Shown: positions 1 to 47,493, numbered from the stretch's first letter. The stretch is DNA of 47,493 bases from an uncultured Micrococcales bacterium (GCA_903922825.1 CAIXVE010000091.1:1-47493), one strand, 5' to 3'. A program made the numbers and translations. The notes: generated by a model not told the origin, from the letters alone.

Positions 1-1
1 A

Positions 2-418
2 ATAATAGGGTTTGGTCTTTTTTATCTGAATGGCCAAAGTGTTTATCCTGGTGTCTTAGCTTGGATTCCAGTTATCGGCACTGCTCTGGTTTTAGTTTTT
101 CCGTTGAAGCCCTTGGGCTTTGCTCCACTTAGATACATAGGCGACATTTCTTATTCGCTGTATCTTTGGCACTTCGTTTGGTTAGTTCTTCCAGTTCAGC
201 TCGAAAACCCTGTGACTGATAATTATTGGAAATGGGTCTTCTTGGGCGGTGCAGTTGCTTGTTCAGTTCTTTCATATCACTTCTTTGAAAGACCCATTCA
301 CAAGTCAATCACTCTGCATAAAGATAGGTTTTCGGCTTTCTTAATTGGATCAATATGTTTAGCTTTCACCTGGATGGTTATCGCTTTGGTAGAGAACCTT
401 TGGCTGCGAACTATTTAG
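2..418 (+). CDS. acyltransferase family 3 (OafA/YrhL-like) membrane protein, C-terminal part; 5' end outside the window
   Basis: Frame is open from base 2 (IIGFGLFYLNGQSVYPGVLAWIPVIGTALVLVFPLKPLG...) into the listed ORF; 'YPG..A..P..GTALVL' and 'YIGDISYSLYLWHFVW' are typical of acyltransferase_3 C-termini. Confidence 0.85.
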   Translation: MIGFGLFYLNGQSVYPGVLAWIPVIGTALVLVFPLKPLGFAPLRYIGDISYSLYLWHFVWLVLPVQLENPVTDNYWKWVFLGGAVACSVLSYHFFERPIHKSITLHKDRFSAFLIGSICLAFTWMVIALVENLWLRTI

Positions 419-1316
419 TTAGGTAGCGGGCGTAGCCTGGGACAAGATTGACGTGGTAGGTCTTGTTGATGTAGTTGATCACATATGTTCCCAGAACCGG
501 TTGACCTGCACTACTAAAGTGAATTCCATCTTGGCCTCTGATTTGGGTGTATTTGCCGTTGACCGGGCCACCCTCTCGATAATTTCCATTAGCATCCGAA
601 GTGAAGTTTCTTGTTTCAAGATAGGTGGCTCCAGGGACTTTAGGAACTGTCAGAGCAAACTGTTGATCTATTAGAGTTTCACCTTTTGCGTAATTGAAAG
701 GTTTCATAATTGGCAGGCCAACCCAAAGAACATATGCTCCGCTATTGGTGGCATCAGAAGCTAATTTGGTTACGTTAGCTCGGTAGGTCTTAATCCATGC
801 AGGTGTTGAAAAGTTCTGGTTCTTTCCATTAACGACATAGTCTTGCCTATCGTTAGCCCCCAAGAAAACTATTACTAGGTTTGGTTTATAGGTCTTTAGG
901 AATGCAGCTTGGTTGTTTGGCCAGTTATAGAACCAAGGATTAGATAGACCAGTTGATGCTTTAGCCTTCAAAATGAAACTTAATGAGCTTGCTTTGGCTA
1001 GTTCTGATTTCATGCCGTAACCCAGATTGTTCCCTAGAGAATCACCAACTAAAAGAAATCTGCAGTTCCCCAAAGCCTTCTTGAGAGCACCAACATCTGG
1101 GTTTAGGTTGCAGCCATCCGCTGCCAATTTCGTCTTAATAGCTGTGATGCTAGCTGGAGGGATAACAGGGTCAGGAATGGGATCGACTACCGGAGGTTTG
1201 ATCACTGGCTTAGTTTGCTCTAAAGCCAGAGCTAGTTGGCTGTTATTTAGCTCCAACCCAACGCTTGCACCAATCAGAGCTAACAGGGTCACTGCCAGGG
1301 CAATACGTCTAAACAT
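411..1316 (-). CDS. secreted SGNH/GDSL-type hydrolase
   Basis: N-terminal signal peptide; 'FLLVGDSLGNNLGYGM' (GDS block), 'VIVFLGANDRQD' (GxND block), 'GQDGIHFSSAG' (DxxH block). Confidence 0.85.
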   Translation of the reverse strand: MFRRIALAVTLLALIGASVGLELNNSQLALALEQTKPVIKPPVVDPIPDPVIPPASITAIKTKLAADGCNLNPDVGALKKALGNCRFLLVGDSLGNNLGYGMKSELAKASSLSFILKAKASTGLSNPWFYNWPNNQAAFLKTYKPNLVIVFLGANDRQDYVVNGKNQNFSTPAWIKTYRANVTKLASDATNSGAYVLWVGLPIMKPFNYAKGETLIDQQFALTVPKVPGATYLETRNFTSDANGNYREGGPVNGKYTQIRGQDGIHFSSAGQPVLGTYVINYINKTYHVNLVPGYARYLTK

Positions 1317-1372
1317 GTTTTATCTCCTAGTTATAGGCTATCTGCCTTGTCAAACTCACAGTTCTGAGCCTG

Positions 1373-1386
1373 TGAAAGCCCTTTCA
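1373..1386. promoter_or_regulatory. LacI-family-like operator upstream of the GH16 operon
   Basis: TGAAAGCCCTTTCA palindrome (6-bp arms), same arms as the sites at 12851-12878, 20 bp upstream of the GH16 start. Confidence 0.5.
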
Positions 1387-1405
1387 AAAGAGTTAGGCTA
1401 CAAAC

Positions 1406-3334
1406 ATGCACATCTCAAAGAAGTCCTTAATCGCCCTGCTGGCTTCTATTGGAATGGTGCTTTCAATAGGCAATATTTCATCCGGTAAAGCACTGCCAAC
1501 CACAGTCATCTCCTTCGCTTCCTTGACTAAAGCCACCTTTGGCGATCCTGATGTTCCACTTACTATTTCCGAAACTGCTGGCACAACAACCGTCACATCT
1601 AATACCCCAGATGTCTGTTCCGTGGTGGCTCCTCGCCTAGTTCACATCATTTCTGCTGGACTTTGCAAATTGGTTGCAAATAATTCTGGATCCTTAGACC
1701 ACCAACCAGCCAGACCGGTGAGCAAGAGTTTCACTATAGCCAAAGCTGCTAATCCAATCACCATTTCTGATTTTGGTTGGATTTCGCTAGCATTCCCTGA
1801 CGTTGCGCTAAGCACCACTCAAGTGGCTGGAACAACAAACCTTGCTAGCTCAACTACGAGAATTTGTACTATCTCAGGCAACACAGTTCATGCAATAAAG
1901 ATTGGTAACTGCACAATCAAAGCAACTAATTCGGGAGATAGTAATCACCTGATGGCTAAAGCGGTTACTAAAACTGTTGCAATTGCCCAGACTTCAAGCA
2001 TTACACCACCTAACCCGGCACCTGTTGGGCCTTGGACTATTAGGCAACTTACCTTTGATGACACAAACTCAGCCGCAGATACTGGCGCTTCACAAGCCTG
2101 GGTTAACGCTGGCTGGTATCACGCTGGATTAAGTTTTAGAGTTGCACAAGTTGTGGTTTCGAGCACAACAGTCATGAGATATCTGGTTACCGACTCTAAA
2201 GGAAACCCAGTTCCAAATAAAGTTGTGAACCTGAGTGTTGGTAAACGCAATGGTGGATCTAATGCGAAAGTCAAAGTCGGAAACCTCAGCTCTGATGGAA
2301 CCGACAAGACACCGCAGGATCAGATTCTGGTTACAGGCACTACCGATGCGAACGGAATCGTTAGCTGGTCTATTACCGGCTTAGACACTGCTGCAAGAGG
2401 TGGCCTATACACACAGTTAGCTGCTTGGATTACAGATCTTTCAACTGACACCATCGACATCACTAACCTGGAGTTCAGCATTCCAGTTGGTGGCTCAAAT
2501 AATGGTGGTGGCAGTTCTGGAACAGCTGTTCAAAACAAGAGCCTTTTATGGTCAGATGAATTTGATGGTGCTGCTGGCACCGCTCCTAATAGTGCCAACT
2601 GGACTGCAGATATTGGTGATGGTTGCAATAATCCAGCCGGCTGCGGTTGGGGTAATGGTGAAGCTGAATCTTATGCATCTTGCGCAAGCAAAGCTGATGG
2701 CAATGGCGTAATGAACATCACAGCCTCAACAGTTTCTGGTGACCCTAATTGCACAAGTAATAAAACTTGGACTAGCGCTAAATTCACAAGCTACGGCAAG
2801 AAGAGTTTCGGCTATGGTTACTTCGAAGCAAGACTCAAAATGCCTAGTGGTGGCGGTACCTGGCCTGCTTTTTGGGCTCTTGGATCAAACATCAACACTG
2901 TGCCTTGGCCTAGCTGTGGTGAGTTAGATATCGTTGAATATGCAGGTAATAACCCATTCATTGACACATCGGCAGCTCACTACCTGAACCCAAGTGGAGT
3001 CCATGACTACAAGATGGGGGCTATGAACAATTCAACTGCTTTGGCTTCCGGCTACCACAACTACGGAATGCTTTGGTTGCCAACTGAAGTCACTTTCTAT
3101 ATTGATGATCGTATTGTTGCCACCGTGAAAAAATCTGACACCGGTCTTTCAACATGGCCTTTCGGTCCGAATTCTTCTGGAGTGAATCCGAAGATGTATA
3201 TCATTTTCAACCTAGCCATGGGCGGAAGCTACGGTGGTGGCATTGACTCTAACCTAACGAAAGCAACCTTTAGCATCGACTATTTCCGCTACTACAGTGC
3301 AAATGGTTACGGTTCTACCCCTACCAATAACTAG
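1406..3334 (+). CDS. secreted glycoside hydrolase family 16 (beta-glucanase/laminarinase-like) with N-terminal Ig-like repeats and a shared unknown domain
   Basis: Signal peptide; C-terminal GH16 with 'FWALGSN...CGELDIVEYAG' (ExDxxE catalytic motif), 'WLPTEVTFYIDD'. Confidence 0.88.
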   Translation: MHISKKSLIALLASIGMVLSIGNISSGKALPTTVISFASLTKATFGDPDVPLTISETAGTTTVTSNTPDVCSVVAPRLVHIISAGLCKLVANNSGSLDHQPARPVSKSFTIAKAANPITISDFGWISLAFPDVALSTTQVAGTTNLASSTTRICTISGNTVHAIKIGNCTIKATNSGDSNHLMAKAVTKTVAIAQTSSITPPNPAPVGPWTIRQLTFDDTNSAADTGASQAWVNAGWYHAGLSFRVAQVVVSSTTVMRYLVTDSKGNPVPNKVVNLSVGKRNGGSNAKVKVGNLSSDGTDKTPQDQILVTGTTDANGIVSWSITGLDTAARGGLYTQLAAWITDLSTDTIDITNLEFSIPVGGSNNGGGSSGTAVQNKSLLWSDEFDGAAGTAPNSANWTADIGDGCNNPAGCGWGNGEAESYASCASKADGNGVMNITASTVSGDPNCTSNKTWTSAKFTSYGKKSFGYGYFEARLKMPSGGGTWPAFWALGSNINTVPWPSCGELDIVEYAGNNPFIDTSAAHYLNPSGVHDYKMGAMNNSTALASGYHNYGMLWLPTEVTFYIDDRIVATVKKSDTGLSTWPFGPNSSGVNPKMYIIFNLAMGGSYGGGIDSNLTKATFSIDYFRYYSANGYGSTPTNN

Positions 3335-3355
3335 TTCTTGTATTTTGGGCTCTCT

Positions 3356-5782
3356 ATGAAACGTCTCAAAAGTTTTGCTTTGGTGACCGTTGCCATAACC
3401 ATTACGGTTTTAGGTTTAGCCATGAATTCAACTGCTGTTACTTTGCCAAGCACGACAATATCTTTTTTGAGCATACCCAAAGCCACATACGGAGCTGCAG
3501 ATATCTCTATTACTGTGAATCAGAATGTTGGGTTCACTACTGTCAGTTCTAATACTCCAGACATTTGTTCCATGGCTAGTGGAAGGAAAGTTCACATCCT
3601 AAATGCTGGTCTATGTAAACTGGTGGCTACTAACCCTGGGATTACTGGATATAAGCCAGCTCGGAATGTTTCTAAAAGTTTCACTGTGAGTAAGGCTCCT
3701 AACGCAATAACCATTTCTGATTTTCCTTGGATTTCACTCAAAAACCCAACAGCAGATTTGTTCACCACTCAAAATGGTGGAGTTACTTTCCTAAGTTCAA
3801 ACACCCCTAAGGTCTGCACAATTTCAAATAGCAAAGTGACTGCTTTAAAAGTTGGAACCTGCACAATTAAAGGCACTAACGGCGGAACTCTTAATTACAG
3901 CTCTGCAAAAACGGTAACTAGATCAGTCAAGATAGCGCTCACCTCAAATGTTCAACCGCCTACTCCAATCGGCCCTTGGACCATTCGCCAGGTTAGCTTT
4001 GACGACAGTAACTCTTTCGAAGACACTGCTGCTGAAAGTGATTGGGTTGCAAATGGCTGGTATCACTCAGGTCTTAGATATAGGTCAGTTCAGGTTGAGG
4101 CACTGTCAACTACCGCGATTAGCTATTTAGTTACGGACAGTTTAGGTCGGCCAACACCTAATAAACTCGTGAACTTCAGCGTAGGTAAGCGCTACGGAGG
4201 CTCGAACGCCAAAGTTCAAGTGGGAGCCTTTACCAGTAATGGTTCAGATAAAACACCTCAGGATCAGATTCAGGTTACTGGAACTACGAATTCTTCAGGA
4301 ATTGTCACTTGGTCAGTAACTGGCTTGGATACCACTGCGCGCAGTGGTCTATATACACAGGTTGCTGCCTGGATAACTGACCTAACTAAAGACACAATCG
4401 ACATCACAAACCTTGAATACAGCATCACATCCGGGGGAAATCAAGGCGGTGGAACCACTCCAGACCCAACCCTAACTGCGCCCTCTGGGGCGATAGACAG
4501 TCTCTTCTATCAACCTTGTACCGGAGTTGCTCTGCACGGACAAATCGCTAACATCGATGTCGATCCAACTGACCCATCAACTACGGCACTTGCGATAACT
4601 AGGGGAAGAACGGATCAACCTTCGGGTATCTGGGACTATTCAGTTTTAGCCTCTCTTCCTAAAGGAAGTTTCACTTCGAGTGTGAATAGATCAGTCACTA
4701 TTCAGGTTTACTCCCCTAAAGTCGGTGTGCCAATTTTGCTTCGCCTACAAAATGGCAGATCTAGTTACAACAAATTCATTCAGGCTCAGGCCTTAACAAC
4801 TAAGGCTAACCAGTGGGAAAAACTTACTTTTGATTTCAATCACTTAGCAGCAGGTTCTCAAACACTAGATTCAAATGCTGTTTATTCAACTTTAGCGCTG
4901 CTGGTTGATGCGGGTAATGCTTCAACTGGGCAAAAGTATTTCTTCAAGAATTTTCTTTTTCCTGGTGCCATCATAGATAACACCTTGCTGAGCACCTCAT
5001 CTACTAGCCCCACTCTTTCCAATAATCCAACAGCTACAGGAGATTATCTTTGGGCTGAAGAGTTCAACGGACAAACCGGTTCTAGACCAAACTCAGCAAC
5101 TTGGAAATATGGTCTTGATTGGAACAATTTCATTGTTGGCACTCAGCCAGATCTTGTTTCAGAAGATGGAAATGGAAACCTGTCTCTGGGAATGGAAAAA
5201 TGTTCTGGTGGTAACTGGGATGGTGCAATTATTCACACCTGGCAGAAGACAGCTTTCTTATACGGAAAAATAGAAGCTCGAATAAAGATTGCCTCAGATG
5301 CTGGCTGGTTCAGTGCTTTCTATATGTTTGGAGAAGATGTTCAACACTGGCCTTTATGTGGTGAGTTTGATATAGAAGAAGCCGGTCCATGGACTGACTT
5401 TGGTTCAAGTGGAACCATTCATGGTAACTACCCCGATGGCACTAGTGACTGGAATGGTGGCGGAGGGTTATCTAAGACTGTGCCGTACACCAGAGCTCAG
5501 CTATCTTCCGAGTACCACACCTATGGTTTACTCTGGACTCCAAACTCCATCGCTTTCACAATCGATGGAGTCTCCTACTCTAGTTACACAAAAGCTCAGG
5601 TGCTAGAGCTTGGCGGAACGTGGCCTTTCGATCAGCCAGAGTTTATGGTTTTTAGCCTCTACCCTTATTCAGCCAGCTTGCCAGCCAACACACCGGAGGG
5701 CACAGTTCTGAAGGGGCAGGTACTTGTTGACTGGATTCATTACTCTCAGTATCAGGGCTATGGCCAGATCATCAATCATTAA
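3356..5782 (+). CDS. second secreted GH16-like protein with an additional CBM-like insert
   Basis: Paralogous to 1406-3334; 'CGEFDIEEAG', 'LLWTPNSIAFTIDG'. Track start is 3338; ATG 3356 gives a cleaner signal peptide (MKRLKSFALVTVAITITVLGLAMNS). Confidence 0.82.
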   Translation: MKRLKSFALVTVAITITVLGLAMNSTAVTLPSTTISFLSIPKATYGAADISITVNQNVGFTTVSSNTPDICSMASGRKVHILNAGLCKLVATNPGITGYKPARNVSKSFTVSKAPNAITISDFPWISLKNPTADLFTTQNGGVTFLSSNTPKVCTISNSKVTALKVGTCTIKGTNGGTLNYSSAKTVTRSVKIALTSNVQPPTPIGPWTIRQVSFDDSNSFEDTAAESDWVANGWYHSGLRYRSVQVEALSTTAISYLVTDSLGRPTPNKLVNFSVGKRYGGSNAKVQVGAFTSNGSDKTPQDQIQVTGTTNSSGIVTWSVTGLDTTARSGLYTQVAAWITDLTKDTIDITNLEYSITSGGNQGGGTTPDPTLTAPSGAIDSLFYQPCTGVALHGQIANIDVDPTDPSTTALAITRGRTDQPSGIWDYSVLASLPKGSFTSSVNRSVTIQVYSPKVGVPILLRLQNGRSSYNKFIQAQALTTKANQWEKLTFDFNHLAAGSQTLDSNAVYSTLALLVDAGNASTGQKYFFKNFLFPGAIIDNTLLSTSSTSPTLSNNPTATGDYLWAEEFNGQTGSRPNSATWKYGLDWNNFIVGTQPDLVSEDGNGNLSLGMEKCSGGNWDGAIIHTWQKTAFLYGKIEARIKIASDAGWFSAFYMFGEDVQHWPLCGEFDIEEAGPWTDFGSSGTIHGNYPDGTSDWNGGGGLSKTVPYTRAQLSSEYHTYGLLWTPNSIAFTIDGVSYSSYTKAQVLELGGTWPFDQPEFMVFSLYPYSASLPANTPEGTVLKGQVLVDWIHYSQYQGYGQIINH

Positions 5783-5831
5783 TTGTCACCTGTTACCTGT
5801 ATTGTTTTGTTGATAATCCCAGAGGAGACCC

Positions 5832-7145
5832 GTGGATACCTTAACCATCATCGCGCTAGCTAACCTTGTTGCCATAATTGTGCTGGTCGCTATTTTCCTA
5901 ATGAGGAAACAATCCGGACCTAGCCAAGACATCTCTAAGGATCTACAACTTCACCGCGACGAACTGAGGTCTTCTATCAATAGCAATCATGAACTAATTC
6001 AGCAGAGCCTTGAAACCATTAGAACTGCCACTTCTACCGCTGCTCAGGCTCAACGCGATGAGGCGACAGCAAGTCGTACCGAATTGCAGAAATCACTTGT
6101 TGATGCTCTTAGAAACATAGAAACCAAAATAACTGAGCTGACTGACTCGAATGCCAAGAAACAGCAAGAACTAACTAACACTGTCCAATCAGAAATAGAA
6201 AAACTCCGCAAAGGCAACGAGGAGAAACTCGAGAAGATGCGTGAAACGGTTGACGAAAAACTTCAGGGCACACTTGAAAAGCGCCTAACCGAGTCATTTA
6301 GTTTGGTTAGCGAGAGACTTGAAGCCGTCCAACAGGGACTCGGTGAGATGAAGAACCTTGCCACCAACGTTGGTAGCCTGCAAAAAGTTCTAAGTAACGT
6401 TAAATCGCGGGGTGGATGGGGAGAAGTTCAGCTTGCTCGACAATTAGAGGACACTTTAGCTCCGAACCAATATGAACAGAATGTGAAGTTACGAATCGAC
6501 TCGAACGACATCGTTGAGTTTGCTATCAAGCTTCCTGGTCGTGCCGAAGGTGAAAGCGTTTATCTTCCGATTGACTCCAAGTTCCCTCAAGAAGATTACG
6601 AGCGCTTGCAAACCGCTCAAGAGAGCGGCTCCGCCGATGAATTGACTAAGGCTGGGAAAGATCTTGAGAAGGCAATTAAGGCTCAAGCCAAGCTGATTCA
6701 GGACAAGTATGTTCACCCACCTAAAACAACTGATTTCGCAATCATGTATTTACCAACCGAGGGTCTCTTTGCCGAGGTAGTCAGACGCCCTGGTTTGACG
6801 ACCGATTTGCAGAACAACTTCAGAGTTCTGGTCACTGGACCAACCACACTAATGTCCTTGCTAAATAGCCTTCAGATGGGCTTTAAGACCCTTGCCATCG
6901 AGAAGAGTGCTTCTGATGTTTGGAACGTCCTTGCCGCTGCTAAAAAGGAATTTGGCAAATATGGTGAAGTGATGGACAAGCTTGCTAAACAACTAGAAAC
7001 AGCACAAAAGACGGTTCAAGAGGTGGGCACCAGAACCAAAGCTGTCAAAAAGACTCTGTCTAAGGTCGAAAACTACGAGCTGCCTGAGTCAAAAGGTCCC
7101 CTGATTGGCCTACCTGAGTTCAGCGAGACTGAAGAAAGCAACTAG
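5832..7145 (+). CDS. rmuC: DNA recombination protein RmuC
   Basis: N-terminal TM, coiled coil, 'LGEMKNLATNVGSLQKVLSNVKSRGGWGEVQLARQLEDTLAPNQYEQN...LPIDSKFPQEDYERL' typical RmuC core. Confidence 0.95.
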   Translation: MDTLTIIALANLVAIIVLVAIFLMRKQSGPSQDISKDLQLHRDELRSSINSNHELIQQSLETIRTATSTAAQAQRDEATASRTELQKSLVDALRNIETKITELTDSNAKKQQELTNTVQSEIEKLRKGNEEKLEKMRETVDEKLQGTLEKRLTESFSLVSERLEAVQQGLGEMKNLATNVGSLQKVLSNVKSRGGWGEVQLARQLEDTLAPNQYEQNVKLRIDSNDIVEFAIKLPGRAEGESVYLPIDSKFPQEDYERLQTAQESGSADELTKAGKDLEKAIKAQAKLIQDKYVHPPKTTDFAIMYLPTEGLFAEVVRRPGLTTDLQNNFRVLVTGPTTLMSLLNSLQMGFKTLAIEKSASDVWNVLAAAKKEFGKYGEVMDKLAKQLETAQKTVQEVGTRTKAVKKTLSKVENYELPESKGPLIGLPEFSETEESN

Positions 7146-7247
7146 TAGCTCTTAGCAAACGAGCGCGTCTCAGGCCTCTAAGGCCCCCTTGCTGGCACTT
7201 TTATCACCTAACCCTAGACTTTATAGGGATTAGAGGGCGAGTAAGCG

Positions 7248-8987
7248 GTGAATCTTTCATTTTTAACCAACACAAGATCTTGGAGACGGTTTGGGTTAAC
7301 CGAAATTTGGAACTGGGGACTCTTTTGGTTTACCGCGAGCCTCGTGGCTTTGCTTAGCTACGCCTTTGACGCCGTTCGCCTCAATAACTATTCGCTTTCC
7401 TGGATTCCAATAAACCTGATCTCATTTTCAATTTCTCTGGGATTTTCTGTGGTTGTAGTGCTTATCGCTAGATCGCGCAAACTGATGCATCCATACATGA
7501 CCATTGTTAACTTTTTTGTCGCTGCCGTCTGCATGGGGATTAAAAACGCGCTAACTTTTATGCTTTGTGCTCCGTTTGGAATCGAAGACCAGGGAAATGT
7601 GTGGTCGAGATTCCTTGGTGGAACAGTCATTGGAATCGCAGCATTCATAGTTTATGGTTCTGTTGTTGCAGGAAGAATCGACCGAGTCAAGTCGTTAGGA
7701 GATCTGGCTACGAAAGAGCGAGCTTTAGTTGGCTTTAGAGATAACGTAACCGAACTTTTCATTGAAGAAGAACAAGAACTCCGTGAGCGCACCAGGAGAG
7801 AATTACTCCCAAGATTTGAAGCACTACAACAAAAAGTTGAACTTGGTTTAGATGGTAAGACTCTTACGAGCGACTTGCTTAACCTACTAACAAAAGAGGT
7901 TAGACCGCTTAGTGCCGAAATCGCTCGAGATGCGCAAAGTTTGTCCAGATTGACCCCCCAGTCTCTTACCGAGTCCAAAAGACTGCCTGTGGTAAAAGTT
8001 CAACTTCACAAAATGGTGCAACCATTCAAGAGCTTTGCGCTTACCACATTCGCCTGGTGGCTCGGAGTTGCTGTCGCAATTCCAAATCAAGGCCTAGAAC
8101 AAGCAATGATTGCTGCTCTGGTCTACTTCGCTTGCCTTAGCGTCCTGAGGTTTGCTTTGCTAGCATTCAAGCCGGTCTCTATATTTATCGCCCTAGTTGT
8201 ATTGACCATAGTCGCCCTACTGGCACCGTTCGCTAGTTACTATTTGCTTTACCAGGAACCTCATCTTCCCACGCAATCACCACTTATCGCTGCATACTAT
8301 GTCACTGGCGGGCTTTCAGTTTTGATCTTTGGATATTCACACATCTTTGACCTTTCTAGAATTGTGCTTGAAGACAGGTTGAAAAAAGTTGTGGAACAGT
8401 TCACTAGAGAAAACAAACTCTTCGAGCAAAAGCTCTGGATTGCTCGACATGTTTGGTACACCATGCTTCATGGCTCCGTGCAATCTGCATTGACTGCCGC
8501 CTCTATTCGCGCCTCTCATTCAAAGACTCTTAGCGAAGGTGATAGAAAAGCCATACTTCTTGACCTAAAAAGAGCCATGGATGCACTCAGAAATCCAAAG
8601 AAGGAGAACATAACTTTGGAGGAGAGTCTGAATGGGCTGCGTGAAACATGGGAGGGAATCTGCCAAATCCATCTAAAAGTGGAACCTTCGGCATCAAGGG
8701 CAGTAACCTCGTCGACAGATGCGAGTTTGGTAACAAATGAAATCCTAAAAGAATCGGTCAGCAATGCGGTTAAGCACGGAAGCTCCGATGAAGTCGAAAT
8801 AACTATTTCATTAGATGGCTCCAGCAATCTCGAAATATTAGTTTCAAGCAACGGTTCAAGGCCTAAGGAAAAGAATAGAAGTGGAATAGGTTCCGTTCTT
8901 TTTGAAACTCTGGGCACAGTCAATCAGCTTCGCTGGAACAGCCTAACTAATAAAACTGAACTCTACATTGTTATCCCAGTAGCTTAA
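7248..8987 (+). CDS. membrane protein with C-terminal histidine-kinase-like ATPase domain
   Basis: Multiple TM segments in two blocks, 'HGSVQSALTAASIR' and N-box-like 'NEILKESVSNAVKHG', 'GIGSVLFETLG'; no response regulator adjacent. Confidence 0.72.
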   Translation: MNLSFLTNTRSWRRFGLTEIWNWGLFWFTASLVALLSYAFDAVRLNNYSLSWIPINLISFSISLGFSVVVVLIARSRKLMHPYMTIVNFFVAAVCMGIKNALTFMLCAPFGIEDQGNVWSRFLGGTVIGIAAFIVYGSVVAGRIDRVKSLGDLATKERALVGFRDNVTELFIEEEQELRERTRRELLPRFEALQQKVELGLDGKTLTSDLLNLLTKEVRPLSAEIARDAQSLSRLTPQSLTESKRLPVVKVQLHKMVQPFKSFALTTFAWWLGVAVAIPNQGLEQAMIAALVYFACLSVLRFALLAFKPVSIFIALVVLTIVALLAPFASYYLLYQEPHLPTQSPLIAAYYVTGGLSVLIFGYSHIFDLSRIVLEDRLKKVVEQFTRENKLFEQKLWIARHVWYTMLHGSVQSALTAASIRASHSKTLSEGDRKAILLDLKRAMDALRNPKKENITLEESLNGLRETWEGICQIHLKVEPSASRAVTSSTDASLVTNEILKESVSNAVKHGSSDEVEITISLDGSSNLEILVSSNGSRPKEKNRSGIGSVLFETLGTVNQLRWNSLTNKTELYIVIPVA

Positions 8988-9030
8988 AAGAAATCAGCCC
9001 ACCCAAATTAATGGGTGGGCTGATTTCTTT
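8987..9030. terminator. bidirectional intrinsic terminator hairpin
   Basis: Perfect 18-bp inverted repeat AAAGAAATCAGCCCACCC-aaattaat-GGGTGGGCTGATTTCTTT between two convergent genes. Confidence 0.9.
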
Positions 9031-9037
9031 ACTTGAA

Positions 9038-12000
9038 CTAGTTAGTAATAGTCAGGTTTGTAGCTGAGCTAACAGTTCCACCAGCTGTTGTCACGTTGAT
9101 CTTGCCGGTTGTTGCACCTGCAGGAATCACGAACTTCAGTAGTGTTGCTGTCGCACCAGCGCTGACAGTTACAGAGGTTGAACCGATAGTAACGGTTGCA
9201 CCAAGTAAGTTAGTTCCCTTTACAGAAACCACTACGCCACTCTTACCAGAAGCTGGTGTGAATGAAGTGATGGTTGGTGATGGAGGCAACACGGTGAATG
9301 AAGCTGTGTAAACAGTTCCGCCACCAGTAACTATCTTGATAGCACCTGTTGTTGCTCCAGTAGGAACAACTACAGTCAAGGTGCTTCCGGTGTTAATGAC
9401 AGGTTTAGCTGTCTTGTTACCACCGAAGACAACGCTGGTTGCCTTCAAGTTGGAACCGGTGATAGTAACGGTCTGACCAACCTTGCCACTAGCGGTAGCA
9501 GTAGCCACAACAGGAGCCTGGTAAATTACCTTGCTGCTTGTTACAGTTCCACCAGCGTTAGTTGCGCTAACAGTTGAACCAGATACAACACCAGCTGGAA
9601 CAGTTACAATCACGCTGTTAGCAGTAAGGATGGTGAATGAAGCATTCACACTGCCGATAGTGATCGCACTTGCTGAAGCGATGTTAGTTCCGTTTAGGGT
9701 GAAGGTTGAACCAACTTCCTTTACCAATGAAGCTGGCAAGGTGATTGCCGGCTTTGTGGTGGTGGTAGCACTCGAACTGAACGTTGCCGCTGCAGTTGCA
9801 GTTCCACCTGAAGTGGTGACCTTGAAGACACCCTTTTGAGCATTTGCAGGAGAAGCGATAGTCGCTCTAGTTCCATCAGCATTTACTGAAAGAACTGTCA
9901 CGCTCTGGCTTACTGCCTGTGCTGTCTTTGTCGCTGCGGTGTATAGAACAACGCTGGTACCTAGAGCATCATTCAAGTTGGTTCCGACGATGTCAATTGC
10001 TTGACCCTTCTTACCGCTTGTAGCTGATACCGAGGTGATGGTAGGAGCTGAACTCTTAGGCTGGGTTACAACAATGTTGATCCAGTCCTGGTGAGTCAGA
10101 GCGTTACCTTCAACGTTGGTCTTGATCTGCATGAACAATGGGTTCAACTGGTCAGGGTTGGCTTTAGGGCTTCCTGGGTTTTGAGTTGCGTCCATTGGGT
10201 CATCCAGTGCGACAAGAGTCAATGTTACATAACCGTTTGAAACAGTTGCTGTAGTTGACGCCTGGTCTAGTTGACCGTTTGCACCCCACTTGGTTAGACC
10301 TGAAACGCTAACACCATTTACTGTGAACTTAGCGTTTGAGCCTGACCATGCGGAACCTAGAGCTAGGTCAACAACGGTTCCGTTTGGCGCAGCTGCGCCA
10401 GTCTTGGCGTTAGTTACGCTGTAACGAAGTGTTGTTGTAGTACCAGCTTTTACGTAGTGAGCAAAATAACCGGTGTATACATCGAACCAGTTGCCCAAGC
10501 CACCGTCACCCCATACGTGAGTACCGTCGAATGAGTTTCCTGCATTCCAGTCGGCTAGACGTACGTTGTAGACAGTAGGAGCTGGAGCTCCCTGAGGCTG
10601 GTAGTAAACAAGGTCAAGAATGTCTAGGACATCCTGGTTACCCTTTTCACCAACAAGTGCCAACTGAGCGAACAAGTGCTTTCCACCCTGTGGGTGCAAT
10701 ACGTTGTTTGCTTGGTATGGGTCAGCTTGTGCAGAGAAGTTGTTGTTCACAACATCGAATGAAACAACACCGTTTGAATCTGTTGTTAGATCGATTGATG
10801 TCTGGTCACCAGCACCTGGGAAGTTACTTCCGTTGACAGTTACGTTTGCAGAAGAACCAGAGTATGTCTTACCTAGCAATAGGTGAACTGTCTTGTTGGC
10901 GTAAGGTGCGCCATCAGCAGTCACTGTGTATGAAAGGTGAGTTGTAGTTCCAACTGTTACACCACGCTCGAAGTAACGAAGACCGGCGCCGTAGTACTGT
11001 GCCCAACCATCGGTGCTTCCAACAGCTGCGTTAGTTTCATCGATACCTGTAACGCGTGAAACCACGGTAGGTGTCGGAGCAACAGTAGCTGGTGCGTAGT
11101 AGACCATATCAACAACGTCAATTGTGTCTTGAGCCTGGCTAGTTACCCATGCGGCGATCTGAGTACGAAGGTCTTTACCTGTAGGCAAGACGTTCAAAAC
11201 AGAACCTGGGTTGTTAGCAGCATCAGCAGCAATGTCACTGTTAACTAGATCGAATGAAACTAGACCCTGTGAGTTTGTGACACCGGTAACAGTAACTTCG
11301 TTACCTGTTGAAGCAACTCCACCGACGTTCACCTTTGCAGATGAGCCAGAGTATGCCTTGCCCATTACAAAAGTAACTTGGACGTTAGCTAGCGGGCTGC
11401 CGTCTGCAGAGTTGTTAACAACGTAGGTTAGGTGCTGAGTTGAACCAACTGGAACCTGCTTGGTTAGAGCGCGAACTCCACCGCGGTACCAGTCGTGAGC
11501 AACAGACCAGTCCTGCTCTGCACCAGTGTTCTCCACTGAGTTAGTAGCGTCAATTCCAGCTAGACGTACAGTTGCGTTTCCAGAGAAAGCAGTTGGTGAT
11601 CCACCGCCTGAATTTCCACCAGATCCACCAGCTGCTAGAGCAGCACCAGTTGCACCGTTGAACGCGATGTCATCGATGTACCAAACAGAAGGTGTCTTGT
11701 CAGCACAACCAGCAGTTGCTGGGTTGAAATCCGGGAAGATGCTTGCTTTGTTGAAGTCAACAGCTGTGTCATATCCACTCAAGTCGAAACTTAGTGTCTG
11801 CCAACCAGCGGTGGTGGTTAATGTCTTTTGAACATTTGCCCCTCCGGTTACGCTACTCTCAAGTTTCAAAGTAATTGAACCACCAGCAATAGGGGAATAC
11901 ACATTTGCTGTGACTGTTGTTTTTCCTGCTGAAACCAATGATTCTTTTAGCCCTCTAGTTAGGAAGGTAGCACCAGACCAGCATGCTCCAGCGCTAGAAA

Positions 12001-12754
12001 GCTTTAGAGCGGAAGTCGAGTCTGCTGATCCTCCAGCAGGTGCGTCATTTACTTTTGAAGAAATTGTTCCACCAAAATCAGCGGCACCGCCAGCCAAATA
12101 ACCTGAAGTGTCATTTGATTCGAAGTTAACTAAAACTGTTGGAGTAGTTCTAGGAGTAACAACGTCAGCCTTGGTTGCACCAGGGAATGAAATGTTATCG
12201 AAGTACCAAACGGTTTCAGTTTTATCAGCGGACCAAGCACAACCTGCGCCACCGATGTTTGGCATAAGTGAGGCTTTGAAATATTTTTGTGCATCATTGA
12301 ATGAGTCGCTGAAGTCAAAGGTCAGAGTCTGCCAACCAGCGCCATTCACATGAAGGGTCTTCTCTGCAACAGCAGTTCCCTCTAGCTTCAAGTCAACACA
12401 TCTATCTGTTGAATCTGGTGAGTAAACAGATAGGGTCGCAGTCTTATCTGCGGATGAAATCAAGCTTGATCCAGAATCTAAAGTTAGGAAAGTTGTTCCG
12501 GACCAAAGCGCGCCTTGATTGTCTTGCGCCATAGCTACGCCAGAAGTGAATCCGGCTCCAGCTGGGGCCGAAGAGGTTGTAGTGGTCACAGCGCCGTCGT
12601 AATCAACGAAGCTATAGCCTGATGTGTCATTGCTCTCAAATGTTACGTTTACCGGAGCCGATGATGCATGAGCTGCCGGTAGAGCAACGAATGAGGAACC
12701 GATAACCAAGAGTGATGTCGCGATAGACATCAATCTAGAATTTTTGAGGTTCAT
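9038..12754 (-). CDS. large secreted modular protein: two CBM-like repeats, three copies of a domain shared with the GH16 proteins, about four IPT/TIG repeats
   Basis: Signal peptide; duplicated 'FESNDTSGY...WYFDNISFPGA/WYIDDIAFNGA'; triplicated 'GSSAKV.V.G...TD..G.VSFD.V'; C-terminal 'PTITSFTPASGKSGVVVSVKGTNL' IPT/TIG repeats. Confidence 0.85.
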   Translation of the reverse strand: MNLKNSRLMSIATSLLVIGSSFVALPAAHASSAPVNVTFESNDTSGYSFVDYDGAVTTTTSSAPAGAGFTSGVAMAQDNQGALWSGTTFLTLDSGSSLISSADKTATLSVYSPDSTDRCVDLKLEGTAVAEKTLHVNGAGWQTLTFDFSDSFNDAQKYFKASLMPNIGGAGCAWSADKTETVWYFDNISFPGATKADVVTPRTTPTVLVNFESNDTSGYLAGGAADFGGTISSKVNDAPAGGSADSTSALKLSSAGACWSGATFLTRGLKESLVSAGKTTVTANVYSPIAGGSITLKLESSVTGGANVQKTLTTTAGWQTLSFDLSGYDTAVDFNKASIFPDFNPATAGCADKTPSVWYIDDIAFNGATGAALAAGGSGGNSGGGSPTAFSGNATVRLAGIDATNSVENTGAEQDWSVAHDWYRGGVRALTKQVPVGSTQHLTYVVNNSADGSPLANVQVTFVMGKAYSGSSAKVNVGGVASTGNEVTVTGVTNSQGLVSFDLVNSDIAADAANNPGSVLNVLPTGKDLRTQIAAWVTSQAQDTIDVVDMVYYAPATVAPTPTVVSRVTGIDETNAAVGSTDGWAQYYGAGLRYFERGVTVGTTTHLSYTVTADGAPYANKTVHLLLGKTYSGSSANVTVNGSNFPGAGDQTSIDLTTDSNGVVSFDVVNNNFSAQADPYQANNVLHPQGGKHLFAQLALVGEKGNQDVLDILDLVYYQPQGAPAPTVYNVRLADWNAGNSFDGTHVWGDGGLGNWFDVYTGYFAHYVKAGTTTTLRYSVTNAKTGAAAPNGTVVDLALGSAWSGSNAKFTVNGVSVSGLTKWGANGQLDQASTTATVSNGYVTLTLVALDDPMDATQNPGSPKANPDQLNPLFMQIKTNVEGNALTHQDWINIVVTQPKSSAPTITSVSATSGKKGQAIDIVGTNLNDALGTSVVLYTAATKTAQAVSQSVTVLSVNADGTRATIASPANAQKGVFKVTTSGGTATAAATFSSSATTTTKPAITLPASLVKEVGSTFTLNGTNIASASAITIGSVNASFTILTANSVIVTVPAGVVSGSTVSATNAGGTVTSSKVIYQAPVVATATASGKVGQTVTITGSNLKATSVVFGGNKTAKPVINTGSTLTVVVPTGATTGAIKIVTGGGTVYTASFTVLPPSPTITSFTPASGKSGVVVSVKGTNLLGATVTIGSTSVTVSAGATATLLKFVIPAGATTGKINVTTAGGTVSSATNLTITN

Positions 12755-12812
12755 CCCTGTACCTTTCAGTATTTATGAGACGCTACCTAGGTAGGATCCG
12801 TAGGTAACGGTA

Positions 12813-12838
12813 AAGCACGCCATATGTATGGCTTGCTT
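12813..12838. promoter_or_regulatory. 26-bp near-perfect inverted repeat upstream of the modular secreted protein
   Basis: AAGCACGCCATA-TG-TATGGCTTGCTT (11 of 12 arm positions pair). Confidence 0.5.
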
Positions 12839-12850
12839 AGACTTTATGCC

Positions 12851-12878
12851 TGAAATCGCTTTCAAGAAACCGCTTTCA
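12851..12878. promoter_or_regulatory. two abutting LacI-family-like operator sites
   Basis: TGAAATCGCTTTCA (12851-12864) directly followed by AGAAACCGCTTTCA (12865-12878); 14-bp palindromic form typical of LacI-family operators. Confidence 0.6.
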
Positions 12879-12900
12879 CTGAGTCTTTACTAATTCGTTA

Positions 12901-12914
12901 TGTAAGCGTTTTCC
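12901..12914. promoter_or_regulatory. third LacI-family-like operator candidate
   Basis: TGTAAGCGTTTTCC resembles the LacI-family consensus TGnAAnCGnTTnCA. Confidence 0.5.
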
Positions 12915-12942
12915 GCTAATTTATGCGGGTTTCAGGTTCAAA

Positions 12943-14391
12943 TTACCTAGAAAACAGGGCAAAAAAGCCCCTTATTGTGGCTGCCCGCCATACGCTCTTA
13001 GGGCTATAAACAAGCCTCCAAAGGCCGCCATGGACCGCTAGATTCAAGTAACTGGCCATGGGTTTGGTTCTTGTGGGGTTGTTTAGCTGGCTCAGAAGCA
13101 AAGCAGCGCTTAAATCAACTGCTTTCTTGGTTTCAAAGGGTTTAAGGCCAAAAGCCGGCGCTCCTTTATATGTTGCCTTCAGTATCTTCTTACTCAGTAC
13201 CGAGTAGGTCTTAGCAGGGGGTGAAACCAGGTAGGCGACTCCCCTGTCAGCATAGATCTGCTCGTATGCCATCCAACGCTGAACCCTTTTAGCCAAGGCA
13301 TATGAAGGTCCTTGCATCGATGAGGTTGAATCTATGACAACTAAACTCTCCCCTTTATCATCTTGAAACACCTCTGGGTTATTTGCTCTCAAGCCAAAGA
13401 AAAGGTCCCTGAGTTTAGTCAAGAACGTGCGTTTGAAATATCTTGCCTTTATATCTGCCAAAACCTCTAAGGAAACACCATACGAATCAGTTGGTGTGGC
13501 CAACCAAGTTAGGAAAACCCTGCTTTTAGGCAGGTTCACAGTTAATACCCTTGCTAAGCAATGTTGAACCGCTTGAACCTCAATATGTTTCACACCTGGG
13601 GCATATGCATAACTACCAAGAACCAGTCTTCTAGTTTCTGTCCTAGCCAGAGACGAAAGCCAGCCAGCTATCGCAAGATAATCTTCAACCAAATCTAAAC
13701 CTGCTACTTCAGCGAGTTCGGAATCAGTAAGCTCTTGAATATTTTTTGTAGTTCTCGATTTCAGAACTGGAACATAGAGAGTTCCGGAGGAAGATCTTGC
13801 TCTTTGAATAAGCTCCAACCAAAGTTCTTTACGATTCCTCGCAACAATTGCGGTTGCCCCACCCCAATCGAGCCAAGTTCTAGCTGGTGAATATTCAGCA
13901 CCACCGGCAAGAGCGATTAGCAAATCGTTCTTGATATTTTCATTAGACAGATCCTCTAATACTGATAACACTTCTGGTTCGGCTAGATGCTGCTGAACTT
14001 CCCGAGCGGTATCAGGAACAATAAATGTGGTAACCCCTGTTCCACGGACCACAACTGTTGAAACTAAATCTTTGTTTAAGCGCCAGGCATCTTTTATTTC
14101 TTCAATCAGCAACGCATTGTTTGAGCTCATAACAGATTTCTCAAACATAGCCAAACCGGCGCTAGCGACAGATAGAGCAGCCTGGTCATTGGCTAATTCA
14201 GCTTTAGCTGTTTCACGAAATGCAATTAGATAATCATCACGCCAAGACTTTAAGCTCTCAACTTTGCTTTTAGCTCGGTTATTGGCTTTAAGTGACTCTA
14301 GGATTACCTGCCTGCCTAAAGCAGTGCTACCTATTTGATTGCCTTTGTCATCGACGAACTTAAAGATCATTTGTTCTTCTTTCGTTGCCAC
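12943..14391 (-). CDS. hypothetical protein (482 aa)
   Basis: Long uninterrupted ORF in a compact gene run, overlapping the upstream DUF998 gene; no family recognised with confidence. Confidence 0.7.
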   Translation of the reverse strand: MATKEEQMIFKFVDDKGNQIGSTALGRQVILESLKANNRAKSKVESLKSWRDDYLIAFRETAKAELANDQAALSVASAGLAMFEKSVMSSNNALLIEEIKDAWRLNKDLVSTVVVRGTGVTTFIVPDTAREVQQHLAEPEVLSVLEDLSNENIKNDLLIALAGGAEYSPARTWLDWGGATAIVARNRKELWLELIQRARSSSGTLYVPVLKSRTTKNIQELTDSELAEVAGLDLVEDYLAIAGWLSSLARTETRRLVLGSYAYAPGVKHIEVQAVQHCLARVLTVNLPKSRVFLTWLATPTDSYGVSLEVLADIKARYFKRTFLTKLRDLFFGLRANNPEVFQDDKGESLVVIDSTSSMQGPSYALAKRVQRWMAYEQIYADRGVAYLVSPPAKTYSVLSKKILKATYKGAPAFGLKPFETKKAVDLSAALLLSQLNNPTRTKPMASYLNLAVHGGLWRLVYSPKSVWRAATIRGFFALFSR

Positions 14392-14975
14392 AACCAGCTA
14401 TGCCAGAGAACAACCATTGGAACAATGCCTTCAACGGCAATTCCAATCCGCTCGCCAAGACCAGTAATTGAGTTGTTGTGAGAACCCCAAAGACTTATAA
14501 ACCAGATGCAGGTTGCAAGCAAGATCAAAGTCTCGATTATGGCAGCTTTTGGCCGAAGTAGGGGTGGAACATTCGTTCCTTTTCGCATAGACAGCGCTGG
14601 CCAGATGGCAAGCAGAGCAAATGAAGCAATGGCAAAAATTCTATGTGGGATGGAGTGACCAGTCTGGCTAGGTGTAGTGAAGACGGTTAGTCCAACTGTT
14701 GTGAAAGCTGATAAAAGTATGGCGATGCGCCCTGGCGTAGCCAACGCCTTTGAAAAGTGGCTTACCACAACATCACATAAGGCACCGAAAAGAAAAACAG
14801 CCGAAATAAAAAGTTGAACAGGTGAATCATTGGCCGCAAGATCACTGATGGTGTGGACCATGCCGTCATACCCGGGCCAGAGTAGTGCACCGATTGTGTA
14901 ACCGAGGAAGGTAACTAACGGACCTAAAGTTATTGCCCAGAGAGCAGGCGCTTCAATCTTCCCTACCGGCTTCAA
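14367..14975 (-). CDS. DUF998-like membrane protein
   Basis: Multi-TM, 'YDGMVHTISDLAANDSPVQLFISAVFLFGALCDVV' resembles DUF998. Confidence 0.7.
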   Translation of the reverse strand: MKPVGKIEAPALWAITLGPLVTFLGYTIGALLWPGYDGMVHTISDLAANDSPVQLFISAVFLFGALCDVVVSHFSKALATPGRIAILLSAFTTVGLTVFTTPSQTGHSIPHRIFAIASFALLAIWPALSMRKGTNVPPLLRPKAAIIETLILLATCIWFISLWGSHNNSITGLGERIGIAVEGIVPMVVLWHSWLWQRKKNK

Positions 14976-14976
14976 G

Positions 14977-16230
14977 TTACCCCTTTGGCTTGGCGAAAGG
15001 AGCTTTAAGTGTTGGGATTATTTTGGCTCTGTTGATATAGAAATACACCAAAGCAATAACTAGGTGAACCGCACCAAGGACGTTTCTAAAAGCCTCATCT
15101 GGAACGATGCTCACAAGGAATAAACCGAGCATCAACAATGATGATCCCATACTCCAACGAAGTGTCAACAAAATTGCAACACCGAGAAGAGTCTGCGCAG
15201 TGGTTAGCCAAAGCTCTTCAGCGCTTCGACCAGTGACCGGTAGTGCTGCATTGGCCCCACCACCAATTACATATGCGATTGGCATAGAACCTGCCAAAAG
15301 TGTCCATTGGTTTAGTTTGCTAGAAATCAGAATTGCAAGGGCCGCAGCTTCTTTACCTCTTGCTGCAAAGAGGAATGCCAGAGTGAACTCGGGTGCTTCA
15401 GAGGCAATCGGAGCCAACCACTGGACCAGGATGTATTCATCGATGTGAAGCGATTTACCAGCTTCAATCAGGCTGTCACCAAAAGGATGAGCACACATGA
15501 AAATAACACTTGCTGCAACTGCTAAAAATGTGATGATGAAGATTCTTCTAGCAATCTTTGGAAGCGCACCAACATATGCAGCAGTACCTTCAAGTTCTGG
15601 TTCTTCTCTAGACGAACCTGAAACTCGCCAAAGATAAATAACGTAAATCACTACTAGCAAAATTCCGATAAGCAGATGCATGGATGCGGCTACCGGAACA
15701 ATTAGCATCACGATTGAACCAAAAATTAGAAAACCAAGATCGGCTCTTGAGTCTTCTTCAAGCTCAATTCCAAATTTCTTTTTGCCGCCCTCTTTTCGAG
15801 CTTTCACTGCACGAACTGAAGCATAGGCAATCAGGGCAACAACCGGCCAACCGAAACCTTGAACAATACGGTTAGCGCCGGTTAGGTTAGCTGTTGCATA
15901 AGGGATCATGTTCGGGTCTTTACCCGCTGCCCAACTGAAATAAATAGAAACAACATACTCAGGAAGAATGGCAACTAAAGCCAAAATGCTAACTGCCAGA
16001 CCACCGGAGAGATCTACTTCAGCGGCTTCACCAATCCAGCCAAGGATGAAAGCGGCTGCAACGATAGCAAGACCATAAGCCAAAAGCCCAAACATCGGGT
16101 CGGCATGCAAGCCTGCATTCACTCTCAAATACACTGCAGGAACACAGGCTGCCAGAGCAATCAAGAACGGTAGGACAAGCTTTAGCCAGTAGCCAGCACC
16201 GGTGTTGAACTTAACTGCGTCTTGGGTCAA
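14977..16230 (-). CDS. CaCA-family sodium/calcium exchanger-like protein
   Basis: Two antiparallel-type repeat motifs: 'GLAVSILALVAILPEYVVSI...ATANLTGANRI' and 'APIASEAPEFTLAFLFAARG...SSKLNQWTLLAG'. Confidence 0.8.
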   Translation of the reverse strand: MTQDAVKFNTGAGYWLKLVLPFLIALAACVPAVYLRVNAGLHADPMFGLLAYGLAIVAAAFILGWIGEAAEVDLSGGLAVSILALVAILPEYVVSIYFSWAAGKDPNMIPYATANLTGANRIVQGFGWPVVALIAYASVRAVKARKEGGKKKFGIELEEDSRADLGFLIFGSIVMLIVPVAASMHLLIGILLVVIYVIYLWRVSGSSREEPELEGTAAYVGALPKIARRIFIITFLAVAASVIFMCAHPFGDSLIEAGKSLHIDEYILVQWLAPIASEAPEFTLAFLFAARGKEAAALAILISSKLNQWTLLAGSMPIAYVIGGGANAALPVTGRSAEELWLTTAQTLLGVAILLTLRWSMGSSLLMLGLFLVSIVPDEAFRNVLGAVHLVIALVYFYINRAKIIPTLKAPFAKPKG

Positions 16231-16243
16231 CTTCTTTTCCTAA

Positions 16244-17713
16244 CTAAATGCTTGGATCTGGAATCATTACGTATTTGGTTTCAAGATATTCATGAATACC
16301 TTCAAGGCCACCCTCGCGACCTAAACCTGATTGTTTCACACCACCGAAAGGAGCTGCAGCATTAGAAACCAGACCGGTGTTCAAACCTGTCATACCGGTG
16401 TCCAGTCTCTCAATAAGTCGAAGACCGCGCTTGAAATCCTGTGTATAGGCATAAGAAACCAACCCATACTCGGTGTCATTTGCCAGAGCGATTGCTTCAT
16501 CTTCAGTCTTGAATCGAACAATTGGAGCCACTGGGCCAAAGATTTCTTCTTTCAAAATAGTTGAACCTGGCTTCACATCACTTAGCACTGTTGGTTGGAA
16601 GAAGTAACCTTCACCATCAACCGCAGAACCACCGGTGACAATCTTTCCACCTTCGTTAGTAGTTGAATCAACCAAACGCTTTAGGTTGGCTCTTGCCTTC
16701 TCGTTGATGACTGGACCAATCTTCGTTTCCGGATCAACACCGCGTCCTAGAGGCATAGCTTCCATTTGAGCGGCTAGCTTCTGAGCGAATTCATCAGCCA
16801 AAGACTCATGAACAATAAATCTGTTAGCAGCGGTGCAAGCCTGACCAATGTTGCGAAGCTTGGCTAGCATCGCACCGGTAACAGCAGCATCGATATCTGC
16901 ATCTTCAAAGACTAGGAACGGTGCGTTGCCACCTAACTCCATAGATGTTCTTAGAACTTGTTTAGCTGACTGCTCAAGTAATCTCACACCAACAGCAGTT
17001 GAACCAGTGAAGGTAATCTTTCTCAATCTTGGATCAGCAATAATCGGTGCACTTGTTTGCGCCGAAGTGCTTGTCGTAATTACGTTCACAACACCTTTAG
17101 GTAATCCCGCTTCTTCAAGGGTTGCAACCAACAAAAGCGTAGTTAGCGGAGTTAGCTCAGCGGGTTTAACCACCATGGTGCAACCTGCAGCAATCGCAGG
17201 TCCAATCTTTCTTGTTGCCATTGCTAGAGGGAAATTCCAAGGAGTAATAGCAAAAGCAGGACCTACTGGTCTCTGGGTTACCAACATTCTTCCCGTACCC
17301 TCAGGTGAATAACCATATCTTCCAGAGATGCGCACAGCTTCTTCAGAGAACCAGCGAAGGAATTCATTACCGTAGGTAACCTCGCCTCTAGCTTCAGCAA
17401 TTGGCTTACCCATCTCCAAAGAAATTAGCATTGCGAACTCTTCAGTTCTTGCTTTAACTAATTCAAAAGTTCTACGGAGAATCTCTGCTCGTTCTCGCGG
17501 AGCAGTCTTAGCCCAAGACTCTTGAGCATCAGAAGCTGCGGTTAGAGCCAGCAAGCCATCGACTTCATTAGCGTTAGCGATAACCGCTAAAACCTTACCG
17601 GTAGCTGGATCTTCAACCTCAATAGTTCCTTGTCCATGACCATCAACCCATGCACCATTGATATAAAGCTTGGTTGGAACCTTAGCTAAAAGGTCTTGCT
17701 CGGTTAGCGACAT
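16244..17713 (-). CDS. gabD: NAD(P)-dependent succinate-semialdehyde dehydrogenase
   Basis: 'ITPWNFPLAMATRKIGPAIAAGCTMVVKPAELTPL', 'MELGGNAPFLVFEDADIDAAV', 'NIGQACTAANRF' (catalytic Cys). Confidence 0.9.
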   Translation of the reverse strand: MSLTEQDLLAKVPTKLYINGAWVDGHGQGTIEVEDPATGKVLAVIANANEVDGLLALTAASDAQESWAKTAPRERAEILRRTFELVKARTEEFAMLISLEMGKPIAEARGEVTYGNEFLRWFSEEAVRISGRYGYSPEGTGRMLVTQRPVGPAFAITPWNFPLAMATRKIGPAIAAGCTMVVKPAELTPLTTLLLVATLEEAGLPKGVVNVITTSTSAQTSAPIIADPRLRKITFTGSTAVGVRLLEQSAKQVLRTSMELGGNAPFLVFEDADIDAAVTGAMLAKLRNIGQACTAANRFIVHESLADEFAQKLAAQMEAMPLGRGVDPETKIGPVINEKARANLKRLVDSTTNEGGKIVTGGSAVDGEGYFFQPTVLSDVKPGSTILKEEIFGPVAPIVRFKTEDEAIALANDTEYGLVSYAYTQDFKRGLRLIERLDTGMTGLNTGLVSNAAAPFGGVKQSGLGREGGLEGIHEYLETKYVMIPDPSI

Positions 17714-17724
17714 TGCTACCTTCC

Positions 17725-19113
17725 CTAATTACTTGTCTTTGGAACTTCAGCTGAAAGCTTGTCACCACATCGATATATACCTGTGGCCAGGTTATCGATT
17801 GCCTCTTTAGCGGTGTCGTTTACCTGGCCTATAGCTGCAATCGAGAAAGTCAAGTTGGTTCCGTCTTTAGCAGTGATCAAACCGGCGAGAGAATACTCGT
17901 GACGTGTCCAACCAGTCTTAGCAACGATGTGACCATCGGCATCAACGTTGTCACCGGTGAAACGCTTTTCTAGAGAACCTGATTCACCAGAGATAGGTAA
18001 CCCCTGCTTGATGACAGACAGATTGCCATCACCGTTCAGAATCTTTTTTAGTAGGGCGTTAATAAAAGTTGCTGAAACTTGGTTTTCCTCGTTCTCCCCA
18101 GAACCGTCTTTGAGAAGCAAACCAGTGGTGTTTAATCCAGATCTGGTTAGAGCCGCTTTGATAGCGGCATCTATTGAACTGAATGAACCGTCGTAACCTA
18201 ACTGTTTCGAAACTAAACGAGCAAGAAATTCTGCCTCAGTGTTATCGCTTACTTGAAGCATGTGGGTAATCCACTTGCTGATAGGTTGCGATTGAACCAC
18301 ACCGATTTGGAGCAGGTTAGTTCCAGCTGTGGCTTGAGTGATTGTTGCATTGGTTGCCAAAGCACCGATGGCTTTCTTCAAAGCAGTTCCAGCCCGACCA
18401 ACCGGATCTAGGCTTCTTGCAGATGTCTCTCTGGTTGGGTTATCGCGGTCACCATCAACCTGCAATGCAGTTACCAAAGATTGGTATCCTAAGGTTCGCT
18501 CAGATTCAGGCACACCTGATTCCCAAGTTGGACCAGTGAAATATGTCGAATCTAAAACAATAGATGTAATGGGTGTTGCTCTAGCCCATGAATTTATTTG
18601 AACTGCAAGATCGCTAAGTTTTGGAGCCCCAACATAAACGCTTTCCTTGCCAACACCGACTCGTGACAGAGTTGGGTCACCGGCACCCATGAACACAATC
18701 TGACCAGGGTGATCCAAATCAGCAAAAACTTTAGTTTGAACTCTGTAATTAGGCCCTAGCACCTGAAGAGCAGCAGCTGCGGTTAGAAGCTTCATAACTG
18801 AAGCTGTTTGAGCTGGGGTGTCACCTTGAATATCAAAGAGCACTTCATTGGTAGCTGGGTTTATGACCTGAGCGTGCAAGCCAACTAGACGTTTATCTGC
18901 CGCAAGATCGGCCACAGAACAATTCCTGCCTTCAGCCGTTGGAGTCACCGTTGGGCTATCAGTTGGAGTGTTTGAAGCGGTTGGATTTGTAGTTGAAGAT
19001 CCCCCTGCAGATAACGTGAAGCCACCAATGATTAAGACAAGAAGCAGCAGTCCAGAAGCTGCGCCGATAGCTATCTGACGAAGGTAGTTCAGCGGTGAGT
19101 TAGGTGTAGACAT
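17725..19113 (-). CDS. dacB: D-alanyl-D-alanine carboxypeptidase/endopeptidase (PBP4 family)
   Basis: 'QTASVMKLLTAAAAL' (SxxK), 'VSDNTEAEFLARL' (SxN), 'AKTGWTRHEYSLAG' (KTG). Track start 19194; ATG 19113 (MSTPNSPLNYLRQ...) places the TM anchor at the N-terminus and avoids overlap with copC. Confidence 0.88.
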   Translation of the reverse strand: MSTPNSPLNYLRQIAIGAASGLLLLVLIIGGFTLSAGGSSTTNPTASNTPTDSPTVTPTAEGRNCSVADLAADKRLVGLHAQVINPATNEVLFDIQGDTPAQTASVMKLLTAAAALQVLGPNYRVQTKVFADLDHPGQIVFMGAGDPTLSRVGVGKESVYVGAPKLSDLAVQINSWARATPITSIVLDSTYFTGPTWESGVPESERTLGYQSLVTALQVDGDRDNPTRETSARSLDPVGRAGTALKKAIGALATNATITQATAGTNLLQIGVVQSQPISKWITHMLQVSDNTEAEFLARLVSKQLGYDGSFSSIDAAIKAALTRSGLNTTGLLLKDGSGENEENQVSATFINALLKKILNGDGNLSVIKQGLPISGESGSLEKRFTGDNVDADGHIVAKTGWTRHEYSLAGLITAKDGTNLTFSIAAIGQVNDTAKEAIDNLATGIYRCGDKLSAEVPKTSN

Positions 19114-19177
19114 TTCTGCTCCGAACGGGTCTAATACTCCCAATTTTACTTCCTTTACCGCCTGATAGAGTGGGCTC

Positions 19178-19747
19178 ATGCGTAAGTTATCCATTTCAGC
19201 CTTTATTTGCTTCAGTTTGCTGGCTTTAAGCTCACCTGCTTACGCTCACAACCAACTTATTGACACCTACCCAACCGATGGTTCCACTGTTGAAGCCGGT
19301 GCAGTCAATGTTGATCTCACCTTCGAAGAAGCACCATTAGAGCTGCCCTTTGGTGAAGGAAACCTAATAGCTGTTGCTAAGGCAGAAACCGGGGAACAAC
19401 TTGGTGCTGCCTGTGCTTATACGAGCGACAATCACCTAACCACTACCCTTCACCTTTCAGAACCTGGTAAATACAAAGTCTTATGGCGTCAAGTTTCAGA
19501 TGATGGTCACGTGGTTTCAGGTGAATTCACCTTCACGCTGGTCAACAACAGTAACTACACAACAGATAAACCCGGCAACGAATGCATTGATTCAAACGGC
19601 AATGAGCTTGATGTTAAAAAGCAAGATTTGCTTTCAAAAACAGACACCCAGAATCACGGTTTTGAAACTGGTTTAGTTTGGGGTGCTGTGTTTATTATTT
19701 TGGGCAGCCTTGTTGGCTCAGTTCTGATTAGACGTCGTCAAAAATAA
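19178..19747 (+). CDS. copC: CopC-domain copper resistance protein with C-terminal TM
   Basis: Signal peptide ending 'AYAHNQL', 'YPTDGSTVEAG', 'RQVSDDGHVVSGEFTFTL'; CopC copper-site motifs. Confidence 0.88.
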   Translation: MRKLSISAFICFSLLALSSPAYAHNQLIDTYPTDGSTVEAGAVNVDLTFEEAPLELPFGEGNLIAVAKAETGEQLGAACAYTSDNHLTTTLHLSEPGKYKVLWRQVSDDGHVVSGEFTFTLVNNSNYTTDKPGNECIDSNGNELDVKKQDLLSKTDTQNHGFETGLVWGAVFIILGSLVGSVLIRRRQK

Positions 19748-21148
19748 TCAGGAGTTAGGTCGAACAAGTTTGTCGACATCGCCCAAGATTGCATCAAACT
19801 CGGCTTCAGTCATCAAGTGCAATTTCAAAACAACTTCTTTAACTGTGCTGTTCTCAGCTAAAGCTGTTTGAGCAACCAGGGTGGCATTCTCGTAGCCGAG
19901 CATAGGTGAGAGCGCGGTTACTGTTCCAATTGAGTACTCAACATCTTTACGCATCTTGTCAACGTTCGCTGTTATGCCATCAATGCATTTATCGGCAAGG
20001 GTGTAACAACCTTGACGAAGATAAATGATGCTCATCATTAAAGCCCTTGCAATGATAGGTTCAAAAGCATTCAACTGCAGTTGACCTGCTTCACATGCCA
20101 TGGTGACAGTCATGTCATTACCAATAACCGAGAAAGCAATTTGATTCACAACTTCTGGAATAACAGGGTTGACTTTACCTGGCATGATTGAAGATCCCGC
20201 CTGACGAGCAGGCAACGTTATCTCACCAAAGCCAGCTCTAGGACCTGATGAAAGTAAACGAAGATCATTTGCTTCTTTAGAAAGCTTCACAGCAACTCGC
20301 TTTAGAACACCAGAAACCAAAACAAATACTCCGGTGTCTTGTGTGGCCTCAACCATGTCACCAGCAACTACGAATTGCCAACCAGCTAGTTCAGAAAGAT
20401 GACGACAAGCGGCATCGGCATACCCTTGAGGCGCATTCAATTGAGTACCAATAGCAGTCCCGCCCAAGTTGATTTCACTAAGCAAAGGAATAACTTCAGC
20501 TAAGCGTTGTTCGTCTTCTTGAGTCATTCGAGCAAAAGTTGCAAACTCTTGACCCAGAGTCATAGGAACTGCATCTTGAAGTTGGGTTCGACCCATCTTG
20601 ATTACATCCTTGAACTCAACTGCTTTGCGAGTATAGGAAGCGCGAAGATATTCCATAGCCTTCATCAGTTCTCTAATCTCAATAATTAGCGCAACCTTCA
20701 AAGCTGTTGGATAAACATCGTTAGTCGACTGAGACATGTTCACATGATTCAGTGGGTGAATCTTGTCATAGTCGCCTTTTTCAAAACCAGCCAACTCTAA
20801 TGCTCGATTAGCAATAACTTCATTGGCATTCATGTTGGTGCTAGTTCCAGCACCACCTTGAATAGCATCAACAATAAATTCTTTATCAAACTTGCCAGCG
20901 GCAACTTCATGACAAGCAGCAATGATTGCGCTTGCAATCTCGTTATCTAGTTCGCCAACTTCTTGATTGGCTTTGGCTGCAGCTTCTTTAACAATCGCTA
21001 AAGCTTTGATAAGTGATCGGTAGTGACCGATAGGAACACCGGTGATAGCAAAGTTCTCTGCTGCTCTGGCGGAATGCACCCCCCAATAAGCGGTAGCAGG
21101 TATCTCGTAATTACCGAGCAGGTCGTGTTCAAGCCTCATTGCTGACAT
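19748..21148 (-). CDS. aspA: aspartate ammonia-lyase
   Basis: 'GGAGTSTNMNANEVIANRALE', 'SQSTNDVYPTA', 'GSSIMPGKVNPVIPE' fumarase/aspartase signature. Confidence 0.93.
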   Translation of the reverse strand: MSAMRLEHDLLGNYEIPATAYWGVHSARAAENFAITGVPIGHYRSLIKALAIVKEAAAKANQEVGELDNEIASAIIAACHEVAAGKFDKEFIVDAIQGGAGTSTNMNANEVIANRALELAGFEKGDYDKIHPLNHVNMSQSTNDVYPTALKVALIIEIRELMKAMEYLRASYTRKAVEFKDVIKMGRTQLQDAVPMTLGQEFATFARMTQEDEQRLAEVIPLLSEINLGGTAIGTQLNAPQGYADAACRHLSELAGWQFVVAGDMVEATQDTGVFVLVSGVLKRVAVKLSKEANDLRLLSSGPRAGFGEITLPARQAGSSIMPGKVNPVIPEVVNQIAFSVIGNDMTVTMACEAGQLQLNAFEPIIARALMMSIIYLRQGCYTLADKCIDGITANVDKMRKDVEYSIGTVTALSPMLGYENATLVAQTALAENSTVKEVVLKLHLMTEAEFDAILGDVDKLVRPNS

Positions 21149-21322
21149 GGTTTAAGTGTGCCACTTAATCGTTAGTTTCCTAACCAAACACAAAGAGCCC
21201 AGACAACAATGTCTGATGTTTCACAAGCACTGGGCATAAGACAAGCTGAACTTGTGACCAGGCTCCACAGGGCTAAGGTAGCAATAGCTATTTCCGCATT
21301 TTAGGTATGCGCGAAAACAGAA

Positions 21323-21982
21323 TCACAAACTAGCCGACCTCTTCGAAAACAAATCTCCTTCTTCGAACTCTGGATCTTTTACGATTTGGGCAAATTCACT
21401 CATGTACGTTTTATGAACGATGACTCTTGTACGCCTATCCAATTGCTGATGAAACTCTGGCCGAATTGAACCGTAAACTAATATAGCTTTGGGAGATAGG
21501 CGGTCCACAATTTCATTCAATCCGCCTTCAAAAATTGCTCTCAGTTTCAAGTCTCTGTAATTTCCTAGCGCCCCGACTGCGACTACGCTGTGCTTCTGTA
21601 GGCCTTCTAACACGAAGTCTAGATCGCTGATAGAAATCCATCTCAGAGTAGGAATGACTTTGAATTGCCTCAATTGGTAATACACGCCTATAGACCGAGA
21701 TAAGTGGGTTCGCTGGATTCGGAGCCACTCAGGCATCTCTTCAAGCAAACTAATGTCCGGCGTGAGAATTACTGGGAATGGACTGAAAGGTTCCAAGAAC
21801 TTATTAGGCTGCTGCAAAACTGACCTAAATTGCGTGTCGTTTACAAAAAAATGTAAACCTGTTTCTTTTACATTTTGAGCTCTGCCGCGCTGATTGAAAG
21901 CGATAATTTTATTTGGTATTTCCAGTTCTTGAACTGGTTCAAGAACTGGAATTTGATTAACGTCTGAAACGTCATGTCCCAA
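21323..21982 (-). CDS. DUF4417-domain protein
   Basis: 'VILTPDISLLEEMPEWLRIQRTHLSRSIGVYYQLRQFKVIPTLRWIS...LSPKAILVYGS' fits DUF4417; listed start is TTG and the frame stays open upstream to the end of the neighbouring gene. Confidence 0.68.
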   Translation of the reverse strand: MGHDVSDVNQIPVLEPVQELEIPNKIIAFNQRGRAQNVKETGLHFFVNDTQFRSVLQQPNKFLEPFSPFPVILTPDISLLEEMPEWLRIQRTHLSRSIGVYYQLRQFKVIPTLRWISISDLDFVLEGLQKHSVVAVGALGNYRDLKLRAIFEGGLNEIVDRLSPKAILVYGSIRPEFHQQLDRRTRVIVHKTYMSEFAQIVKDPEFEEGDLFSKRSASL

Positions 21983-22043
21983 CGGATACCACGCTGGGAC
22001 ACCTCCAAAAAAGACTATGTCTAGTGCGCTTTCAAAATTAGTT

Positions 22044-22616
22044 CTAATTCTTCAAACCGTCTTTCTGGCCAAGGAATTTGATTTTTCTTGTGACGTAGTA
22101 TTTTTGATTTATGTCATCTTCGAAATCACTATCTACAAGAGGCAGATCCTCGAGGCTGAGCGTGCGTAAATAGTGAACTTGGAGTGTTGGAAGATTCATG
22201 TCGCTTTTAGAAACATATAAAATGCCTTCTTCAGTTGATAAGGCAATTGCTGTTTCAGATTTGTAATTGAGGTTCTGAGCACCGTCAATCTCTCCTATAA
22301 CAAGGTCTGAGACGACAGCAATGGACTGGATTTCTGAATCCGCATATTTCTTGTAAACGTAACCCTTAATAAAGCACTCTTCAAGAACTCCGATTTCGAC
22401 TTGCGAGATTCGTAAATGACTCAAGTCCACAAAGTCCTCTTCAAGTTGAACCTCTTCCGAAATTGCTTCTACGGCTATTACAACTTGGTCCGTTGCAACA
22501 TAGACAAGCGGAGCAGTGAGGTGATGCCAAAGAGCTGGCCCGGATACATTTCTGAATCGATGACCAATAAGCGACTCGAGCAAGGTGCTCTCTTCTTGCG
22601 TAAACATTCTTTCCAT
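22044..22616 (-). CDS. hypothetical protein, immunity-like only by position
   Basis: 190-aa ORF immediately downstream of the toxin-like ORF on the same strand. Confidence 0.6.
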   Translation of the reverse strand: MERMFTQEESTLLESLIGHRFRNVSGPALWHHLTAPLVYVATDQVVIAVEAISEEVQLEEDFVDLSHLRISQVEIGVLEECFIKGYVYKKYADSEIQSIAVVSDLVIGEIDGAQNLNYKSETAIALSTEEGILYVSKSDMNLPTLQVHYLRTLSLEDLPLVDSDFEDDINQKYYVTRKIKFLGQKDGLKN

Positions 22617-22628
22617 GTGCTTTCCTAA

Positions 22629-22997
22629 CTAATCCTTTGCCCAACCAGTAGGTTCAAAATGAATTTTGTACCTTATACCGTTTGCACCTTTTAATTTAAT
22701 ATTCACAGCTGGACTACCGCTAGACGAGGTCGGTCTGTAAAAAACTGTTGAGCCATCCTTGAAAATGGATATGTACCCACCTTGTTTCTCCGAGACTTCT
22801 CCTCCGGCACCCAGATCCTTAAAGAATTGTTTCGCAGTTTCATCTGGATTGTCTGAAACTATAGTTCGTGACTTACCGTGTCCAGTTACACCGAATTTAT
22901 TAGCCTTGGCACTAAAGCCATATTTGTTTTTCTTGCTCTGAATATTTGAATGCAATGTCGGGCTATTCCTGTAGCCGCCCCCTGGACCTGAGCCCAT
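22629..22997 (-). CDS. stand-alone polymorphic-toxin C-terminal-domain-like protein
   Basis: 'KFGVTGHGKSRTIVSDNPDETAKQFFKDLGAGGEVSEKQGGYISIFKDGSTVFYRPTSSSGSPAVNIKLKGANGIRYKIHFEP' resembles toxin tips found at the C-termini of LXG/RHS-type proteins; in-frame TAG just upstream shows no delivery domain is attached. Confidence 0.6.
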   Translation of the reverse strand: MGSGPGGGYRNSPTLHSNIQSKKNKYGFSAKANKFGVTGHGKSRTIVSDNPDETAKQFFKDLGAGGEVSEKQGGYISIFKDGSTVFYRPTSSSGSPAVNIKLKGANGIRYKIHFEPTGWAKD

Positions 22998-23103
22998 ATA
23001 TCTGCCTATCTAATGTATAACAATTTGATACCATTAGTTTAGCATCCATTCGGGAACACTCCCAGAGAGTCGCTTTAGCCACCGGTATCCGATTTAAGGC
23101 TTT

Positions 23104-24522
23104 TTATTGGGCTTCTGTCCCAGTAATACCAATAGTTGATTGAATAACTGGCGCCATCTTCTTGTGAAGAGCCTCATAGAACATTGATAGCGGGAATTCA
23201 TCATCCATAATCTGGTCGGTAAGTTCACCAGTTGTTCCAGTTAATGGAATCTCCCTTTTAGCCCACTTTGATGCCTGGTGCGGAGCCAAATACTGGCTAA
23301 CCAAATCGTAGGCTGCTAACCAGTGAACAACCTTAGGCCGATCAATTGAACGCCAGTAAAGCTCATTTATTTCATCTGATAACGCAACCACCGCATCTGG
23401 TAATTCATCCCAGTCAATAGATAAGGCTGTGTCCGTCCAGTGCAGAACCTTCTGCTGGTGAAGGTAAGCAAAAAGTAATTGACCTGCAACAGAGTCATAG
23501 TTGCGTTTTCTGTTACCAGATAGCGGGAACCTGAAGATGCGGTCAAACAGAACCGCATACTGAACTAGTTGAGCATGTTTTCTGGTTATCTCATCAGTGT
23601 CTTTGGCTCTAACTAGTTTTACTGATTCTCTAAAGGCCGTCAGGTCGCAACGTAACTCTTCTAAACCATAGAGGTGAAACGGCATACGCTGTTTGATCAT
23701 GAATGGATCAAACGGAAGATCCCCACGCATGTGTGTTCTATCGTGAATCAAATCCCACATCACATAAGTTTCTTCAGCTAGTTTTTGGTTCTCAATAAGT
23801 TCAATGGCACCTGCCGGTAATTTCAGGTGGGTTATTTCAGCTGCTGCTTTAACTACTTTCCTAAAGCGAGCCGCTTCCCTATCGGCAAAGATGGCACCCC
23901 AGGTAAAGACAGGTAGTGCTGGTGCGCTACCTTCTGGTGAACCGGCTTTGACTCTTGGGGTTACCGCAACTGATTCAGGAAACAACACTGCTGAGTTGGT
24001 GACATAACCAGGTGTGAAATCAATAAACCGGATTGGAACGAAGGCTTTGTTGTTGTAATCGGTTGCTTCCAATGCTGCAACATATTCGGGCCAAATAACT
24101 TCTAAGACGACTGCTTCAACGAAACGATCGGTTGAACCATTCTGGGTATACATAGGAAAAACAACTACGTGAGCCAAACCATCTATCCTGTGCTGTTCCG
24201 GATGGAAGGCATCTAGAGAGTCATAGAAATCAGGAACAGTAAAGCCGTTATCCGACCACTTCTCAAAATCATCAGCACAAGCCAAAAGATATTCACTGTC
24301 ATGGGTAATCTGCTTAGCTAGCTCTCTAAGCGAGCCAACAATGCCTGAGACTGCGATAGCACAAATCTTGTGAACAGATTTCTCAGGAATAGATCCATCC
24401 TGGATTTGGTGTCCTCTAAGCGTTAAAGCTGAAGACTTGATTACTTCCCACTCTTGAGAGGCAGCTAACTCTGTAGCTGAAATCACGGTGTTAATGGTTC
24501 CCATGCGAACCTCCTTGTTCAC
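23104..24522 (-). CDS. DUF6421-family protein
   Basis: 472-aa ORF, 'IHDRTHMRGDLPFDPFMIKQRMPFHLYGLEELRCDLTAF' typical of this actinobacterial family. Confidence 0.7.
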   Translation of the reverse strand: MNKEVRMGTINTVISATELAASQEWEVIKSSALTLRGHQIQDGSIPEKSVHKICAIAVSGIVGSLRELAKQITHDSEYLLACADDFEKWSDNGFTVPDFYDSLDAFHPEQHRIDGLAHVVVFPMYTQNGSTDRFVEAVVLEVIWPEYVAALEATDYNNKAFVPIRFIDFTPGYVTNSAVLFPESVAVTPRVKAGSPEGSAPALPVFTWGAIFADREAARFRKVVKAAAEITHLKLPAGAIELIENQKLAEETYVMWDLIHDRTHMRGDLPFDPFMIKQRMPFHLYGLEELRCDLTAFRESVKLVRAKDTDEITRKHAQLVQYAVLFDRIFRFPLSGNRKRNYDSVAGQLLFAYLHQQKVLHWTDTALSIDWDELPDAVVALSDEINELYWRSIDRPKVVHWLAAYDLVSQYLAPHQASKWAKREIPLTGTTGELTDQIMDDEFPLSMFYEALHKKMAPVIQSTIGITGTEAQ

Positions 24523-24575
24523 ACAGCAGCGCTGTTAAGCCCAGTCTAATCTGAATCATTAGGGTGCGAAAGAGC

Positions 24576-25541
24576 TCAGTTCTTGGTGATACGCAACAAC
24601 CTAAAGCCAGTAAAGGTAACCACAACCGCCAGAACGAACCATTGAACCAAAGAGTTCAGGTTTCCGACCAAATAGCTAGTGAAAAGAGCTAAATAAAGAA
24701 GTATGGCTGTTGGCCAGTCGTCACCAACCAAGAAATCATAAATGAACTGAACAATAAAGTGCAGCTTTGGAGCTTTAGCCAGCTTTGTTGAAACAGTTTT
24801 GCCTGAATCCAAATACTGCTTGTGTCTTTGCTTTAGAACCAGAACTAGCACAAAAGATAAAGCCGCGAAGGTTAGGAATATCGGTAGCAAAGAAAGATCT
24901 GAAAGTGTCCAGTAAACACCGGTGCCCTGGGTAACCCAGAAAACACCAAAGGTTGAGATAACCAGACCAACGATAAATTTCATAGCATTTTCAGGAACTT
25001 TAGTCAGTGGCTTACGTAAGAAAGCGCCAGCTAAAACCACAACCAAAACGGCAGCCAGTCCGGTCAAAGAGGCAACCAGGATTTTTCCTTGCAAGGCACC
25101 AAAAGATAAAACTATGAAAGCAACTTCAATACCTTCAAGTAATACGGCTTTATAGGAAAGAGTGAATGCATACCAGTCCCCAACAAAAGTCTTCTTTGAG
25201 GTGGCTTGCTTGATATCGGCTAACTCTCTTTCGAAGATTAGCTCCTCATCATGCAAAGCTTTGAAGCCACTCGATCTCAAGATTGCTTTACGGAGCCATT
25301 GCAAACCAAACACTAATGAGAGTAAGCCGACTATTAGATGAAGTAGGTCAACTGGAACCTGAGTTAACAGCGGTCCCAAAGATCCAATGATGATAACCAG
25401 AGTCACCATCGCTAAAAGAGCCCCTCTTTGAGCTGACTTCCAGTCCCTACCAATACCGGCAGCCAACACAATAGTTAACGCTTCCACCGCCTCAACCAGT
25501 GAGGCAAGGAAAACAGAAACTATCAGCGCTAAATCATGCAT
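24576..25541 (-). CDS. COG4280-like multi-TM membrane protein
   Basis: 'FLASLVEAVEALTIVLAAGIGRDWKSAQRGALLA' and the second repeat 'YKAVLLEGIEVAFIVLSFGA'. Confidence 0.75.
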   Translation of the reverse strand: MHDLALIVSVFLASLVEAVEALTIVLAAGIGRDWKSAQRGALLAMVTLVIIIGSLGPLLTQVPVDLLHLIVGLLSLVFGLQWLRKAILRSSGFKALHDEELIFERELADIKQATSKKTFVGDWYAFTLSYKAVLLEGIEVAFIVLSFGALQGKILVASLTGLAAVLVVVLAGAFLRKPLTKVPENAMKFIVGLVISTFGVFWVTQGTGVYWTLSDLSLLPIFLTFAALSFVLVLVLKQRHKQYLDSGKTVSTKLAKAPKLHFIVQFIYDFLVGDDWPTAILLYLALFTSYLVGNLNSLVQWFVLAVVVTFTGFRLLRITKN

Positions 25542-25554
25542 AACTAAAGACTAG

Positions 25555-25731
25555 TTACTTCTTATCCTTCATCTCATCCAAAATCTTCTTGACCTGGGCA
25601 GCAACCTGTTTTTTCATATAGAGCCGAACAAAGACATAGGTTGCGAGAATTTCAAAGATCAAGTTATAGATGGTCTCTGTTATGAGAGATAGTGGATCAG
25701 TTAGCTGAGCGAACCATTCCTGAAAAGTCAT
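25555..25731 (-). CDS. small (58 aa) predicted membrane protein, not in the ORF track
   Basis: Hand-translated: MTFQEWFAQLTDPLSLITETIYNLIFEILATYVFVRLYMKKQVAAQVKKILDEMKDKK*; one TM plus charged tail; directly upstream of 24576-25541 on the same strand. Confidence 0.7.
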   Translation of the reverse strand: MTFQEWFAQLTDPLSLITETIYNLIFEILATYVFVRLYMKKQVAAQVKKILDEMKDKK

Positions 25732-25850
25732 AGTAATTCCTTTGGTAGTTGAAGTTGAGTACCCGAGCTAGAGAGACTCTGGCCTAGCGGGAATACCATT
25801 ATTGGCTAAAGTTACAGCTTTATCTTGAATTGACCATATCTTCGGTGTTT

Positions 25851-25926
25851 TGGAGCCACCTAGCAGAATCGAACTGCTGACCTGCTCTTTACGAGGGAGC
25901 TGCTCTACCAACTGAGCTAAGGTGGC
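25851..25926 (-). tRNA. tRNA-Thr(CGT) with encoded CCA
   Basis: GCCACCTTAGCTCAGTTGGTAGAGCAGCTCCCTCGTAAAGAGCAGGTCAGCAGTTCGATTCTGCTAGGTGGCTCCA folds as a 76-nt cloverleaf; anticodon CGT. Confidence 0.95.
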
Positions 25927-25937
25927 CTATACCACTG

Positions 25938-26678
25938 GTGTTTCTACCTAGATTTTATAACCATAGACTCAAATGTATGAGCTCAATAGAATTCCACAAC
26001 CTGCGTAAGGTTTATAAAGACCTGGTCGCAGTATCTGATTTATCGGTAACCCTTGAAGCTGGACGAATTACCGGTTTCCTAGGACCTAACGGTGCTGGTA
26101 AGAGCACCGCACTCAAATGCCTTTTAGGCTTAGCCAAACCAACCAGCGGAACCTGCTTACTAAACGGTAAAGAGTATTCAGATCTAGACCACCCAGGCAA
26201 AGTTGTTGGTGCTGTCTTAGACTCCTCTGGCTTCAACCAGGCTCTAACCGCTAGACAAAACCTAAAGATCATTTGTGCAGCTAATGATATTGATGATTCA
26301 AAGATTGACTCTTTGCTAGAGCTTGTTGAGCTTGGTGCAGTTGGCAATAAGAGAACTAGAGGTTTCTCTATGGGTATGAAACAAAGACTTGCTCTGGCTG
26401 CTGCACTTATTGCCGACCCGGAGATTCTAGTTTTAGACGAACCAGCTAATGGTTTAGACCCGATAGGTATTGCCTGGCTTCGAGATCTTCTAAGAAGTCT
26501 TGCTAAGCAGGGTAAAACAATTCTTGTTTCATCACACCAGCTAGCAGAGATGCAGCACACCGTTGATGATGTTGTGATTATCAACCAAGGTGAGATTATT
26601 GCCGCTGGTCCTTTGAAGAAAATTATTGGAAGAAAATCTCTTGAAGAGGCCTTCCTAGCTCTAGTTAGGAAGAACTAA
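25938..26678 (+). CDS. ABC transporter ATP-binding protein
   Basis: 'GFLGPNGAGKSTALKCLLG' Walker A, 'FSMGMKQRLALAAALIADPEILVLDEPANGLDP'. Probable start is ATG 25977 (MSSIEFHNLRKVYK). Confidence 0.95.
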   Translation: MFLPRFYNHRLKCMSSIEFHNLRKVYKDLVAVSDLSVTLEAGRITGFLGPNGAGKSTALKCLLGLAKPTSGTCLLNGKEYSDLDHPGKVVGAVLDSSGFNQALTARQNLKIICAANDIDDSKIDSLLELVELGAVGNKRTRGFSMGMKQRLALAAALIADPEILVLDEPANGLDPIGIAWLRDLLRSLAKQGKTILVSSHQLAEMQHTVDDVVIINQGEIIAAGPLKKIIGRKSLEEAFLALVRKN

Positions 26679-27460
26679 TGAGATTTATCAAAGCTGAAGT
26701 ATTGAAACTTCTATACGCAAGACGAAACTACGGGATTCTTCTTGGAGCCATGGCTCTATCTTCTATCGGAACAGGTTTCACACCTTATGCCCTCAACCGA
26801 ATGAAAGGTGTTCTAGTTAGCCCGCTAACTCAGACCGCCGCAGTTGACAGTGTTTATTCAAAAGCCCTCGGTGCATACATCCTTGTTGTGATCTTGGGTG
26901 TTCTTGTGGTGACCAGCGAATTTAACCAAAAGACCGCTATTGCAACATACCTAGCTGCCCCTAAGCGTTACCAACCGCTAGTTGCCAAGATTCTGGTTGC
27001 CTCGGTTGCCGGCGCAATCATGAACCTACTAGCAACACTGGTAGGTATGGGTGTTGCTGCCTATGCACTGTCCTTCTATCCAGAAGCTGTTGCACCATCT
27101 TCATCGATCTGGCTCAGCGATTCGCTGATTGCAATGCTAACCGGAGCAATTATCGCCATCATCGGTGTTGGTATCGGAAGTCTCATTCGTAATCAGAGTT
27201 TGGCTGTTACAGTTGCGCTTATTTGGTTCTTCATCATCGACCGCCTACTTGCTGTTCTCTTTGTTGAAGTTGGCAAGTGGTTACCTACCGGCTTAATCTC
27301 AGGGCTTGAAAACCTTAAGTTCAATTACCAAGGACCAGTTGTCAACGTAAGTGCATCTGACTACCTTGACCCATGGCCGGCAGCAGGACTACTAACTGTT
27401 TATGGAATTAGCTTTGTCGTTATCTCACTGCTAACTACGACCAGAAGAGATATCGACTAA
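26678..27460 (+). CDS. ABC-2 type transporter permease
   Basis: Multi-TM, 'VTSEFNQKTAIATYLAAPKRYQPLVAKIL'; adjacent to the ATPase gene. Confidence 0.88.
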   Translation: MRFIKAEVLKLLYARRNYGILLGAMALSSIGTGFTPYALNRMKGVLVSPLTQTAAVDSVYSKALGAYILVVILGVLVVTSEFNQKTAIATYLAAPKRYQPLVAKILVASVAGAIMNLLATLVGMGVAAYALSFYPEAVAPSSSIWLSDSLIAMLTGAIIAIIGVGIGSLIRNQSLAVTVALIWFFIIDRLLAVLFVEVGKWLPTGLISGLENLKFNYQGPVVNVSASDYLDPWPAAGLLTVYGISFVVISLLTTTRRDID

Positions 27461-29034
27461 CAAGTCTTTTCTTTAGCTGGAAGTTTTCCATTCGATAAGA
27501 AGTTCTCAACCGTATCGGCAACACATTGGTTAGATGAACCGTAAGCGGTGTGGCCTTCACCTTGATAGGTTAAGAGCCAACCGTGAGCTAAAACATTGTG
27601 AGCTACGTTTTGCGCCTGTGAATATGGGGTTGCCGGATCATTTGTTGTTCCGACCACCAAAATTGTTGGTGCACTCTTTGCTGAATAATCCTTAGGGCCT
27701 GGAACAACCGCGAAAGGCCACTTGTAACAACCAAGCCCGCCATACTGCCAGTATCTTCCAAAGACTGGGCTTATGGCCAGCACTCTTGCATTCTGTTGCA
27801 ACATAGAAGCTTCACTATCCGATTCTCTAGAATCTAAACAGCTGATGGCCTTGAAAGCCTCATTCTCATTGCTACCAAAAGTCTTGGTTGAATCGTCATA
27901 ACCGTAATAACTATCTGCTAGCAATAAGAAGATGCGGCCATCCGGTTTGGCTTTACCAATAACATCTTGGAAAGCCTTGGTTAGATACTGCCAGCTATCC
28001 TTCGAATACAACGCTGCGAGGATGCCAGTGAAACCGGAGTTGATAGTCAGGGTTCTATTCTTTTCCGAGGTATACATCGCTGTGGTTTCAAGTGGTTTCA
28101 GAAACTCATTACCAATTTTGGTCATAGCCTGATCAACAGTTAGTCCAGCAAAAGGGCAACCAGAAACATTGCTAATGCAGTCGGCTAGATATGCCCGCAT
28201 CGCAGATTGAAAACCAGTTAGTTGATTCAATGAATCTTGAGTTGGTGACACAGTTGGATCAACCACTCCATCTAAAACAAACTTGCCGACTTTCTTTGGA
28301 AAGAAACTTGCATAGGTAATTCCAAGAAGAGTTCCATATGAATAACCCAAATAGTTAAGTTTCTTTGAACCAAGCACTGCTCTCAGGATGTCCATATCCT
28401 TGGCTGCCGATGAAGTGTCAACGTGCCCTAGCAAACTTCCGGTATAGGTCAAACAGGCTTGGCCAAAAAACTTAATCAGTGTTTTGCTGTAGTTGATGTC
28501 CTTCTTCGAACCAAGTTCGAAAGGTGAAGCGTTATAGAGGAAATCTCTAAGTGCACTTGGACTACCTGTGCATTTAATCGGAGTCGAATCACCGACTCCT
28601 CTAGGGTCGAAGCCCACCAAGTTGTAAGCGCTTCTGAGCTTAGAAGTTCCTAAAGAAGAAATGTATTTCGTGATCCATTCCTTACCCGAACCGCCAGGTC
28701 CTCCTGGATTCATCAACAGGTACGGAGCATTGGTTGGATCAGTTGCAGGATTAACTGCAACAGCAATCTTGATTTGATTAGCCCCAACATTTGACCAATC
28801 CAACGGCACGATGATGTCGGCGCATCTGGCCTTCTTGTTCTCTCCTGGACAGTTAGACCAGAGTGGCTTCTGGGAGTAGTAGCCAGCAAGAGTTGAGAAC
28901 GAGGCTTTATCGTATTTGGCTGCTGAAACAGAATTGTCACTAGTTGGGGTGATCTTCAAAACAACAGAACAAACCAGGGCTACTACCGCTATAGCAACGC
29001 TCAATCCAACTATCAGACCGTTTCTTTTCTTCAT
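27457..29034 (-). CDS. alpha/beta hydrolase with TAP-like C-terminal domain (tripeptidyl aminopeptidase-like)
   Basis: 'LLMNPGGPGGSGKEWI', 'LGYSYGTLLGITYASFFP' (GxSxG), 'VVGTTNDPATPYSQAQNVAH', 'GEGHTAYG'. Confidence 0.88.
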   Translation of the reverse strand: MKKRNGLIVGLSVAIAVVALVCSVVLKITPTSDNSVSAAKYDKASFSTLAGYYSQKPLWSNCPGENKKARCADIIVPLDWSNVGANQIKIAVAVNPATDPTNAPYLLMNPGGPGGSGKEWITKYISSLGTSKLRSAYNLVGFDPRGVGDSTPIKCTGSPSALRDFLYNASPFELGSKKDINYSKTLIKFFGQACLTYTGSLLGHVDTSSAAKDMDILRAVLGSKKLNYLGYSYGTLLGITYASFFPKKVGKFVLDGVVDPTVSPTQDSLNQLTGFQSAMRAYLADCISNVSGCPFAGLTVDQAMTKIGNEFLKPLETTAMYTSEKNRTLTINSGFTGILAALYSKDSWQYLTKAFQDVIGKAKPDGRIFLLLADSYYGYDDSTKTFGSNENEAFKAISCLDSRESDSEASMLQQNARVLAISPVFGRYWQYGGLGCYKWPFAVVPGPKDYSAKSAPTILVVGTTNDPATPYSQAQNVAHNVLAHGWLLTYQGEGHTAYGSSNQCVADTVENFLSNGKLPAKEKTC

Positions 29035-30185
29035 CTCTTTGCCTTTCTGCGCAACGCGACCGCAAGAGCATCAAATAAAACAATGTCTCTAACGTTTCTA
29101 TCCATTCGATCCCGAACCTTTTGAATCTCTTCAATTGCGTGAATTGCTTGAGACTGAGAGATGTCTTTTGCCAAGGCAGCTATCTCCGAAGCCAAATCAA
29201 TGTTGATAAGGCTTTCGCCGGAACCAAGTTGAACAGTTAGAACATCTCTATACAAACCCATAAGATCAACCAGAATTCTGTCTAAACCATCACGCTTAGA
29301 TCTGGTTGCACGTCTTTTCTGTGCTTCTTCAAGTTTTTTGATTTGCGATCTTGAACTTGGACTTAGCTTGGACTCTGCTGTAATCCCAAGCCTGGTGAGA
29401 AGTTCATTTCTCTCCTGCTCATCTAATTCAGCCGTAAGCGCAGCACCATCACTCTCACCTAGTTTGACAAGAGAATCGGAAGCTGCAAGCGCCGAAGGAA
29501 TGTCAAGAATGCTAAGCACAGCAAGCAGTGCTTGTCTTCGTCTATCTCTCGCTGTGGCGTTGGTGGCCAGTCTTCTAGCCATACCAACATGGCTCTGAGC
29601 CTGAGCAGCCGACTGCAAAGCCAAGCCCTGAGGAACCTCATACTTATCAACCAGCAATTGGGCAACAGCTTCGACACTTGGAACTTTAAGTTGAATTCTG
29701 CGAACTCTTGATCTGATAGTTGGCAACAGATCTGCTTCACTCGGGGCACAAAGCATCCAAATGGTTCCCTTAGGTGGCTCTTCCAAAGACTTCAACAATA
29801 AGTTACTGGTTCTTTCTTGCATACGGTCTGCATCTTCAACAATCATGATTCGATACTTAGCCAACGCGGGCATTTGCATTGATTTGTCGATGAACTCACT
29901 CACCTCGTCAATGCTGATTTGAATTCGTTCAGTGTTAAGAACTTGAACGTCAGGATGATTACCAACGCGAACCATTTGACAGGCATTGCATTTCCCGCAG
30001 CCACCTTCTGAGCAGACCAGTGCTGCTGCGAAAGCCGTAGCCAACTCCGAGCGACCCGAACCAGGAGGACCCGTGAAAAGCCAAGCATGGTGAACTGATG
30101 TTTCTTTATTTAGTTCACGCAGAAGTTCAGTGACGGCTTCAGGTTGTGAAACGACGTCACGAAAAACATTCGGGGCGAGTGTCAT
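29031..30185 (-). CDS. holB: DNA polymerase III subunit delta'
   Basis: 'HHAWLFTGPPGSGRSELATAFAAALVC...GCGKCNACQ', 'RTSNLLLKSLEEPP'. Confidence 0.92.
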   Translation of the reverse strand: MTLAPNVFRDVVSQPEAVTELLRELNKETSVHHAWLFTGPPGSGRSELATAFAAALVCSEGGCGKCNACQMVRVGNHPDVQVLNTERIQISIDEVSEFIDKSMQMPALAKYRIMIVEDADRMQERTSNLLLKSLEEPPKGTIWMLCAPSEADLLPTIRSRVRRIQLKVPSVEAVAQLLVDKYEVPQGLALQSAAQAQSHVGMARRLATNATARDRRRQALLAVLSILDIPSALAASDSLVKLGESDGAALTAELDEQERNELLTRLGITAESKLSPSSRSQIKKLEEAQKRRATRSKRDGLDRILVDLMGLYRDVLTVQLGSGESLINIDLASEIAALAKDISQSQAIHAIEEIQKVRDRMDRNVRDIVLFDALAVALRRKAKR

Positions 30186-30799
30186 AGTAACTCTGATACT
30201 GCCTTACGAATCTGAGTTTGCATAGTCTCAATATCTGTTGAGGCATCGATAACTAGAAAACGTTCCGGCTCAGCCTTAGCTAGTTCAAGATATGCACTTC
30301 GTGCCTTTTCGAAGAACTCAATCTTTTCTTTCTCGAGTCGATCTGGTTCTGTTCCAGTCTGGTTTCTTCTGTTTCTAGCAACATCGGCTGGAAGGTCAAG
30401 TAAAACCGTAAGTTTAGGAAGCAATCCACCGACAGCCCAAAGTGAAAGATTTCTCACCTCTTCTTGGGATAGGTCTCGACCTGCCCCCTGGTAAGCAACT
30501 GACGAATCAAAATAACGATCAGTGATAACAATCTCACCACGTTCAAGTGCAGGTCTAATCTTGCTAGCAACATGGTGAGCTCGATCAGCTGCAAACAAGG
30601 CTGCTTCAGCTCTTGGTGCTAGATCGCCTTTGTGATGCAAGAGAATCTTTCTTATCTCAACACCAACTTCAGTGCCACCCGGCTCAAGAGTTCTAACCAC
30701 CGTCTTACCTTGCTCAGTAAGCCAAGACTCTAATAGGTCTGCCTGAGTTGACTTACCAACACCATCAATACCTTCGAAGGAGATGAACAAGCCAGACAT
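30182..30799 (-). CDS. tmk: thymidylate kinase
   Basis: 'FISFEGIDGVGKSTQADLLESWL', 'LEPGGTEVG', 'DRYFDSSVAYQG'. Confidence 0.96.
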   Translation of the reverse strand: MSGLFISFEGIDGVGKSTQADLLESWLTEQGKTVVRTLEPGGTEVGVEIRKILLHHKGDLAPRAEAALFAADRAHHVASKIRPALERGEIVITDRYFDSSVAYQGAGRDLSQEEVRNLSLWAVGGLLPKLTVLLDLPADVARNRRNQTGTEPDRLEKEKIEFFEKARSAYLELAKAEPERFLVIDASTDIETMQTQIRKAVSELL

Positions 30800-33498
30800 T
30801 ACTTGTCTTTCTTTCTGGTGGTGCCCTTCTTTACAGTCCTAGCCGGAGCAGCCGATCTTCTGGACTTGGAAACCTTAGGGGCTGCCTGACCAGGCTCGAG
30901 ACCTAGTTTTTCGCGACGAATAGCCAACAACTCAAAAGCTCTTTCAGATGTTAGTTCCTCAAGTGGTTCATCTTTAGGGACTGTTGCGTTGATTGCACCG
31001 TCTGTAACATACAAACCAAACTGGCCACTCTTAGCAACCACGTTTGTCTTAGCAGAAGGATCCTCACCGAATTCTTTCAACGGCGTTGCTGCTGTCACGC
31101 GACCACGAAGCTTAGGTTGGGCAAGAAGTTCAAGCGCACCTTCAAGAGTTAGATCAAAGATAAGTTCTTCACTGGCAAGTGATCTTGAATCCTTAGCCCG
31201 CAAAAGATAAGGACCAAACTTACCATTCTGAGTAGTGATGTCAACACCTTCAGCATCTTGACCAACAACTCTTGGTAGCGATAACAACATCAATGCTGTT
31301 TCAAGATTCATAGTTTCAGTGCTCATAGTCTTAAACAAAGATGCGGTCTTAGGCTTTTTGGCATCTGGATCATCGAGAAGAACATATGGACCGTAACGAC
31401 CATCTTTGAATAGCACGTTATGGCCACTAACTGGATCAATTCCAAGGATTCGATCTGAAATTATTGGAGCTTCAATTAGTTCATGTGCTTTACCAATAGT
31501 TAGTTCATCAGGAGCCAGGCCTTCCGGGATGTTGATTATCCTGCGACCGTTCTCATCGGCACCTTCAGCATTAGGTTCGATATAGATTTCAAGATAAGGA
31601 CCGAACTTACCTGTTCGCAAAGTGATTCCATCACCAAGATCTAGAGAGTTCAAAGCTTTCGCATCAATCTCACCGATGTTCTCAACAACACTGTTAAGCC
31701 CAGGGTTACCTTCAGAACCGAAATAGAATTCTTTCAACCATTCGCTTCTGTTTATCTTGCCGTTTGCAATCTCATCGAGGTCTTCTTCCATGCGTGCTGT
31801 GAAGGCATAATCAACAAGTCTAGAAACCTTGTCTTCAAGGAATCTCATCACTGTGAAGGCAATCCATTCAGGAACCAACGCCTGGCCTCGCTTGGTCACA
31901 TAGCCCTTGTTGATGATATTGCTGATAATCGCCGCATAAGTTGAAGGGCGGCCGATGCCGTCCTCTTCCAAGGCCTTTACCAAGCTAGCTTCCGTATAGC
32001 GAGGAGGAGGCGAGGTCTGGTGGCTCTTAGCGTTTATCTCTAGAACATTGAGCTTTTGTCCAACTTCCATGTTTGGAAGTTTGCTTTCCTTCTCTTCGTT
32101 CTCATCATCTTCGTTTCGAGGCTCATCTTGACTTTCCTCGTAGGCCGCCATGAAGCCTCGGAAGGTTACGACAGTTCCGCTTGCAGTGAATTCGGCTCGG
32201 TCGCCATTGGGTAGTGGGAAGACAGCAATCTTTGCGGTGGTGGTTGACACCTTCGCATCTTGCATTTGGCTGGCAACTGTTCTCTTCCAGATCAAATCGT
32301 AAAGCTCAAAAGTTCTTCCTAAAAGTTCGCCAGCAAGTTCAGATGGCTTCTTGAAGATCTCTCCTGCAGGACGAATCGCTTCGTGCGCTTCTTGAGCGTT
32401 CTTGTTCTTGCCCTGGTAAACACGCGGAGCACTTGCCACATAATCTTCACCAAACATTTCTTTGGCTTGGCTACGAGCGGCGTTTATGGCCTGAGTTGAA
32501 AGAGTCGGTGAATCGGTACGCATATATGTGATGTAACCCTGCTGGTAAAGAGACTGGGCAACATCCATGGTCTGCTTTGCAGACATGCGAAGTTTTCTTG
32601 ACGCTTCCTGTTGCAATGTTGAAGTAGTGAAAGGTGCAGCTGGTCTTCTAGTTGAAGGTTTTGCCTCTACAGAAATAACCTCAACATTTGAACTCGCTGC
32701 CTTGATCGCATCTGCCAACGCATTTGCTTTATCTTCATCAAGCAGCATTACTTGAGCAGTTAATTCACCTTTGTCATTGAATGAATCACCGGTTGCAATT
32801 CTTTGACCGTTATAGGTAAAAAGTTTTGCTTCAAATTTTGGCTCTGAACCTAGACCTGTTTCGAAAAGACCTTTGATATCGAAGTATGAAGCTGACACGA
32901 AAGCCATACGCTCACGCTCACGCTCGACTACTAAGCGAACAGCAGGCGACTGAACACGACCAGCACTAAGTCCTCGCTGGATCTTTATCCAAAGAATGGG
33001 TGAAATCTCGTAACCATATAGACGGTCAACAACACGTCGAGTTTCCTGAGCTTCCACCAAGTGATCATCGATAGCACGAGTGTTCTTCACGGCTTCCTGA
33101 ATCGCCTCTTTGGTGATTTCATGGAACACCATGCGGTGAACCGGAACTTTAGGCTTGAGGACATCCAGCAGGTGCCAAGCTATGGCCTCCCCTTCACGGT
33201 CCTCATCTGTTGCTAGGTAAAGCTCGTCGGCATCCTTCAAGGCAGCCTTCAGTTCAGAGACAGTTTTGCTCTTACCAGGTGAAATTGCGTAATAAGGCTT
33301 GAAGTCGTCCTCAACGTCAATGGCAAAACGGCCAATCGTGCTTTTCTTCTTAAGTTCAGGCGGAAGGTCCTTCAAGTCGATGAGATCACGGATGTGACCG
33401 ACGGAGGCCAGGACCTGGAACTCGTCGCCCAAGTACTTAGCAATGGTCTTAGCCTTTGCCGGGGACTCTACGATGACCAGCTTTGAACCTTTAGACAC
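30799..33498 (-). CDS. topA: DNA topoisomerase I
   Basis: 'LVIVESPAKAKTIAKYLG', 'YITYMRTDSPTLS', 'GRPSTYAAIISNI', basic C-terminal tail. Confidence 0.97.
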   Translation of the reverse strand: MSKGSKLVIVESPAKAKTIAKYLGDEFQVLASVGHIRDLIDLKDLPPELKKKSTIGRFAIDVEDDFKPYYAISPGKSKTVSELKAALKDADELYLATDEDREGEAIAWHLLDVLKPKVPVHRMVFHEITKEAIQEAVKNTRAIDDHLVEAQETRRVVDRLYGYEISPILWIKIQRGLSAGRVQSPAVRLVVERERERMAFVSASYFDIKGLFETGLGSEPKFEAKLFTYNGQRIATGDSFNDKGELTAQVMLLDEDKANALADAIKAASSNVEVISVEAKPSTRRPAAPFTTSTLQQEASRKLRMSAKQTMDVAQSLYQQGYITYMRTDSPTLSTQAINAARSQAKEMFGEDYVASAPRVYQGKNKNAQEAHEAIRPAGEIFKKPSELAGELLGRTFELYDLIWKRTVASQMQDAKVSTTTAKIAVFPLPNGDRAEFTASGTVVTFRGFMAAYEESQDEPRNEDDENEEKESKLPNMEVGQKLNVLEINAKSHQTSPPPRYTEASLVKALEEDGIGRPSTYAAIISNIINKGYVTKRGQALVPEWIAFTVMRFLEDKVSRLVDYAFTARMEEDLDEIANGKINRSEWLKEFYFGSEGNPGLNSVVENIGEIDAKALNSLDLGDGITLRTGKFGPYLEIYIEPNAEGADENGRRIINIPEGLAPDELTIGKAHELIEAPIISDRILGIDPVSGHNVLFKDGRYGPYVLLDDPDAKKPKTASLFKTMSTETMNLETALMLLSLPRVVGQDAEGVDITTQNGKFGPYLLRAKDSRSLASEELIFDLTLEGALELLAQPKLRGRVTAATPLKEFGEDPSAKTNVVAKSGQFGLYVTDGAINATVPKDEPLEELTSERAFELLAIRREKLGLEPGQAAPKVSKSRRSAAPARTVKKGTTRKKDK

Positions 33499-33521
33499 TA
33501 ACTCTCCTACCTATTCGGACA

Positions 33522-33848
33522 CTACCCCGCCGCAGCGTGAGCATGAACCCTATGAACTATACCCATAAGTTGCCAATACACACCTATATAGATGTCAGAA
33601 CTGACTATATGGCATGTCTCAACAGTCCCGCCAACTCTTTCAACAATCTTCCCAGCCGTTTCGCAGGGATAGCCGATAGCTAAGCCCCTCAAAACATCCT
33701 CCGCTGCTAAAGCGGCGGTGTCAGTTTGGGCCTGTAGCCTGGAAAGTTCGAGACTTTGACTACTAACCACCAAAGTTAGACCCATTATTCCCAAAATCAC
33801 AAAAATGAGCCCTAAACCCAAAATCGAACCAGATCCCGATTCGCTCAT
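33522..33848 (-). CDS. Rv3654c/TadG-like secretion-neighbourhood membrane protein
   Basis: 'MSESGSGSILGLGLIFVILGIMGLTLVVSSQSLELSRLQAQTDTAALAAEDVL'; the internal ATG at 33848 fits better than track start 33869. Confidence 0.75.
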   Translation of the reverse strand: MSESGSGSILGLGLIFVILGIMGLTLVVSSQSLELSRLQAQTDTAALAAEDVLRGLAIGYPCETAGKIVERVGGTVETCHIVSSDIYIGVYWQLMGIVHRVHAHAAAG

Positions 33849-34162
33849 AGCCCAGATTTTCTTGCACATTGACTCTCAACTAGGTCTAGTAATCCAAGTC
33901 CTGCCAGAGATCGTTCCTGGCTTAGTTGGACACAAAGCTCGAGGTCCTTGTATTCAACAGCCCAACTTGGTTTTGGGTTCAATACAGACTCCTGAATCAA
34001 AGTCTCGATAACAGACTTATCTTCACCCCGCGCTAACGCCCTTGCAGACTCAGCCGCCAACTCAATCAGCCCAATCCTCGAAGACTGGAAAGACAAGACT
34101 TGAAGGGCAGTCACAAGAATCAAAACGAAGGTTGGCAAAACAACAGCAAACTCTGCTGTCAC
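33845..34162 (-). CDS. TadE-like pilus protein
   Basis: 'GSVTAEFAVVLPTFVLILVTALQVLSFQ'; track start 34369 is doubtful because its N-terminus lies out of frame over the DUF4244 gene; GTG 34162 is the only other start I found. Confidence 0.75.
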   Translation of the reverse strand: MTAEFAVVLPTFVLILVTALQVLSFQSSRIGLIELAAESARALARGEDKSVIETLIQESVLNPKPSWAVEYKDLELCVQLSQERSLAGLGLLDLVESQCARKSGL

Positions 34163-34179
34163 TGAGCCAGTTTCATTTC

Positions 34180-34353
34180 TTAGCTTGACGGCAGGCTCAA
34201 AGCCGAACGTATTGTGTCTAAAAGCATCTGCCTTACTTCGTTCGATCTCAGGATTCCTAAAAGTAAACCAGCGAAACCGACGGCTGCCAGCGTGATGATT
34301 ACGTATTCTGCGGTCGAAGCTCCTGAGTCTTCTAACCAGATTCTCTTTAGCAT
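34180..34353 (-). CDS. DUF4244/Flp-pilin-like small protein (57 aa), not in the ORF track
   Basis: Hand-translated: MLKRIWLEDSGASTAEYVIITLAAVGFAGLLLGILRSNEVRQMLLDTIRSALSLPSS*; 'GASTAEYVIITLAAVGFAGLL' is pilin-like. Confidence 0.88.
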   Translation of the reverse strand: MLKRIWLEDSGASTAEYVIITLAAVGFAGLLLGILRSNEVRQMLLDTIRSALSLPSS

Positions 34354-34365
34354 TTGAATTTCCTT

Positions 34366-35151
34366 TCATTGAGATCCAAGTATTGAAACCGTCAGCGGAA
34401 TAACCGCTATCAAGATAAAAGCTGGTAGGACTGCAAAACCTAAAGGTAATAACAGCCTGATATTTAGTTTCTCTATTTTTACTTCTGACCTTGTTGCAGA
34501 TTCTCTTTGCATTTCTTCTGCACTTGCACGAAGTAATTCACCCACTCTTGCCCCAGTGTGAGTGGCAGTGTGCAACGCTTCAGCGCAGAGCTGAAGCTCA
34601 TGACGTGTTGGAATTTGATTGAAGATTTCTTTGTAGATTTCTAACGCCTTGTTCTGCGCTTTATGCAGCGAAATACCTCCGCTACAAGCCATCGCAACAC
34701 CGAGCAGAAAGAAACCAAGATTGTCGTTGGTTGGGGTTGCTTTCTTTATTAATTTCCCGCTAACCAATTTGGCAACAGCGAGCAGCAAACCACCTAACCC
34801 AAAACTAATAACCAAGATTTGATTCTTACTAACAGCTTGAACTATATCTAAACCAGTGAGCTGAGCAAGAAACAAAGTAGCTAGCGGTAACCAGAGAACT
34901 AATCTGGCACTAGCTTTAGGGCCTGTCTGAGCAACAGCTATTCGTTGTATGGCTCGCTCTCTGTTCAGGTAAATACTGGCAACCTGGTCTATCTCACCTG
35001 CCACAGCACTTCCCACATCCTGGGCGACCCGCAAAAGGTAACGGAGGCTTCGATCTTCAGGCAGCCCACCAATGATTTGGATTGCCTTATCGATCGAAAC
35101 CCCTGATCTGACTAGGCCAGCGAACTTCACTAGAGTCAAAGAATCAGACAT
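34366..35151 (-). CDS. type II secretion system F-domain protein (TadB/TadC-like)
   Basis: 'LAAGVRSGVSIDKAI'-type N-region (LVRSGVSIDKAIQIIGG), 'LCAEALHTATHTGARVGELLRASAEEMQRE', C-terminal TM. Confidence 0.82.
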   Translation of the reverse strand: MSDSLTLVKFAGLVRSGVSIDKAIQIIGGLPEDRSLRYLLRVAQDVGSAVAGEIDQVASIYLNRERAIQRIAVAQTGPKASARLVLWLPLATLFLAQLTGLDIVQAVSKNQILVISFGLGGLLLAVAKLVSGKLIKKATPTNDNLGFFLLGVAMACSGGISLHKAQNKALEIYKEIFNQIPTRHELQLCAEALHTATHTGARVGELLRASAEEMQRESATRSEVKIEKLNIRLLLPLGFAVLPAFILIAVIPLTVSILGSQ

Positions 35152-36064
35152 AAAGTTCCCTCATTGGTCGGATCTCCATTAGCTTTCTGGTCCCCTGAAC
35201 TCTTCGAACTTCAAGGACATAGTCAAGGGATGATGCAATCAGTTGGTGAGCAAGGCGGTTATCAATTCCGGCCATTGCAAGTAGTGTCTCTAACCTGGTC
35301 ACCACATCTTGAGTGCTGTTGGCGTGCAATGTGAAGCCAGCACCTTGGTGACCGGTGTTGAGGGCACCAAGTAATACTTTCAGTTCCTTTCCTCTTGCTT
35401 CACCTAACACAATTCGATCTGGTCTCATTCGAAGAGATTGCCTTACTAGTTGTGTAAGACCTATACCACCGTAACCATCTTGATTCCTCGCTCTAGTGAA
35501 AAGCGAAATAGCCTTCCCCTGAAGATTGAGTTCTGCTGAATCCTCAATCGTGATAATCCGCTCATTCTGAACCTCAGTAAGCATCGCTCTAAGTAATGTG
35601 GTTTTACCAGTGCCTGTTGCTCCAACAATCACAAAGTTCTTTTTCGTTTTAGTTATCTCTAGAAGTTGTGAAAGTTGTTCTCCGGTAATTAAGTTACGGG
35701 CTTGGAGTTCCATAAGTGAAAGCTGATTAGAGGGATGCCTTCTGATTGAAATTAGAGTATCGTCGGAACACTCGCCGCCGTGAACACAATGGATTCTCAA
35801 CTTGCCATACTCTGTTTCAATATTTGATTCACCAAAAGGCATATTTAGATCGAATCGCGTGTTTGTATCAACTAATAATTCCTTCGCGAAGTTCAAAGTT
35901 TGATACTCAGATTCAAAGCTAAGAGCTGTTCCTGTTAGCTCACCATTGAGATCAATCAGGATTTCCCGCGTGCCTTCAATCAGAACGTCGGAGACGTTTG
36001 AATCTTGGAATAGTTCAAGTGGGTTCACCGAACAAGGATGCGATATGTTGAGTTTCGCCAACAA
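35144..36064 (-). CDS. TadA/CpaF-family secretion ATPase
   Basis: 'NFVIVGATGTGKTTLLRAML', 'RIITIEDSAELNL', 'RPDRIVLGEARGKEL...NTGHQGAGFTLHANS'. Confidence 0.93.
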   Translation of the reverse strand: MLAKLNISHPCSVNPLELFQDSNVSDVLIEGTREILIDLNGELTGTALSFESEYQTLNFAKELLVDTNTRFDLNMPFGESNIETEYGKLRIHCVHGGECSDDTLISIRRHPSNQLSLMELQARNLITGEQLSQLLEITKTKKNFVIVGATGTGKTTLLRAMLTEVQNERIITIEDSAELNLQGKAISLFTRARNQDGYGGIGLTQLVRQSLRMRPDRIVLGEARGKELKVLLGALNTGHQGAGFTLHANSTQDVVTRLETLLAMAGIDNRLAHQLIASSLDYVLEVRRVQGTRKLMEIRPMRELYV

Positions 36065-36110
36065 TTCGAGCTCTAAGTCTGTTGAAAACTAGGCCGTTAA
36101 CGTGCCTGTT

Positions 36111-36203
36111 AATAAAAGGGGCCCCGGTCTCTGGGGGGAGTGACCGGGGCCGGCGATATATGATTGGGGGAATCAAAATATCGCAGGTCAGCCGAAGCTG
36201 ACT
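36111..36203 (-). ncRNA. 6C small RNA (two hairpins with C-rich loops)
   Basis: Minus strand: GTCAGC-TTCG-GCTGAC, then GCGATAT..TGATT-CCCCC-AATCA..ATATCGC, then GGCCCCGGTC-ACTCCCCCCAGA-GACCGGGGCC followed by CCTTTTATT; TATGAT -10-like box at 36209-36214; location beside the tad locus fits the M. tuberculosis B11/6C position. Confidence 0.82.
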
Positions 36204-36344
36204 TGAAAATCATAACAAATTACGAACACCTGGAATAGAGGTTGAGGCAAGTTTCACTGTTAACGTTCAGGGTCGAGTCTGGGTTGTTTTGGACTTGAGG
36301 ATGATTGTCTTTAGCTCTCAGGTTCGCCTAATACAATCACCAGT

Positions 36345-38255
36345 ATGGACAGTAATTCGGGAAACAGCCTCTATCAGTCGGCACAAAGCGATCGCCTAGC
36401 CTTCTGGGCAGATCAGGCCAGAGCACTGCATTGGCATAGGCCTTTCACTAAGACGCTTGACTGGAGCAATGCTCCTTTTGCCACTTGGTTTGAAGACGGT
36501 CAGATAAATGCTTCATACAACGCTTTGGATAGACACGTCATTGAGGGTAGAGGGAACCGTATTGCACTCCTATTTGAAGGGGAACCTGGAGACACCCAAA
36601 CCTACACATATCAAGAATTGCTAGCTGAGACTAAAAAGGCCGCTAACGCGCTTCTAGGTCTAGGTATTCAATCTGGTGATCGTGTTGCCATATACATGCC
36701 GATGATTCCAGAAACAGTGATTGCCATTCTTGCGGTTGCTCGAATCGGTGCTGTTCACAGCGTGGTCTTTGGTGGGTTTAGCTCCGATTCGCTTCGTTCA
36801 AGAATCAATGATGCTCAAGCAAAACTTGTGATCACTGCAGATGGTGGTTTCCGTAAAGGAAAAGCTTATGGATTAAAAGAAGCGGTGGACCATGCTCTAG
36901 CGGATGAGAGCTGCCCAAGCATTGAGAATGTTTTAGTTGTTCAAAGAACCAAACAAGATGTCCTAATGACATCAAAAGATATCTGGTGGCATGATGCTTT
37001 AGCTAAAGCAGACCATGAACATATCGCTGTTGGTTTTGATGCAGAGCATCCCCTATTTATTCTCTACACTTCAGGAACCACCGGCAAACCCAAAGGTATT
37101 CTGCACACCACCGGCGGCTACCTAACCGGAGTTTCATACACTCATAAAAATGTTTTTGATCTAAAAGCTGAAACTGATGTTTATTGGTGCACGGCTGACG
37201 TTGGCTGGATTACTGGGCACAGCTATGTGGTTTATGGCCCGCTAACTAACGGAGCTACTCAGGTTATTTATGAAGGCACTCCTGACTCCCCCAGCTTTGA
37301 ACGCTGGTGGCAAATAATTGCTAAATATAAAGTGAGTATTTTTTATACCGCTCCGACAGCCATCAGAACCTTTATGAAGATAGGTCGAGAGATAGTTGAT
37401 GGTCACGACTTGAGCTCACTAAGAGTTCTAGGTTCCGTTGGTGAACCAATCAACCCTGAAGCATGGCATTGGTATCGAGAGGTAGTTGGTGGTGGCCGCT
37501 GTGAGATTGTTGACACCTGGTGGCAGACAGAAACCGGTTCAATCATGATCTCCCCTATTCCGGGAGCTTTCAAGACCAAACCTGGTTCAGCTCAACGACC
37601 ACTGCCCGGTATAACTGTGGGCATTGTTGATGAGAACGGCGTTCCAGTCAAAACAACTCCTAAGGGAAGTGAAGCAGGTTATCTAACCATCGATGAGCCT
37701 TGGCCTTCAATGCTCAGAGGTGTTTGGGGGGATCCTGAAAGATTCAAAGAAACCTATTGGGATAGATTCCCAGGTAAATACTTTGCTGGTGATGGCGCTC
37801 GCTTTGATGAAGATGGAGACATCTGGCTACTTGGTCGAATCGATGATGTGATCAAAGTTTCAGGTCACCGACTTTCAACCGCTGAAATTGAATCTGCTTT
37901 AGTTGAACATCGATGGGTTGCCGAAGCTGCTGTGGTTGGTGCTAAGGATGAAATCACTGAACAGGCAGTGGTTGCTTTTGTTATTCTTCGTCAAGACGCA
38001 CTTGACGATGCACCTGGTGAAGCAAACATCGCGAAGATTCTTCGAAGCTGGGTTTCAGAAAAGATTGGTGCGATTGCCAGACCAAGGCAGATCATGGTGG
38101 TTGCTGAACTACCAAAAACAAGATCTGGCAAAATCATGCGAAGACTTCTCAAAGATGTTGCAGAAGGAAGACCTGTTGGCGATGTCACAACTCTTGCAGA
38201 CTCATCAGTGATGAAAGCTATTGATGCAAAACTGCATTCAGGTGCAACTGATTAG
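36345..38255 (+). CDS. acs: acetyl-CoA synthetase
   Basis: 'LFILYTSGTTGKPKGILHTTGGYL', 'DTWWQTETGSIMISP', 'PKTRSGKIMRRLLKD' (acetylated Lys motif). Confidence 0.97.
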   Translation: MDSNSGNSLYQSAQSDRLAFWADQARALHWHRPFTKTLDWSNAPFATWFEDGQINASYNALDRHVIEGRGNRIALLFEGEPGDTQTYTYQELLAETKKAANALLGLGIQSGDRVAIYMPMIPETVIAILAVARIGAVHSVVFGGFSSDSLRSRINDAQAKLVITADGGFRKGKAYGLKEAVDHALADESCPSIENVLVVQRTKQDVLMTSKDIWWHDALAKADHEHIAVGFDAEHPLFILYTSGTTGKPKGILHTTGGYLTGVSYTHKNVFDLKAETDVYWCTADVGWITGHSYVVYGPLTNGATQVIYEGTPDSPSFERWWQIIAKYKVSIFYTAPTAIRTFMKIGREIVDGHDLSSLRVLGSVGEPINPEAWHWYREVVGGGRCEIVDTWWQTETGSIMISPIPGAFKTKPGSAQRPLPGITVGIVDENGVPVKTTPKGSEAGYLTIDEPWPSMLRGVWGDPERFKETYWDRFPGKYFAGDGARFDEDGDIWLLGRIDDVIKVSGHRLSTAEIESALVEHRWVAEAAVVGAKDEITEQAVVAFVILRQDALDDAPGEANIAKILRSWVSEKIGAIARPRQIMVVAELPKTRSGKIMRRLLKDVAEGRPVGDVTTLADSSVMKAIDAKLHSGATD

Positions 38256-38716
38256 TTGAACTCAACAATCAGTTCAACTTCCACTGGAGCATCCAGTGGA
38301 AGTGATGAAACACCAACAGTGGTTCTAGCATGAAGGCCAGCATCACCGAATACTGCACCTAAGAATTCTGAAGCACCATTATTGATCATTGGGTGACCTG
38401 CAAAATCAGGGTCCGATGCAATAAATCCAGTCACCTTGACGATTCTTGTGATTCGATCAAGATCGCCAATTGCAAACTTAACTGCAGCTAAGCAGTTCAA
38501 TGCAGAAATCTGAGCCAGTTCTTTTGCTCGCTCAGGAGACACCTGTGAAGGTACTTTTCCAGTTTCAGCCAACTTACCCAAGACCATAGGTAATTGACCT
38601 GCAGTCATAACTAGGTTTCCGGTTACTACCGCTGGAATATAGGCCGCCACCGGTGGCACTACCTCTGGAAGTGGGTGGCCAAGTTCGACTAGTCTTGCTT
38701 CAATTTTTCCAGTCAT
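38252..38716 (-). CDS. RidA-family protein
   Basis: 'GNLVMTAGQLPMV', 'RTTVGVSSLPLDAPVEVELIVEF'. Confidence 0.9.
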   Translation of the reverse strand: MTGKIEARLVELGHPLPEVVPPVAAYIPAVVTGNLVMTAGQLPMVLGKLAETGKVPSQVSPERAKELAQISALNCLAAVKFAIGDLDRITRIVKVTGFIASDPDFAGHPMINNGASEFLGAVFGDAGLHARTTVGVSSLPLDAPVEVELIVEFN

Positions 38717-38718
38717 TT

Positions 38719-38871
38719 TTACTCCTTAGGGCGCTTCATATAGGCTACAAAACCACCTTCAGGCGTTGGCACAACTTGGACTAATTCCCAGCCCTGAGTG
38801 CCCCAATGGTCCAGTATTTGCTTGGGGTTGTGTGGTGGCAGCGGGGTTACAACGTATTCCCAAATGACCAT
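38719..38871 (-). CDS. DUF4177-like small protein (50 aa), not in the ORF track
   Basis: Hand-translated: MVIWEYVVTPLPPHNPKQILDHWGTQGWELVQVVPTPEGGFVAYMKRPKE*; 'LD.WG..GWELV.VV......AY.KRP' pattern; same strand, upstream of the RidA gene. Confidence 0.85.
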   Translation of the reverse strand: MVIWEYVVTPLPPHNPKQILDHWGTQGWELVQVVPTPEGGFVAYMKRPKE

Positions 38872-38913
38872 ATTCTCAGCATCCTCTCAAAGTTTGAAGG
38901 TAACCTAGAGTCT

Positions 38914-41421
38914 ATGTCTAAAAAGGGTAAGCAGTCTAAGCGGGGCGGGTGGGGTACGCTCCTAAGCCTGAGCTCTCTGGCCGGCTTACTGAGCTTTGCC
39001 TTGCTGGTCCCTTTCGTTTGGCTTGGTGGCCTTGGGGTTAGCGCAACTGTCTCAATCTTCCAGAACCTTCCAGATTTCATCAAACCGGTTAACGCAGCTG
39101 AAGCATCAAACATCTATGCAATCAAAGATGGTAAGCCAGTCCAGGTTGCACGTTTCTTTAACGAAAACCGTATCTCCGTCGCCTACTCAGAGATCTCACC
39201 AAACATGGTTAGAGCAGCTGTCGATACTGAAGACCCACGTTTCTACCAGCACGCTGGCGTTGACTGGGTTTCCCTAACTCGTGCAACACTCACCAACATT
39301 CTTAAAGGTGGTAGTGGTCCTGGTGGCTCAACCATCACGATGCAGTATGTGAAGAACAACTTGCTTGAAGCCGCTGTTCTCTCTGGCGATCCAGAAGCTA
39401 TTGCAATGCAAACAGATCGTGCTCACGCATTGCAACGTAAATTCCAAGAGGTTCGTCTAGCGTTAGCTCTTGAAAAGAACTACAGCAAACAAGACATTCT
39501 TGCTGGTTACCTAAACCTCTCTTTCTTTGGAACTAACATCAACGGAGTTGAAGCTGCATCTGAGTATTATTACGGTACCCATGCTAAAGATCTAAACGTT
39601 CCTCAGGCAGCCATGTTGGCTGCGATGCTTAAAGGTGCTGAAGATTATCGTCCAGATATCAAGGCAAACGCAACTAGAGCTCTTAATAGACGAAACTATG
39701 TAATTCAAAACATGGCCGATGCAGGAGATATCACTCAGACAGAAGCCAACCTTTATAAGTCCACTCCAATCAAACTAAACATCACTAAAGTTCCTGTTGG
39801 TTGTGAAGCCGATCAGGCAACTGCTTTCTTCTGTGACTATGTGGTTTGGACTATTAGAAACTCACCTGAATTTGGCCCAACTCAAACTGACCGCGAGGCT
39901 CTGCTTCGTAAGGGTGGACTGGATATCTACACCACCATGGACATCAAGTTGCAGCGAGTAGCAGATGCTGCAACTAAGACTTATGTTCCAGTGAACGATC
40001 CTAATCACATTGGAGCTTCCGCTGTTTCTGTTCAAGTTGGTACCGGTCGTATTCTGGCTCTTACCGAAAATAGAATCTATGACCAGACCGCTAACAACAC
40101 CCCTGGTCACACATCCGTAAACTACTCGTCCGATAAGACTTATGGTGGTTCCTCAGGTTTTCAAACCGGTTCGACCTACAAAGTCTTCACCCTAGCCGAA
40201 TGGCTGAAACAGGGCCATCACCTGATGGATCACGTTGATGGTCGAGTAAAGGAATGGAACGCATCAGATTTCAGTTCCAGATGTGGTTCATTAGTTGGCA
40301 CATGGGCTCCAAACAATGACCAACCTAATGAACCTAAAGACCTAACGGTTATGAAAGCTTTGGCCCTATCTGTGAATACAGCCTTTGCTAGCATGGCAAG
40401 CCAACTTGACCTTTGTGACATCCGTGACACTGCTGCAAGTTTCGGTATTCACCGCGCAGATGGAACCGAACTGGTCTCATACCCGGCTTCTGTTCTAGGT
40501 GTGAATGAAGTTGCACCGTTATCAGTGGCAGCTGCTTTCGCAGGTATTGCAAACAAGGGAACTTTCTGCACACCAATTGCAATAGATCGCGTTTTCGTTA
40601 GAGAAACTAACTCTGATCTAACAGTTCCTAAAACCATCTGTTCTCAAGCAGTTGACCCAACCGTTGCTGCCGGTATGACCTATGCCATGCAAGGAGTTAT
40701 CTCAGGTGGAACTGGTGGGGCATCAAGTCCCGGCGATGGTGTTCCGATTGCCGGTAAGACTGGAACAACAGATGCTGGTGTTCACACTTGGATGAGTGGA
40801 TTCTCAACTAATGTTGCAACCTCTGTTTGGGTGGGTAACGTTTCTGGAAGTGTTTCACTTCGAAAAATTCTTTTGCACGGCTCAAAGGGAAGCACGGTTC
40901 GTCACGACATTTGGCGAACCATCATGAAAACTGCTAACAAAGAATATGGTGGTATCGCTTTCGATGCGCCACCACAGACCATGATTGACGCTTCTTATAT
41001 CACAGTGCCAACAGTAGGAGGACAGGTTCCTGATGTCGCTTCACAAAACATTATTTCTGCAGGTCTAAACGTAGATATCCAAACTGTTCTCGTGCCATCA
41101 ACAGCTGCAGCTGGAACAGTTGCATATACGATTCCTAAGATGGGAAGTGCTATCCCTAAGGGAAGCACAGTTAAGGTTTATGTTTCAAAAGGTGGGCTAA
41201 CCAAAGTTCCTGATGTTTATAACATGAGCGTCAACGATGCCACTACCGCGCTAAACAATGCTGGATTCCCTTCAGTTAGCGTTCCTGTGCAATCACAGCA
41301 TCAGTATTTTGTTCACGATCCAAACGTTCCTGCAGGTAGCGTCGTCGGAACTCTTCCCGCAGCTGGCAAGTCTGTTTCCTCAGCGAACGCCATCTTGCTG
41401 ATTATCAGTACTGGTCCTTAG
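38914..41421 (+). CDS. class A penicillin-binding protein with C-terminal PASTA domains
   Basis: 'DTEDPRFYQHAGVDW...GGSTITMQYVKNN' transglycosylase, 'GSTYKVF', 'SVNTAF', 'GKTGTTD' transpeptidase motifs; PASTA repeats at the C-terminus. Track start 38806 overlaps the antisense DUF4177 gene; ATG 38914 preferred. Confidence 0.93.
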   Translation: MSKKGKQSKRGGWGTLLSLSSLAGLLSFALLVPFVWLGGLGVSATVSIFQNLPDFIKPVNAAEASNIYAIKDGKPVQVARFFNENRISVAYSEISPNMVRAAVDTEDPRFYQHAGVDWVSLTRATLTNILKGGSGPGGSTITMQYVKNNLLEAAVLSGDPEAIAMQTDRAHALQRKFQEVRLALALEKNYSKQDILAGYLNLSFFGTNINGVEAASEYYYGTHAKDLNVPQAAMLAAMLKGAEDYRPDIKANATRALNRRNYVIQNMADAGDITQTEANLYKSTPIKLNITKVPVGCEADQATAFFCDYVVWTIRNSPEFGPTQTDREALLRKGGLDIYTTMDIKLQRVADAATKTYVPVNDPNHIGASAVSVQVGTGRILALTENRIYDQTANNTPGHTSVNYSSDKTYGGSSGFQTGSTYKVFTLAEWLKQGHHLMDHVDGRVKEWNASDFSSRCGSLVGTWAPNNDQPNEPKDLTVMKALALSVNTAFASMASQLDLCDIRDTAASFGIHRADGTELVSYPASVLGVNEVAPLSVAAAFAGIANKGTFCTPIAIDRVFVRETNSDLTVPKTICSQAVDPTVAAGMTYAMQGVISGGTGGASSPGDGVPIAGKTGTTDAGVHTWMSGFSTNVATSVWVGNVSGSVSLRKILLHGSKGSTVRHDIWRTIMKTANKEYGGIAFDAPPQTMIDASYITVPTVGGQVPDVASQNIISAGLNVDIQTVLVPSTAAAGTVAYTIPKMGSAIPKGSTVKVYVSKGGLTKVPDVYNMSVNDATTALNNAGFPSVSVPVQSQHQYFVHDPNVPAGSVVGTLPAAGKSVSSANAILLIISTGP

Positions 41422-42321
41422 GTGCAGTGGTTCCTTTACCTAATCGTTGCCTGCGTTCTTTGGGCAACCCTTATCGAGCGATTCCTATTCACAATTAGAT
41501 ACGACGATGCCTACGTTCTTCCGAAAGGAAGTCCAGAGATAGTCGTATTACACATCTCCGATGTTCACATGGCTGACTGGCAGAGAAGTAAACAAGCGTT
41601 TATCAAAGAACTAGCTTGCAAAATTAGGCCTGATTTGGTAGTTAACACAGGTGATAACCTAGGCCACAAAAACGGTGTGAAGCCGGTTCTGGAAAGCTTC
41701 AAAGATCTAAATGTTCCTGGAGTGTTTGTTTACGGCTCTAATGATTTGTATGCACCGATGCCTACCAATCCGCTTGGCTACCTCATCAAACCTTCTGAAA
41801 GACATCGCGAAAACAAACCAGATTCAGGATTAGATGTTACGGCCCTTACCAATGGCTTCGCGGCTTTAGGTTGGAAAGACCTAAATAATAAAGAATCAGA
41901 ACTAACCATAAAAGGTGTTCGGATTGGGTTCATCGGAACTGATGACCCGCACGAAGGTAGAGCAGATTTATCATCTATCGCTAGATCTAAGACGAATCTA
42001 AATTCAAACGATGTGGTTATAGGTGTCACCCATGCTCCGTATCTCAATGTTTTAGAAGCTTTCAGTGACGTTGATGTTGACCTGCTATTTGCAGGTCACA
42101 CTCACGGTGGTCAAGTTTGTTGGCCTATTACAGGGCGTGCCTTGGTGACCAACTGTGATCTTCCAACTAAATATGCAAGAGGACTAAATAGCATCACGCT
42201 CAAGGGTAAAGAGCTTTTATTAAATGTTTGCGCTGGTTTAGGGCACTCCATATTTGCACCTATGCGTTTTGCCTGTAGACCAGAAGTTAGAGTAATAACT
42301 CTAAAAGCTAAAACTAGTTAG
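41422..42321 (+). CDS. metallophosphoesterase
   Basis: 'VVLHISDVHMADWQ', 'VNTGDNLGHKN', 'VYGSNDLY', 'GVTHAPYLN', 'LLFAGHTHGGQVCWP'. Confidence 0.93.
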   Translation: MQWFLYLIVACVLWATLIERFLFTIRYDDAYVLPKGSPEIVVLHISDVHMADWQRSKQAFIKELACKIRPDLVVNTGDNLGHKNGVKPVLESFKDLNVPGVFVYGSNDLYAPMPTNPLGYLIKPSERHRENKPDSGLDVTALTNGFAALGWKDLNNKESELTIKGVRIGFIGTDDPHEGRADLSSIARSKTNLNSNDVVIGVTHAPYLNVLEAFSDVDVDLLFAGHTHGGQVCWPITGRALVTNCDLPTKYARGLNSITLKGKELLLNVCAGLGHSIFAPMRFACRPEVRVITLKAKTS

Positions 42322-42838
42322 AGAACCCGTAAACGTCGGAACCTAGGGCTAGATATTGGCCATTCAAGTTATCGCAACGAACAACAACATCAGAGGCATA
42401 ACAGGTAATTTCCCCTACTTGGATAGCGCTGCCACTTGGCAAATCATAGGCACCTGCAGGATCTGAATACAAACCACCAGCACAATACCAATCAGCTATC
42501 TTTCCCATTGACGGTTGATTAGCCCAAAGCCTTCCCTGATATCCCCAAGCACCCTGGCAGCTTGATGGAGTTTCAGGAATCTTATAAGAAACATCAACTT
42601 CGTTTTGTTCACAAACCACAAAGTTAGGTGTTCCGTTTAGTGTGCACCAAACAGTTCCGCCAGCAATTCTAAAAACATAGCTGCCATAACTGTTTTGATA
42701 ATCTGCTGCATTCACTTTGTGAACTGAAGCTGGTGGCTTATCAGGAACATTAGAGTTCGGCTTATTGGTACCACTTGAGCAAGAGCTAAGCGCAAAGGTA
42801 GTAACCAGGACGGTCACTAAAACTAATAATTTGCGCAC
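42314..42838 (-). CDS. predicted lipoprotein
   Basis: 'MRKLLVLVTVLVTTFALSSCSSG' lipobox. Confidence 0.8.
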   Translation of the reverse strand: MRKLLVLVTVLVTTFALSSCSSGTNKPNSNVPDKPPASVHKVNAADYQNSYGSYVFRIAGGTVWCTLNGTPNFVVCEQNEVDVSYKIPETPSSCQGAWGYQGRLWANQPSMGKIADWYCAGGLYSDPAGAYDLPSGSAIQVGEITCYASDVVVRCDNLNGQYLALGSDVYGFSN

Positions 42839-42860
42839 AATAAAAATCTAGCCGAATAAA

Positions 42861-43922
42861 TCAAAACTCGGCAGCAACTAGTTCGGCTATTTCATAAGTG
42901 TTTAGAGCCGCACCTTTACGAAGGTTATCTCCAACAACGAACAGCTCGATTGAGTTAGGGAAATCTAAAGAAGACCTGACCCGACCAACATAGGTTGGGT
43001 CTTGACCGGCAACCATGTTAGGCATAGGCCAAAGACCATTAGCTGGGTCATCAACCAGTCTGATGGTTGGCTCTTCGGTTAGAGCCTTGTGAACATCCGC
43101 CACACTGATCGGATTAGCGAAGGTTGCGTGGACTGCCAGAGAGTGAGAAACCAAAACCGGCACTCGAACACAAGTAACTGCAACTTTCAGGTCAGCGATA
43201 CCAAGAATCTTCCGGGACTCGTTTCTAACCTTCATCTCCTCAGAAGAGAAACCGCCTTCTTTCAGTGAGCCAGCGAAAGGAATAAGGTTCATCACAACAG
43301 GGTCAGTAAAAGGTGAGTCTGCTAGCGCAAGTGAATTAGCTTCAAGTGTTTGAGCGATATCGCCACTTGCCTCACCAGCTTTTGAACCTGAAACCGCAGT
43401 GATCTCATCACGCAATCTAGCAATACCGGCAACACCTGCACCTGAAACAGCCTGGTAACTAGAAACAACGAGTTCTTTCAAAGTCCAACCCCTGTGCAGC
43501 GCACCCATGGCAGCCATCATGGTCAAAGTGGTGCAGTTCGGGTTAGAGATGATTCCCTTTGGACGGTTCTGAGCTTGCTCAGGGTTAACCTCAGGAACTA
43601 CAAGAGGAACTTCTGGATCCATACGGAAAGCACTTGAGTTATCCACCACAACAGCTCCACGACTAGCTGCAATTGGTGCCCAAATTTCTGAAACTTCATC
43701 AGGAACATCGAACATAGCAATGTCAATGCCATCAAAAGCATCTTCACTTAGAGCAACAACAGTTAGCTCTTCACCGTGAACTGTTAGCTTCTTGCCAGCG
43801 GATCTAGCCGAGGCAATCAGTCTGATTTCGCCCCAGATGTTCTCTCTTGAGTTGATGATGTCAATCATCACTGTTCCAACGGCACCGGTAGCGCCGACTA
43901 GGGCTAGGTTTGGCTTAGACAT
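42861..43922 (-). CDS. asd: aspartate-semialdehyde dehydrogenase
   Basis: '[14 protein letters not shown]', '[11 protein letters not shown]', '[14 protein letters not shown]', '[12 protein letters not shown]'. Confidence 0.95.
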
Positions 43923-45199
43923 TATCTTCCTGTTCCTGCATAAACGATGGCCTCATTATCGCCATCTAAATCAAAAGCCTTGTGAACAGCTCGCGCTGCA
44001 TCATCAACTTGCTCAAGGCTGGTAATGACTGAGATTCGAATCTCCGAAGTTGAAATCATCTCCACGTTGATACCTGCTTCAGCTAGCGCTCTAAACAGGA
44101 TTGCTGAGACACCAGAGTGTGTTCTCATACCAGCACCAACAACACTTAGCTTTCCGATCTGCTCATCGCTTTCGAGCTCGCGATAGCTAAGCACGCTTCT
44201 GTTTTGAGCCAAAGCATCCAAAACCTTCTTCAAATCACCTTTAGGCAAAGTGAAAGTGATGTCACTGACTCGGTCGGTAACATCTGAACCAGTTGGAGTG
44301 TTCTGCACGATCATGTCAATGTTTGCCCCTGCCTCAGCAACAGTGGTGAACACAGCGGCTGCTTTGCCTGGAACATCTGGAATACCAATCACAGTGATCT
44401 TGGCCTGAGATTTGTCGGTGGCAACACCTGAAACTACTGACTCTTCCATATTCTTTATGCTTTCTTCATCTGAGAGAACAATAGTTCCCGGGTCATTACT
44501 AAAAGTTGAACGAACTCTAAGATCAACTTTGTGCCTTCTGGCAAATTCAACTGCACGAATGTGAAGAATCTTTGCTCCTGCTGCAGCCAACTCCAACATA
44601 GATTCAACGTCGATAACATCTAGCTTTTGGGCTGAAGGAACAACACGAGGATCAGCGGTATAAACACCATCGACATCACTATAAATCTCACAAACATCAG
44701 CATTCAAAGCAGCGGCAAGGGCCACCGCAGTGGTGTCAGAACCACCTCTACCTAAAGTAGTGATATCTTTCGAATCTCTATTGAAACCTTGGAACCCAGC
44801 AACAATTGCGATGCTGCCTCCCTCAAGAGCTTCCGCTACCCGATCAGGTGTCACCTCAGCGATACGAGCATTACCGTGAACTTCATCGGTTATGATTCCA
44901 GCCTGTGAACCGGTGAAAGACATTGACTTAGCACCAAGATCATTGATTGCCATTGAGACCAAAGCCATTGAGATGCGCTCACCAGCGGTGAGTAACATAT
45001 CTAGCTCACGACCCTCAGGATTAGATGAAACTTGGTTAGCTAAATCCAAAAGTTCATCGGTGGTGTCACCCATTGCTGAAACAACAACCACAACTTGGTT
45101 GCCAGCATTTTGGGTGTCGATGATACGTCTGGCGACGTGCTTGATTTTCTCGGCATCGCCGACAGACGAGCCGCCATATTTTTGGACTACTAAAGCCAA
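43922..45199 (-). CDS. lysC: aspartate kinase
   Basis: '[19 protein letters not shown]', '[16 protein letters not shown]', '[16 protein letters not shown]', C-terminal ACT domains. Confidence 0.96.
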
Positions 45200-45266
45200 T
45201 TAACTGCTCCTAATGGAGGAAATGGTGGGGGTTCGACGATGAATACAACAAGTTTAGCCAAATAAC

Positions 45267-45869
45267 CTAGTTACCGCTAACTATCCTTCTGCCCTCAAAG
45301 GCTCTTCCCAGCGTGACTTCGTCAGCATATTCAAGGTCTCCACCTACCGGTAGACCACTTGCCAAACGGCTAACGGTAATACCTAATGGTGCCAACATGC
45401 GGGTTAGATAGGTGGCCGTTGCTTCACCTTCAAGGTTTGGGTCGGTTGCAATAATGACCTCTTTGATTTCAGGGTCATTGAGTCTTGCCATTAATTCACG
45501 AATGCGAAGGTTTTCAGGTCCTATGCCATCTATAGGGCTGATAGCTCCACCTAGCACGTGATAGAAGCCTTTGAACTCTCTAGTTTTCTCAATCGCCTGA
45601 ACATCTTTAGATTCTTCAACCACACAGATAGCCTCTTTAGTCCTTCTAGGGTCGCGACAAATATTGCAGAGTTCATGTTCAGAGACGTTACCGCAGGTAG
45701 CACAGAAGCGAACTCGTTTACGAACTTCGGTAAGAATCTTCGCCAAAGCTTCTGCTTGATCATCATCAGCTTGAACTAGATAAAAAGCTATACGTTGGGC
45801 AGACTTAGGTCCAACTCCAGGCAATCTTGATAAAGCATCAATTAGGTCCTGAACAACACCTTCATACAT
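45267..45869 (-). CDS. recR: recombination protein RecR
   Basis: '[24 protein letters not shown]', Cys4 '[16 protein letters not shown]', '[14 protein letters not shown]'. Confidence 0.96.
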
Positions 45870-47493
45870 CTATTTGTCATCCTCAACCGGAGCGGCACCT
45901 AGAAGATCCCTCAGCACCGAATCCCCAACTTGAGCATCTTCATCAACTAACTTGTTTCTTTTATCGTTGATTGTTTCTTCCTGCTTCACTTCAACAACAG
46001 CTTCTTGAACGACAGCAATAGATTCGGTAACCATCTGCGGCGAAGCTGCAGTTGCAGCACGATATTTAACTCTGATCCCTAAGACTTCATTGATTGCTCT
46101 GCGCAAAAGTTCTGAAGGTGAATTAGTGCCCCCGGAACGGAACATCTCTTTATCTGTTTCATTAGCAAACAAGATATCGATAACTTCACCGTCAAAAGCC
46201 ACAGGCTTCTGAGGTAAGACAACCTGCCAAGCAGATCTAGAGATAGTTGCCAACTTACTCAACACATCTCCCCAAGCATTTTGTAGTTCTGCGAAACTCA
46301 CCTGTGGAACACCGACTGGAGCTGCAGACACAAGAGGAACACCAGCTGTAGGAGGTGTGGACGCCTGAGGTGCATTACCGCCTAAACCAATACGTCTTTC
46401 CAGTCTTTCAATACGCGCAAGTGAACCCGTTTCTGAGCTGTCTTGAGCCGGCACTAAAATCTTTGCCACCATAAGCTCCAACTGCAACTTAGGGCTTGTA
46501 GCGCCATTCATCCGAGTTAGACCTTCGGCAATAACATCCGCTGCATAGCTAAGTTCTGCCCTACCAAACTTCTCAACCTGCAATCTCATTCGTTCAAGCT
46601 GATCAGAAGGAACATCTCGTAACACATTCTTAGCTGCTAGCCCAACGGAACCAACAACAATCAAATCTCTGATTCGTTCAAGAAGATCTTCAACGAAACG
46701 AGAAGGATCTTGTCCTGACTGAATAACCTTGTCAACGGCAGAGAATACTGAAGCAGAATCACCAGCAGAAAAAGCATCAATTACCAAATCAAGAAGCGCT
46801 GAATCGGTATAACCTAGCAGTCCAACTGCCCGCTCATAGGTGACTTTGCTCTCGTCAGAGCCTGCGATTAATTGATCTAGAAGTGACAAGCTATCTCGAA
46901 CAGAACCGCCACCTGAACGAACCACCAAGCTAAGCACACCTTCTTCAACTTTCACATTCTCACTGGCGCACATCTGCTGTAAATACTCAAGCATTTGAGC
47001 CGGCGGAACTAAACGGAAAGGGTAATGATGGGTTCTTGAACGAATAGTAGAAATAACTTTTTCAGGTTCAGTGGTAGCAAAGATGAACTTTACGTGGGCT
47101 GGTGGCTCTTCAACAACTTTAAGCAAAGCGTTGAAACCATCTTTGGTAACCATGTGAGCCTCATCCAAAATAAAAATCTTGAATCGATCTCTGGTTGGCG
47201 CAAAAGCAATTCTCTCCCTAAGCTCTCTCGCATCTTCCACCTTGTTGTGGCTTGCAGCGTCAATTTCAATAACGTCTAGTGAACCAGAGCCATCTCTTGA
47301 AAGCTCAACACAAGAAGGGCAAACCCCACATGGAGTATCAGTAGGTCCCTCAGCGCAGTTCAAACAACGAGCGAGAATACGAGCAGAAGTTGTCTTACCG
47401 CAACCTCTAGGACCACTAAACAAATAGGCGTGATTAACGCGATCGCTTCTCAAAGCAGCCATTAAAGGTATGGTTACCTGAGTCTGCCCAATG
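45870..47493 (-). CDS. dnaX: DNA polymerase III subunit gamma/tau; N-terminus beyond the window
   Basis: 'HAYLFSGPRGCGKTTSARILARCLNC', 'IDAASHNKVEDARELRE', 'LDEAHMVTKDGFNALLKVVEEPP'; frame stays open to the window end (IGQTQVTIPLMAAL...). Confidence 0.95.
   Translation of the reverse strand, partial: IGQTQVTIPLMAALRSDRVNHAYLFSGPRGCGKTTSARILARCLNCAEGPTDTPCGVCPSCVELSRDGSGSLDVIEIDAASHNKVEDARELRERIAFAPTRDRFKIFILDEAHMVTKDGFNALLKVVEEPPAHVKFIFATTEPEKVISTIRSRTHHYPFRLVPPAQMLEYLQQMCASENVKVEEGVLSLVVRSGGGSVRDSLSLLDQLIAGSDESKVTYERAVGLLGYTDSALLDLVIDAFSAGDSASVFSAVDKVIQSGQDPSRFVEDLLERIRDLIVVGSVGLAAKNVLRDVPSDQLERMRLQVEKFGRAELSYAADVIAEGLTRMNGATSPKLQLELMVAKILVPAQDSSETGSLARIERLERRIGLGGNAPQASTPPTAGVPLVSAAPVGVPQVSFAELQNAWGDVLSKLATISRSAWQVVLPQKPVAFDGEVIDILFANETDKEMFRSGGTNSPSELLRRAINEVLGIRVKYRAATAASPQMVTESIAVVQEAVVEVKQEETINDKRNKLVDEDAQVGDSVLRDLLGAAPVEDDK

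What the first reader, a model, noticed from the sequence alone, without database searches (positions are those of the whole stretch)
2029..11575. Unassigned extracellular domain shared by both GH16 proteins and triplicated in the 1238-aa secreted protein
About 150 aa beginning 'WTIRQLTFDDTNS...' (about 2029-2490 and 3973-4430) recurs three times in the minus-strand protein (about 11100-11575, 10600-11075, 10060-10575). Shared core: 'D..NS..DT....W....WY..G....', 'GSSAKV.V.G', 'TD..G.VS....', ending '..Q.AAWVT...DTIDI.DL.Y'. It does not match an Ig, CBM or TIG domain I recognise. Its presence in catalytic and non-catalytic partners suggests a dedicated glucan-binding or cell-surface tethering module.
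Basis: partly seen in the sequence, partly recalled or inferred. Interest (0 to 1): 0.72.

Follow-up and report, generated by a model that had tools for sequence, protein, structure and literature searches.

The report
Ig-like module of laminarin-utilisation proteins
The repeated domain is real: it is an immunoglobulin-like building block, extended at both ends, that small planktonic actinobacteria use almost only in secreted proteins for eating beta-1,3-glucans such as the algal storage sugar laminarin, and it probably helps catch or hold the sugar or the enzymes at the cell.

Summary
Five copies confirmed (30-69% identical, far above shuffles). The domain is not unassignable: its core is a divergent Pfam BIg21 (PF05688)/Big_1-type Ig-like domain. 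Window copies fall below Pfam's cut-off, but homologues pass it (35.8-47 bits against 27.4). AlphaFold2 gives a confident beta sandwich (pLDDT 90.9) with N- and C-terminal extensions outside the Pfam model. The Ig-like domain tracks laminarin machinery: 36 of 37 domain-bearing genomes of the genus have GH16; 1 of 22 GH16-less genomes has the domain. Of 67 non-catalytic domain proteins, 39 lie within 7 kb of a GH16 gene; others, including one in this genome, end ABC-importer/GH1/LacI operons. A different class of Actinomycetota repeats the pattern, including GH16 fusions. Tandem-only proteins argue that the domain has a ligand and is not just a spacer. Best reading: accessory glucan-capture/display module, comparable in role to Bacteroidota surface glycan-binding proteins. 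Direct glucan binding versus wall tethering is unproven. New variant of a known kind.

The parts
2033..2488 (+). Extended Ig-like domain, copy A1 (aa 210-361 of the 642-aa GH16 protein)
   Evidence: BIg21 sub-threshold 20.5 bits
3977..4432 (+). Extended Ig-like domain, copy A2 (aa 214-365 of the 814-aa GH16 protein); the copy whose structure was predicted
11090..11578 (-). Extended Ig-like domain, copy B1 (aa 393-555 of the 1238-aa protein)
10595..11068 (-). Extended Ig-like domain, copy B2 (aa 563-720)
10058..10579 (-). Extended Ig-like domain, copy B3 (aa 726-899), the most divergent
4487..4972 (+). CBM X584-like (laminarin-binding type) module of the 814-aa protein, aa 384-545
12170..12652 (-). 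CBM X584-like module 1 of the 1238-aa protein, aa 35-195
11645..12136 (-). CBM X584-like module 2 of the 1238-aa protein, aa 207-370; the copy whose structure was predicted
2561..3331 (+). GH16 catalytic domain, laminarinase type, ExDxxE motif ELDIVE
   Evidence: Pfam PF00722 76.5 bits; nearest solved structure ULam111 5WUT E 1e-46
5042..5779 (+). GH16 catalytic domain, beta-1,3-glucanase type, motif EFDIEE
   Evidence: Pfam PF00722 75 bits; nearest solved structure 2HYK beta-1,3-glucanase E 3e-24
9047..10048 (-). Four TIG/IPT repeats, C-terminal part of the 1238-aa protein
   Evidence: Pfam PF01833, 4 stretches
1511..2020 (+). Two short repeats (about 90 aa each) before the Ig-like domain of the 642-aa protein
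   Evidence: sequence; module comparison
3443..3961 (+). The corresponding two short repeats of the 814-aa protein (weak Big_2 match)

Best explanation
The segment is an Ig-like beta-sandwich domain: a BIg21/Big_1-type core plus a conserved N-terminal strand-helix-'WY' extension and a C-terminal extra strand. Small planktonic actinobacteria use it almost exclusively in the secreted part of their beta-1,3-glucan (laminarin) utilisation system. In the most likely mechanism, secreted proteins built from this domain, with or without CBM X584 modules, capture glucan and hold it near the GH16 endo-glucanases that carry the same domain at the cell surface. Oligosaccharides then pass to the SBP/permease importer and are finished by cytoplasmic GH1 under LacI control. 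Shown: homology, fold family, gene context, laminarin-CBM homologues and laminarinase-type GH16 in the same proteins. Inferred: surface location, and that this domain itself contacts glucan or a partner rather than only spacing the other modules.
For: Five homologous copies. BIg21 above cut-off in homologues. Confident Ig-like model, with weak Ig/MG-like fold matches. Co-occurrence with GH16 in the genus 36/1/9/21, Fisher p 2e-9. 39 of 67 non-catalytic domain proteins within 7 kb of GH16 and 20 within 2 kb. Own-genome tandem protein directly after SBP-permease-permease-GH1-LacI. Same context in another class of Actinomycetota, including fusion to GH16. CBM X584 partner modules. Proteins consisting only of this domain plus a small tail exist and are conserved, which a pure spacer would not explain. 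Conserved W28-Y29 pair: W in 68 of 75 copies, Y or F next to it in 65. Published precedent: the C-terminal region of GH16 PglA that contains its Ig-like domain binds insoluble beta-1,3-glucan (PMC4219603).
Against: No binding data. The window proteins that carry CBM X584 already have a dedicated glucan binder. Whether W28-Y29 is exposed could not be examined (no coordinates available). In the 1238-aa orthologues, copies 2 and 3 are as conserved as the TIG repeats and more conserved than the CBMs, which could also mean a structural role. Genus-level co-occurrence is not corrected for shared ancestry.
Confidence: 0.55

Rival explanations
1. Structural spacer: the domain only sets the distance and orientation between CBM X584, GH16 and TIG modules, as many bacterial Ig-like domains do, and has no ligand of its own.
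For: Ig-like fold. It lies between CBM and TIG modules in the 1238-aa protein and between repeats and catalytic domain in the GH16 proteins. In the 1238-aa orthologues copies 2 and 3 evolve like the TIG repeats.
Against: Proteins made only of one or two such domains and a short tail are kept next to GH16 genes or importer operons. Restriction to glucan loci in two classes is not expected of a generic spacer.
Confidence: 0.25
2. Cell-surface tether: the domain binds the producer's own wall or another surface protein, so that GH16 enzymes and binding proteins without a covalent anchor stay on the cell.
For: Window proteins have a hydrophobic N-terminus but no lipobox, no LPXTG and no C-terminal membrane segment, although the genome has two sortases. 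The domain is the one module shared by all four domain-bearing proteins of this genome.
Against: No match to known wall-binding domains. Four of the six GH16 genes of the genome lack the domain. The TIG repeats or the short C-terminal tails could be the anchor instead.
Confidence: 0.2

Closest known systems
Pfam PF05688 BIg21 (bacterial Ig-like 21; related to Big_1/invasin-type domains)
   Same: Core sequence pattern and Ig-like sandwich; homologues score above the curated cut-off
   Different: Window copies score below the cut-off; conserved N-terminal and C-terminal extensions of about 35 and 20 residues lie outside the model; restricted to glucan-utilisation proteins
CBM X584 (PDB 8QX6, novel laminarin-binding CBM)
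   Same: Family of the neighbouring module in the 814- and 1238-aa proteins
   Different: It is not the domain asked about; the Ig-like domain shows no match to it
Surface glycan-binding proteins (SGBPs) of Bacteroidota beta-1,3-glucan loci (PMC7157763)
   Same: Comparable role proposed: non-catalytic secreted proteins encoded beside GH16 and importer genes
   Different: No lipoprotein anchor and no SusC/SusD; ABC importer, GH1 and LacI instead
PglA, Paenibacillus GH16 beta-1,3-glucanase with a C-terminal Ig-like domain (PMC4219603)
   Same: Ig-like domain attached to a GH16 beta-1,3-glucanase; the C-terminal region binds insoluble beta-1,3-glucan
   Different: Homology of its Ig-like domain to the present one was not tested here; it lies C-terminal of GH16
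Rhodoluna beta-1,3-glucan CAZyme gene clusters (PMC12915301, PMC12422013)
   Same: GH16s, cellobiose-type ABC importer, LacI and GH1 in freshwater Luna-1 Microbacteriaceae, transcribed in situ
   Different: The passages read do not mention the Ig-like domain or its free-standing proteins

Membership tests
Pfam BIg21 (PF05688) | Score above the curated cut-off (27.4 bits) | tested here: inconclusive
   Window copy 20.5 bits, below; homologous copies 47.0, 44.0, 35.8 and 40.0, above
Pfam BIg21 (PF05688) | Ig-like beta sandwich | tested here: met
   AlphaFold2 pLDDT 90.9, all-beta core; weak Ig/MG-like matches in PDB, best E 6e-4 with TM 0.38-0.48
Big_1 / invasin D3 (PF02369, PF09134) | Score above the curated cut-off | tested here: not met
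   Best matches to this domain 18.4 and 22.2 bits against 34.9 and 33
Known carbohydrate-binding module family (for the Ig-like domain) | Sequence match to a CBM in Pfam, NCBIfam or PDB | tested here: not met
   None
Known carbohydrate-binding module family (for the Ig-like domain) | Measured carbohydrate binding | not testable with these tools
   Needs a binding assay
CBM X584 (neighbouring module) | Sequence and fold match to 8QX6 | tested here: met
   E 8.3e-17; Foldseek E 5.9e-6, TM 0.65
GH16 beta-1,3-glucanase | GH16 profile and ExDxxE catalytic motif | tested here: met
   PF00722 76.5 and 75 bits; motifs ELDIVE and EFDIEE; laminarinase structures nearest
Bacteroidota SGBP system | Lipoprotein surface anchor and SusC/SusD neighbours | tested here: not met
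   No lipobox; neighbours are ABC importer, GH1 and LacI. Works-like only
LPXTG surface proteins | C-terminal LPXTG and membrane segment | tested here: not met

The most novel reading that the evidence does not exclude
The extended Ig-like domain is itself an undescribed beta-1,3-glucan-binding module (a new CBM family on an invasin-type Ig fold), and its free-standing tandem proteins are the surface glycan-binding proteins of single-membrane planktonic actinobacteria, giving them a counterpart of the Bacteroidota laminarin loci.
Probability: 0.38. Interest if true: 0.68.

Novelty: new variant of a known kind. Interest (0 to 1): 0.48.

Why it matters
Laminarin is a major algal storage carbon, and how small-genome freshwater actinobacteria compete for it is little studied. 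A domain that marks their secreted glucan machinery, including free-standing proteins with no current annotation, gives a sequence handle to find these systems in metagenomes and a simple binding experiment to show how single-membrane planktonic cells hold on to a soluble polysaccharide.

Tried and rejected
Chance similarity of the five segments: rejected. TIG or known-CBM identity of the domain: no support. Anchoring by LPXTG, lipobox or C-terminal membrane segment: none found although sortases exist. A specifically invasin/adhesin role: Big_1 and Invasin_D3 matches stay below cut-off and the context is glucan use. PDB sequence search with the domain profile gave nothing useful. Paper searches for 8QX6 and for the CBM X584 paper found nothing held.

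Full report
THE OBSERVATION. Three ORFs carry the segments: 1406-3334(+), 642 aa; 3338-5782(+), 814 aa; 9038-12754(-), 1238 aa. The five segments lie at 2033-2488, 3977-4432, 11090-11578, 10595-11068 and 10058-10579. They align with 30-69% identity, BLASTP E 2e-77 to 6e-9, and scores 13.6-82.6 SD above shuffles. B3 is the most divergent copy.

WHAT THE DOMAIN IS. Against Pfam the 642-aa protein gives BIg21 (PF05688) at E 7e-4, below the cut-off. Homologues found by profile search in related genomes score 47.0, 44.0 and 35.8 bits against a cut-off of 27.4, and a homologue in another class scores 40.0. Of 20 aligned copies 9 hit BIg21 and 6 Big_1 at E<0.1. AlphaFold2 on copy A2 with 20 sequences gives pLDDT 90.9 and pTM 0.85: ten strands and one helix (residues 17-25), the helix lying in the N-terminal extension. 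Fold matches in the PDB are weak; the best is complement C5 macroglobulin domain MG4 (E 6e-4, TM 0.38-0.48), with S-layer SbsC Ig-like domains among the rest. So the core is of a known Ig-like type. Inference from the strand order: the BIg21 core spans roughly residues 34-132, and the N-terminal strand-helix-WY segment and the last strand are extensions outside the Pfam model. In 75 copies the best conserved positions include G108 (75 of 75), T104 (74), A78 (69), W28 (68), S76 (68), G57 (67), Q128 (66), Y50 (63) and N12 (62) (its numbering is one higher).

A SECOND SHARED MODULE. The 1238-aa protein starts with two further repeats (aa 35-195 and 207-370), and the 814-aa GH16 protein has one between its Ig-like and GH16 domains (aa 384-545); the three are homologous. 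Their profile hits PDB 8QX6 at E 8.3e-17. The predicted structure (pLDDT 81) matches the same entry first, E 5.9e-6, TM 0.65, with CBM families 11, 16, 22 and 61 further down; the PDB title is 'Novel laminarin-binding CBM X584'. The GH16 domains have ExDxxE motifs and laminarinases or beta-1,3-glucanases as nearest solved relatives. Architectures: 642-aa protein = signal peptide, two short repeats, Ig-like, GH16; 814-aa = the same with CBM X584 before GH16; 1238-aa = CBM X584 x2, Ig-like x3, TIG x4.

DISTRIBUTION AND CONTEXT. The genome has one more domain protein (477 aa, two copies and a tail of about 70 aa) directly after SBP, two permeases, GH1 and LacI. In the genus 37 of 67 genomes carry the domain and 45 carry GH16: 36 both, 1 domain only, 9 GH16 only, 21 neither, Fisher p 2e-9. 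This ignores shared ancestry, and incomplete genomes add noise. In a sample of 393 genomes of the family only the own genus and one other genus match. In the order sample, besides the own genome, one other genome matches, at only 4e-5. Of 67 non-catalytic domain ORFs in the genus, 39 lie within 7 kb and 20 within 2 kb of a GH16 domain, where about 5.6% and 1.6% would be expected for random placement with five GH16 genes in 1.25 Mb. The GH16 list was cut in the output and many contigs are short, so the counts are lower bounds; orthologues are not independent, so the binomial probabilities should not be taken literally. The loci contain importer, GH1, LacI and GH16 genes (gene names there by sequence resemblance, confirmed with Pfam for the own genome). 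In the phylum sample one strong match lies in a different class. Ten of 173 genomes of that family have the domain. In 9 of 11 loci examined the domain is fused to GH16 or lies beside GH1 or GH16, usually with an Opp-type ABC importer and in several with LacI. All 10 domain genomes have GH16 against 6 of 20 others listed; those 20 are not a random sample. This is the strongest evidence, because importer type and protein architecture differ while the glucan context is kept.

ORGANISM. The titles of related loci (Micrococcales MAGs), the genome sizes of mostly 1.1-1.5 Mb and the published Rhodoluna beta-1,3-glucan clusters (PMC12915301, PMC12422013) suggest Rhodoluna (Luna-1 Microbacteriaceae); this is inference.

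MECHANISM. Context shows that the domain serves extracellular beta-glucan use. Three roles fit: glucan contact, tether, spacer. Proteins made of nothing but two such domains and a tail, kept beside GH16 genes or importer operons in many species, are hard to explain as spacers. In GH16 orthologues the domain (0.71 in the 642-aa type, 0.66 in the 814-aa type) changes more slowly than the preceding repeats (0.61-0.68; 0.50-0.53) and faster than GH16 (0.78; 0.76). In the large protein, copies 2-3 and TIG (0.68-0.72) change more slowly than copy 1 (0.48) and the CBMs (0.48-0.56). The last comparison mildly favours a structural or anchoring role there. No covalent or lipid anchor is visible although sortases exist, which leaves room for a tether. 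Precedent for glucan contact: the C-terminal region of PglA that contains its Ig-like domain binds insoluble beta-1,3-glucan (PMC4219603). Role analogues are the SGBPs of Bacteroidota beta-1,3-glucan loci (PMC7157763). I rank glucan capture/display first (0.55), spacer 0.25, tether 0.2.

VERDICT. Observation confirmed. The 'unassigned' label is corrected to a divergent, extended BIg21-type Ig-like domain. Dedication to glucan use is well supported. Binding is undecided.

Noticed in passing
window 4487-4972(+), 11645-12136(-), 12170-12652(-): Laminarin-binding CBM X584-like modules (PDB 8QX6 relatives) in an actinobacterium, with no Pfam match at E<1.
   Followed up: yes
window 9047-10048(-): Four C-terminal TIG repeats of the 1238-aa protein are as conserved between species (0.72) as Ig-like copies 2 and 3; possible anchor.
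   Followed up: partly
window 7248-8987(+): 579-aa membrane protein with a weak histidine-kinase ATPase match (22.8 bits, below cut-off) between rmuC and the 1238-aa protein gene; a similar gene lies there in some related genomes (L015, L070, L094). Could be a sensor.
   Followed up: no
window 411-1316(-): DUF459/SGNH-type secreted hydrolase gene next to the first GH16 gene, beside the end of an acyltransferase-like gene (2-418); conserved neighbours in L071 and L069.
   Followed up: no
L060:5772-7202(+) and other 470-540-aa proteins: C-terminal tail of about 70 aa, lysine-rich, shared by many free-standing tandem proteins of the genus; unassigned, possibly an anchor.
   Followed up: no
L068:5478-6485(-) and relatives of 330-365 aa: Single-domain protein directly beside a GH16 gene at a nearly constant distance (335-374 bases between domains) in eight genomes.
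   Followed up: partly
L110:3113-7438(+), L114:2101-4620(-): In a different class of Actinomycetota the Ig-like domain is fused to GH16 in 1442-aa and 840-aa ORFs, an architecture different from the window's.
   Followed up: partly
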